Positions 1 through 64,000 of a DNA stretch of 64,000 nt are shown piece by piece. The notes under the pieces are model-generated. The model was not told the DNA's origin and did no database searches. It was given only the letters and a program-made list of their open reading frames with translations. The translations under genes and the position numbers were made by a program. How positions within the stretch are numbered: the stretch's first letter is position 1; the number at the start of each line of letters is the position of its first letter. The stretch covers positions 558,001-622,000 of the forward strand of contig JAGFMI010000002.1 in NCBI GenBank assembly GCA_021030905.1, written 5' to 3'. This DNA is from Pyrenula massariospora. Its lineage: Eukaryota > Ascomycota > Eurotiomycetes > Pyrenulales > Pyrenulaceae.

Positions 1-1
1 T

Positions 2-748
2 GAGCTTGCTGCACTTGATAATCTAGTCTCAATAGAAGATCCTGAGCATCAAAACCCTGATACCGATGGGCTTGATACGGAGCTTGCCAGTGACCGGGGA
101 TCTGGGGAGACGACCAGCTTATTAAAAGAAGAACACCAGAATAGCAGCGTTGGAGGGTCAACTCATACCCGGTCCAGGAAACCTAACAGGCAAAAGGCCC
201 GTATGGCTAGAAGAGCGGCAGAACAGGAGGCCATGGCGGCGCAAGCCAAGCAAGAGGCGGCCAACGTCCCAGATCTTCGGGAACAGGAACGTGCAACAAT
301 GCAGAAACGATTCGAGGCATTAAGGCTGAAGGAGATTGAGGTTCGTCCAGATGGACATTGCTTATATTCGGCTGTTGCGCATCAGCTGGGGCCTCGGTCA
401 CCCAGCAGCAACAGTGGTATTACTACTAACCGGGAGGAATCCCACCTCTCGGTAAGGGCCGCTACAGCCAGGTTCATAGCTGAGCATCCAAGCGATTTCG
501 AGCCTTTCTTAGAGGAATCACTCGAATCCTATGCGAGCAGAATTAGAGATACAGCTGAATGGGGAGGACAACTGGAGTTACAGGCCATATCACGGGCATA
601 TCGAGTGGAGATAAATGTCTTACAGGCAAGCGGAGAGGTTATCAAATTTGCACCGCGGTCCTCGTCGTCCAGGGAGAAGATCTGGCTTGCATACTATCGC
701 CACTCTTTTGGCCTTGGCGAGCACTACAATGCTCTTGTTGAATTATGA
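2..748 (+). CDS. OTU2: OTU-domain deubiquitinating cysteine protease, Otu2/OTUD6B type (5' end outside window)
   Basis: The frame is open from base 2 to the TGA at 746-748, so the gene starts upstream of the window. The visible 248 residues are an acidic/basic linker with the conserved KPNRQKARMARRAAE stretch, then an OTU domain. The catalytic motif DGHCLYSAV lies around 350-376 (nucleophile Cys codon 359-361). WGGQLELQAIS follows at about 559-591, and the catalytic His is in HYNALVEL (His codon 722-724). The family removes ubiquitin from proteins, and yeast Otu2 and human OTUD6B act on the 40S ribosome and initiation complex. The ATG at 203 is internal, because the residues before it are also conserved. 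All three catalytic elements are present, so the enzyme looks active. Confidence 0.9.
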   Translation, partial: ELAALDNLVSIEDPEHQNPDTDGLDTELASDRGSGETTSLLKEEHQNSSVGGSTHTRSRKPNRQKARMARRAAEQEAMAAQAKQEAANVPDLREQERATMQKRFEALRLKEIEVRPDGHCLYSAVAHQLGPRSPSSNSGITTNREESHLSVRAATARFIAEHPSDFEPFLEESLESYASRIRDTAEWGGQLELQAISRAYRVEINVLQASGEVIKFAPRSSSSREKIWLAYYRHSFGLGEHYNALVEL

Positions 749-985
749 ATGACTTTGCAGCTGCTTAATGCGCAGGCTATAACACTACCCTTCACGCCAA
801 TGAGATGGAACATAGCGTTAGCCTTCAGCACCGCGATTGAGACGGAACGGCCACTATGATGGCTTTTGTCACGCAAGCATGGCCTCTACGCACGATTCCA
901 AATTCACGTTGGCGATGAGAAGGAAAGCCATCCTCCAAAAGACTGTCTCCGCACATTTTTGTCAATACATCGCTTCATCTAACAA

Positions 986-2073
986 TCAACAATGCCGCCA
1001 GATAGAAATTCTATCCCGCACAACCCCTTGTTCGTCTTTTCCCACGGAATGTGTTCGATCAGGCTGCCAGTGCGCCACTCTCTCCAAGCCTTCGTCGCTC
1101 CTTTCACGAAGTGGGTTAGTGAGGACTTGGCCATCTGGCCCATAAGGTACCTCTTCTCCCGGGTGACTGAGATGCTCCATGTATGCCTTTGATGGAGAGG
1201 AAAACGGAGGACCGCCAGCCGTCGGCGGTTTCGTGGTCGGAAATTCTTTCACTGCCGTGTCAGCCAGTGTACTCGGTCAACTGTATCGCAGCTGATATGT
1301 CTCGGCTGGTATGAGTGGTCCACTTACCCAAGCAGATTAGATTTGCATAGGGCGACGGACCAAGCAGCTGCGACATGCGCAAAGCCCATTGGGGCCGCAA
1401 AGAAGGATCCAAAGCGCAGAAGAACTAATAGCAGCAGAACATTAGAAGCCGAGTGTCAGCCGTTACACATATTCACACCATGGTTAGTCAGTTCACACCA
1501 TGCAAGGCCCTCTGGAAATTGCGCCTCATGAAGAGAACATTTTACAGAATATTCAATTTGAACTTGCTTACATACCGTGTAGTCATAGATCAGATCATAC
1601 CTGCCATCTTTGGTCTCCCATCCACGCTCAAAGAAATTACCGCGAGTGAAGGTTATTGTGCCCTTGCCAATCTGCGGATCCAGTGGCGGATATTCATCCC
1701 TGTGAGCCTGCTCAAACTTTTCACACTCTTCTATAGCACTTGAACTGTAGTCAAGACCAACTACGTTGTAGCCATACGCAGCAAGAAGCATCACATCGAC
1801 CCCCCGGCCGCAACCGGGAACCAGCGCATTCTTCCGCTCCCATCTACCGTCAATCCAGTTCGCTGCTTCCCCAATTATCGCAGTTTTGTGCACGAGAACA
1901 TCTTCCAGTGCTGGACTTGGGGCTCCCCGATCCCAAGGCAGGTATGACTTTTCACTCCAGAGCTGTTCCCAGCCTTTTAGGTATTCTTCCCCCGAATAGG
2001 CCGAGAAATGGCTCGCGAGTCGTGTCTGGGTGTCCAACCTGTTCCCGTCATCGCTGGACATGATTTGATGCAC
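986..2073 (-). CDS. SAM-dependent thiol/halide methyltransferase, TPMT family
   Basis: Three exons: 2073-1576, 1424-1328 and 1245-986, giving about 284 aa. The first ends in DLIYDYT, the second encodes FFCALDPSLRPQWALRM, and the third starts inside the family motif CLEFP. The SAM-binding motif is LVPGCGRGVDVMLLA with the following acidic turn VVGLDYS. The C-terminus ends in DRISIWRHC. Relatives methylate thiols, thiopurines or halide ions in the cytosol and are often called thiol methyltransferase or HOL-type. The exon 3 start is uncertain by six bases: an AG at 1253-1252 would add Val-Lys, but only the AG at 1247-1246 restores CLEFP. The true substrate cannot be read from sequence. Confidence 0.85.
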
Positions 2074-3493
2074 GACTCTGATACGTGAAAGGCGAAGAAT
2101 GTGTGTATCCTGTGGTCCGATGCGTCCAGGCGCAACCTCCAGAGGTGTCAGGAGGAATATGGAGATGGAATGTGGTGAAGAGCGTCCCTGCCAAGGCGCG
2201 GTCGTTCCAATGCCGATATCTCTAAATTGAAAGACGTCCGATCAGTACAGCTCAGGGATTCATGTAGCTCGAAATAGCAATCAATTCAACGCATTCATTT
2301 ACTGCTGATGCCCATGTTTGGTTGACTTGTGGTCTTGCATTTTTGTCCTACTTTTCGCGCCGCGCATCGTGTTTGGCGCAGGTAGGAAGCCACATAGAAG
2401 GAGTTCTGGTGCAACATGGTCGCCAGCCTCTGCTCTATGATCGGATGCAGCTTAACAAAAGGGTAATCATTGGCCATTGCCGTCTGAAGGTGTTGAAAGG
2501 CTGGTTTGTGTCATATTTGGCAATATCCCTGGCTCTATCAACCCATCTAAAGTCTCAGCTAGGAGGCATTCCAATTTCGGGTGAGTCCATTGCTTTGATA
2601 CTCGGAAGGTATATATCTCGGGGCGGCGCCGTTTTCAATATTGCGTGTGATCGGGGGTCTAGTCAATACCAAAATAGGAGCCTCACCTTTCAATTTATCC
2701 ACGATTTTGGTGATTAACATTTGAGGTATCACGGCCCTCTGTAGAGGCGCGCTCGGAGGGAGTTGATCGGTCAAGTGGCACGGACCCGCCACGGGCGGAA
2801 GGCTGCAACTTCGAACGCCCTTTGTCTCTCGTGTGTTATCTAAGTACCTTGGGTATCTATTGGCATGGCGTGGATTATGCATATCAGATCTGGTCCAGAT
2901 ACTGCCTGCATCCATCGAAGACTTGGGTTATGGCTGGCCGTGGCATGCAGTAACTGGGTACTCATGCTACTATATTCTTCCCCTCCACGCCAGCACTCCA
3001 GCCGGTCAAACCGGTCTCTCGCCGCGGCAAATACGGCACGTCGCTTGCACAATTCCATGAAGACATCACCTGCACCCCATCTTGACATCCCCGTCGATCT
3101 GGCGGTATCCCACTGTTCTTTGCCTTTTCCATTCTAGTCAGACGCTCCCCAAGCTTCTTGACTCTGATTCATTGTGGCCGGCTTGGTCCGCTAGGGGACG
3201 CCTGTGACTCTGCGCACCATGGATAGCCACTTCAAAGGGCTACCTTTTTTGGCCGCCCTCTACACGCCCACTTCAATCCCTTATAGGCGCTTTCCCCTTG
3301 GAAGTATTCAACAGTACAAAAATGCGCTTGGTCAATGGACCTTTCAATTGGCCTTAGCTGATTCTTATCTCCTTCTATATTTTCCCCATGTTCCTCCACG
3401 AACACCCGTTTGTCCAATATCTATCTCCACCGACTCCGGATTTTCCCTGTCATAAATTTCCAGCAGTGAACATTTTCTGTTCGAATATCGTGT
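2074..3493. other. Gene-free spacer between methyltransferase and MFS transporter
   Basis: This 1.4-kb stretch is upstream of both flanking genes, which are divergently transcribed, so it should hold both promoters. The open frames in it have no recognisable domain, and I could not join them by plausible introns. It becomes pyrimidine-rich over the last 150 bases before the transporter ATG, as is common in fungal core promoters. Confidence 0.5.
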
Positions 3494-5391
3494 ATGGCCG
3501 CTTTAGATGACGAAAAAGCTCGACCGCCCGCCATTGCAACGTTGAGGCAGCTCAGTACGGTTGAGAAAGAAGCTGGGGGCCTCCGTGTACCCCCTGCTAA
3601 AGAACCGAGCGACGATGTCGATGATGAGATAAATGAGAATCAGCGTCCGGCCACTGGCCAAAACAGTGCAAGGGAACGAATAGAAAATGTTACGACCCGG
3701 AAGAAAATAAAGAGAGCCGACAGGCGAGGACTGTGGGGCCGTTTCACGATTCTTGCTGAGATAGAGGACCCCTACACTTACGGCAGAGGATCAAAATGGT
3801 TCATCACCTTTGTTGTCGCTGTGGCAGCCGCAGCGGCTCCTATGGGCTCAGCTATTCTCTATCGTATGCTCGATGTCAATTTCCGTCTTTTAAAACACTT
3901 AGCTAATCGTTGCGGCAGCGGCTCTCGACAAGGTTGCAGACGATCTCAAATCTACTGCCACTATCACAAACATGTCCATTGCACTGTACATGCTTAGCAT
4001 GAGCATCTTCCCTTTGTGGTGGTCAGCATTTTCAGAGCACTTTGGTCGAAGGACAATATACTTGACATCCTTTTCGCTCTTCGTGTTGTTCAGCATTCTC
4101 TCCGCAGTATCGAACACCATTGGCATGTTTATTGCAATGCGGATGTTGAGTGGTGGTGCTTCCGCATCTGTTCAGGCTGTAGGTGCTGGCACCATCGCCG
4201 ACATTTGGGAGAGCAAAGAGCGCGGTCGAGCCATGGGAATCTTCTATCTGGGACCCCTGTGTGGTCCATTGTTCGCCCCCATTGTTGGCGGTGTTCTGTC
4301 ACAGGAGCTCGGATGGCGGAGCACGATGTGGTTGCTGGTGATATTCGGAGGTGAGTAAATTGTGCTCCGCCATCTATCCATGGACGATCCCGTGGGTCCT
4401 GGCTTTTACCACTGGATTTGCAAGCTAAATGTGATTACAGGCATCGCTTTGGCTCTCATCTTCTTTGCGCTTCCTGAAACCCTTAGATCGAGGAAAGAAG
4501 TCGACGTCCTCCCAACATCGCAAGGGTCATGTTCCGAAGAAGTCCTAGAGAATGGACTTGGACGTGTCTCTTCGAGGCGTTCAATCCAACTGAAGACAGT
4601 AAGAGGGGCAAAGGTTGCGAAGATGATCTTGATTGATCCGCTCAAGACGCTTCTGTACCTTCGATTCCCTCCTGTACTTCTCACAGTCTACTATGCCAGT
4701 ATTACGTTCGGCTCACTGTACGTACTTAATATCAGCGTGCAGTATACGTTTCATAGAGCTCCCTATAACTTTTCTGATCTCATCGTTGGCCTCCTGTATA
4801 TCCCAGCATCTATGGGATACTTCGGAGCCAGCATCGTCGGCGGGCGTTGGATGGACTTCATCATGCGTCGTGAGGCTGAAAAGCGACGTGAGGCCGAGGG
4901 ACCAGGGAACAGAGATCCAAACAGCAAATTGGTCTATCGGCCCGAGGACCGAATGCGAGAGAACGCGTGGCTGGGGTCAGTAATCTACCCAGGAGCTTTG
5001 ATCTGGTATGGCTGGACTGCTGAGAAGGGAGTCTTTTGGCTTGTTCCTGTAAAGCTCCTTGCCCTACTCTAAAGTCTAGACTAATCCTATCCAGATGATT
5101 GCTTCTTTTTTCTTCGGCTGTGGCTCCATGCTCATCTTTGCCATGGCTACCACTATGCTGACCGAATTCATGCCTCGAAAATCTTCGTCGGGGGTGGCAG
5201 TCAACAATTTTATGCGCAATATTTTCTCCTGTGTTGGCGGTATCGTCGCTGCTCCCATAATTGCAGCCATCGGCAACGGCTGGATTTTCACGATCCTTGG
5301 CCTTTGGTCGCTGTCGAGCTGCGTCGTCATTTGGGCGATGAGACATTACGGGCCACGGTGGAGGAAGTCAATGGATGCCAAGTTGAATTGA
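3494..5391 (+). CDS. Major facilitator superfamily multidrug/polyamine-type exporter (DHA1-like)
   Basis: Four exons: 3494-3863, 3919-4350, 4441-5048 and 5095-5391, giving about 568 aa. The first ~115 residues are hydrophilic. Transmembrane segments begin at FITFVVAVAAAAAPMGSAI. The loop 2-3 signature appears as SEHFGRRTIY, then GTIADIWESKERGRAMG, and the antiporter-type motif C is GPLFAPIVGG. A long charged loop follows helix six, and the last exon holds two further hydrophobic helices. Members of this DHA1 group sit in the plasma membrane and export drugs, polyamines or organic acids by proton antiport. All intron phases close the frame. Substrate is not predictable, and no biosynthetic cluster surrounds it here. 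Confidence 0.9.
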
Positions 5392-6629
5392 TTCGTCAAT
5401 ACAAGCTCACTCATCGGCGTGAGAAGGACAGGGTCAGAGCATATCATTAGCTCTAGCCTTCGAACCTGGTCCAGAGCTCGAGTCTCTGGCTACCGGACCA
5501 GGAGGCCATTTAGCTAGAAAAGCAATAGGCGGCAAGACCATGTAGCCAGCATGGTGAACTTAGAGAACACACATACTCGCAACTAATCTGATCAGTTCGC
5601 CTTGCAACTTTCATGACAGACTGACATTGCCGAAACCAAAGAAGGCGATCTCTCACGGTGTAGTCGGGTAGAAGACCGTCGCAGTACCTCGGAGCGACGC
5701 CTAGGGTTGCGCTTGAGATGCGCTCTCTGGTGAAGCGGCCAATGGGCGGATGGACACAACCAGGCGGTCCAATAGGACTCGGGCCGACCCGCCGCTTGGC
5801 CAAACGACGCTGGATTATCCCAGAGCAAAGAACCACCTCACCAGTCGCCTCGAACACCACGCCCAACGACATCGGCGCTTGAGCTCTGCACGGTAAAGGC
5901 GACTTCTTCTGATTGCTCGGCAAGAGCGTCGGACGTTGGCATCTCTCTGTTCCCACGCTACACCTTGCTCATTGGGCAGCAATGCCAGAGGTGAGACCCT
6001 CCCCAACGCAGCCAGCACTGCACCAAAAACCGCCGAGGACCTGCAACCCAGTGACGCATCCGCGATCAAGCTGCATTCACTCAGCGCAGCTCTCAGACCT
6101 TGGAGCACTCGTTGTCCCTTGGCAAGAGGTCATGCCCATCCTCGCATCCTTTCCCCCACGGCTTCGTGCAGTGCCGCCGTCGGAGTTTGTCTTCATGATC
6201 CGCTCGGTCAGCGTAACGTGGCCCAATCGACGGCCGTCCCAGCCCAATTGGTCCGATTATTGACCATTGCGTCGATCACAGGTTGCTCTATCTCAAGGAA
6301 CTCGAAGGTGCAATTACTCCATCATTCCGAGTTGAAGGAATGGCGCTGCGCTCTCCCCTTTCCTTGGTTGAAATACTCCTCATGTTCCTGACCTATGGTT
6401 GACACTCCTTTTCTTGCATTACGCTGATCCATTGGTGCTTTGATTTCTGTTATTCGAACCTTCTTGGACCGCTCTGGCTGCTAGTCCGAGGATTTTACGG
6501 CTCCACCCCTCTCGGTGGACATCGGACCGGTCCATGTAGGCATGGGAAGGAGGATTAAGCGGGATAATAAAGGCGACGATTTCTTTCATTCGGACGAGTG
6601 CGCTAATTCCGTCGATTCCACCACTTGCC
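5392..6629. other. Gene-free spacer
   Basis: This 1.2-kb stretch lies between the MFS stop and the next start. It has open frames on both strands, but no family motif, no splice-linked exon chain and no repeat that I can see. It should contain the MFS terminator and the promoter of the repeat-rich gene downstream. Confidence 0.45.
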
Positions 6630-9600
6630 ATGACCACGCCAAAGTACCAATATGCTCAGCTTCCTGTATTCAAGTATCAGGTCTATGACCGGCAGAGCAC
6701 CAAGTTCTCCTATGTCCCTATTATACCTCCACGTGAAAAACCTCCGGTTGATTACGACGACGCTAATGATGCTAGAAACGGAGCTGAGACAGATACCCAA
6801 CCTCCACCTCAGGATGTAGCAGCTGTTGAATCTGCCACTGAACCAGCAGAAGGTATGATCAGGCCCATTCAGCCTAACAATACCATCAATTCCCCTCGAG
6901 ATCGGAAGTCAGAGACTAGTTGACTTGATATGGATTGGCAATAGCTGACAGAATTGTATCACATTTTAGTGATCCAAACAGCTGCGGAGCCTGAGGAAAC
7001 GCCACCAAGCGACGCTCCAGAAGAAAGTACGGTACCCTTATTACCAATTCAGATCCCCTCATAAGCTATACATACTGATACTTGAACGGCAGATGAGCCT
7101 GGAATTCCACCCCTCGAGCCTGGCGCCGATGCTGGAGAGCCTGAACTAGCTGAAAAGCTTGACTCCATCATTGTCGAAGAGGAGAATGCACCAGATTCTG
7201 TCGGTGGAGAGGCTGGTGACGAACCGCCAACCGATGCCGATGCTACGGAGGAGAATAGCTCCGCTGACCCACTTCCCCAGCCTACGGATGTCACCGATGT
7301 CGGAGAGCAGCCTGTTGAAGAACCCCCCGATCCATTGGAGGATGCAAAGGACACCGACGTCATCATATTGGCGGAGCCGCCTACCTCTGATGCCCAGCAA
7401 AGTCCTCCTGACGCCGAACCTGCGCAAATTGATGAGAAACCTGACGCTGGAGACGCCAAGAATGAAGAAATAAACGCGGATGCCGAGCCAGCAGTCACAA
7501 AAGACACGGAGAATGGAGCAGCGGCTGAAGCGACACAGCTAATTCCAAAAAAGGGCCATGCACAAACAAAGAAGGTGGTCATAGAGGATCCGAAGCCTCC
7601 CTCTGATCCAAGTAGATCCAAAAAGGGAAAATCGAAAAAATCCAAAACACCTAAAGCAACCCCCAAAAAGTCCAAGTCTAAAGGGAAAGGGAAAGGGAAA
7701 GAGGTGCCCACACCTAAGGCAGAAGAACCGACTACATCTGCCGAAGCGAATATTGAAGAGGTCAAAGTTGAAGAGCTGAGCTCGACTAAGGAAAATGCCG
7801 AGCAGCCAAACGGAGAAGCAGCAGCTCCAGATGCGAATGGAGCTGTTGATGCAAAGATTGAAGAGCCTCGAGCCAGTGAAGGGGCTGTGGATTCATTGCC
7901 AGAGACACAAGGTGATGGAGCTAAGTCCGAAGAGCCACCAGGTAACACTGCTAGCCCTGTAGAGACCCTGGCGTCAGAAGCTGAGCCTGAGCTAGTATCA
8001 GAGGAAGGCAAGGCAGACAGTGACGAAATTAGCAAAGATTCTACCCAGGCATCTAATTGTGAGCCTGCACCTGGTGATGTCAATGAAGAAGTACCCAAGG
8101 CAGTTGAAATTGTTGCAGAAACAGCATCACCAGAGCAACCAGCAGCGGTCGATGAAAGGAACCCAGCCGAAGCAGCTGCTGAACCAACGCCTTCAGAAGA
8201 ACCCGCCACCGAGGCGACGGCGGCATTGGTAGATGAACCAGCGTCAGCTGAAGAGCCAGCACCCGTCGCTGAGCCACCGCCCGCAGAAGAATCCGCACAA
8301 GGCGAAGAATCAGCACCTGTCGTGGAGCCACCGCCTCCAGAAGAATCCACACAAGTTGCTGAGCCGCCAATCTCAGAAGATCCTGCCCCGGTCGAAGTAA
8401 CATCGCCATCAGAAGGACCCGCACCTTTTGAAGAGCCGACAACGGCCGAAGAGCAGCCTCTGGCAGAACCTCCTCCTGCTGAAAGCTCTGCACCCCCGGA
8501 ACCAGCTTCAGCTGGAGATGTAGCACCCGTAAAGGATGCACCTTCGGCGGAAGGTCCAGCTTCCTCCCAAGAAACGTCGAAGCAAGAACCCTCTTCCGCC
8601 GAAGAAGTACAGGCTGCGGAAGCTATTCCTTCTAGCGACTCTGGTCCAGTTGAAGAGTCAACTGCCGAAGCAATACCTCCTATCGACGAGTCTACTGTCG
8701 AACCCCCGCCCGTAATAGAAGAGCCTTCCGCAAAAGAAGAGGCCCCCACGACAGAAGAACCACCTAAGACGGAAGAGTCCCTTGCGGAAGCAACACCTCC
8801 TGATGAAAAAGCTACTGCATCGGAAGAACCATCGGCAGCAGGTGCGCTGCCTGCCGCAGAGGCACCACCTACCACAGAGGAGCCAGCTGCTGTAGAGGAA
8901 CTACCTACCACAGAGGAACCACCTGCCACAGAGGAACCACCTGCCACAGAGGAACCACCTACCACAGAGGCGCCACCTACCACAGAGGAGCCATCTGCGA
9001 CAGAGGAGCCACCTGCTGTAGAGGAACTACCTACCACAGAGGAACCACCTACCGCAGAGGAACCACCTACCACAGAGGAGTCGCCTACGTTAGAGGAACC
9101 ATCTGCTGTAGAGGAGCCACCTGTGGGAGAAGAGCCACCTGCGGTAGAAGAACCACCTACTACAGAAGAGCCGCCTACTACAGAAGAACTACCTATTACA
9201 CAAGAGCCGCCTACTCCAGCAGAGCCGCCTACCACAGCAGAGCCGCCTACGGTAGAAGAATCCTCTCTCACAGAAGAACACCCTGTGGAAGCAGCCCCTG
9301 TTACCGAAGAATCAAGATCTGTGGAAGGGTCAAAGGCTACAGAGGACCCAACGCCGACTAATGCTTCGCCTCTTTTGGAGGAGGCGAAGAATGACCATCC
9401 TGCTGTTGAATCTCCTGCCGAGGCGACGACGAGCGAAGCAGTCATCTTAGAAGAGGCGACCACCGCAGCAGCAGCTGATTCATCCGGCTCTGCTGAGAGG
9501 CAGCGACGACATCGAAGAAAGGGATGGGAACGAGAACATCGTGGCTCGAAGTCCTCGTCAGACGGTCATCGGCCACATTTAGAGCGGCGGAAGGGTGAGA

Positions 9601-10283
9601 AGGATCCCTTCACCAATCGCTATGCTCTTGCTGTGAAAGCAGCGAAAGAAAAGCCAAGCCGCCGGCATCATCACGACGATCGAAAGAAAGTATTAGAGAG
9701 GAAACGTACACCGCGCGAGGAGGAGGAACGAAAGGAGAGACATGAAGAAAGACGTAAAAGGCGTCACGAGAAGCAATTGATGCTGCAACGGGCGGTCGAG
9801 AAAGCGCCGGCAGATGCGGAGAAAGCATCAGAGACAAGGAAATTGAACGGAGCAGGGGCCATTACGCCTCCCGACTCACCTACAAGTTCACGAAATGGAT
9901 ATGGGAAACGCCGCCGACCCTCATATGCTGAGTCAAGCAAGAGCAATGGGAGTAGCATCGGGTCGACACGGCCAGGGCTCTTAAAAAGAATGACCACGGG
10001 CGAAAGTGAGTCTGGCGGGCGGCTCTTGAGAGTGAACGGGATCAAGACTGATCCTTCAGACACTCGCCCTCGGCGTTCTGCTCGTCCACCGGCATCAATG
10101 CCAGGGTCAGAAAATGTCAAGACCGAGAGGAGCGAGCATGGAAGCAATCGTCGTCGAAATTCGGACCGCCCTCCACCATCCCGCCATACGAGCTCTAGGG
10201 ATGGGCAAAGGGACCACGCTCGGTCCAGAGGAAGTGACAGCGGTGGTCTATGGAGAACAATATCTCGCGTCATGTTCGGTTGA
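6630..10283 (+). CDS. Large intrinsically disordered Glu/Pro/Ala/Thr-repeat protein of unknown function
   Basis: Three exons: 6630-6852, 6970-7026 and 7093-10283, about 1156 aa. I do not recognise the family. The N-terminus (MTTPKYQYAQLPVFKYQVYD) is the only non-repetitive, aromatic-rich part and is probably the conserved head. A long acidic region follows, interrupted at about 7611-7710 by a Lys/Ser-rich patch (SKKGKSKKSKTPKATPKK). From about 8870 to 9250 there are degenerate hexapeptide repeats of the type EEPPTT/EEPPAT on 18-bp units. The last 260 residues, from about 9490, switch to very basic Arg/Lys/Ser-rich sequence (RRHRRKGWEREHRGSK). No signal peptide or membrane helix is visible. 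The strongly dipolar charge layout suggests a scaffold or nucleic-acid-binding role, but that is inference. Confidence 0.75.
8870..9250 (+). repeat. Coding 18-bp tandem repeat (EEPPTT-type hexapeptides)
   Basis: Units of the form gag-gaa-cca-cct-acc-aca repeat in frame with point variation (ACC/GCC, ACA/GTA). They encode EEPPTT, EEPPAT and EELPTT variants. Several neighbouring units are nearly identical at the DNA level, especially around 8900-9080. This points to recent slippage or unequal crossover, and length may vary between strains. Confidence 0.85.
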
Positions 10284-11079
10284 GAACGGAAGAATACGTC
10301 TACCTGTTTGAGAATCTGTATTACGTGGTCTCTTTTCCCATGCCTTTATCCCAGCCGGGGATATGTGTACGGATGTATGGCTTATTCGGGGTCAATTGCC
10401 GTTTTCTTATTTTGTGCAATCTATCTAAGAATAACACATGACATTAATAGATGTGTCACCTGGCGAGAATATAATCTTCGCGCTCGTCCCCATCCCCGAT
10501 CAGAACTACAGTGTACCTTGCGATTTTCTTCGAAATAGTTGCGATGTGCAGCAGCCCATAGCTAGCAGGCGTGGAAGATAATGTCTCTGGAGCGTGATGA
10601 ATCTGGATGGATCACGGACACAATTCCATTCGGATGGATCCTGTTCACCTGTGTAGTAAATGTGGTTCAACTTTGCCGGCCGCCCAATCCCCTTTGCCGA
10701 GACCGAATGCCCGGCTACTTCCATTCTTTTTCTACCTACCGAACGAAGCTAGGCGGAGAAAGCTTGATAGATCCCCGTAAGAGCCTGCAGCGGTAGCTCT
10801 GCTACGTGGATTTGAAAAAAAAAAGATAATGTCACTTCAATGTTCACCAAAGTTTGGACTACGCAACTCCATAATTTCCACTGCCCTCCCATCTCTGCTA
10901 TACGTCTACCAAATTGATGTTTCAGCCTACTTGTAGTGTCTGCAGTATTGTCGACTTGCCTGTTCTAATACCAACCCTTCCCATTTTATGAATGACGTTC
11001 ACACGTTGTAGTTGATCTCACTGTCGATTCCAGCAACTCAACAAGTCGAAATCGTTCAACTGAGCATTGCTTCTCAAGA
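10284..11079. other. Gene-free spacer
   Basis: About 0.8 kb between two co-directional genes. It contains a short A-run near 10814-10824 and a pyrimidine-rich stretch before the next ATG. No coding signal was found. It should carry the terminator of the repeat gene and the promoter of the gamma-glutamyltransferase. Confidence 0.45.
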
Positions 11080-13070
11080 ATGACGCTCAACTCAAAAGCT
11101 ATTTACCCATCCTCAGACCCCGAATTTATCCCTTTCCCTAGCCGCAGGAGCGTGGTACACAGCACAAATGGTATCGTTGCTTGTACTCAGCCTCTTGCTG
11201 CTGAAGCAGGACATCGGGTACTGAAGCAAGGTGGTAATGCAGCGGTACGCCTCCAACCAACTCATGCAAAGCGCCAAAACGTTCAACTAACACTCGTAAG
11301 GATGCTGCCGTTGCTGTCGGTTCGCTGCCCAATATAATTGCCCATTACAAGTCTAACAATTGTATGCAGCTGCAGCCTTGAATATGACGGAGCCAGGTTC
11401 TACGGGCATAGGTGGCGACTTGTTTTGCCTCTTCTTCGACGCCAAAACGAAGAAGGTGCATGCCCTCAACGGGTCTGGACGATCAGCCCAAAATTGTACT
11501 CTTGAAAAAATCAGGAGTGACTTGGGCATCAAACCTGGAAAAAGTGGTTCAATTCCAATGCTGAGCGTACATTCAGTCACGGTTCCTGGCGCAGCCGCTG
11601 GTTGGGTCGACACGGTCGAGCAGTTTGGAAGTCACAAGCTCACTTTAGAGCAAATTCTCTCGCCTGCAATTGAACTTGGCGAGAATGGCTTCCCTGTATC
11701 AGAATTATCAGCTTCATATGTCAGTCGAGTCTTTCTCGGCCGAGACTTCATGGGCTCACATTTTCTAGTGGAAAAACAGCGAAAACGCCATTCGAAACGC
11801 CAGTCCCAACTTCCGTGAAATGCTAAAGGCAGATGACAAGGCCCCAGACGGATGTCGCGCTCCCTTGCCCGGTGAGCTTTTCAAAAATCCGACCCTTGCG
11901 CACACATTTCGCACGCTTGCTCGAGAGGGCAAGAAAGGGTTCTATACGGGGCGCATCGGACAAGCGGTGGTGAACGTTGTTCAGTCTCTCGGTGGGCACG
12001 TAACCTTGGATGATTTGGAGAATCATGCAAATCAAGGCAGCCAGGCTGTGGATCCAATATCGCTTAGATTCACCGGTCATGGAGTTGGAAACCTGCCATC
12101 AGACCAAACGTACTCTAGCGGGGCCCCTGACGTCTCTGGAGTTGAGGTGTGGGAGCATCCTCCCAACGGCCAGGGGATTGTCGCTTTGATGGCGCTTGGC
12201 CTACTTCAGGAGTTTGAAAAGTCGAAGAAGACACCTACCTTTGGCGAGGATGACCATAACAGCGTAGCCTACCTACACGCGGTGATCGAAGCTCTCCGAA
12301 TTGCCTTTGCAGATGCCAATTGGTGGGTAGCAGATCCCGACGTTGAGCGAGTCCCCAGCCAGCAGCTCATCTCTCCTGAATATTTGGCCAAGCGAGCCAA
12401 ACTTTTTGATCCTTCACGCGCGTCGGATCCTTTGACTCACGGCGAGCCTTCTCCCGCCCAGAATCATAGTGACACTGTCTACTTTAGCGTGACCGATCGA
12501 TACGGAAATGGCATGTCGTTCATCAACTCCAACTACGGCGGATACGGCACCTGCATCATACCGAAAGGCTGCGGATTTACGCTCCAAAATCGGGGCGCCA
12601 ACTTCGTCCTTCAACCGCCAGACCATCCCAATATCTTTGCGCCGGGGAAGAGACCCTACCATACCATCATCCCAGCAATGATAACCAATCCCGCGGACGG
12701 AACCCTCCATACGGTGTATGGGGTCATGGGTGGCTTCATGCAGCCCCAGGGCCACGTGCAGGTTCTCCTGAATATGCTCGTGTTTGGGCTGAATCCCCAA
12801 GCGGCTCTAGATGCGCCACGTATGTGCATTGGAGCCGGTATGCCCGACGACGGCCAGGCGGTGGATCGGAGCGTCTACCTGGAGGAGGGCGTACCCGGCG
12901 ACGTGGTTCAGGGCCTCGCTAAGCTGGGTCACACGGTGGAAGTGGTCAAGGGGATGAAGAGGAGCGTGTTCGGACGGGGGCAAATCATCCGCGCGCACTG
13001 GGAAGACGGCAGGGTGATTTATAGCGCCGGAAGTGATCCGAGGGGGGATGGAATGGCCATGCCGGCGTAG
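11080..13070 (+). CDS. Gamma-glutamyltransferase / glutathione hydrolase-like Ntn hydrolase
   Basis: Four exons: 11080-11244, 11301-11319, 11370-11719 and 11769-13070, about 611 aa. The 19-nt second exon encodes DAAVAV and is needed to build the conserved GGNAADAAVAVAAALN. Other family blocks are EPGSTGIGGDLF, VPGAAAGWVD and SGAPDVSG. The autoprocessing site is NHSDTVYFS, with Thr414 as the expected nucleophile, followed by MSFINSNYGGYGT. The family cleaves the gamma-glutamyl bond of glutathione or transfers the glutamyl group. The N-terminus has no signal peptide or membrane anchor, unlike vacuolar or secreted GGTs. It therefore resembles the bacterial-type YwrD group and is probably cytosolic. 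All phases close and the catalytic blocks are complete. Confidence 0.9.
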
Positions 13071-14211
13071 AGGGAGTCGAGGTAGTGGTGGTGGTACTAT
13101 GTAGATAAGATTGACTCGCGTCAAGCAGGTACTGTTCCTTCGTACGCTTAGCCGTCTGGCGCATAGCCGTTCTGTGGGCTCAGAGGATCGCGCGCTACGT
13201 CAAGCCACCTCCGCTTTTCGCCGCCAGGTTACACACAGTCACCTGTCTCGGTCGACGTCCGAGAGAAGAGAAGAGCAGAGCAGAACTTTCGCTCCAGCAG
13301 CCTTTTGCCGTCGAAGCATGAACCTCCAATCCCCCCGGCCTTAGTGTTCGCATTATGTGATACCGATAGCCGAGTCTCCCACGTCCACCTGCCTAACGCC
13401 GCATGTGGAAGTGCCGAGGGTTCTGAAAAGCGGTATTGAAGGTCGAGCCTGTGATAAAGAACAGCAGAGAGGCACAATGCCTACCGGCGCCAGCCTCTTA
13501 CCTGAAACCGCTCCATCATCGACTGTGTGACCGAGAGACTGATTGGAAGACATCCTACCATGACCGCCATACCCGTCAAGCCTCCCTCCTCTACACAACC
13601 CTCCTTCCCAACACAGCCCTTCATCCAGAATATGCGGTCAGCATCGCGCCTCTTCACATCCTAGCATACAGAACAGGTTGGCGAGACATCCCTGGACTGA
13701 CTGTACGGCTGCCCTGCATGTTCAACTTCGCAGCCGGCAAGCGTTATGGACTGTTGATGCGCTGGGCCAGCATGTTTTCCTTCTACCAATCTTCTGGAAG
13801 CAGGGAAGTGTTTGCGGCAAACCGGTTCTCTCTTTACCATGTTTCATGACACGTCCTTTCGATTTTACTTGCCCCATGATGAATACCCTCCCTGCACGCG
13901 CCGGCCCGAGAAACTCTCGCTACACCCTGCCGTTCCATAGAGACCCGACGGTTGCCAGCCTCTGTTACACAGCTTCAGCTCTTGATAAGCCCTCTACGCA
14001 CCATCTCCTCCCGCTCAGCTTCTCATTGGCTCGGCATGTATACCATATCATGATTGCTTTTTCCGTCTGTACCAGCCAGGCGGTGCCAGATCCCTGCCTT
14101 AGGAGATACCCGGGAGTGATAGCACGCGTGAGGCATGGGGTTTATTACGCCTATCTCATCCCTCGATGCCCCCCTTGAGCTGCCTCAACTTCGCGCTGAA
14201 CGCTGCCACTG
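13071..14211. other. Gene-free spacer
   Basis: This 1.1-kb stretch lies between two co-directional genes. It has purine-rich runs around 13260-13285 and scattered open frames, but no family motif or supported exon chain. It is expected to include the permease promoter. Confidence 0.45.
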
Positions 14212-16196
14212 ATGGATTTAAAAAACGACGTAGAAAACAATGTTCGCTCGGTTGATACTCCGCCAGATGATGCTCAGAGCAGTCCACCATCTAGCGAGTA
14301 CGTTGTCAAGGCCATCAACGCCTCCGGCCACGTTCAGGAGCTTGACCGCAGCCTCGGCCTCTGGAGCATATGCAATATTAGCATAGCAGTGGACAATGCA
14401 TGGGCCGCAGGATCGGGCGCTTTGGTAAAACAGCGCTCAATTAATTAAGCAACTTTGATGATATGCTAAATTGATTCATAGGTTGTTGCCATGGCAAACG
14501 GCGGGCCTCCAGGAGTTATATATGAACTGTAAGGTGCAGCATCATACGGAGGAAGCTCATCTGACCAGATTGACAGCATCGCCGCATGCGCTTTGTACTT
14601 TCCAATAGGCGCTTCGTTAGCAGAACTTTCGTCTGCTATTCCTTCATCTGCCAACGGTATTCGTTTATCTCAGCAATCGTCTATCCTTTTTGCTGAGAAC
14701 AGCAGTCTATCACTGGGCGTCAGTTACTGCAGGTCCTAAATATGGACGTCTCTGCAGCTGGTACGCTGGTTGGTGAGCATCAACACCGCCTCTACTCATG
14801 TCTGGCCGCTGACAGTCCTAGGTGGAATACTCTAGCCTGGTCGGTCCATCCCATACCTGGTTCTCAAGCAGCCTTGCTGATGGGTGTACTCGTAATCGTG
14901 CAGGACCTTTGGATATGCCTCTGCCGCACTCTTTGCAGGCAACGTAATTCTCGGGATCTACTCGCTATATCACGACAACTTCGTCCCCCAGCGCTGGCAG
15001 ATTTTCGTTGCGTACCTTTTTGTGACTTGGATGACCTGCAGCGTCGTGCTCTTTGGACAACGCTACCTTCCACAAATCGCCAACTTCGCCGGCATCATGT
15101 GTCTTCTCTTTGGGTTCGTCACCTTACTGGTTTGCGCAATCATGCCGTCCTTCAACGGGCACGGTCATGCAAGTCATTCTTTTGTCTGGTTAGATTGGAA
15201 TAATCAGACTGGCTATTCTAGCAATGCCTTTGTGTTTTTCTTGGGAATGTTGAATGGTGCCTATGCAATTGGCACTCCAGATGGGTGTACACATCGTACG
15301 TTGTTGTCGTTATCAAATCTCTCGATACTTTTTCCGCGACTGACCTTCTCGTAGTCGCCGAAGAGATACCGGACCCACGACGCAATATTCCAAAGGGGAT
15401 CCTTGCTCAGCTTGTAACCGGCACAGTGAGCACGCTGTGCTTCTATATCGCTATTCTCTATGCCATTACGGACCTTGACCAAGTCATCCACTCGAATCTA
15501 ACGTCGTTTCCGCTCGGTGCGATATACTATCAAGCCACCCGCACTGACGGTGGCACGGCAGCGCTTTTAGTTCTGTTCCTCCTAAACACCATGGTCAATA
15601 TGCCTGCGTGTTGCGTTACGGCTGGGAGAATGCTCTGGACTTTGGCTCGTGATGACGCAGTGCCTTTTGCGTCTATTGTTGGAAAAGTGAGCGACCGATT
15701 CCGGAACCCTTTTGCTGCGACATTCTGCATCGGCCTGGCTCTCACGGGGCTCGGTTGCATCTACCTCGCCTCCGCGACCGCATTCAACGCCTTTGTCGGT
15801 TGTTTCACCATCCTCACCACGCTGTCATATGTGGCTGCCATCCTTCCCCATCTTATCTCTCTGCGTCGCTTTGTCCAGCCAGGCCCGTTTTGGATGCCAG
15901 CTATGGTAGCCTACCCGGTCATGGGCATTGCGAGTGCATACATTTTGGTGTTTAACGTGATATACTGTTTTCCCTTCTATTTGCCTACCAGCGCGGGCAC
16001 CATGAACTACAGCTCTGTGATGTCAGGCGGCTTGACGATTCTTGTTGGGGTTTATTACCTGTGGAAGCGGAATCATGGGTACAAGGGTCCGCATGTTGCG
16101 ATGGAGATCAGAGATGACGTCGTGACGGCTGTGGTCAGACCTCCCAGCGGCGGTAAAGTGAAGGACATACGGTTGACCGAGGTGGAGACTTTGTAG
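14212..16196 (+). CDS. APC-superfamily amino-acid / GABA / choline-type permease
   Basis: Seven exons: 14212-14424, 14482-14528, 14577-14656, 14703-14772, 14822-14839, 14904-15295 and 15355-16196, about 553 aa. The N-terminal cytosolic tail leads into QELDRSLGLWSICNISIAVD and DNAWAAGSGALVVAMANGGPPG, typical of fungal Uga4/Hnm1-like carriers. Later blocks are FPIGASLAELSSAIPSSANA, VYHWASVTAGPKYGRLCSW, and the loop HLAEEIPDPRRNIPKGI. About twelve hydrophobic segments follow through to the C-terminus. The fifth exon is only 18 nt and its downstream donor reads GTCGGT, which is unusual. It is the only choice that keeps WWNTLAWTFGYAS in frame. Substrate is unknown. The gene is the last one before the AT-rich block. 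Confidence 0.88.
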
Positions 16197-16896
16197 ACAG
16201 AGGCGGAGAATAGAAGAGGATGCAACGATGTCATGCATTTTCCATAGAAAGGCGTTGTTGTATGCGCACGGCGCTGCGCGGCCCTGACACAGGGCGTGGT
16301 TAGTACATGAATAATTTGATTCATTGGCACGAGTCGAGGATGCATCGTACGTAACAGTAAAATGCCAAGTGATGGATTTAATTGCCTTTAAATACTAGTA
16401 CTAGTACCTCATGTCTTTTTCATTCGTCCATTTTTAATTCTCTGTACCGGCGCATTCTAATCCTTTACTTACTGCTTTAAAAAATACATATAGTATTTTG
16501 GCACGCGTTCTTTAAGCCTTTTTGCATCTTCGAGTAAAACTACTATAAATATTTGAATCTACGATGATATAAACACTTAGAATGCCGTGCATGCTAATTA
16601 TGCTGATTGAGCCTAGGAAGCCTTGAAATGGCCTAAGGCTCATCCCACAGCTCTGGGCGTCTCCGAGATGAACCGGTAGGATTAGCTCAGGGTCAACCCG
16701 GGGGTTCGCGGGGTAAGATTAACAAGATTAGCAAGATTGGCAAGATTGGCAAGATTGGCAAGGTCAGCATGCACGGGCTAAATATTTTTACGGTCCTTAC
16801 TAGCACTTAGTATTCAAGTTTCCTTTTTTTCGCCCCAATTTCTATCTTCAACAGTGTTCATAATAACGCATTCAGCGAGTTACACATTGGTATATA
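16197..16896. other. Transition zone between permease and AT-rich block
   Basis: No gene is seen in this 0.7 kb. GC content falls from about 16380 on. It holds an imperfect palindrome around 16612-16642 (agcctagg...cctaaggct), a GC-rich patch at 16690-16713, and six copies of a 9-bp repeat, listed separately. Confidence 0.5.
16715..16768. repeat. 9-bp tandem repeat, consensus aagattggc, six copies
   Basis: The units read aagattaac, aagattagc, aagattggc (three times) and aaggtcagc. The three central copies are identical. Similar units (aagtttagc, aagatcagc, aaaaccagt) occur on the other side of the AT-rich block near 30708-30735. Confidence 0.85.
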
Positions 16897-16990
16897 TGTA
16901 ACGGAACCACCCGCAGCCCTAGCCCTAATTACCTAATCCGGCTAGCGCGGCTTGGCAGCCTTGACATCGCGGGGTAATCCTTTATGACTG
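16897..16990 (+). repeat. LTR-like terminus, left edge of AT-rich block
   Basis: It begins TGTAACGGAACC and continues with a GC-richer stretch that includes ctaatccggcta. The reverse complement of 31835-31884 begins TGTCACGGAGCC and matches the first ~50 bases with scattered differences, including attacctaatccggcta against attacttaatccggcta. A TG start in two independent, oppositely oriented copies fits LTR ends of a second retroelement family. I see no partner LTR for either copy, so each is a remnant. The 3' limit is not defined. Confidence 0.5.
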
Positions 16991-17939
16991 CGCCTATACA
17001 TACTTCTCTATTTAAATTTATAATTATAATTAAGTAACTACAGCACCTCTACTTTATATAATTAATTATTTTATTATATTTTATAACTATTTGTTTTAAC
17101 CTGTGACGAAATAAATAAATTTAAAATATTTTAAAAATATTATTTTTAAAAGTCGATGTGTGCGACGCGTTAAATAATATAATTTTTAAATTTTTATAAA
17201 AAATAAATTAAAAGTTTTAATTAACGTTATCATAAAATCAATTAATTATTATAATATAATAAAATTAAATTTTAATAATACTATATTATATATACAGAAT
17301 CCTTCTAATTTTAATTAAATAGTAAAATTTTAAAAAATGTAATTAAATAACTTTATTTAAAATATAATTTAATTAAAATTATATTAAAATAACAATCCTT
17401 TAAATAGACTCTTACTATTTTTAAAAATAAAATTAAATAAAAATAATATTTATAAAGGTAACGATTAATTATTAAAATTTAAAAATAAAAAAAAAACTCG
17501 TAAAGATCGTCGAAAGATTTATTAATTTAATATATTTAATAAAAAGATTTAATTTTATAATAATACTTATTAACTATTTATTAATTATAATATTAATAAA
17601 TTTTTTAAATTAATTTAAATACAATTTTAAAATAATACAAAATTATTATTCGGATTTTAAATTTTTATTATTAAATTATTAATAAAATAATATATATTAA
17701 AAAATATATTTATTAATTTAAATAAAATAATTTTTAAAAGAAAGAAACTATTAATAATTTAAAATTAAAAGTATTTTATTTTATTTTTTTTCTTTTTTTT
17801 CACGATGAAATAAAAAAATATAAAATTAAAATATTTAATAATTTAAAAAATAAATTATAAATTTATAATAATATATTAGTAATTTATAAAATTTAATTTT
17901 TAATATTATAATTAATTAATAAGAAGAGCCCGTCGAAAC

Positions 17940-17971
<32 letters not shown>

Positions 17972-20900
17972 AAATTTATTAATATTAATATATAATTAAT
18001 ACTTTGTATATATATTTCTAAGTAATTATAATTATTATTATAATTAAAAATTAAAATAAAAAGTTTAAAAATATACTTCAATTTTTTGAAAATAAAAATA
18101 AAGATAAAATAAACTAAAATTAGTAAAATAAAATAATTTTTATAAAATTTTATAAAAGTAGTATATTTTTTTTTAAATAAAATAAATTAAACTATATGTA
18201 TATTTTTATCGATAAATTAATATATAATACTATTAAATATTACTTTAAAATTAATTTTTTTAATTTATATTAAATTATATAAAAGGCGCTAAACAAACTA
18301 TACAGTATATTTAATATATTTAATAAAATTATTTAATACTATAAAAAATTATTTATACTAAATTTTTCTATAAAAAATAAAAAAATAATTAATAATTTTT
18401 TATTTTAATTTAATATAATTATCGCGCCGCTAAATTTTAATAATAAATTTAAAATTAATTATTTTAATTACTTTTTAGTTTCGCCATTAAAAATAAAAAT
18501 TTATAATTAAAATATTTATAAATTTTATAATTAATATATTTTATAACTTTAAAAAATAATTAAAGTTATAATAAATAATTTATAATTTATATATTAAAAA
18601 ATATATAATTTCGCTTATAATATTTAAAAATAATTTATTAATAAAAATAATAATATCAAATAATTATAGAGTCGCAACATTAATTTTAAAATAATAAAAA
18701 AAATTTAAAATATTTATAGTAAACTGCGCAAATAAAAAAAATATTATAATTATAAAAAAAAAAGTTATAATAGTCGCGACAATAATATTTTTTATAAAAA
18801 TAAAAAATATATAATTTTATATAAACTAAAATTTAAAATTATTTTTTTATAAATAATTAATATCTTCAACAAAAATAAATTAGTAAAAAAAAATTTAAAA
18901 AAATTAAAAAATAAATAGATTCTAATTTTAATTATAATTAAAATATAATTTATAAATATAATAATTTTTTAAATAAAAAAAAATATATAAAAATAAATAA
19001 TTTTATTATTTTTTTTTTACTATTAATATTAAGAACGCTTTTCATTTTTGAAATAATAAGTAATTAAATTTTAACTATTAAATTTATTTAAAAAAAGAAT
19101 TTATTATTTATACCTTTTTATTATTAAATATAAATTATTTAAATAAAATAATTGTAAATACGAACTTTATTTAAAAATATAAATTAAATTTTATTTTTTT
19201 AATTTTTAAATAGAAATTGATAGTAATCAATAAAATAATAATAAATAAAATTTATTATATAGTACAATTTAATTTTAGTTTTAATTAATATAAAAATAAA
19301 ATTTAGATTTATGTAACTCTATTAGTTAAATTTAATATTATTATTAAAATATTTTAGTTAAAATAATATAATTTTATTTTAAATTTTATAAAAAAATTCT
19401 TTACATTTTCTTCGTCTTATTATTTAAAATATTATTTAAATTATAATTAATCTATAATTATTATTGTAAAGGGAGTTTTTTAAATTAAAGTTAATATATT
19501 TTATTAATATAATAATATTATTTAAAATTTAATTTATATTTTTATAAAATTAATAAAAAAATTTTATAACTAAGTTGTTACTTTTATATTAAAAAATTTT
19601 AAAATATTAAATAATAATAATTTTATATTTAAATTATTAATAATAAATATCGCTGTACTTATTTAAAAAAATTTTAATAAATTTTATATAAAATTAAAAA
19701 TAAAACTATTAATATACAATCAGTTATAATAAATATTTTTAAAATAATATTAAAATTATATAAATTAATAGGATTTTAAAGTCGCTAATTAATTATTATT
19801 TTATTATAATATAAATTATTATATTAAATTATAATTAGAAGCGACTCTTTTAATTATTAAAATTTATAAATTATTTTAAGACTAAATTATAATTATTAAA
19901 ATATATATTAACAATATACTTAAAAAGAAATATATATAATTTAATAAATTTTTTTATATAGTTTCTATTTTAATTATTAAAAAGTTTAATAACAGTCTAT
20001 ATATATATGTCAATTCTTATATTTTAAATATATTAATAATTAAGAACTAAAATATTCTTTTATTAATTTAAAAAATATTAGTATAATTTTATAAAATTAA
20101 AATTTATTTTAAATTCAATATAATTGCTACTTTTAATAAAATATAAATAAAAAATAAAAATAAACTAAAAACGGCTTTTTAAATTTATTATAAATTATTT
20201 AAATATTTTGTTATACTTTTTAAATTATATAATATATTTAAAACTTTTCAAATTTTTATTAATAATATTTTATATTTAAAAATAAAAAAAAGCATCTCGA
20301 TATAAACAGAATTAATTAGTTTAATATAGTATTTTAAATACTAATTTAAAAAGAAGAGACTATACAAACTAGTATTTTATTAATTCTATTTATTAATTTT
20401 AAAATGGTTAGTAATAATTTAGAGTTAATATAAATTAATAAATTAATATATCGAAAATTTTAATAAATTTAAATAAAATAGTAAAAAAAGTAATAAAAAA
20501 AGGTTATATTTTATTAATAAAAATTTTTTTAAACTAGATTTAAAAGTAACAGAGAAAATAATAAACTTTATCTTTAAAAATTTTTATAAATAAAAATAGA
20601 ATTTATAAATTTTTATTTATTAATTTTAATAAAATTATTTTTTTCTAAATTAAAATTATCTTTTTAAATAGTAAAAATTTTTTTTTTTTTAAACTTGAAC
20701 GCGATTTTTTGTATTATGTTTATATAATATTTATATAATAATTATAATTTTTATATATTTTCTTTAAATATAAAATTTTTTTATAAATTTAATATAATAA
20801 ATATTATAATTAATACAAAAATTTTTTTAGTTATTTATTTTATTTTATTTTATTTTTTATTTTTTTAAATATAATGTTATATTAAAGTGACAAATTAAGT

Positions 20901-22670
20901 AGTTTTTATTTTAATTTATTTTTTTTAATATTATTTTTTTTTAATTAGATAATTTAGAAAAAAAATACAATTTTTTAATTATTAATATTAATAAATTGTA
21001 ATTGTATTTTAATTCTATTTAATTAAATTTTACTATATAAAATTATTTTTTATTTTTTAAAAAATAATTAAAAAATTATTAATATAAATATAAATAATTT
21101 TTTAAAATAGTTATTGAACTATCTGTTTATTTTAATTATACTAAATTTTATAATATCTATACTATTTAATTACAGTTTTATTATAATAAATTTTAAGAAT
21201 AATAAGAATATATTGAGTTTATAATTAAATATAATAGCTTAAAACTATTTTTATAATTTTATAATAATAAATTAAGTATATAAAAAAACTACTATTAAAT
21301 AGTAAATATTTAAAATAGATATTTATCTATTTAATATATATACTGCTGTCGATTTTTTAAATATTTAAATATTAAATATATAAATACTTTAATATTATTT
21401 TAATATTAATAAATAAAAAAATATATTTACAGTACAGCGGAATGTGATATTATTTTTTTAAAAAATTATTTAAATTATAGTGCAGTATATTTTTTATTTT
21501 ATTTTATATTTAAATTTAGTTTTACTATATCTGTTACTTTTTTTATTATTTTTTATTAATATAATATAAATTTAAATAATAATTAAAATAAATTTTAAAA
21601 CTGAGTATAGCGATAAAGTATTTATAATATAAATATTAAATATTTTAATTATACTTTTAATTTTTTTTCGTGCTTTTAATAATCTTTAATTTTAAAAATA
21701 GATATAAATAATATTAAATTATTTATAAAAATTATTAATTTTAATATTTTCCGCCGCTCGAATAGTTCTTATTATTAATAATAAATAATAATTTAAAGAT
21801 CTTATTATGATAATTATTTTAAAATTAAAAATATTATTAATAGTTAATATTTGGTAAAGTTTATATAAAATTTTTTTTTATTATTATAGTATATAATTTC
21901 TGTGTCTTTAAAACTCGATATATTAATTTTTTTTTTAATTATTTTATTAATACTAACTAAATTTATTATAAAATTTTAATTAAATTTAAATCTTTAAATG
22001 GTTATTATATAGATAAATATTTTATAAAAATTTTATTTTAATATATTTTAATATATTAATTTAAATACTGTATTTTTTATATTATTATAAATAATATAAA
22101 AAATAATAGAATTTTATTAGTATATTTTTAAAAAATATTAATTTTTAATCTGTAGTAAAAATCTTTTTATAAAATATTAAAAATTTTTAATAAAAATATG
22201 CTATATATTATATATTTTTTTTATTTAATATATATTATTTAATTTAATATAATAGTTATTATTAGTCGTTTTAAATTATTTTTTTTAAATAAAAAAATTA
22301 TTAATAATTGGAATTCGAAAAATTTTATATTATTTAAAAAAAAAAAAGAAGTTTAATTAACAACTTAAAAAATAAATAATAAAAAAAGTAATAAATATAA
22401 TTATAATTTACTAATAAATTTAAATATAAAAATTTATAATTTAAATTAATATAAGTGCTCAGTGTAAAAAAAAAATTTTTTTAAATTAAATATAAAAATA
22501 ATTACTTATTCTATTTTAAAATATTTAAATATAGGAAAATTTATTATATTAAATATATTTATAAATTTATAAATTAAAAGATAATATTGAAAAATTTTTA
22601 AACAAATTTATTATTAATCTATAAAATAATATAAAAATTTAAATATTAATAATTAAATTTTATTTATTTA

Positions 22671-22728
22671 CTAATAATTGGAAATATATTAAATATTTAC
22701 TAATAATTGGAAATATATTAAATATTTA
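22671..22728. repeat. Perfect 29-bp direct tandem duplication
   Basis: A unit containing taataattggaaatatat is present twice in a row without differences, inside otherwise strongly decayed AT-rich sequence. Confidence 0.8.
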
Positions 22729-23372
22729 ATAAAATTTCTATTTTTTTTTATTTTTTATATTAAATTTTTTTTTATAATTTTCGGCTCTATTTTGTAGAAT
22801 TATTTTTAAATCTATAATAATTTTTTAAATTATTTTAAAAAATTATGTAAAAAACTTAGTAAAAAAAAATTTTAATAAAAAGTAAAATTTTGTAAAACTT
22901 TTTTAGCTAATAAAAAAGATTTAAAATATTATTATAATATTACAAAATAGAGTTATAGTTATTATTATATTTATATAATTATATTAAATTTATTATAAAA
23001 ATTTTAAATATTTATATAAATAAACTAACTCGACAAGGATAGAGATTATAAATAAATAAATTTTTATTACTTTTTTTATTATTTTTATTCAAATTTATTA
23101 ATAATAAAGTTAGAAAGAAATTTATAAATATTTTTTTTATAGTAATATTAATAATATGTAAATTATTTAAAAAAATTAATTATTATAATTAATATATCTT
23201 TATATTTTTAAAAATATAAAAAATTATTAATTATTAAAGAAGTAATTACGAAGCGGTAAAAAATTAAATTTTTTAAATATATAAATTTTAATTTATTTTT
23301 TAATTGAATAAAATTATATTTTTATAATAAATATAAATTTACAGGTTAATAATATAAATTAATTATTTATAA

Positions 23373-23428
23373 TTTTTAATTTTAAATAAAAAAAATGCTA
23401 TTTTTAATTTTAAATAAAAAAAATGCTA
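23373..23428. repeat. Perfect 28-bp direct tandem duplication
   Basis: Two adjacent identical units, each ending in aaaaaaaatgcta, lie within the AT-rich block. They are too short to be a RIP substrate and probably arose by replication slippage. Confidence 0.8.
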
Positions 23429-24295
23429 TTTTTAATTATTAAAAAATATATAAAAATAATCTTTTTATATTTATTATAATAATAAAAAATTTTTTTGCTA
23501 TACTATCATTAAATATTAATATTAAATATTTATTTAATAGTGCGCGCAATATCTATTATTATTATTATAAATATTTAAAAAATAATATTATCTATTTATT
23601 AATGTTTTAAATATATTGTAATTAATTTAATATAAAAAAATATATCTTATTTGTAAAGAGTTAAATTTTTTAAAATAATTTAAAAATTATATTTTAAATA
23701 GAATTAAAAAAAATAATATTTTATATATTAATAATAATAATAATAAAAAAAAAGAGCAAATTTTATATATAACTTTATATAGTTAAGTTATATTTATATA
23801 TAGTAATTTTTAATAATTTATTTATTTAAATTTTTAATAACAAATTTTATAAAAAGATAAAATTATATTTTTATAAATAATAATAATACTAATTCGCAGA
23901 ATATAAAAATTTAAAAAAAAAATTTTAACTTCATTTTTATAGAAATAAATAGTTTTTAATAATTATATTATTATAAAATTTAAAAAATTTTATTATTTAT
24001 TTTATTACTTTAAAATTATTAATTTTAATTAAAAAGTTTTTTAAATTATTTAATAAAAAATTTTTCTGTTTTAATTACTTTATAATTTATATAATAATTA
24101 TAATATAAATTTATTAAGTTTAAATAGTTTAAAAATTTATTTTAATTTAATTTAAATAAACGTTCATAGATTAAATTGGATTTTTTAAAATTATTTTAAA
24201 AATTTATAAATTATTTAAGGTCAACTCTAACAATCTAAAATATATAAATTAGATTAAATTAGGTTAAATAACTTATAAGTTCTGCGCAGTCTAGC

Positions 24296-24479
24296 TGGTA
24301 TGGCGCCGCGCCCCATACAGCCTTGGCGGTCTTGGCGTCACGTGACGCGCGGCGCGCACTTTCGAGGTTTTCGCTCGCGCGTGCATATACAGAGTAATTT
24401 TTCAACTTAATATAATTATATTTAGGCCAAAAACTGCTTATATAGTTTAATATATTTATTTTAAATTTTAATTATTATA
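24296..24479. repeat. Upstream LTR of the retroelement fossil
   Basis: 184 bp starting tggtatggcgccgcgcc. Its first ~105 bp are GC-rich and well preserved, whereas its last ~80 bp are AT-shifted relative to the other LTR. It aligns with 30362-30547 with a single two-base length difference in an at-run. Confidence 0.8.
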
Positions 24480-27400
24480 TTATATTAAATTTACTATTTA
24501 CTAATTTTTATAAGTAATATAATAGTAATCGATATTAAGTTAATATTAATTTTAAATTTAACCTATTAATTATATTTAAAATTATATATTATTAAATTAA
24601 TATTTTTTATTTCTCTACCTATATTAACCTTTAAAATTAGTTATAATTTTTTAAATTTTTAAATAGTAGGCTAAACAGTTCTATTAATATAATAATATTA
24701 TTTAAATTACTTTAAAAAAAAATGTGTCGATAAAATCCCTATTTAAATTTAATTATTTTTAAAAAAAAACATTTACTTTAAAATAGTAAAAAGATTAAAA
24801 AAAAAAAAATTGCAATATTCTTTATAAAAATTAATAACTAAAAACTTTATATATTGTATAGTAACTCTTTATAATATTAAATTATAATTTTTAGTATTTA
24901 AATTTATTAAGAATATTAAATTATTTAAAAGGTAAATAGTTAATATCGATATAATAAAAAAGTTTTTTTTTAATATATTAAAAAATATTTTAAAAAAGTT
25001 GTAAAAATATCTTTGATAAAAAAAGTATTTAATTTAATTTTTAAATAACTTTATATTATATATTAAAATTATAAATATTATTTTTTATAAAATTCAATAA
25101 AATTATATTAAAAAAATAAATAAATTTAGAAAAAAGATCGCCGAATTTAAATAAATATTATAAAAAATACTTAATCAAAATTTTGAAATAACTATTTTAG
25201 TTATATTAAATATATTAATTAATAAAGTAATAAATTTCATTATTATTAATAAATAGCGAACTGCTAAAAATAAAAATAAAATAAAAATAAATAAAATAAC
25301 TGTTTTTATATTAATTATTAAAAATAATAATCCAAATAATTTTTTTAATTTATTTAATAATAATAAAAAATTAATTTAATATAATTGAGTTCTAAAATTA
25401 TATTTTATTTTATAATAAAAATTTACAGTTAAAATTTATACTTTGATAGTTAATTCAATTTTTAATAAAAATATTTATTTTATAAAAATATTAAACTTTT
25501 TTAAGCTAAACAATAAAAATTTTTTTATCTATTTAAATTAAAACTTTATTATAAATTAAAAATTGATAGTTAATACTAACTGATATTTTATTAATTTTAA
25601 AAAAATAATATATATTACTATTTAAATTATAAATTTAACAATAAATAATATATATCTCTATTTTAAAAAAAAAAAAAAAAAAAAGATTGTTATATTAGTC
25701 GAATTAATAAATTTTATCTATAATATATTTAAAAATTTAAAAATAAAATATTTTATAGATTTTAATTTTTTTTATATAAAATTTATATAATTAGTTAATA
25801 AGAACAAGATCTATAAAAATAAATAAAAAAAAAATATAGTAAAAAAACTATATAATAATTTATAAATTTAAATTACAATATATATTAAAAATAAATATAT
25901 TTTTTTTAAAAATTTCTATAATATAGCTGATATTTTTATATAATAATTAAAATATATTAAATAAAATAAAAAAAACAAAATAATAGCCCAAATAGAAAAA
26001 TTAATTAATATAATAAAAATAAAAATAAAAATAAAAATGTGCCAACCGATAAATATAATTTTTTTAGTAAAACTGCCAGCTATAGCCATTTCTATTTTAA
26101 AAATTAAAATTTTAAATATCTCGAATATTACTTGCTATAATTATAATAAAAAAAATATATAATTTATAATTATTTTAAGCCGAAAAAAATAATTTAGATA
26201 AAATAAATAAAAACTTTTAATTAAAAATAAAAAAAAAATAATTCGAAAAATAAATAACTTTAAATAAAATTACTATTTTAAAGTTAAAAAAAATAAAAAT
26301 ATAAATAGAAAACTATATTTTTTTATTAATAAAATTATTAGAGAAAACCGCGTTAATAATTAAAAATAAAATTATTTTTAAAAAAATAAACTTATGTATT
26401 AAAATACTATTAAATATAAAAACTAATAAACAGATTTTTATATATTATAAATAAAAAATAAAATTAAAAAAGCAGCTACAGATTATATTTTATAAATTAA
26501 TTTAAAAAATATTAGTATTAAAATATAATAATTAAATTATAAATTAACTCTTTTATATTTTTTAAATTAATATAATATTAGATTTAAAGTGTATCTCTAC
26601 TTAATTTATTTTTTATAATATAAAAAAGTATAACGTACTATTAAAATATATTTAATTTATTAAAAATTATATCTTTTTTAACTGTAAAAAATATTAAATA
26701 ATATAAAAAAATAATTCTATATATAATGCTAAACAGTATATAGTAATACTCTATTAAAAATAAAATATATTTTATTTAATAAAGATAATTTATCAAGAAG
26801 ATACTAATTAAAAAAATTAACTATTAAAATAAATAGATAGACTAATTAGTTTAATTAAAATATTATATTAATTCGAATCTAAAATTAAAGCTTTTAATTA
26901 TTTATTAAAAAATAAAATATAAATAAAAAATATTTAGAAGAGTTTACTAAAAATAGAGAAAAAATTAATTTAAAATTTAAAAAATCTAAAATTTAATAGA
27001 TTAAAGAAGTTATTGAAGAAATATCGAAGTAAAAACCTATTATAAATAAATATCTATATAATTAATAGATCGATCTATCTATTTAATATAAAAATAAATA
27101 TAATAATTGGAGCTACAAATATTTATAAAATTAATAAATTTATTAAAAATCGCCGCGCGGAGAACGGTTTAAAAATTAATAATAATAAATTATAATATAT
27201 AATAAAAAATAAGCTTTTTGCGTTTATTAAAAATTATTAAAATATATTTTTTAAAATTGCCTTAAATAAATTATCTTTATTAAAAAAAAGAATAAATTAT
27301 TAAATCAAATTTATTAAAAATAACAAGCTAGCCTTTAACTCTTTATATAATATATTATTAAAATATTTAAAGCTTATAAAAGCATATCTCTAAAAAAATA

Positions 27401-30361
27401 TAAAAAAAAAAATTTATTATATTTAGTAACAGTCTCTTTATTTTATTTATACTATTTATAAAAAATTTTAAAAAAAGATAAAAATTCTATATAAATTACC
27501 GATACTTTAATATTTTTATTAAAAAAATTAATATTTATTACTATTTATCAGCAAAATATTAATTTAATTACAATAAATATAAATTTTCATAAAGCTAAAT
27601 ATATAATAAGTTTTTTATTAAATTTAAATAATTTTCGAAGCAAAAAATTTTACGATATTTTATATATAATTTAATTTATATAAATATCGAGTTTTATTTT
27701 TTAGTTTATATAATAATTCTGCTTTTTTTTAACAATTTATAAATAAAATATTATTTAATTATTTAAATAATTTCTATACAATTTATATAAATAATATTTT
27801 AATTTTATTAAAGATCTTTTTAAATATAAAATATATATAAAAAAGGTATTTTAATAGTTAAAAAAATAAAATTATAAATAGATATTTAAAAAAAATAAAT
27901 TTTATATATAGAAAATTAAATTTTTAAACTTTATTATAAATACCGAAAAACTATAAATAGATTTAAAAAAATATTTATTATTTAAAACTGGTTAAAACCT
28001 TATTCGATAAAAACTATATAATTTTTTTTAAATTTTATTAATTTTTATTATATATTTTTATTCGAGGTAAAATATATTATATATTTTTTATAAAAATTTA
28101 TAATTAAAAAATATTAATATTGTTTTAAAGATAAAAAATAATAAATTTTTAATTATATTAAAAAATTTATAATATTCAACTAAATATTTACGTATTTTTT
28201 TTATTATTAATAAATATATATAAAAATCGATATCAGTAATAATATAGTAATAAAAATTTTATATTAATTATAAAATAATAAGAATTGGAAGCCGATAGTT
28301 TTTTTTTTTAAAATATTATAATTTATAAAAATATATTATAAAATCTACGACAAAAAAATATTTATTATAATTTTAAATTTAAAAAAATAACACTTACTAT
28401 TAATTAGTTTATAAAAAATTTTTTTATTCTAATAGATTATCGTGTATTAAAATTTTTTATAATTAAATATTTATTTAACTTTCGATAAATATATTAATAA
28501 AAATTTATAAAAAATTACCAATTCTTTATTTTCTATTGATTTAAAATTAAAAATATTATTATTAATATCTTTTTATATAAAGCGGAAAAATTAAAAATTT
28601 AAAAAATTAAAAATATTACTGTATAGATTAATATTTTAATTTAATTAATAATAATTATAAATTTAAAATCTGCTAGTAGAAAATTCTTATTTAAATTAAT
28701 TAATTAAATTTTTAAAATTAATTGTAAAAATTTTGCTGTACAGTTATACTACCAATTAATTAAAAAAAAAAAATTTTATAAAGAGATTTTTATTAAAATA
28801 TAATAAATTATAAATACTAAGCGCGACAAATTTTTAAATTTAATTAATTTAATATATATATATACGAGCCCTACTACGGTATATTTAAAATAAAAAAAAA
28901 TATAAAAATTAATTATAAAATAATATTATTAATATAGTTTAATAATAAATATAAAGCAGTTTATTTAAAACTGTTTATTTTATTAAAAAAAATATTTAGA
29001 AATAAAAATTTAAAATTTTTATACTTTTTATCGATTTTAAAGTACTATTAGTAATATAGTTTAATAAATTTTAAAAACTTTTTTAAAAATAAATAAGATT
29101 TTAACAATATATTAATAATAATAAATTATTTAAATAAAAAAATTTTTATTTTATTCTACCTAAAAACAGTTACTGCAAATAAAATTATTTAATTATATTA
29201 TATATATATTTAGCGTGTATACAGTATTTTTAAAATTATTATTTTAAATTAAAAATTTCAATTTATTTCATTCTTTATAAATAAATTATATTTATTTATA
29301 AAAATTAAATAAAAATTTAGTACAGCCAACTATCTATAAATTAATAATAATTTTAAAATTTTAATATAATATATCGATTAATATTTACGGCCTTTTATAA
29401 ATTATTTTTAAAATAATTAGTTAAAATTTCTATTAGCTATTAATTTCATTTAAATAATTTTAAAATATAATTTAATAAAATATTTATTATTTAAATTAAA
29501 ATTTAATTATCCCGTAAAACAATATTTCGATTAAAAAAAATAAATAAAAAAATTATTTACTATTAAAAAACAGTTTATTTATTTTAAAGTTTAATAATTT
29601 ATTAAATAAATCTATAATATTATTAAATAAATTTAAAAAAATTCAAATATTACTTAAAAATATTAAGTTAAATAAATTAATAAGTATTAGCAAAAATTTA
29701 ATTTTAAAATTAAAAATTTAATTTATATTAAACAAAAAAATTAAAATTTGAAACAACTAAATAATAAATTTAACTAGTAAAATTATAAATTTTATTTTAT
29801 TATTAAAATAAAAAATTACTTTTATAAAGTATAATTATTAAAATATATAAAAATATATTTAATATTTTATATAAATAAATTAAAAAAAGCTGCTAATAAT
29901 TTTTTTTTAAATAAATTTAAAAATTAAAAATATCTATAAAGATTAATAGAAAATTAAAATAAATAATTAAAAAATTTTTAAATAGTTATATACTAAAAAA
30001 GATACTGCAATATTATATTTAATAAATAAAATTTAATTTAAATAAAAATTATTACTCAACAAAGAACTTTATAAATTTATTTTATTTAATTAAAATTTTT
30101 TATAAATACTATCTAAAAACTATCGAATTATTTAAAAAATTAAAAAAATAACTAAAAATTTATATATATATAAAAAAAATAATTATTATTATAAAAAATA
30201 ATATAGTAGTTAAAATTAAAATAAAATTAAAAAAATATAAAAAATAAATTAAATTATTATTTTTTTTATATATTTTAATAAAAAATATTTTTTAAAAATA
30301 TTTTTTTTTATTTACAGTATCAAACTTTAATTACATTATTTTAAATTTATTTTAAAAAAAA

Positions 30362-30547
30362 TAATATAGTGCCGCGCTCTATATAGTTTTAATAATTTTA
30401 ATATTATATAATATGCGGCGCGCACCCTTAAAGTTTTCGTTTATATATATATATATATAAAGTAATTTTTTAACTTAGTATAGATACACCCAGGCCAGAA
30501 ACTGCTTGTATAGCCTAATACATTCATTCTAGACCTTGATCGTTACA
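30362..30547. repeat. Downstream LTR of the retroelement fossil
   Basis: 186 bp ending in gatcgttaca. Here the first part is AT-shifted and the last ~80 bp (for example aggccagaaactgcttgta) keep their C and G. This is the mirror image of the upstream LTR. Confidence 0.8.
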
Positions 30548-30880
30548 GCTGGTATTTTAACTTAATTAGCTGAATGTATTCATTGGCTTTTTTTAACGTG
30601 TGTACTACTAGGAATAAGATAAGCAAAATTTACAAGAACAGCATAACAGTAAAGTGCTCAAAGAAATCAGCACATTTCACAAAGTCTGTGAATTTAGTAG
30701 GACCGGCAAGTTTAGCAAGATCAGCAAAACCAGTGAAGAGATGACGTGGATTAAAATCAAGCTAGTAGCTATAGAAGAGAAATGGAGTGCTTGCCTACAA
30801 ACGCATTATAAAATAGGTTCGATAGAAGACCTTTGGCACAAGAATGATGATATATAAAATTAAAAAAATTTGCAAGTTTT
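30548..30880. other. Right flank of the AT-rich block, no gene called
   Basis: Base composition returns toward normal. It holds degenerate 9-bp units at about 30708-30735 that resemble the left-flank repeat. An open frame at 30654-30857 partly consists of that repeat and has no recognisable domain. Confidence 0.45.
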
Positions 30881-31001
30881 GGACCCATGGCGTAACGGTA
30901 ACGGTATGTCGTAAAAAGAATTTTCAGCCACTGCGATTTACTAAGTAAATAGCGTTCGACTTTAGATCGAAAGATTGTCCGTTCAAATCGGGCTGGGTTC
31001 A
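30881..31001 (+). tRNA. tRNA-like gene with UUA in the anticodon position and a ~48-nt insertion after the D arm (possible pseudogene)
   Basis: Acceptor strands ggaccca (30881-30887) and tgggttc (30994-31000) pair over 7 bp with one G-U, followed by a discriminator A. The A box is tggcgtaacgg, as in fungal tRNA-Arg genes. The T arm (30977-30993) has five pairs and loop ttcaaat, which holds the B box. The variable region is 5 nt. The anticodon arm (30955-30971) has a perfect 5-bp stem and loop ctttaga, putting TTA at 30962-30964, a triplet that would read UAA. Between the D arm and the anticodon stem lie about 48 extra bases (30907-30954) with a perfect hairpin at 30936-30950. Standard fungal tRNA introns sit one base after the anticodon, so this one is misplaced. 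Either it is a broken or rearranged tRNA-Arg-like gene or a tRNA-derived element. Function is unproven. Confidence 0.5.
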
Positions 31002-31011
31002 TCAATATAGG

Positions 31012-31026
31012 TTTTTGTTTTTTTTT
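31012..31026 (+). terminator. Pol III-type T-run terminator after the tRNA-like gene
   Basis: ttttt followed by g and a run of nine T starts about 11 bases after the last base of the tRNA-like cloverleaf. That is the normal position for a Pol III terminator. Confidence 0.55.
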
Positions 31027-33224
31027 AATTATTAAAAATATACTGCACTGATAGCAAACATTATTTATGCATGAAAAGTGCTCGGAGCGGTGCTATGTAT
31101 ATGTAAAAAAAAAAAATTTTTCCATATTAATACAACGCGCTTTTAATATACGGCGTTTATAAACTTGTAACGCGCGGGTTGCGGGTTACTGATATATATT
31201 GATGCGTTTTGTGAAGAGTCTGTAGAGACAAGAGATCCTTCTAATGGGATGACATCGAAGTCCGTGCCACCCGTGCCCACACCTTGAATGTCAGAAGCCG
31301 TGCCCCAAGTTGTTCAGCATATACTAAGTACCGAACAGACATCAGTGTCAGCGATTAGATGTGCAATAAATTCTGATACAATATTCTAACATCCAATGAT
31401 AGGCTCCTCGATTATGGGGCTGCCCGTGTCTATGTATGTGAAGCGAAATGGCCCGGACTTCCATTTCAACACATTGCTCCTGCATTTTAGAGTTTCCGGT
31501 CTGTGCTTCCTGAAGACGCTGGGAACCATGATGGAAACGGCGGTGATGACCGGGAGGGAATTTCGCCGCATACTTGGTATGAGACCTAGCCTAGACCAAT
31601 AACTCCAGTGTTATGTCTGCTCCATTAGTTTAAACTAGCAGCGGTGCGATTAGCGCGGAAATTCGACATTGAGGAGATCTCTTCCATATCAAAAGACCCT
31701 TTACTTGTAATGGAACAGCTATTTACGTATGATGGAGGTGCTGTAGTTACTGGATTGTAGCTATGGTAATGGGCAGGGTAATTATTAGCTACAGGGGTTG
31801 GCGCAGAAGAGCTTTATCCCACTATCCTAGCTAAATAGCCGGATTAAGTAATTATGGCAAAGGTTACGGGAAGGCTCCGTGACATTCAATTTCTCGCCGA
31901 CTTCTCTGCACGACATTCCTGCCGACTTCGTCTCTCGTCCTACCTCCGTGATGTCGTACCTTGAAGCGTATCCGACGCCACTCGTCCCTGCCCTGCTTCA
32001 ATGGCCCGCGGCTCGCGACCGCTAGGCAGTGCAAATTCCGAGTTGAAGAGCAGGACTTTTGAAGTCGTTCCTTTGTGAATACTACTCACCCGACATATGC
32101 TCTCGGGAACATCTTGGGTGGTGACTTCACCAACCCATTTAACGCCCCAAAGAACACATCATTTCCCAGTGTCCCTTTACGACAATTATGATGCTTTACA
32201 AAAACTAGCTCTTAGAAATTTAAGTGATCATGGACACGAAGCTCAAACGTATGAATCATCTCATGAAGTGGGAAGTGACAGCCTCAAACTGTAGACCTCA
32301 GCATCGGGCTCTAGCGAGGGATGTCTGTTTATTAATCGAGAGAATGGAAGAAAACCATGTATTTTCAGATAAATTCGCAACGATCCACATACGCCACACC
32401 TGGTCGACTCTCGAAAATGGTCATCCCCGTCCCAAAATAAACGATACAACATACCAAGTCCTCCATTTTATGCCGAGTCTCCGCAGACAGTTCCAGGGCA
32501 AGCCTAGTAATCAGTTTAATGGTATGTCCTTGACCAATGGGCTTGTCGGAATCTGCGGGGCTGGAGAAAGCTTTGCCAATATGCGACCATAGAGCGCTAT
32601 AGCGACTCGATCTTCTTGGAACGGCCCTGTTTCCTGAACAATAGGGTTGAGAATAACGGGAGAATTTCATCTCGTCGGTGTATTTTGGCTCGTAACTTGG
32701 GATGTAACGTGCCCTAATACCTCAAACTTGCATGATGAAAACTAGCGACACGTCCTTGTTCAAGAACTTGAAGCAAACTCCGAGGCTAATCTGTTGACAC
32801 AATCTCAGATCTAAAACAAGGAGATGAAGCCAAGCCTAGGACTAACAAGTTTGCCCTATCTTGAGGTGAAATCAAAAGCAAAGCTGCTGAACGACGCGAC
32901 TGTCACATCAAGCCGCGGAAAAGGGACGGTCGATGTACTTCAGTACCGAAGAAGGTTGCAAGAACGGTATGAGAGAACTAAGCACCTTAAAGGGCAGAGA
33001 ATCCAAAGCAGATTGACGAGTTACACGTGAGATAATCAGACAAAGGAACACGTAGTAGAAAAGTTGCACAGATTGTGGTTACGCAATCGTGTTTCCTGAT
33101 GAAGAGAGGCAATGATGAGAAATTAGAAGGGAAAGAGTGGCGGTAGCGGTAGTATCAACACCATATTATGGTCAGATAACCGCTGATAGCACTTCCGGAA
33201 GACAAATAAATGCATTGTTGATGG
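31027..33224. other. Gene-poor stretch right of the AT-rich block
   Basis: About 2.2 kb with short open frames on both strands but no domain, motif or convincing exon chain. The only structure I can support is the inverted LTR-like terminus at 31835-31884. The frames at 31386-31602 and 32097-32670 overlap each other on opposite strands and look like chance. Confidence 0.45.
31835..31884 (-). repeat. LTR-like terminus, inverted copy right of AT-rich block
   Basis: Read on the minus strand from 31884 it begins TGTCACGGAGCCTTCCCG and continues into ataattacttaatccggcta. This matches the start of the element terminus at 16897 on the plus strand. The two copies therefore point toward each other across 15 kb. 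It is a remnant only. Confidence 0.5.
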
Positions 33225-33788
33225 TCAGCCTTGGGCCTGTGTAGGAACGTCTTCTAGCCAGTTCCACGCAGCGGTCACCCTTCCTTCCGCCTCGCTCGCT
33301 AGCTTTGTGAACACTCCAAGGCTAACGTCAAGATCTCTGGGCTGACAGCCTGTACACCTGTCCACCACCGTCACATCCACGCTGCCCTTTCGCTCTTCCG
33401 ACGGCCTCCTTATCCGTATCTTCTTGCCACAGAGAGGATTCGAATTTGGATCACTCCCCTTCTGCGCCGCGTCAAAAATGATGTGGCTCACGCTCACGAT
33501 GTTGTCGGTCGAGCTTGATGTCACACCGCAAGCTCCGAGTCCAGGCTCGTAGTATGTCAGGTCGCCTGTATACGGGCCACCATTTGAGTTAGGGAGAGGG
33601 AGGTTCTGGGAATGATGTCTGGTGAGACCGATCGAGAGGCCGAGGATGAGGGCAAGGAGGGCTAGAGAGGCGGCGATCGAGATAAAGAGTATTTTGCGGG
33701 AAATACGACGGTAGAATGGGAGTGGCCGTTGTGGTTGGTAGGAGGAAGGGACGGGCTTGCGTTGAGGGACATTTTGGGGAAATCCCAT
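33225..33788 (-). CDS. Membrane-anchored RlpA-like double-psi beta-barrel (expansin-like) protein
   Basis: Single exon, 187 aa. A Pro/Arg-rich cytosolic N-terminus of about 32 residues is followed by one hydrophobic segment (ILFISIAASLALLALILGLS, residues ~34-53), then a short Ser/Asn linker and a C-terminal double-psi beta-barrel domain. Domain landmarks are TYYEPGLGACG, the paired-cysteine blocks NPLCGKKI and DRCTGC, and the terminal DLDVSLGVFTKLA. Related fungal proteins are small, secreted or cell-surface, barwin/expansin-like proteins thought to bind or loosen wall polysaccharide. The layout predicts a type II membrane protein with the barrel outside or in the secretory lumen. Catalytic activity is not implied. 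It is the first clear gene to the right of the AT-rich block. Confidence 0.85.
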   Translation of the reverse strand: MGFPQNVPQRKPVPSSYQPQRPLPFYRRISRKILFISIAASLALLALILGLSIGLTRHHSQNLPLPNSNGGPYTGDLTYYEPGLGACGVTSSSTDNIVSVSHIIFDAAQKGSDPNSNPLCGKKIRIRRPSEERKGSVDVTVVDRCTGCQPRDLDVSLGVFTKLASEAEGRVTAAWNWLEDVPTQAQG

Positions 33789-34301
33789 CGAGCATGACGC
33801 GCCTTCAGTGGGCTACGGTGAGTAGTGATTTCACACTGCTTTTGCGGCGGCTTGAGCGACACTAAAGAAATAGAACAAGACCGGTTAAGTCTGATTCCAC
33901 GAACGAGTATATTGCTACCCGCAAAGCCTTGGTAGGTATCGTACACAACCTCGTCGACTACCCCTGACCGATGCCCCTTTCTCCGAAGCGCCGGGGAAGG
34001 GCCAAGAACCCAAGACGCAGAACTCTTTTTGTAAAGACTGGCGGAGAATCACCGCACGTCACTTTCTGACACATAGCATTGTCCCATGAATTTTGCGAGC
34101 CACAGGCGCAGAGACTTACGACGTATTCTTAAAGTTACAAGGAAAATCGCATGAGCAACCACGAGAAGTCACGATAAACACCAGCAATGATAAGATGCTT
34201 TTTGGGGCCACCTGTTATGTGAGGTTTAATGTACATGCCGCAAAGCCGCTCAGGAGAATGCAGCCACCCATTGACAACGGTTTGAACAAGATCATATGCC
34301 T
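33789..34301. other. Spacer between DPBB gene and KGD2
   Basis: Both neighbours lie on the minus strand. This half-kilobase should hold the KGD2 3' end and the promoter of the DPBB gene. No other feature was seen. Confidence 0.45.
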
Positions 34302-36187
34302 CTATCCTAGTAGCATGCGACGTGGGTCCTCAATGTACTCCTTCACCTTGACAAGGAAAGTCACGGCCTCCCTCCCGTCAAGGAGACGGTGATCGTACGT
34401 CAGAGCCAAATACATCATCTAAAGCACAGTCAGCAATGCAATACGGAGAGAGATAGCATGCTTACAGGCCGAATCTCGATATTCCCATTAACCACAACTG
34501 GCTTATCCTTGACAGCATGGAGACCCAGAACCCCTTTGAAACGTGAGCAGCTATTTCTAAGCGCTCCAAGCAGATGTGCGTCCACTAACCTGTCTGGGGG
34601 AGGTTGATGATCGGGGTGCCCATTAGAGAACCGAAGACGCCACCCTGCGAATATTTAGCGCTCGAAGCGGTATACTGACACTTTCACGTACATTGCTAAT
34701 TGTGAAAGTGCCGCCCGCCATATCTTCAATGGTCAACTTGTTATCCCGGGCCTGATCTATGTGAGCCGAAGTTTCCTCATTGGCATGGTAACCTTACCTT
34801 CTTTCCTAAATCTGCTATTGCCTTTTCAATACCAACTAGATCAAGGCTCTCGGCGTTTCGCACAACTGGTGTCACTAACCCCTTTTCCGTGGCAACCGCA
34901 ACGCTTATATCGACATAGTCTCTGTAAACGATAGTGTCGCCGCCACTTGGACCCTCAATGGAAGCGTTGACAGCCGGGATCTCTTTCATGGCCAGTACAC
35001 AGGCTTTCGAAAAAGCGCTCATAAAGCCAAGCTTGACCCCAGTCTTTTTAAGCACATCGTCTTTGTATAGTTTTCGGAATTCCATGAGAGAAGACATATC
35101 CACTTCGTTAAAAGTTGTGAGAGATGCAGCAGTGTTCTGCGACTGCTTTAAGCGTTCTGCAATCCGCAGGCGCATACGATTCATCTTGACCTGCGGGCAA
35201 TTAACATCCGTTGATAGAAACGAAGTAGACAGTCATACCCGACGCTCTTCCCTGCTTCCAAACGGAGAATCCGCACTACTTGTCTTCGGAGGTTCAGGCT
35301 GTTTCTGAGGCTCTTTCTTCTGAGCTGGCTCTGATTGTGGAGGGGCCGTAGGTGCTGCTTTCTCCTCCTTCTCTTCCTTGGGTGGTGCTGGCGCCGCTTT
35401 CTTCGGCTCGGGGTCTGAGGACGTTGGTTGCTCGCTGGGCGCTGGTTCCTTCGGTTCCTGTTTCGCCTGTTTGTCTCCGCCCTCTGCTGCAGCCCCGGGT
35501 TCTAATTTAACGAGCTCTTGACCAACCACCACGGTATCCTCTTCCTTGGCCAGAAATTCCCTGATGACGCCAGCTTCTGGAGTGTTGACCGCGACATCAA
35601 TCTAGACGCAAACTTAGCGGGTTCTACCAAGCTGGAATCTTGAAGAGAATTTGGCTACCTTGTCGGTCTCAATTGTAGCGATCTCCTCGTCTTGGTCGAC
35701 ATGGTCGCCAACCTCTGCAACGTCGTCAATTGGTTGTGGAACGGCGAAATAAGGCTACATACGTTTCGAAAATTGTTTCAACGTTCCTTCTGATATAGAT
35801 TCCGCCATCTCTGGCACCTTGACGATTGTCTCCGCTGGGGTACTATTAGATGGGAGACACCGAAGGACTCGAATACCTCACCATTGCGTTTTAATGTTGT
35901 ACTAAAGGAGGAGATGTGGGAGAATGTAGGGTAACTGGGTTTCGTCAATCAAGAGCATGATCGTGGGGTTATACAAGAGGGAGGTACGCGGAAGCATACA
36001 CTGAAGGCCCAAGGCTTGCTGTGGGAAGGGTTGAAAGACATGTCTTGAATTCGGTCGACGTGGATATTCTGTAGCTACTATAGCATCTTGCCGTCGCTAA
36101 AGAGCTATAACGCGCTGGATTTACCCTTCTCGAGGGCTTCGACAAAGCTTGCAGCGTCTTCCTAGACAAACGCTGAGAACAAGCCAT
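34302..36187 (-). CDS. KGD2: Dihydrolipoyllysine succinyltransferase, E2 of 2-oxoglutarate dehydrogenase
   Basis: Nine exons: 36187-36000, 35842-35763, 35714-35659, 35601-35239, 35190-34798, 34751-34692, 34644-34590, 34533-34466 and 34418-34302, about 459 aa with all phases closing. An Arg/Ser-rich mitochondrial presequence comes first. The lipoyl domain (~67-140) carries [19 protein letters not shown] and the lipoylation site ETDK at Lys108. A Pro/Glu/Lys/Ala-rich linker (~145-210) connects to the catalytic domain from [17 protein letters not shown] to YDHRLLDG, with active-site His431 and Asp435. It transfers succinyl groups to CoA in the TCA cycle inside the mitochondrial matrix. As known for eukaryotic E2o, I see no separate E3-binding domain. 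It is divergent from NDUFB9, 402 bp away. Confidence 0.93.
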
Positions 36188-36589
36188 TTCGTGCTTGAGC
36201 TTACTCGACTAGATGCGACAATAAGACAGAAGATCACTGGCGAAGAGAGACCTGAGCAGAGCTCTAAAGGCTCGCCCGAAATATTCCGTAGGGTTTGCGA
36301 GCAAATGAAAGGTATCTGCAACAGGGGACCGCTGCCCTCGGGCTGCTCCAACGGGAAGCGGAGCGGAAAGAAGCTTGCTCGGCAAAACCTCCCCGATTTT
36401 GCCGAAATGCCTCATAGTAGCATTGTTATCTAGGGACGCTTTCTGCATGCTTATTCTAATTGAACACGAGTTTTGCGGATTTCACGTACACATCGCATTA
36501 GAATTTGTGAGGCGAGGTGGTCCTTCATCTCAAGCGCCTGGAATTATCACTTGGACCCTCCTAGCCCCGATTTCGGCGTGCTGAACGAC
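36188..36589. promoter_or_regulatory. Bidirectional promoter between KGD2 and NDUFB9
   Basis: 402 bp separate the start codons of two divergently transcribed nuclear genes for mitochondrial proteins. The small size means the two genes must share promoter sequence. I did not identify a specific factor site. Confidence 0.55.
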
Positions 36590-37047
36590 ATGTCTATGCA
36601 AAATCACAACCTCCCGACTGTCCAGTAAGTCCACAGCCAACCATGCTGTGTCTACGGCCTGTTGACGGACGCCTCTAGATCTCTGTACCGTCGTGCCCTC
36701 AAACTTTCCCTTGATTGGTCGGTTCAGAGAAATATCTGGCGAGGACAGGCCGTCTACATCAGGTCGTTATTTGACGCGAAGAAAAATGTGAAGGATCCAC
36801 GGCAGCGGAGGGTAGGATAGACGATCTGCACGTTGGGTGAATAGACAAATTCTTATCCATGAACAGATCCTCTTCCGTGAGACAGAGAAACTTTTGGACA
36901 AGTGGAAGCATCCAGATCCATATCGGCCCCCTTCTGCGCCTGGTGGTAAGTTTTGGGAGGACTTGAGCATGACCCGTTGGCTCACAAATCTTAGGTTCCA
37001 AGTACGAAAGAAATTTGCCCGTGCCGGAGCTGGACCGTGAGCTATAG
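36590..37047 (+). CDS. NDUFB9: Complex I LYR-motif subunit, NDUFB9-like (B22)
   Basis: Four short exons: 36590-36624, 36679-36811, 36867-36945 and 36995-37047, giving 99 aa. No exon is long enough to stand out as an open frame, so the gene is easily missed. The LYR motif is QSLYRRALKLSLDW, followed by RGQAVYIRSLFDAKKNV, then KDPRQRR joined to ILFRETEKLLDKWKHPDPY, and the family tail PPSAPGGSKYERNLPVPEL. NDUFB9 is an accessory subunit of respiratory complex I that binds the acyl carrier protein through its LYR motif at the inner mitochondrial membrane. The second intron acceptor is the AG at 36865-36866. The nearer AG at 36843-36844 would break the frame. The match to the family order is strong. 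Confidence 0.88.
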
Positions 37048-37808
37048 ACATGCCCCTTTTTATTCTAGGGAAGCTAATTGGTGGCAGCTCCCACGCCTGA
37101 ACAAGTTCGAGCTCTATGATTTTCCCGTTTGACTTGAACGAGAGACTACTGGTATCAGACCGCGAGAAGCCTTCATAGCATGAGTCGCAGTCCTGAATAA
37201 TCTTGTTGAATTGGTATTATCGAAGGAAAGTGGCATGATAGATTTGGATCAGAAGGATATCTCTTATTGGTATTCCACTTGCAATAAGTTAGAAATCCAA
37301 AAGAAGCTAGCTATTTCGACTTTAATCGAATTGTGTACAGTATGCACTATGGCGGATATGAATGACACTCATCACTCATGCCCATGTCTCTGCTGTCCTT
37401 TGGTACTGTATATATCACCTGCCTATGAAGATCTGTGAACAGAGCATAGTTTAGCGCGCGTCATACGGTCGACCTTACTTCATCTGGAATATCTGCTCCC
37501 AAATCCCGAACATGAGGCGCAGACTTTGGGACTTGAAACAACTGCATAACTTTGGCAAGGTGGCAGGTCGCACACGGTGTAAGAAAGTACTAAAGAACCT
37601 TTGCATTGCATGAATTGTGATTGTGATATCTTTGGAAGAATCATGAAGCAGGTCGAATCAGCATTGCTATCGCCCGCTCTTCCCCCTGATCATGCCCGCA
37701 GACATAATGTACAACCCGTTCAGCAGATGAAAACCCATTGAGGAGCCAACCCAAACCCCATTATCACATCGTGAAAAAACCCGCAAACCCACGCCCGAAA
37801 TGAGAAAC
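37048..37808. other. Convergent spacer between NDUFB9 and H2A
   Basis: 0.76 kb between the 3' ends of two converging genes. No coding signal or repeat was seen. It should hold both polyadenylation regions. Confidence 0.5.
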
Positions 37809-38427
<619 letters not shown>

Positions 38428-39078
38428 TTTGATAAGTTTTGAGGTGAGGAACTGAGGGTGGAAAAGGTAGTTGGTTTGGTACTAAAATGGGATGAACGAG
38501 GCTCTGACGATGGATGGAGTCAACAATGGATGAAGGTAGCAGAAAGGCCAGGGCAGCGGCGTTGGTGGGAGGAGAGGATCTTATAGACCGTGTACGGAGT
38601 GACGTTCGGCCAGAGAGCGCACCTTTGGATCAGCCAGCAAGCTAGCCCGCTTGCGCCAATCAGCAGCTCGGATCATGCGCGACTCGTTGTTTTGATAGGC
38701 GATTGCGTGGTAACGGCTAGCCGGATCAGATCAAGCGTGGTGGTAATCTATCTTTCAACACAGAACATGCTACCTTTCCTGAATCCGCTTAGCTACCCCT
38801 CATCCCATTTTGCGGCGATTCCCACACTAATCAACAAAAGTTGAAAGAAGATCATACGTCTGGCTTACCGTATGGTAACTTTGCCGCAAACCGATCAGTT
38901 TGCACTTTCCGGGCCAGCTATAAGAACGCCCGCCATCCATCCGTCGCGACACCTCTGCCTCTTGCTTTCCTTCATCCATCCATCGACTCACATCGGCACA
39001 GCTCTCATCCTTGCTTTAGGCTTTCAAAATCTTCATTCCAAAACATCTTTCCCATCCAACCTCACCCTCTAATCAAAA
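38428..39078. promoter_or_regulatory. Shared H2A/H2B bidirectional promoter
   Basis: 651 bp separate the two histone start codons. A CCAAT box in cgccaatcag lies at 38656-38660. The stretch before the H2B ATG is pyrimidine-rich (39020-39070), a common fungal core-promoter feature. Divergent H2A-H2B pairs normally share cell-cycle control from this segment. Confidence 0.75.
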
Positions 39079-39641
39079 ATGCCTCCCAAAGCCGCGGAAA
39101 AGAAACCAAGCACTGGTGGCAAGGCCCCAGTCGGTGGAAAGGCACCAGCCGAGAAGAAAGAGGCCGGCAAGAAGACTGCCGCGCCCTCGGGAGAGAAGAA
39201 GAAGCGCAACAAGACCAGGAAGGAGACTTACTCTAGCTACATCTACAAAGGTATGTTGTTCATTGAACGCGTTTTGGCCGACGGGCCAATGTCGCGATCC
39301 AATATTTGGAAACATTGCTGACGCGTCTTTTTGCATTTAGTTCTCAAACAAGTGCACCCCGATACTGGTATCTCGAACCGTGCTATGTCAATCCTGAACT
39401 CCTTTGTTAATGGTAGGATATCCACGTTAACGCGTTTAACATCGTCACTAACACGGCTCCAGACATCTTCGAGCGTGTGGCAACTGAAGCATCCAAACTC
39501 GCCGCTTACAACAAGAAATCTACCATCTCCTCCCGAGAGATTCAGACCTCCGTCCGGCTCATCCTGCCTGGCGAACTTGCTAAGCACGCCGTCTCCGAAG
39601 GTACAAAGGCCGTCACCAAGTACAGCAGCTCGAGCAAATAG
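39079..39641 (+). CDS. HTB1: Histone H2B
   Basis: Three exons: 39079-39250, 39341-39412 and 39463-39641, giving 140 aa. The Lys/Ala-rich tail ([20 protein letters not shown]) precedes the histone fold: [56 protein letters not shown] and [17 protein letters not shown]. It ends [12 protein letters not shown], which includes the Lys that is ubiquitinated by Rad6-Bre1 in fungi. Both introns are in phase 1 and split Val and Asp codons. It pairs with H2A in the nucleosome and is divergently transcribed from it. Confidence 0.97.
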
Positions 39642-40099
39642 GCTGTTTCTTTTTGTTATGGGGACTTGGTTGGGTTTGCCTGAGCGTGGCGGGTCACGGG
39701 TTATGGGTGTCAATGGTTGTTTTTAATGCGTTATGGGATGGCCTTTTTCTGACACAGGCCTTATGCTCGATAGCGTGCTGCTCAAAGAGAGCTCGATGTA
39801 TCATATTCATCCATGATTGAAGCTGCATTGAGAGCCGTCTTCAGTTTCAATGAGAGCAAAGATATCCAATCCAATTGCGTCAGTTCTGCAAACATCGTTT
39901 GAGTAGTGACTATTTATCGGTTTAAATTGTGAAGCGATGAATTTGTATGTTACTGGTGTCATGATGATCAGCGACAAGTCCGCGTTCTGCCAGTCACCAA
40001 AGTTGGGGTGAATCGCCATCTGCGCTCCCTAAGCACTTCCTAGAACCCGTACAAGCTACGACCATGAGCTAAGTACGTGATGAAAATATAGCTTAAGCA
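39642..40099. other. Convergent spacer between H2B and ATG4
   Basis: 0.46 kb between two converging 3' ends. No coding or structural feature was recognised. Confidence 0.5.
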
Positions 40100-41569
40100 C
40101 TATTCTCCTTTCTCCGTAGCATCATCATCGTCATCAAATGTCTCGACCTCGTCGAGCGCGCTTTCTCTTTCCACGCCCTGACCCACGCCAGGCGGTTGTT
40201 TATCGAATACGTGAATAATTGCCTTACCCTGCACTTCTGACATTGACTTTCTCCAAGAACACCAATCCTCTTGATCTCTGATCAGAAAGCCAATGAGCAT
40301 GCTCGGATCCATATCCTTGATATGTAAGCAGCGAAGCCGGCGCGTATGGCATGAGTCAAGTTCCTCCAAACTGTACTCTTCCGGAGACGGATGGTAGGGG
40401 ATCGCAGGCCGCGTTTCATGAGGATCTAGGTAGAACAGATTGGAATTTTGTGTGCCAACAAAATAATGTGAAGCTGAGGGCCGCCCTCTGGATTCTTCGA
40501 TCAGTACTCCACAAGAATTAGATGGAAAACGTATGGTGCTTACCCGGCAATTCCGATCGACTGGGGTAACTGTAACAAGCCCTTTAGAGCTTCCCAGTAC
40601 ACGGGAGTGACACGATCAATCCCCAGCCGTACACCTAGCAGAATCAATGTTGGCCTCATTTTATCCGATCCTGAGTATGACATCTCCCTAAATTTGTCTT
40701 CGTAAACATCCGAAGTATCGTTAGTCACGTAGACGTTCAGTCCCGCTTCTTGGTATTCAGAAGATAAGTATCTAGCTCGATGTAAGCATCATATGTCAAG
40801 ATCAAGAACGTCGAAGTACTTTATGCAGCTAGCAGTAGCCGAAGGCCCAAACCATTGTCCTGGGTGCTTTCCACATGTTTCTGCGCCATGTTCGACAAAT
40901 CGATGGATGGAGAACGGAGCTCGAGAATCATCAGCAAAGAGAGATACAATTCTGCTTTCTTCGGTAGGTCGATCACGACGACGCCAATCTGCGTGATTAA
41001 TTAGCTAAGAAGATCTCAATCGATGTGTTATCCCTACCGCGGCCCAGGTGGAGCATAATCAGAGCATTTGCTAGCAAACTCTGGCCAGACCGTATCATGC
41101 ACCCCCAGCCGGTATCATTGCTGAAGCCTTGGGTCTCTCCAAGGCTTCGGAGCCTCACAGATAGTGTCATGGATGCTGTGGCTTTTGGATCTTCTGATTT
41201 TGGTATTGGAGGGAATCCCGAACGATATGTCATCCATACTCTTGACTCGAAATCATCCAAAAAGGCGGATGGCCATCCTCCCTCGGAGACTGCATCCTTT
41301 GGGATATCGCCTCCTATCACCGATACATCTGTGCTGCTTGGGGCTGGCGCAAGTGAGAAGTCGGACGGCGGGGAGGACTTTTCTGCACTAAGTTCAGAGT
41401 GGGATCGTGAACCTGTTGACTCGACTTCCGAGACATCCTCTGGATGCGCCAGAGGAGTATTCTTGTATGCCTGGCCTAAGCACCATATAGGAGACCCAGA
41501 GACGTCTTCATTCTTTGGCGGAGGGTCGTAAAAGTAACGAACAAATCTCTTATAATCCACGTTTGTCAT
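40100..41569 (-). CDS. ATG4: Atg4 cysteine protease of autophagy
   Basis: Four exons: 41569-41038, 40988-40820, 40771-40544 and 40487-40100, giving 438 aa with closing phases. Peptidase family C54. The N-terminus has VRYFYDPPPKN and SPIWCLG, then a Ser/Glu-rich variable loop. The nucleophile is Cys157 in TGWGCMIRSGQSLLANAL. GKHPGQWFGPSATASCIK follows, and the other catalytic residues are Asp331 and His333 in FYLDPHE after GRPSASHYFVGTQ. The C-terminus is acidic (FDDDDDATEKGE). Atg4 trims the C-terminus of Atg8 before lipidation and later releases Atg8 from phosphatidylethanolamine, in the cytosol and on autophagosome membranes. All catalytic residues are present. Confidence 0.95.
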
Positions 41570-42315
41570 AATTTGCTACGGCATTGATTTCGTTCCCGGA
41601 CTTAGATGTGCAGGACGAGTCGCTGCAACAAGGAGGACTCGCAATAGCGGGAAAACTCGATCTTAATTCTCGGTCAAGACATGCTCTGCGAAGAAGAAAT
41701 TGAGATATCTCGGAGGAAACTTCGAGGCAGGCTCGTCGCGGTGGGTAGTTGTTAGGGTCTTCGGTTTAATCAGAGTCGGGGACAGGTACTACTTGCGCAA
41801 GGGGAAGGTAGCGGGAACTTTGCAAGGGAGGAAAGGAGGTTGTGTATCGTCAAAATAATGATCCAAGACTTCAGAATTCCAGCTTCTTAGAGAGTTTTAG
41901 TGGAGCGCTTTGGAAGAGTACTCTCTAAGGAAGCTTAGTAGTAGTGATTCAGGCAGATCATCCGCTGCACGAGGCTCAGCCTTGCAGCCGCACATGCTGA
42001 CCTCGCGGGGCTTGGGGTTCCAACGTCAGGCTTAAATCCGAAATGTTTGCCGCATCTGAATTGTGAATAGCACGTCAACATTTCATCTACGGTGGGACAG
42101 CAGTGTTGGTCCGCGCCTTTGTTGTGAGGAAGGCGAGAAATGAATTTCGCACGATCCGAATTTTCATCACACAATCAAGACTTAGAAGCTGTTGCCACCC
42201 CGAAGGTTTTGTATCCACACACCAGCTGTTAATGTCCACAACGGATTCTCATGCTGGTTCTAATGACAGCAGTCTGAAATCTCCTACTTGATCCTCCTAC
42301 TTGGGATCAGTCACA
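41570..42315. other. Divergent promoter region between ATG4 and SQS1
   Basis: 0.75 kb between two divergent starts. No gene is visible. The small frames at 41935-42291 overlap on both strands and have no domain. Confidence 0.45.
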
Positions 42316-44883
42316 ATGGCAAGGAAGAAAAAGGCAAAGGGTCGTGCGCGTGCCGAGGGGCCAAAGGCGCAAATCAGACCTAGTGGTGAGTGCATAGTAA
42401 ATCCAATAACGAAAATTATGAAGCTGCTACTGATGGAGCTGCTACCTACGGAGTTACTACTTATAAGAATGACCGCTGACTGGATGATCGAAGCATTCTC
42501 AGCTGCGCATCATAGCAATGTTGCAGCTCCTGGCTGGCTGGCTTTTTCCACTCATCAAGGAGTATCACATTCCGGTAGGTTACACCGTCCCATATGGACT
42601 TAAACCTTACTAAATGACCCGGCTACGATAGGTTTCATGACACAGAAACTGACCATGGCCCAAGAAGCTCGCAACACGGAGCGTCATGGCCGAGAGCGGC
42701 ACCTAGAGGTGAAGCTAAGGAAAATGCCCGTAGGTTTTGTAGCAGCAAACAATTCAGATGAGCCGGGCGACGACGAGTCAAACCCCATGGCAAAGGAGAA
42801 TGAAGAGTTTGTGCAAGCGCCATCAACTTTAACGCAAACTACCAGAAGCGAAGATCACCTTTTACTGGCTACGGATAGTGGTTCCCACGAGCAAACGGAA
42901 AACCCCGAGAGCTCCATGTCAGATGCAATTGAGCAATTGGTAATCCAAAATGCGGGTTCAGTGCATCGAGAACAAAGTTTGTCTCCATCATCAAATTCTG
43001 ATGACATTGTGGTCTTTCAAGGAAGGGGGAAGTCTCCCAAGCAAGCTCCACGGGATGCCATTCAAGAGGACATCAAGGAAAAGGCGTGTGGGGGAGGTAT
43101 TGAGGGGGCTCGGGATCAGTATGGGAATGGTTTTTCAGCCCATAGCGATCACTGCCGTTCACCGACCTTTTTGCAACAAGCACGTGCCACGAATGAAGAT
43201 GTTGCCGCTCTTTCACAGCAAGCTTCACTTGAGCTCCTCTCCGAGCAGGAGGCTTCAGTGATTGACCACGTCAAGCTGTCGAACGCTTTTCGAAAACGGT
43301 CTGAACGTCGTTTTGGAAAAAGGCAAGTGGAAGAGGATGCGATTCTCCAAGACTATATTGAAAACATAGCCAGCGATAGTCCAGACTTCGATCCGGCACC
43401 CAGCGATCTTGCATTGAAGCGAGTCAACTCTTGGGATTCTACTGATCTGGACGATTTCAGAGATTTGCCAACGTCCGAGGAAGAGATGGAGTCAGTTCAA
43501 TGTGTTCTCGCCCGACGGGAACGAGATAGCGGTGTCCAGTACCTTGTTTATGCAGAAAACAAGTCTCCTGACGAAGCAAGATGGATTCCCGTTTCGAATC
43601 TGCAGCATTTTTCCTCGATTCTCAATGACTTTGATCAAGCAGAAGCCCAAAAGCTAGAAGAAGCGGGATTCGATCAATCATCAGACAGCGATTTTTCTAA
43701 TGAGGAAATTAGGAACGATTTACTCGACGATATGGAGTCGGAGGAGGACGAGCAGAAAGCTGCACGTGACCGTGTAGCCCGTATGACAGACTCGCAGATT
43801 GCACTCACCCTCGCCAAACAAGAGGAATTAGGTCTGCCGGCCGATGAGGTCCTCTTATATGATGGCGCCTTCGACAATGAAGAGGAGGAAACGGATGAGT
43901 CGAACGATGATATGGACATAGATACGGACGACGCAACATTTCGCAGACATAGGAATACAAGTTCTCAAGTACTAAGAAACGGCTCTGGGGGAGGTCGCCG
44001 GCGCGATGGTTTTCCTTCTGCGATCGCTTTCGCCGACGCTTTGGAAGAGGATCCTTATGGCGCTTTCGACATAATGGACTTCGAGCGACCTAGTCTAAAA
44101 CCAAGATCTAAAGGAAGACGGGGCCAGATGGAAATGTTTGGACTTGAAGATGAAGACCTCCAGGCTCATATCCAAGAGATGTGGGATAGCGACCGCAGGA
44201 AAAAGAAAATAAAGAAGCTAGAGCGGCAACAGTTACGAGAAATGGGATTACTGGGACAGAAAAACGGTCGTGTGGACATGGCTGCAAAGTATCCGAACGG
44301 GATGCAGCGACATCACATCAAAGCCGAGGTCAAGGTCTTTTTGCTTTCCCCCTTGCAAAGGTCTGTTTCACACAACCACAACACGCCTTTTTACTTCATC
44401 CTAACATAAGATTTTAGCATTGCATTTCCACCAATGCACGCTCAGTTGCGCGCAACCTTGCACCATTTGGCTTCCAAACTTGGAGTTGCGTCAAAGTCAC
44501 GAGGCAGCGGAAATAGCCGATTCCCAGTCCTCACTAAAACGAAAGCAACGCCTCCCTATGACACAATATGGTCGAAGGATGTGGATCAGCTGCTTGCCTC
44601 AGCTCGTGGTGGTCAAGGTCAAGCGAGTGGCAAGCGCGGGGCGGATAAACAAAAAGCAGGTCGTCGGCGGAAAGGCTGGGGAGGAGTTAAGGCTGGCGCG
44701 TACTATATGGACGGTGAAGTCGTCGGGGCTGCTGCACCTGAAATCGGAGTTGAGAACAGAGGACGCGCAATGCTAGAAAAGATGGGCTGGACATCCGGAA
44801 CAGCGCTTGGAGCGTTAGACAACAAGGGTATCCTGCAGCCAGTTGCGCACATCGTGAAGAACTCAAAAGCAGGACTCGGGTAA
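42316..44883 (+). CDS. SQS1: R3H/G-patch protein Sqs1-like, pre-mRNA and ribosome biogenesis factor
   Basis: Four exons: 42316-42385, 42503-42574, 42632-44360 and 44418-44883, about 778 aa. It starts MARKKKAKGRARAEGPKAQI. After two small exons comes GFMTQKLTMAQEARNTERHG, typical of this family. The middle is very acidic (for example DNEEEETDESNDDMDIDTDD) and probably disordered. The R3H-like region includes KAEVKVFLLSP, then PMHAQLRATLHHLASKLGV and SKSRGSGNSRFPVL. It ends with a G-patch (NRGRAMLEKMGWTSGTALG to KNSKAGLG). Yeast Sqs1/Pfa1 uses its G-patch to stimulate the helicase Prp43 in 20S pre-rRNA maturation and splicing. The third intron removes the apparent stop after the ATP-less middle part. 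Confidence 0.88.
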
Positions 44884-45142
44884 AAGCTTGGTGACGCATT
44901 CCATCTGCATAGGGAGGCGATTTTCCGATGTTGACATACCCCTGCTGGCGATAGACGCATTGAACGTGGCGCTTGTTTCGGGATATTTATGGGCTCTGTG
45001 GGGCGGGACTGGTTCGAGTAATTGCTTGTGGATTAGCATGTCTAAGAGCCAAGGGATGGCATGCACCATGTTATCTACATCGAGGCTATAGCCTAGAGCG
45101 CTTGTCTTTGGAATGAATGTGATGCCACGATTACTCATCGCT

Positions 45143-46822
45143 TTATTTTGTCTTTCCCTTCCCAGACCTTGGAGGTTTGGCAACCGGCTTCGCATGATTT
45201 GGATTTTCCTTAAGGTGGCGGAATAAACGGCTTTTTGACGTAAAATTTCCCTGACATGATACACATTTGAAGTCCGTAGATTCTGATTGATTGCTAAAAT
45301 CCTGTTGAGCAGCCTTCTTTGCGCGCTTTTGCTTAGCTTTCCCGATTTTCGGACCAGGGGCGTTCTCAGATGTTGACACGTCGTTGGAGATATCACTGGT
45401 ATCCAAGTCCTGCAAGGGCTTTGGTCGAATGGAAAGGACTTCATTAGAGTCTGATCCAAGACGATTTAAGACCGCGTCTCGCGACGTATATTCCTTATCA
45501 ATTTCGTCGCTGGAAGAATCCTGTAGAGTTTCAGGGCTGCTTGCAGGGTGATCACCCGCCATTTGATTTTCTTGCTTTTGACCTTCCATTTTCCTCTCTG
45601 ACTTCCGTCTCAGGCTTTGCTCAGATGAACGGTCTTCATTCTCGTCATTCTCGTCCCTAACTAGTGAATTTGAAATCCTTCCGTTTATCTCATGGTTTGG
45701 TTGAAGGGCTTCGTTTTCATAGTTCATATCTTTCCGAAGTTGCTTTAGCAACTTTAAATGCTTTTTACTTTTCTCATGTCCTGCTAACTGCTTCTCACTT
45801 TTGAATATTTTATTGCAGACAACGCATTCAAAATGCTCTTCTTCCGATTCTTCGCTTTCTCCTCCCGAATCTAACAAGTCGTCCTCCGAGGGTCTTGACG
45901 TGACCCATTCGGGAACAGTCTGCTTTGCGAGATTGGCCTGGTGTGCAGCCCTAGATCGAGCAGCCTGTGCCGCAGTTGCTTCTCGCAGAATCTTGTGCCT
46001 CTCCGCCTCACTCTTGACATTCTCCTGATATCTTGGATCTCGTTTTCTGACGAAGGCGACCAGAGACCTCACTGCGTCATTGAATTCTCTGACGGCCTCG
46101 TCTCGCAAACCTTTGTTGTGTTTCTCTATTGCACGACGTATCCGGCGATCCGGTGCATCTGAAAGGCGATACTCATCCTTCCACGAGAAGGTCTTTCGGG
46201 TAGCAAAACCATTCCACGCAGAATAGAAAGGCCGCACAACGTCCTCAAACGAGTCATTCTTGTGGCCGAACCGTGGGTAGTTTACGGGCTCGAGGTTCTC
46301 CCATTGACAGGCAAGGGCCTCTTCGTCCGCAAGCTTGATGAAGAGGTCGTTCAACCCGCCGTAAAAGCCACTAGGGCCGTCGGAGAAGTCCACGCGGGCA
46401 TGAAATTTGAGCATAAATTTTAGAACCTCATCTGCACTCGTCAAGCGAATATTGTACGAGTACTCTGCGCCGGTGCCTTGAGTGGAGTCGCCTCGCAGCA
46501 GAACATCTCGGTGGGAGTCATACCAGGCTCGCTCTTGAGGATCCGATAAGACTTCATACGCGGTCTGAACTTCAGCGAATAGTTTGGTAGCGCGATCAAT
46601 ATCGCCGTAATTCCGATCGGGATGTAGTTCCAGAGCTTTCTTCCTATAAGCCCTCTTTATCCTATGAACGTTTAGTAGATTAGGGTTGGATCGAGGTATG
46701 TGGCCTGCCTACTCTTCTTCAGATGCGAGTCGCTCGACTTCTAGTAGCTCATAATAGTCGGCTGGTAATTCCTGGTTATGATCTCCCCCAGCTTCGCTTT
46801 CCCTGGATCCCCCTTGACCCAT
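45143..46822 (-). CDS. JJJ1: J-domain zinc-finger protein Jjj1-like, 60S maturation co-chaperone
   Basis: Two exons: 46822-46713 and 46661-45143, giving 542 aa. The J domain (~22-88) runs from [16 protein letters not shown] across the intron to [17 protein letters not shown], with the Hsp70-activating HPD at 50-52. A conserved middle follows ([18 protein letters not shown], ~180-200), then a charged coiled-coil-like stretch. Two C2H2 zinc fingers of the U1/matrin type lie at about 314-338 ([20 protein letters not shown]) and about 503-527 ([20 protein letters not shown]). Yeast Jjj1 works with Rei1 and Ssa Hsp70 to release Arx1 from cytoplasmic pre-60S particles. The stop lies 259 bp from the convergent SQS1 stop. 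The J domain is in a separate first exon that is easily lost in automated calls. Confidence 0.93.
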
Positions 46823-47303
46823 CCTCCGACCTCAGATGGGGAAAATGAAACACAAATTTTTCCGATGCGTTGTGTGAGAAGCAGGCTAGGCAAGACCAAT
46901 ATCGCTAAGCAATGGACCGAATGGAAGACATTGCGGAAAAGATGAAATCTCTTATAGATGAGGAAATGAGGATTTACATGACAGAAATCGATATTTGTCA
47001 TTACATCCAGCCTTAAAATCACCAATCACTCCCAGAGGCCGTCGCTCGCGAAGTCGCCACCGATCAAGAAGCCGGTACCTAGAGAACGGCTCAGATATTC
47101 CAAATTTTTCGCTTTCCTTGTGAGCATTCGAAAAACGTCGCATTCGGCGAAGAGTCTCTGTCTATGCACGACATCAAAAAATGCTGCCCATCTCCAAGGC
47201 TTTCGACAGCCACCAGCTTTGTTTAACTGTACTAAACATCCTTGAGCTATTTGCACTTTTGACCCATTTAAATGGGCTACACGATTAGCCATACGCCTAA
47301 CCC
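46823..47303. other. Divergent promoter region between JJJ1 and SPX-RING gene
   Basis: 0.48 kb with no coding signal. It must contain promoters for both neighbours. Confidence 0.5.
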
Positions 47304-48658
47304 ATGAAGTTCAGTCGCCAATTCATCAGCTCTCTGAAAAAAGAGCAGTACCCTCAACTATGGGTTGAGTCGGCTATCTCCTATAGAAGACTCAAAAAAT
47401 GCATTAAGCAGGTTCAGCAAGAATTGCGAAGCTACGGACTCGATGAAGACGTTCTGAACTCACTTTGGCACCCTCCGAGCTCTGATTGTCCTACGTCTAT
47501 GTGGCATTACTCTTTCACTGGTAATTTCGTCAAGTCTCTTCTCGCCTGTCACAGCTAACCGAGAAATTAGAGGCTTTGCCCCATTTCCGGCCTAGGCTAA
47601 CCATCGAATTAGACCCTGCTTCGGGAGCTCCTGTCGATGCCTGCTTAAGCTCACAGACCCGCCTTTTCCTCGAACAACAATCTCAGAGCGCAGGATGTGT
47701 CTCCACGGCCGAAGACGTGTCTACCGCGTCAAATAATGCTGACTCCGATGAGCGAAGGATTTCTAGATCTCAAAGTGTTGTGGAGGTTCCTTTGACCACA
47801 GACGGCGACTTCTTCCAAATCCTCCAACGTGAGCTTGCTAACCTCGAGGGACTCGAAGACCGCGAAAAGGATCGACTTGGAGACGCGGTCGTTGATTTAG
47901 GCCAAAATTTGGATGCCATGATGCTTTCTTCTAGGTCAAAAGCAGAAACGCGCGCCTGGCGTGAGATCTTCCGACTATATGTCGATTTCGAAATATTTTT
48001 CTCCTCTCGTGAGCAGAATACTGGAATCCGAGACTCGTCGTCTGCATCAACACAGCTTCAACGATTCACCAAGACCACTCATGACCTGGGCCACACCTCA
48101 AAGCTGAAAGCACACGGCTCGTCCGCCTTTCGGCGATTTATTCTCATCAACACAACCATCCTTAGCCTGATGAAGTTTCAGGAGCTCAACAACATGGCAG
48201 TGAGCAAAATTCTCAAGAAATTTGACAAGCGGACGGCCTTGCACGCTCAAGCTACGTTGCCACCTGCCGCATTCCATGGGCGAAAGGCCACGCAGGCTTT
48301 GGCCAAAGCTGCTTGCTTCCAAGTTTCTCAACAGCTGTTAAGCATCTTTCCACAATTGAGTGACTATTCGTGTCCTGTTTGCTTCAACATCACTTGGAAG
48401 CCTATTAGACTTCAGTGTGACCACGTTTTCTGTATTCGTTGCTTGGTCGTTATGCAACGCGAAAGGCAGGGCCATTGTCCATTGTGCAGGCAAGAATGTG
48501 TCCTCGAAGCGAGTAGCGAAAACCTTGACACCAGGCTCATGGAATTCCTCAAAAGTAAATTTCCGAGCGAGGTCAGGGCAAAGCAAAGAGAAAACGAACG
48601 TGCGGCAGGTATCGACCAATACGGAGAAGACTTTGACAAGAAGTGTATTGTTATGTGA
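47304..48658 (+). CDS. SPX-domain RING-finger E3 ubiquitin ligase
   Basis: Two exons: 47304-47520 and 47571-48658, giving 434 aa. The N-terminus MKFSRQFISSLKKEQYPQLW is the first part of an SPX domain. The later SPX helices include FRRFILINTTILSLMKFQEL and the basic cluster VSKILKKFDKRT (~285-294), which in this family binds inositol pyrophosphates. A C3HC4 RING finger follows at about 340-380 (CPVCFNITWKPIRL, CDHVFCIRCLVVM, CPLCRQE). The C-terminus is KKCIVM. The domain order matches the fungal RING-14 type and plant NLA proteins, which ubiquitinate phosphate transporters. A phosphate-sensing role is inference from the family. Confidence 0.9.
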
Positions 48659-49870
48659 AGCTGTTCTCGCTCGGTGTAAAGCACGGTCGGACAATTTTAA
48701 ATCTCTTCTAGGCACTGGGGTTGGAATAGTGTCAAACACCGCGACATTATATTTAGCACTAGTCTACCATCAATAGGACCTTGAGACAGATGCATGAAGT
48801 CTCCTCTCCTCTACCAGTCTTCTCGCGAGGACGCAACCCCATATTACAAATTCGGCACCTTCGTCCGCTCATTACGAAGGACTCGCAGACAATGCTTGCG
48901 ACCGAGCTAATTCATACGTAAAGTCGTAGTCAGCTGTAGCGAGAGGCGCCATTCTATGACGTTGCTCTAAGGAAACCCTAACTATCTAGAACAAGATCAA
49001 GGGACAAAATTTCTTCTACTGGAAAATTGTGGCAACCTCTGAACCTCTTGCACGCAAGAAAGTTGAATTTGGCTCCTGAAAGCGATTTTATAAGCTACCT
49101 GTCTAGCACAGCTCATGCTTTTGATCCACTGCAGCCGAGCTTCTTTAGCGAACTCGCGTGGGGTTGACGACTTTTGTAGATAGTAGGGACAAGTGCTCTG
49201 GTTCATGAAAACAGTGAGGTTTAACTACGGCTTGACGGCGTGGCCAGTGTCCATGGCATTGAAATCAGGAGATGCAACCGTCGAAGCCTAATGAGAAACT
49301 ATGAATAGACACTTCGTTATTGGAATATCCACGATCTACGCTGCATCGTTGTAGCGAATAAAATAGAGATGGTTCACTTGCGAGTCTGGCCTTTTTCTAC
49401 TAGCGTCAGAATAATATTCTAAATCTGTACAATGTACCGTATTTTCCCTTGCACGAACTAATCACTACCACATTTACACCACCTATCTTAATCGCCTCAA
49501 ATAATTCTAGATTATTAGATACTTCCAGGCACGCACGCTACTGAGAGACTCATAGCAAACTCTCTCTTAGCCCACAGTATCTAACAAAAATCATTACGAC
49601 ATTCCTACCCAGCGCAGGTTAATATCCCAAGCTTTGCATGCCAATCGTGGACACGTCTGCCGCCTTCAACAACAAGGCTCGTAAGATCTAACAACACCAT
49701 GAAAGCGGTGGATATTCACAGATCATTGAACGGATGTGCAGTGAAAATATTCTGGGGATTTCTCTACACTGTTCTATAGCAACACCCGGCTTCTAGGCGA
49801 AACTAGCAACTCAAGAGTCGAAGTGTCTAGCTATATTCACCGAACGCAGTGACCGTAAACTCAGTTTGAT
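48659..49870. other. Gene-free spacer
   Basis: 1.2 kb between two co-directional genes. Only short frames without motifs are present. I see no repeat or structured RNA. Confidence 0.45.
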
Positions 49871-50942
49871 GTGATTGCTTATCCAATCGAAGCACCGAAA
49901 ACTTCCGCCATGTGCGATACTCGACAGGCTGACCCACAATTAACGCTTGAGGTGAACGAAATGATCCTTGATTATCTCATGTACAAATCCAGTGAAGGTT
50001 GCCTTCGAGCTGTACGGGATGAAGATGCGACCGAGGCTGAGCGGTTGTTACATTCATTTAACGGTAAGCAGATGTGACCTTACAGTAAGAACTTTATCTG
50101 ATGGCGACCCAGCCTTTTTCTACATCTTCCGGGCCCACCACCCTGATCAGAGACTGTCTGGAGACCAGGTCATTGGAATGAAGTTGCTGCAGCTGTCGGC
50201 ATTGCTGGCAGTCCGTCGCGGATGCATATCCACAACAAGTATATCAACAGCAAACCTATGCAATGCCCTGGACAATCAGCAATACCCAAAATGGATTGCA
50301 CAAGGGTCACATTCTCCCATCACTGGCTCTACATTGATAGCCCAAGATCGTGAAAGATGTCTACAAGCGATCCAGGCAAGCACACAGACGCGGCGTGGTG
50401 TTGTCGCCTCCAAACGCAGAGGTGTGTCTATTGTTGACATGCTTCGCCCATTCCTAAGCCTATCAGCAGAAGTAACGGCGCAACATGACCAGAAAATCGA
50501 CAGAGTCTGGATGCTTCTGGCAGCGGAGATGATGCTACAAGCGGCGCTCGAGCATACTAAGATAGAAGATCTGAAAGATCTGGACGATGTGGATGCGATC
50601 TTTGAGTGGGGCTCCAAGCGAGGATGGCTGCGGCGATCACCAGAAGTTGACGATGAACTCGATTTAATCAATAAGATGTTTCATGATAGCAGCGAGGATG
50701 GCAAGATACCTGGATGGAATGAGATAAAAATGCAATTTAAAGCGATGTTTTTCGCTACAGAAGACAGAAGTTGGGCTTCTCACCTGGAAGTCATTGGACA
50801 ATATTTTCCGGGAGAGAAGCTCGAAGACAAGCTGCTGGAATACATCGAAGATATCTGTATGTTCCAACGCAATCGCAAGAAGCCAATCTTGATTCAAATA
50901 GAGGATGGCTCCCTCGACGGCTTCGGACAGACTCGTGACTAA
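49871..50942 (+). CDS. Hypothetical protein, unrecognised family
   Basis: Two exons, 49871-50063 and 50113-50942, giving 340 aa (327 if the second ATG at 49910 is used). I do not recognise a domain. The first exon is a helical, acidic segment (LTLEVNEMILDYLMYKSSEG). The second has LRPFLSLSAEVTAQHDQKID and WMLLAAEMMLQAALEHTKIE, a long acidic-helical region, and WASHLEVIGQYFPGEKLEDK near the end. It looks soluble and largely alpha-helical, with no signal peptide or membrane helix. The donor gtaagc and the frame-closing acceptor cag at 50112 support the intron. It converges on the F-box gene, with only 154 bp between the two stops. Confidence 0.7.
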
Positions 50943-51096
50943 ACGTTGGAGCTTAATAGACGTGGATTTGCCGTGTGTTGAAGGAGGTATAAGGTGGCTT
51001 CGAGAATTTTTTGCTCTACTGGAGAGCATAGCTGTGAATGAGCGTGATCTGCTGAAGGCTAACAGGCCTTTGCAAGTATCCGAGCTCAGATTGCCA

Positions 51097-53019
51097 CTAG
51101 TCTTCTGGATATTCGTCTTTGAGGTTGCTAATGAAACATGATCTTTCTGAATCCCATCTTTTGAAGTATTGGCCAGCCTCAAACAGGAAGACCGGAGAGA
51201 AGTCAAGGGAGTCGGCTTCGATAATTCTGATGTTCTCCTCGGCAACGTACCGCGAAGACCTATCCCTGTCATCCACGCTACTCGATTTCATTAGTTCACA
51301 GGAGTAAGAAGGGAGTGAAAGAACATACACCGCATTGTAAAAGCACTGATCCCTACCGTCTCGGAGCTGATCGACATGCATAAGCTGTATCCACTCCTCA
51401 CGCATCTCACAACTTGTGTCCCAGCCCACAATGACAGCATTATATCCATACCGACGGTGTTGGAAAACCTGTCCCACCTGATACTTCACCCTAGATTCCG
51501 AGAATGCAGTCCGAGATTTAGATGCCTTCGCTTCAAGATCGGATTCACAGAGCTCTGTCACTGCATCGGTATAACGGTCATGATCTGGGTGATTCCGGAA
51601 AGCCGGCAAGAGGTATTCTTGGATCAAAGACGCATCATGTCTGAATTCTTCGGCAAATATTCGGATCAATCTCCCAAGAGCTTGAGGTAGCTGGATTGGC
51701 AGGGCCTCGAGCCCCTGACCACGGCTTTGGGACAATATCATAGAGGCCCAGACACTGGCATATCTGGCGCGTCTCATGTCAATGGGGGTATCTGGAGTCT
51801 GGTCGCTCTGCTGCAATGAATTAAGGATGTTCTTTGCACACCTTATGATGATGGCGACATCGGCACTCTCTTCTAGGAATGGTTCACGGGGTGTGCCAGC
51901 GCCGAGGATAAAGTCAAGCTCAGAGTGCAACCGCTCAAGGTGAACCTCCTCCGCAGATCCAAATGGATCGACGAACATAGGACTGGCAGCGGTGGATTGG
52001 CTCAGGCTCCTTCCTTGGAGATCATATCCCTTTGGTGGTCGAATAATGGCGTGCACATGGAGGGGAAAGCCACAAGGGCTCGCATCCAAGCTCAGCTGTT
52101 TGGCAACATAGCAAAATATAACAACAGAAACAAGGGGAAGAGAGTTGTGCTCTTTGCCTGACAGAGCAAGACCTAGAAAGTTGTGCTCAAGGTTATGAAA
52201 ATCACTCCCCAAACGAATTCCTACAATAGATTTTCTTTTGAGGAATGCTGCTATCTCGAGTGCTCTTGTCCTTGGCGGGGCTTCGTGTATATCTGGTTTC
52301 TCTTGGAGAAGCGATGTAACAAGCTCGTCGAGTAATTGTAGGTTCTTTATTGTTAGTAGGAAATCAGGACGCACATAATCTAGGCAGACCAACATGATTG
52401 GGATTGATGTCTAGGTCATCAAGTATGAATAGGTCAAATGCAATCATACAGCGTTCCAATCGATTCTCGTGCTCGAGTCCTTCCCGCAAATCCACCCATG
52501 CCTGAACCGCAAGTCTGCGGTGGAGATGATCCAGTACTGCTTTACTCCAATACCTGTAATAGAGTGAATCTAGAGTGCTAGGTGCTCAGTCCTCAAGCCC
52601 ACTCACCTTCGAGCAAGATAATCCGGGGAGTCATCAGGGGTATGAGCTTGGGCTGCTAAGACTTCCTTTGCGTCATATCCGCACGCTGCAATGTTTCGAA
52701 ACCGTTGGATCCGCCCAGCTTGACTATTGAGAATGCCGTCGAGATTGATAGCCACGGTCCGATTTACTGTCTGTCTTTCGCCAAATAATTTCCTCCACTC
52801 GGTCGGCTCACTGTTGGATAATCGGTCCGACAATCTGTGCTTCTCGTCCCAATACAGGTATCGAGTGGAACAATAGAATTTCCATAATTGGGGCTCATAA
52901 GCAATTGCAAGGTAACGGCGTGATGTTTGCGCGAACGCTATGTCTGCCTCTGGTGGCACGAAACGGAGTATGTTTTGCACAACCTCATTGGGCAGTGTAT
53001 CTAGCGTGAGCACCGCCAT
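51097..53019 (-). CDS. F-box protein with C-terminal YccV-like (hemimethylated-DNA-binding) domain
   Basis: Four exons: 53019-52607, 52553-52394, 52344-51329 and 51277-51097, giving 589 aa with closing phases. The F-box is at ~5-50 (LDTLPNEVVQNILRFVPPEA, then LAIAYEPQLWKFYC). The middle resembles the transglutaminase-like core of the same family (TRALEIAAFLKRKSIVGIRL, then FLGLALSG and SLPLVSVVIFCYVAKQL). The C-terminal YccV domain begins near residue 477 (VKYQVGQVFQHRRYGYNAVI, GWD) and continues across the last intron into SRYVAEENIRI. The family matches FBXO21, a substrate receptor of SCF ubiquitin ligases. The last intron (51328-51278) reads through in frame, so naive translation inserts 17 false residues. 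Its substrate here is unknown. Confidence 0.88.
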
Positions 53020-53466
53020 GAGTAAAGGCAAAAGCCAAGGGGAATTGAGCGGGGATGAAAGTTGATCAGGTTTGCCGTACTCCTAGCTGGTGGCTTGTCG
53101 TTCACCTAAGATGACGGTGATGATTCTTAGGATTGGCTAGAAAGACATGGGCGGGCAACGAGTCCTGAATGACATTCAGAATGCCTGTCACCCACGTCAC
53201 CCACGTTCTTCTGACGTCAGTGCCTCGGCTGGCACGTGACTAAACAGAAAGCAAACGCGTCAAACCACAAAAGTAGCTTCGAGACGCGTTTGGAATATCT
53301 CGTCAAAGTCAACGAGGACACAACCCGGCTCCTTGCATCAGCCTAATCCTCACGGTTATCCCAGTGTAGCTGCTGTCAAGGTGGCCTCTCGCAGCCCTTC
53401 TAAAGCACTATCGAATTGCGCCGGCCGGATGAATGTCGCAGTGACCAAAAGACTGCCCTTTGCAGC
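53020..53466. promoter_or_regulatory. Bidirectional promoter between F-box gene and POM152
   Basis: 447 bp separate two divergent start codons. The segment contains a perfect palindromic CRE (tgacgtca, 53212-53219), an E-box (cacgtg, 53233-53238), and just left of these a tandem gtcacccac repeat (53188-53205). All lie within 51 bp. CRE sites bind bZIP factors and cacgtg binds bHLH factors in fungi. Which gene they serve is not known. Confidence 0.65.
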
Positions 53467-56400
53467 ATGTCGATGAGCTCGACCCCGAGACTGCGGTCTG
53501 CATTTCCTTCTTCGCCTCAGACACCCTTTCGCTACAATGCAACATCTCCTCGTCCCGCACAATCGTCCCCAACTCCTCAGTCAACGGTCTCGCTATCGCA
53601 AAAGGCGGGTGTTGATCAAGACGGACCTGTCATCTCTTTGCGAGTCCTGGATGCCCCAACGCAACGCCTGTATGTTGCGGCGCTCTATGCGGCGCTAACT
53701 GCATGGCGTCTGCATGACTGGTGGCATGTGGAGAATGACCTTGACTCCACATGGTGCTTCATGAAATGGCTGGGGATCGACTTTGTTTTCATATTGGGGA
53801 TACCGGGTCTCCGGATACCTTGGCTGGAATGGTCATTTTCAACTTCTGCGGCTCTGATATTGCTACATATGATTACGGACGTGATCTTGATGTTTCGCAT
53901 ACCGGTAAGCCGCGTATGTATCTCATGGAAATCACAGCTAAGAACTTCTAGATACCGTTTGGGGCGTGGGTGACAGCTGTAGTCAGAATACTTTATGATC
54001 GCGAAATATCTATCTCAGAGCGCAAGGTGAAGCCCGCGGATATACTCCATAATGCGTCTTTGATATTGGGAAAACAGATCATCCACATTTTGCCTGAAGG
54101 GTGAGGCCTCTTACATAAATAGGGTTGTTGTTGCTAAATCACTCTAGCTCTGCTATGCTCAATCCGGATGGCCAAGCGTTTTGCATAAACGATCGAAAAA
54201 CTACGGTACAATTACCCATACGCATCAACCAGACCAGCCCCATTCTACTGGAATTGCTGCGCACAGATCCTCAAACAATGGAAAGCGAGACACTTATTAT
54301 CAATTCTAGGCAGGCAAAATCTCTGAAGAAGGCCGCCGTGAAGGGATCTAAAGTGGACGCAAGCGAGCCTTTGACACTACTCTACCCGGTCAAGAAGACA
54401 GGCATCTACCAGTTACAGAAAGTAGTGGATGAGTCAACACTGGAAGTGCAAAGGATCCGTTCAGACGTGCTGATTCCCCCTTGCCCCATCGCAAAGATCA
54501 CAACCGCGAGAACCGAGAAGTGCAGAGGAGACCTTTCAGAGGTTACGTTGGAGGTGTCCGGGATCCCTCCTTTCTCCGTTCGATACACCAAATATGTTAA
54601 TCAGCTCGATGCTAGCTCAAGCTCACAGACAATCTACCCTCCTGACCTTGAGTCACCACTGAGATCTCGACAGCCGTCGAATACTTTGCTTGACGTCAGA
54701 AATGTTGATCTGCTGTGGGCGCAAACATGGGAAACTGATGTGCCCGTCAATGAACTGCTAAGTGATGTCGGCGAATGGTCTTATAACATCGAGGAAATCC
54801 AGGATGTACTTGGTAATATTATTTCTTATAGCGAAAGGGACAGTCGTCATGCGGATAAACACCAGAAGTTCAATGTGCATGAGCGACCAGTCGTTACATT
54901 CAGAGGCTGCAATTCTGAATCGTTGCTAAAGGTTGCCAAAGAGGACTCGATAGAGCTCCCTGTACATATCAATTTCCCTCAAACCTATGCAAAATTTCAA
55001 CCAATCAAAGTCAATTACAGCTTGACCCCCGAGGCTTTTGGAAGTGAAAGGAAGGAACAAAAGTTGTTCACAATGCAACGACCCAACCAATTGCCAAGAG
55101 TGAGAGACCCTGGGCGCTATACGTTGGAGTCTGTGGCTAGCGAGTACTGCTCAGGGGTCGTTTCCGAACCTTCCTCTTGCCTGCTCACCAACCCTCCCGA
55201 ACCAAGCCTCTCTATCAAAGCTGAAGATCTTTCAGATCAGTGCGCTGGTCGGCCTATTGGAATCTCAGTTGACCTTGACATGGTAGGAACTCCGCCATTT
55301 AGAGTGAGGTACACGATTGCCCGCGAAGGTCGGCCGCGTGCTTATACTGCTGAATTTGACGGCTTGCGCGGCCACTTGGATCTCAAACCACAAGAGGCTG
55401 GGCACTATGTCTACGAATTTCATGGAATAAGCGATGAAGTCTATGGGGATATCCCTCTGAAAGGACCTGAATATCGGCTAACGCAACATGTGAAACCACC
55501 GGCCTCTGCTTCTTTTAAAGACCTTGGGCGGCGAAGGGCTTGCTTAGATGATTCAATTTCCATTGACTTGCGGCTGGTTGGTGATGCTCCGTGGGAAATT
55601 GAATATGACCTTGTCCACAAGGGTCAAAGAAAGCCGTTTAAAAATCACTCTAAATCCAGTGAGCTGACTATTACGACGCCTTCGTTATCAGAAGGTGGTG
55701 ATTATGTGGTTGTCCTTCGCAGCGTTCAAGATAATTCAAAATGCCGAACCTCGCTGAACCAAGAACTAGAGATGGACGTTCGTCCTGAGCGTCCACAGGC
55801 CTCATTTGGCGTGCTTGACGGAAAACGATCAGTATGGGCTCTTGAAGGTGAGAGCATTGGTTTGCCGTTGCGTTTACAGGGCCTACCACCTTGGAATTTA
55901 GAGTTTCATCGTGAGGAAGACTCTCCTAACCGGCACTGGACGCAAACGATACATAATTCCAATGCTGTGTTGAATGTAGACAGAGCTGGCACTTATCGCA
56001 TTACCAACGTTCACGACAAATGCCCTGGTATCACTGATCCTGCATCGGATCGCTTCCTTGTGTCTTGGATTGAGCGTCCTACAATGGACTTGGAAGGGAC
56101 TGGGCTTACGGCGGATGGAAATCGTAAGTATCGGAAAGATGCTATCTGCCAAGGCGACGAGGACGGAGTAGTCTTGGATATGAGCGGCCACGTTCCATTC
56201 TATGTACAGTACCAGCAGCAGCAGCGTCCAGAGAAAGGTATTGCAGCAGTCGCTGTCAAGGACCTCACAGCAGCAACCGCTAAGAGCACTGTGCCGTTGG
56301 ACAGCTCAAAAGCAGGCGACTACACATACAAATTCCAAAAACTCACTGACTCAAGATATGTCAAGAACGACAAACATAAGGAGCTCGTTCTTCATCAGAA

Positions 56401-57344
56401 AATCCACCCTTTACCTGATGCACGTTTTGATAGGCCAGGACAGACTTTCTTATATTGCCAAGAAGACGGAGCTGAGAATGACGTGGTACCAATGGTCTTG
56501 GAGGGCGTACCTCCTTTCGCCGTGGAAGTGGGCATCATCCACCACGGGCACACGAAACCCGAGGTCATCAAGATTAAAGACATAAGCTCTAGGTATTGGA
56601 AATGGTCCCTCCCGCGCCGCGGTCTGGAATTTGGTACTCATAGTGTTAATATTCGGAAAGTGAAAGATGCTCGTGGATGTGAGCGGACCATCGACAACGA
56701 CCCTTCTTCCGTTCGAATCAGAGTTTCAGATGTGCCGACGATCATACCGCTGGAGAATCGGCAAGACTATTGTGTTGGTGAGAGAATCTCGTATTCGCTG
56801 TCTGGTCAACCGCCATTTGAGGTCTTTTACAACTTCCAAGGTCGACAACGAAAAGCCGTTGAACACTCAACAACGTTTCGCAGAATTACGGAGCAGCCTG
56901 GAAAATTCACAATCTTCGCACTTACCGATAACGCGAGCGGCAAGTGCAAGGCGGAAAAGGACATTACCAATTTCATTCATCCAATGCCCACAGTGAGAAT
57001 TAGCAAGGGCAGGACGTCTGTTGTTGATATACATCAAGGTGGCGAGGCTGACATTTTCTTCGAATTCACTGGCACCCCTCCTTTCGAGTTTACGTAAGTA
57101 TTTTGGTTCAAAAGGCAGGTTTTCTGGGCTGAATCAGTATAGGTACACGAGGAGCGAGAACACGAAGAAGGATAAGCGAGCCGCAATTCTCGAAACACGA
57201 ACAGACACATCTTTCGAGTCCACTAAAACGATACGTGCGTCTGACGAGGGGACATACGAAGTGGTATCGATTAAAGACAAGCACTGCTCCTTCTCTGTGC
57301 AGGGTGCATTTGAAAAGAAAGGACAAAAGCTTTTGCAAAATTGA
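53467..57344 (+). CDS. POM152: Nucleoporin Pom152, pore membrane ring protein
   Basis: Four exons: 53467-53904, 53952-54100, 54148-57093 and 57143-57344, giving 1244 aa. A Ser/Pro-rich N-terminus (~1-60) is followed by hydrophobic segments at about 68-86 (LYVAALYAALTAW), 101-121 (WLGIDFVFILGIPGL) and 124-143 (STSAALILLHMITDVILM). The rest is a long lumenal region of repeated Ig-like folds. These are recognisable by recurring motifs of the form PPF-x-V/F (GIPPFSVRYT, GTPPFRVRYTI, GVPPFAVEV, GQPPFEVFYN, GTPPFEFTYT) and by closing phrases such as GTYRITNV or GDYTYKFQ. Pom152 forms the lumenal ring that anchors the nuclear pore complex. The ATG at 53467 was chosen as the first one next to MSSTPRLRSAFP. 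Confidence 0.94.
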
Positions 57345-57484
57345 GGTTGCTGGTTAGGTTAACATGCATTGCATCCGGCGTTGGAATACCCATTCAGTTA
57401 TTCAAGGTCTACACGTCGCATAGCGCCGTTGAAGGTACTCACGAATTTTTGTCCATAGGAACGTGATACTAAATTCTAATAATT

Positions 57485-60400
57485 TTAGACCTCTTTTAGT
57501 ATCTCGATTCTATCGATCAGGCCTTCACCAAGTAGTCCAATTTCCGCTAAGATTCCAGACGTGTTAATCTTGACGCGAAGAGTTTCCTCTGACCCATTTC
57601 CTATCTGGAACACCGGCTGCGATGAAAAAGGGAGCCGGATCTTCCAAGGTCTTGGTCCCATTGATCTCGGATTCCACAATCCCCCAACGACAGCACCGCC
57701 GTCCTCATCGTAGAGGAATAGTGCGTTTTCGCCTACCACGGTGCGCAAGTCATCCACGAAGAGGTGGACTGCCTCAAGGCCTTCTACTCCTGGAGACCTC
57801 ACGGTCGAATTCACTTGAAGATTCTTGTATACTTTTTCCGTCCGTCGGTCCTTTCCATGCTGGGTGAAGCTTAGGTTTAGATGAAGCAGAAAGTCAAAGT
57901 CTGTAAACGGACTTTCGAATAAATGTCCAATGTCCAACTTGAGCCCTGACGATCGAACGACTTCCATTGCGGCCCTCGCCAGGCTGGACAGGCGCGCCGC
58001 AACAACTCGAGGTGGTCTTGCAAACTGCGTCCATGTTACGCCCGAATGATCTAAGTTTGAACCCACGAACAATGTCATAGTGGTCATGGCCGGGTCGATC
58101 TTTCTCCAGGCCGAAAAGTTATTTTTGATGCTGGCTACATCTTCGGCGGTTAACTCGTTGTTCAGATCAAGAATCATTGGCTCAAATTCCCAATCCCATT
58201 CGGACAACATTAATATTGTGCGCAAGAACCCTGTTGAAGGACTAGAAGGCGCCTTCCAGGGGTATGGGCATACAAAAGTGTGCGCAACGAAAAGTTCAAT
58301 TAGCTCTTCGCGTAGGAAGTGGCACAGCATATGGGCATTGCACCATCGCTTTGTAAGCCGTACAGTTGTTGGAAATTCAGGATAACGCGTGCTGAGTGAT
58401 TTAATCGCTTGAGTGTGCAGTGGCGCTTGAAGAAATTGCCGTTTGTATGCCGCAAGTGCCTGTGCGGTCTCGTCTCGAGCTCGCCCGTCCAAAGTTTTTG
58501 TTTTCAGACTACGCTCTAGAAGAACCTGTTCTCGTTCATGGTGAATACGGACTCGGAACTGTATTCCGCTTGCGTGCCAAACATCAAGGAACGCCTGGTT
58601 CAAGAGTTGATTCGACTCGCTCTCCAGGCCTAATCTCGCACTTGCAATAGGCTCAGCAGCTTCCACCAACTCGGCTAATTTGCTGAGAAAGGCAATTTTG
58701 GTTCTCTGAATGGCGAGTATCTGATCTGGCCAACGATTGGAGCCTTCAAACTGTAGTAGGACCTCTGCTGGTCTGTGATTTGGGGGCGTTTGGACAGAGG
58801 TGCTGCTTAGCACAGAATTCGATGGCACGATGGATCGAACTGCTAAAGGTAGGCCCTCTAGCTGATTTATCAGGCGCGTAAATTCTTGGAAGGCATTTTC
58901 GGCATTCGCAAACCAGCTCATCGCTTGTGAAGACGTACAATCGAACAAAAGTACCGCTTGAGCATCTTTTACGCCTGAAATAGCTCGAACATCATCAACC
59001 GTGAAATGGCGTTGGAGAACCAGCTCAAGGATCTGACGGTAGATAGTCTGAACAGAACCCTCGGACCATACCAGACTTTCGGATATGCTACCATCTTTAA
59101 ATCTCCTGAGCTCAGCCTTTTCACCCCAAAAATGGCGAAATTCTTCGGCTGCTTCCTTTTGTTCAGCAGTTGGGCCACGGTCGACAAGCCGCGCTGAATT
59201 CTCTTCATTTGACACAATTTGAATGACTAAATAGGGGCTCGAAGCTCTGTGCTTCATTGTATTAGAGAAATACGGTGCTGGTGACCTGGGAAGCTTGAAA
59301 TGAACCATTCGCACTCGATCTCCGAGAGCCCTAGTAATGGTTCCGTAAAGATTATCAAGAGCTTTGCTTGCCGACGAGGGGGATGCTTTAACGTCCTTCT
59401 CTAAGATCGGGATCGTGAAAGTGTAATCATAACGTAGGAGGGGCATATCCACCCGAGCCATGAAAATCGCGCGAAAAGTGTCCTCTAATCTGTCATTAAG
59501 GCCATCCAATGTTGTGCTAGCTTCTTGTCTGAGTAATTCGTACGACCAAGGCTGCATCTTGAACAAGACGTTGGTCCCAGCTCGACCATCGTAGAAGACG
59601 GGTTGGTCCGATCGAGGAATATCAATATTGGTGGTGTTTACGAAGAACGGAACTAGCAGGTCTTTCCCGGCAAGGAATTGGAGCGTTGCTTTGAAAAGTT
59701 GGTAGGTCGTGTATCGGGTAGACATTGCGGACTTCCCCCTGGCGCTGTCCTCGAGTAGAAGAGCACAACAGATCGCCCATTCTGTGCTGCCGAAGCCTCC
59801 CGAAGCGATATCACTGGCAAGGCCACGCTGTCGTAGCCATAGAGCCCCCAGTAGACAAGAGTCTCTGAAACCATCGCAGTGGCTAGCAGTACTCTGCAGA
59901 AGCTTGAGGTGGGCAATTATTGAAGCTTCGGAGCGCAACGTCCCATTGTAGAAAGGGGTCGATGAGCTGGTTCCTTGCGATTCATGATTGGATGCATCTA
60001 ATGACCTAACACAATTGCTGCTGGGCATTGTGTGGCGGATAGAAAAGATATCGTCATCTATGGCTGTGGTGATTTGAATGCGACAGCGGGACCTCAAAAA
60101 TCCAGTATCAGCACCCTCAGCAGCTTCAATTAGCAGAGAAGGTTGGAGCCGGTTGCCGTCGAGATATTCATAGTTAACTCTGAAGGAATCACGCGCAGCG
60201 TCCTGGATACCGGCTCCAAGACATGCAATATAGTAGGCTCGCTTGTAGAAGAACCGATAATTGAGATAGTCCTTTTCTTGGAACAGCACAGCAGGCATTG
60301 TCACAGCAACATCGATTGTAGTTGTCTCATTCGACTTCAGCTCTGTCCTAAGAGCTAATCCACGGACGACGTTGACAGACGTCGGAGGCTGGAAGGCGAA

Positions 60401-60838
60401 CAGGTACTTCGTATCTTTACGGGGTTGAGGTTTTGGAAACGGTATCTCGACTCCAGTGGTCTTGCGAAGTTCCTTTTCTGCCTCTGAAAGTGAAAGGGGC
60501 GGCCTTTCAGGCAGAGAACGCAGCAACTCATCCAAGCGGTGGATTGTGGGCTCGAGATTGGCGATGCGCTTCTCGTAGTTGAAGGAGATGCCTGAGAGCA
60601 GGTCGTCCAGCTGTAGCTTCAGAAGGCTTGATCTGTACGACGACCCTGAAAGTAAGAGCTGGTGAGTAGAAGATTGTGAAGCATTACTCCGACTCCTTGT
60701 ATTCTCTTGCCTGCGTTGTTGCTGGCCTGGAGGAGTATTATTCTCCGCAATCGAGTTCTCCTTTGGATCGTGGGACGATGCATCATCGTTCTCTTTGACA
60801 TGGTCAATTTTTCGTCTTTTGATTCGACTGATGCTCAT
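57485..60838 (-). CDS. UTP22: Utp22/NRAP, SSU processome (UTP-C) component
   Basis: Intronless, 1117 aa from the ATG at 60838 (MSISRIKRRKIDHVKENDD, with a likely nuclear localisation signal). An in-frame ATG at 60910 would add 24 residues with no conserved character. Family blocks are SLLKLQLDDLLSGISFNYEK, VVRGLALRTEL, KDYLNYRFFYKRAYYIACLG, LRQRGLASDIASGGFG, LTKRWCNAHMLCHFLREELI, HTFVCPYPWKAPSSPSTGFL and the C-terminal FLYDEDGGAVVGGLWNP. Length agrees with the family (yeast Utp22, ~1240 aa). Utp22 is a nucleotidyltransferase-fold scaffold with decayed active sites. It links Rrp7 and casein kinase 2 to the 90S pre-ribosome in the nucleolus. The gene is convergent with POM152, 140 bp stop to stop. 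Confidence 0.93.
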   Translation of the reverse strand: MSISRIKRRKIDHVKENDDASSHDPKENSIAENNTPPGQQQRRQENTRSRSNASQSSTHQLLLSGSSYRSSLLKLQLDDLLSGISFNYEKRIANLEPTIHRLDELLRSLPERPPLSLSEAEKELRKTTGVEIPFPKPQPRKDTKYLFAFQPPTSVNVVRGLALRTELKSNETTTIDVAVTMPAVLFQEKDYLNYRFFYKRAYYIACLGAGIQDAARDSFRVNYEYLDGNRLQPSLLIEAAEGADTGFLRSRCRIQITTAIDDDIFSIRHTMPSSNCVRSLDASNHESQGTSSSTPFYNGTLRSEASIIAHLKLLQSTASHCDGFRDSCLLGALWLRQRGLASDIASGGFGSTEWAICCALLLEDSARGKSAMSTRYTTYQLFKATLQFLAGKDLLVPFFVNTTNIDIPRSDQPVFYDGRAGTNVLFKMQPWSYELLRQEASTTLDGLNDRLEDTFRAIFMARVDMPLLRYDYTFTIPILEKDVKASPSSASKALDNLYGTITRALGDRVRMVHFKLPRSPAPYFSNTMKHRASSPYLVIQIVSNEENSARLVDRGPTAEQKEAAEEFRHFWGEKAELRRFKDGSISESLVWSEGSVQTIYRQILELVLQRHFTVDDVRAISGVKDAQAVLLFDCTSSQAMSWFANAENAFQEFTRLINQLEGLPLAVRSIVPSNSVLSSTSVQTPPNHRPAEVLLQFEGSNRWPDQILAIQRTKIAFLSKLAELVEAAEPIASARLGLESESNQLLNQAFLDVWHASGIQFRVRIHHEREQVLLERSLKTKTLDGRARDETAQALAAYKRQFLQAPLHTQAIKSLSTRYPEFPTTVRLTKRWCNAHMLCHFLREELIELFVAHTFVCPYPWKAPSSPSTGFLRTILMLSEWDWEFEPMILDLNNELTAEDVASIKNNFSAWRKIDPAMTTMTLFVGSNLDHSGVTWTQFARPPRVVAARLSSLARAAMEVVRSSGLKLDIGHLFESPFTDFDFLLHLNLSFTQHGKDRRTEKVYKNLQVNSTVRSPGVEGLEAVHLFVDDLRTVVGENALFLYDEDGGAVVGGLWNPRSMGPRPWKIRLPFSSQPVFQIGNGSEETLRVKINTSGILAEIGLLGEGLIDRIEILKEV

Positions 60839-61208
60839 GACGATAGTATTGTCCCAGAGGATGCAATCCCTACTCTCGCATGGTAATATGTTCGGTTTCG
60901 GTGCCAGCATCCCCAGCTTTTGGGGGGGACCGTCAACGCCGATACCGGAAGGTCAGGGAATTTCTCAGAGTCAAATGACAGCGTCATTGGTCATAAAACA
61001 ATGCCGCGTGCGAAAAGCTTTCTGTCTATACAAAATAGTAGTACCATAGTGAGTGACTCACATCCGTTCACAGCTTTGCAGTTCAAGAGCTCTAAGCTCC
61101 TGATCTATGTACCTAGTTGCCCTCTTTTACCACTCCACACCTCTTCATTTGCTCAAGTGGTCCGTGGCGCTGAATTGGGACATCTACTCTTGCTTCACAT
61201 AATTCTTC
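60839..61208. promoter_or_regulatory. Divergent promoter between UTP22 and cystathionine gamma-synthase
   Basis: 370 bp shared between two divergent genes. It includes a G-run at 60923-60928 (ttttggggggg). I saw no clear sulphur-regulator (Cys3/MetR) site. No other feature was recognised. Confidence 0.45.
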
Positions 61209-63035
61209 ATGTTAGCTACACTCGGGCAATCGATCCCCGCCAACACAGCCCATGCCGTCAGTGTCTCGCTCCCATCATGGAAATCTACAGTGGGCTACGA
61301 AGAAGGCGAAGAATGGGTTCTAAGTAAGATGAAGACGGGCTACCCGAGGTTCTTTGTTCATCTTGACATACAGAAATTGGAAAAGGAGATCTTGCGTCGT
61401 TTTGCTTCTGCCCCTCACGTTGAGAAGACTGTTTTGTTTCCTTCGGCCCGGGTGGCTAGAAGATGTCGAGAATTTTTCTTTCACCAGGTGCCGTCTCTCG
61501 TGCCTGAACAGGTGAAGGTCTTGGACTTCGTCCCGGCTCCACGGCCCTCGAGCGCAGACCTAGGGGATCTGGCTACGTTGAATGTCACGTCATCGCTATC
61601 ATGCGTGATTTATCCTGCTGAGCATGCTGCTATCGCGAAGCAAATATGGCAACATTCTGGGGACGGAGTCTCCAGCCGGCGTGCTGAGTACTGCTACAAG
61701 GCACTTCAGGAGGGCCTGCTTGTGCTCGATGGCACCCAGAAAACGCCTTCAGTATCGTGTTCTCGGTCTGGTAAAGGGCCTCGAAGATATCAGAGAGGTG
61801 GTCTGCCTAGCACTGTTGACCCAAACCCATCTGTAGCAGGAGTTATGCTGCACGCCCATCCGCCGGCATGGGGTACCGACGGCAAAGAGTATTCTCAGTA
61901 CATCGAAGAGCGGTTCGGTCGCAATCTCAATGCGATCCAAGCCTCAAAGGCAAAGCTTGCCATTAAACGCCGCATCGCTGGTACGCTAATAGAGGACAAA
62001 GATCTCGATATCGCCCTTGACACTTCCGATCAAAGCGCAAGACGTGTAAAGGGTCTCACAGAGAATGATGTGTATCTCTTTCCCTCTGGCATGAGCGCTA
62101 TTTTCAATACCCATCGGATATTGCTAGCCAACCGCGAACCGGGAAAGAGCGTCTGCTTCGGCTTCCCCTACATTGACACTCTGAAAGTCCTACAGAAATG
62201 GGGCCCGGGCTGTCTCTTCTACGGCAACGGTCTTGACGACGATCTCGACAATCTCCAACGGCGGCTCGAAGAAGGCGAGCGTTTTCTTGCCCTATTCACG
62301 GAATTCCCGAGCAATCCCTTACTTAGGTCGCCAGATCTTCTACGTATTCGCAGGCTGGCCGACAAGTATGATTTCGCAATCGTAGTGGACGAGTCCGTGG
62401 GGAACTTTATCAATGTCCAAGTCTTGTCCCACGCCGACATCGTGGTGAGCAGTCTCACCAAGATCTTCAGCGGCGATAGCAACGTTATGGGGGGTAGCGC
62501 TGTACTGAACCCGCAGGGACCCCTCTACGAATCGCTGAAAAAGACCTTCGCGGCCGAGTATGAAGACAATTACTGGGCCGAGGACTCAATCTTCTTGGAG
62601 CGGAATAGCCGTGACTTTATATCTCGGATCGAGAGGATAAATGAGAACGCCGAGGCTGTCACGAACATATTGGCTCGGTCTCCGGCCATCAAGGAAGTCT
62701 ACTACCCGAAGCTAGTGCCTTCAAAACGTTGTTACGATGCATGTCGAAACCCTGGTGGAGGCTATGGCGGCCTTTTCTCCGTCACGTTCCATTGTACCGA
62801 GGACGCGATAAAATTTTTCGACACGCTGGATGTGGCGAAAGGTCCAAGCCTGGGGACCAATTTCACCCTGAGCTGCCCGTATACTATTTTGGCACACTAC
62901 GGAGAATTGGAGTGGGCTGCCAAGTTTGGAGTAGAGGCCGATCTAGTTCGGGTAAGTATTGGACTGGAAGAGAGAGATCATCTGGAGGGCAAGGTAAATA
63001 GGGCGTTAGAGGCTGTTAAAAAAGCTACTGGTTGA
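61209..63035 (+). CDS. STR2: Cystathionine gamma-synthase, fungal Str2/Met-7 type
   Basis: Intronless, 608 aa. PLP-dependent transferase of the Cys/Met metabolism fold. It starts MLATLGQSIPANTAHAVSVS, a conserved start for the fungal enzyme. An extended N-terminal domain of about 210 residues follows, which bacterial enzymes lack, then EYSQYIEERFGRNLNAIQAS. The cofactor fold has DVYLFPSGMSAIFNTHRILL, then FAIVVDESVGNFINVQV, and the Schiff-base Lys418 in VSSLTKIFSGDSNVMGG. The C-terminus carries GGGYGGLFSVTFH and LVRVSIGLEERDHLEGKV. It joins cysteine with an activated homoserine ester to give cystathionine, linking cysteine to methionine synthesis in the cytosol. The active site is complete. 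Confidence 0.92.
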   Translation: MLATLGQSIPANTAHAVSVSLPSWKSTVGYEEGEEWVLSKMKTGYPRFFVHLDIQKLEKEILRRFASAPHVEKTVLFPSARVARRCREFFFHQVPSLVPEQVKVLDFVPAPRPSSADLGDLATLNVTSSLSCVIYPAEHAAIAKQIWQHSGDGVSSRRAEYCYKALQEGLLVLDGTQKTPSVSCSRSGKGPRRYQRGGLPSTVDPNPSVAGVMLHAHPPAWGTDGKEYSQYIEERFGRNLNAIQASKAKLAIKRRIAGTLIEDKDLDIALDTSDQSARRVKGLTENDVYLFPSGMSAIFNTHRILLANREPGKSVCFGFPYIDTLKVLQKWGPGCLFYGNGLDDDLDNLQRRLEEGERFLALFTEFPSNPLLRSPDLLRIRRLADKYDFAIVVDESVGNFINVQVLSHADIVVSSLTKIFSGDSNVMGGSAVLNPQGPLYESLKKTFAAEYEDNYWAEDSIFLERNSRDFISRIERINENAEAVTNILARSPAIKEVYYPKLVPSKRCYDACRNPGGGYGGLFSVTFHCTEDAIKFFDTLDVAKGPSLGTNFTLSCPYTILAHYGELEWAAKFGVEADLVRVSIGLEERDHLEGKVNRALEAVKKATG

Positions 63036-63375
63036 GGACAAAAGCAACATGGAATTCAATTTCCTCGCTGTGCAAATGATCGGCCTGCAAGCCCATGAAC
63101 CATGCCCTGTTGGCTTGAGCAAGAACCGATCTCCACGACGCCGTGATAAATGAAGAACCCTTAGGAGAAATACTGCCCCCAGACCAGTACGTACAAAGAC
63201 AAAGCCGTCCTTCAGGCCAACCTAATTAAGGCACGGACGTATTTGGGAATGCCCTATATCCACCTACCCCTAGACTTATGACTGAAGGTTATCGTAGGGT
63301 AATTTTGCCCGTGGTTATACTCTTCGGATTACGCTCTTACCTTCACATTCTCATCGCTCGCTGCAAAGGTACGAG
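63036..63375. other. Convergent spacer
   Basis: 0.34 kb between the stops of the cystathionine gamma-synthase and isoaspartate methyltransferase genes. Nothing else was recognised. Confidence 0.5.
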
Positions 63376-63948
63376 TCAACTACTCGGCGCATCAGTCAAA
63401 GGAACATATCTCACTCCCATGTCCTTTTTCCTGACAACGCTACCATCTTCTTTCTTGTCCACGACCCAGATCCATTGCGTAAAGCTGTCTTCCTCCACAG
63501 GTATGAACATACGCCCTGGTGCTTTCAGTTGATTAATCAGATCACCATGTACCTCCTTTGCGGCAGCTCCTACGTGGATCGCATCGTATGGCCCAGCCTG
63601 AGCGAAGCCTTTCCGTCCATCGCCACAAACGAGTTCGACCTTTCCTGACTTGAGCATTGCTTTCCCATCATCTGACTTTGACATGTTTTCCCTAGACATT
63701 TCCACGAGGCTGGGTATATGATCTATTCCCACAGCCTTTCCTTTGTCGCCAATCAAATTTGCTAGGACGTGGGTAAGATATCCACTTCCAGAACCAATGT
63801 CAAGGACGCGCGCTGTCGGATGTAGAAAAGGTAATAAGGATTCGCAGGCTGAAGCATGCATATGAGGAGCGGAGATTGTGGCACCAAAGCCAATCGTCTG
63901 AGGCGAGTCCTCATACGCAGCATACTTTGTGTAATGTGCTCGGTCGAC
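63376..63948 (-). CDS. Protein-L-isoaspartate(D-aspartate) O-methyltransferase (5' exon outside window)
   Basis: The last exon runs from 63948 to the stop at 63376 and encodes 190 residues. Its left border is set by an acceptor (tgcaag) just upstream and an in-frame stop beyond it, so at least one further exon lies past base 64000. It starts VDRAHYTKYAAYEDSPQTIG, then FGATISAPHMHASACESLLP. The SAM site is ARVLDIGSGSGYLTHVLANL, followed by AVGIDHIPSLVEMSREN, then VELVCGDGRKGFAQAGPYDA and IHVGAAAKEV. Members repair isoaspartyl damage in ageing proteins. The ATG at 63861 lies inside the conserved APHMHA motif and is not the start. Confidence 0.92.
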   Translation of the reverse strand, partial: VDRAHYTKYAAYEDSPQTIGFGATISAPHMHASACESLLPFLHPTARVLDIGSGSGYLTHVLANLIGDKGKAVGIDHIPSLVEMSRENMSKSDDGKAMLKSGKVELVCGDGRKGFAQAGPYDAIHVGAAAKEVHGDLINQLKAPGRMFIPVEEDSFTQWIWVVDKKEDGSVVRKKDMGVRYVPLTDAPSS

Positions 63949-64000
63949 CTTGCAGTTACAAAATCAGCGCTTGAGAAATATTATTTATGACCTAATCTGC

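Follow-up and report, generated by a model that had tools for sequence, protein, structure and literature searches.

A nuclear tRNA-Trp gene pair in Pyrenula massariospora with a putative mRNA-type intron in the D stem and a UUA anticodon in one copy

RESULTS

Structure of the tRNA-like gene

The DNA analyzed here (the window) is a 64,000-nucleotide stretch of the Pyrenula massariospora genome, and the feature under study is a tRNA-like gene of 121 nt on its plus strand (30881-31001), the interval proposed in the original prediction. The gene and its signals comprise the following elements:

30851..30858, plus strand: upstream box TATATAAA (-30 to -23), a TATA box
30881..30903, plus strand: tRNA exon 1, with the acceptor 5' strand and the D arm through position 24
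30888..30898, plus strand: A box TGGCGTAACGG
30904..30952, plus strand: 49-nt intron, GTATGT...TAG, between positions 24 and 25
30939..30944, plus strand: TACTAA, a branch-site-like motif (putative role, judged from sequence)
30953..31001, plus strand: tRNA exon 2, with position 25, the anticodon arm, the variable loop, the T arm, the acceptor 3' strand and A73
30962..30964, plus strand: anticodon TTA (UUA), complementary to UAA; CCA in the paralogue on contig C5
30981..30989, plus strand: B box GTTCAAATC
31012..31026, plus strand: T5-G-T9 (T5 at 31012-31016, T9 at 31018-31026), a Pol III terminator-like run

Excision of the 49 nt (30904-30952, GTATGT...TAG) yields a 72-nt product with a standard cloverleaf and the anticodon UUA, and the same removal gives stems of 7, 4, 5 and 5 pairs followed by A73 in both this gene and its paralogue, the restored D stem being GCGT/ACGC (4 bp). 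The paired stems and the unusual anticodon that had been read from the sequence are indeed present: with G-U pairs counted, the acceptor, T and anticodon stems of the window copy are complete (7/7, 5/5 and 5/5), and the anticodon loop CTTTAGA (30960-30966) places UUA at positions 34-36. It had also been claimed that about 48 extra bases separate the D arm from the anticodon arm. The insertion is real, its length is 49 nt and its location is inside the D stem; since one D-stem base lies beyond it, it is not just a spacer between a complete D arm and the anticodon arm. Placing the intron one base leftward gives an identical product. When excisions upstream of the anticodon arm were scanned, three restored a 4-bp D stem, two of which give the same 72-nt product (one of them with GT-AG ends), while the third leaves a 10-nt D loop. 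The presumptive branch A is 30944, 8 nt ahead of the 3' splice site, and the perfect 6-bp hairpin noticed earlier within the insertion lies at 30936-30950 (ATTTAC-TAA-GTAAAT), with 5 of the 6 pairs kept in the paralogue. The anatomy that the original prediction regarded as a long shot, an ectopic intron combined with a UAA-reading anticodon, is the correct one.

Given the spliced forms, ARAGORN reports tRNA-Stop(tta) for the window copy and tRNA-Trp(cca) for the C5 copy; run without introns, it misses the unspliced window gene, as does Rfam at its gathering threshold. The Infernal-type profile check advocated with the original prediction detects the gene with RF00005 through its 3' half only, below the cut-off (26.2 bits against 29). 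Intron-allowing ARAGORN calls on the unspliced genes disagree with one another (Tyr, Phe, Pyl, Met) and were taken as artefacts, and an anticodon-loop intron was rejected. Cloverleaf energies are mildly better than those of shuffled sequences (z -1.8 and -1.4, with 11 and 19 of 200 shuffles folding just as well). In the minimum-energy fold of the window pre-tRNA, the 5' splice site pairs with the D arm, a predicted pairing that could hide the splice site.

The A and B boxes and the downstream T run were likewise foreseen and are found as TGGCGTAACGG, GTTCAAATC and the runs at 31012-31016 and 31018-31026, both box assignments following what we take to be the respective consensus. TATA boxes lie at -30 in the window copy and at -37 in the C5 copy, and in both the T run begins at the 11th base past the gene (T5 then T9 in the window, T7 on C5); neither copy contains a T run longer than 4 inside the gene. 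Among the 63 of 1116 RF00005 candidates that were scored, TATA[AT] is present at -45 to -18 in 16 of 23 other nuclear tRNA genes, and T5 or longer occurs within 45 nt in 14 of the 23.

A paralogue with a CCA anticodon

A BLAST search of the genome (37,828,131 bases in 33 contigs) returned a single relative of the window gene, at C5:816311-816431 on the minus strand, which has a 49-nt intron at the same position and the anticodon CCA. The two copies are identical at 108 of 121 positions (89%) without indels, and the similarity spans exactly the 121 nt of the gene, no flank similarity being detected at E 0.01 within 500 nt on each side. That a second locus shares exactly these 121 nt argues that the window feature is more than a chance arrangement. 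Searched with the 72-nt spliced sequence at E up to 10, the genome gives no match beyond these two loci, both split at the same junction. Alignment of the spliced C5 form with tRNA-Trp of human and yeast (in the sequences that we take to be theirs) requires no gaps. These results dispose of the two explanations originally preferred, a decayed tRNA-Arg copy and the head of a tRNA-derived SINE: the paralogue is a tRNA-Trp(CCA), the search for further copies of the 121 bp gave only the one on C5, and with two copies found in the genome and homology that stops at the tRNA ends the element is not a SINE. The window gene itself is best described as a tRNA-Trp paralogue rather than a tRNA-Trp, because its anticodon is UUA and not CCA. 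Adjoining the C5 tRNA-Trp is a HET-domain fragment (PF06985; L002 1991-2863), followed by an in-frame stop and more open sequence.

The copies differ at 3 of 72 exon positions, namely one C/G difference in the D loop and TT for CC at positions 34 and 35, and at 10 of 49 intron positions (Fisher p = 0.0065), in a comparison that rests on two sequences from one genome. Blocks identical in both introns are GTATGT, AAGAATTTTCAGC, ATTTACTAA and TAAATAG. Because the exons have diverged less than the intron, the comparison suggests that the window copy has been constrained for much of its history. There are ten transitions between the copies, seven with C/G in the window where C5 has T/A and three in the opposite direction, two of which are in the anticodon. 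RIP of the whole copy was rejected on this direction, with C/G in the window copy at 7 of the 10.

Features of the intron

Both introns have GT-AG ends with a consensus-like 5' site (GTATGT...TAG) and a branch-like motif 8 nt from the end, TACTAAG in the window and TACTAAA on C5, the final base of which is not the C of CTRAC. A pattern requiring CTRAC yielded 21 putative mRNA introns in about 160 kb, which are pattern matches only; they measure 46-85 nt with 8 to 27 nt from branch to end, and the tRNA intron fits them in both respects. A stricter finder that joins coding frames gave 3 candidates. In 160 kb and against 5 shuffles, GTATGT is not clearly enriched together with CTAAG (0 versus 0.6 expected) or CTAAA (2 versus 1.2), and it was never found with CTAAC or CTGAC in the same 160 kb. 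In 400,000 permutations of the window intron, GT-AG ends arose in 0.37%, consensus ends in 0.007% and consensus ends with the branch motif in 0.0025%. The bulge-helix-bulge (BHB) geometry known from ectopic introns of Cyanidioschyzon merolae and of archaea (3-nt bulge, 4-bp helix, 3-nt bulge) is absent from both copies at both placements, the central helix having 2 of 4 pairs, and a BHB-type ectopic tRNA intron was rejected on these grounds.

The search for other D-arm introns beginning with GT used a TGGC A box followed by GTATGT, which occurs at 13 places against 6 in a reversed control. Two of the 13 are the window and C5 loci, and no T arm was found downstream of the other 11 by a test that recovers 8 of 8 known control tRNAs (a weaker first structure scan recovered 4 of 8). 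As this search covered TGGC with GTATGT only and 63 of 1116 RF00005 candidates were scored, other tRNAs may still have such introns. Beyond this genome, the junction of exon 1 with the 5' splice site has one match, on a Treponema MAG contig, which we read as non-tRNA sequence, and none in viral contigs.

A U6-like gene with GT-AG segments

A second U6-like gene lies at C27:330471 (L144 ~1485-1740; C27 ~330455-330710) and matches positions 1-59 of RF00026 with 31.5 bits, below the cut-off of 44, the intact U6 being at C11:686998-687096. The C27 copy aligns over its full length to the C11 gene only after removal of three GT-AG segments of 49, 49 and 51 nt, which carry the branch-like motifs CTAAC, CTAAC and CTGAT. 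The excisions leave a 5-nt exon (ATTAG), mismatches to U6 persist at several bases of the spliced copy, and the proposed 5' sites (GTCAGC, GTATTA and GTTCGT) are poor matches to the consensus. Judged from its sequence, this copy suggests that another Pol III-type gene in the genome carries mRNA-type introns of matching size. Such introns in U6 snRNA genes were reportedly described by Tani and Ohshima in 1989 and 1991, and intron-containing U6 in fission yeast is treated as established in the accessible text of more recent work (PMC8917221, PMC10484740).

The complement of nuclear tRNA genes

At least 23 other nuclear tRNAs were identified with RF00005 (63 of 1116 candidates scored), at one or two per anticodon. 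In 17 of these 23, ARAGORN places an intron of 7 to 65 nt in the anticodon loop; that of L066 is put at 32/33 by ARAGORN and at 37/38 by our own structure scan. Two tRNA-Arg(CCG) genes (L068 and L069, at C22:989366 and C8:568013) have downstream flanks that are alike by eye, and are apparently a recent duplication that includes the flank. Contig C26 (15175 bases) bears organelle-type tRNAs in mirrored pairs (for example 4761-4832 minus and 12245-12316 plus) and looks like a large inverted repeat, either real or an assembly fold-back.

For tRNA-Trp in particular, the genome contains 37 places where a YTCCARA loop precedes a GWTCRANNC box by 13-16 nt. Each was inspected, and only C5 has both stems with at least 4 pairs. 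Three patterns allowing an anticodon-loop intron of up to ~60 nt matched 39 places (27 in the control), 21 (55) and 28 (54). All other loci of the first two (38 and 20) were examined; in the third, 12 of 18 complete strings had no T at position 39, and the other 6 plus 10 further places were examined. When the loci of the intron-allowing patterns were rescanned, with intron length allowed to run from 0 to 89 nt and variable-loop length from 4 to 6, C5 and one weak place, L085 (stems 4/5 and 4/5), were returned; L085 was discarded for want of an acceptor stem. The genome searches, which covered the assembled sequence for the loops and B boxes of these patterns and for anticodon-loop introns of up to ~60 nt, found no other tRNA-Trp(CCA) within those limits, and C5 is therefore probably the sole cytosolic tRNA-Trp gene. 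If so, its intron must be removed for tryptophan to be decoded. Among 20 places with a CTYYARA loop, with no anticodon-loop intron allowed, both stems are found only at the window and C5, and no UUA- or CUA-loop tRNA of this kind appeared besides the window gene.

Usage of stop codons

The UUA anticodon of the window gene is complementary to UAA, as in an ochre suppressor tRNA. Among open frames of 300 codons or more, 7 of 30 terminate in TAA, 5 in TAG and 18 in TGA; among those of 200 codons or more, the figures are 14, 11 and 39 of 64. In the background, TAA makes up 4652 of 18159 stop triplets. The frames are a rough proxy, since exon ends and antisense frames are counted among them. Histone genes, considered as another yardstick, offered few clear ends. 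Two divergent histone-family matches with H2A- and H2B-type ends lie ~1.3 kb apart in the window (37994-39560). A change of the genetic code was rejected, given that UAA ends long frames at close to the background rate.

DISCUSSION

We consider it rather probable, from the sequence comparisons above, that the window gene is a duplicate of the nuclear tRNA-Trp gene, that both copies carry an mRNA-type intron in the D stem that the spliceosome would remove, and that the window copy is a weak or decaying suppressor. Pol III would transcribe the gene via its internal boxes, the spliceosome would excise the GT-AG intron, as with the intron-containing U6 of fission yeast, and the joined exons would adopt a normal tRNA fold. 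The C5 copy (CCA) would provide the tryptophan tRNA, and the anticodon of the window copy would have changed from CCA to UUA, so that any tRNA made from that copy would recognize UAA stop codons by base pairing.

Regarding the intron, a different route would be excision by the tRNA splicing endonuclease and joining by tRNA ligase, as put forward for C. merolae; the 49 nt would then be an ectopic tRNA intron and its GT-AG ends a coincidence. The host is, after all, a tRNA gene in a genome where 17 of the 23 further nuclear tRNAs found among 63 scored candidates out of 1116 have anticodon-loop introns, and ectopic introns, also in the D arm, are described in the accessible text of studies on C. 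merolae, with BHB motifs, and on nucleomorphs (PMC3978253, PMC4090602), the removal mechanism in nucleomorphs being termed unknown there (PMC4090602). We nonetheless regard this route as unlikely, for no BHB is formed by either copy at either placement, chance seldom produces GT-AG ends with consensus flanks, and the eukaryotic enzyme is considered, in the part of the source available, to measure to the canonical site (PMC4090602).

The change of the anticodon from CCA to UUA may be one recent tandem event, and the accessible portion of PMC9976931 gives C34 and C35 as major Trp identity elements in yeast and reports that a plant tRNA-Trp(CUA) is mischarged by LysRS. Since those two bases are lost, the window tRNA is probably a poor acceptor of Trp, being charged either poorly with Trp or with another amino acid. 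There is about an even chance that the copy is simply a dead tRNA-Trp pseudogene without function, in which TTA was an early lesion caused by a tandem CC-to-TT change or by leaked RIP. The adjacent C-to-T pair would fit a single event, the gene adjoins a block of ~8% GC, charging should be impaired by the loss of C34 and C35, and UAA is an ordinary stop, closing 7 of the 30 frames that reach 300 codons. Against this, the stems, both boxes, the TATA box, the terminator and the splice signals are all intact, the exons are less diverged than the intron, and there is no general RIP footprint. The same intact expression and splicing signals, together with the fact that the anticodon takes two of the three exon changes, might instead indicate a natural ochre suppressor selected for regulated UAA readthrough, and TTA suppressor tRNAs have been predicted in 21.65% of sampled eukaryotes according to the accessible part of PMC9858662. 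Selection of this kind seems improbable, however, as TAA closes open frames at roughly the background frequency and the Trp identity elements are gone; with UAA a normal stop, strong suppression is unlikely, and for the UUA copy a weak or dying suppressor is a likelier reading than a change of code. An assembly or consensus error at the anticodon, with both copies really CCA, could be raised because there is a single assembly, but it is very hard to credit: the two adjacent substitutions stand beside 11 further differences from C5 in 121 nt, which mark the window copy as a distinct locus. In view of its sequence, we take the window gene to be a recent, weakly active or decaying copy of ochre-suppressor type, a dead or nearly dead copy being likelier than a suppressor in use.

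A bolder proposition, which we advance as doubtful but possible, is that the sole cytosolic tRNA-Trp is split by a spliceosomal intron, so that UGG decoding depends on splicing, and that its duplicate is becoming a spliceosome-dependent ochre suppressor. The introns of tRNAs and mRNAs are treated as being removed by separate machines, and an essential tRNA gene, apparently present once, with an mRNA-type intron would break that division; the duplicate, if a suppressor, would couple stop-codon readthrough to splicing. An mRNA-type intron would also account for the failure of standard tRNA finders to detect such a gene, and the gene pair would make it testable whether spliceosomal introns occur in Pol III transcripts other than U6. 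The UUA paralogue furthermore offers a natural experiment on how a tRNA that reads a stop codon arises. Among the open-access papers found by literature searches, judged by title and opening lines of the abstract, none was recognized as describing a spliceosomal-type intron in a nuclear tRNA gene, and novelty is accordingly provisional. For tRNAscan-SE 2.0, the accessible text describes detection of noncanonical introns for archaea (PMC8450103).

Several known systems bear comparison with the gene pair. As in U6 genes with mRNA-type introns, a GT-AG intron interrupts a short Pol III gene, but the host here is a tRNA. From canonical tRNA introns at 37/38 the present ones differ in position (24/25) and in their GT-AG ends, the nuclear tRNA host being shared. 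The ectopic introns of C. merolae and nucleomorphs, as presented in the accessible parts of PMC3978253 and PMC4090602, resemble them in lying away from 37/38, the D arm included, and in being missed by standard finders; the C. merolae junctions have BHB-type motifs (PMC3978253), whereas those of the window and C5 copies do not, and the host in our case is a fungus whose other detected tRNA introns sit in the anticodon loop. The UUA anticodon is shared with the TTA suppressor tRNAs predicted in PMC9858662 and PMC3434094, the latter, in its accessible text, predicting one in a fungal mitochondrial genome; unlike these, the window gene, itself a putative suppressor, is nuclear, derived from tRNA-Trp and provided with a D-stem intron.

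Genomic surroundings

The tRNA gene is located at the right-hand edge of a 13-kb block (~17000-30400 in the window) with ~7-16% GC beside sequence of ~50% GC, which is either centromere-like or heavily mutated. Elsewhere in the window, Pom152 is present, which together with the HET-domain remnant next to the C5 copy fits a fungus, probably a filamentous ascomycete. An open frame of 1065 aa with PPTTEE-type repeats extends from 7086 to 10283, with an AT skew of about +0.35 over 7-10 kb.
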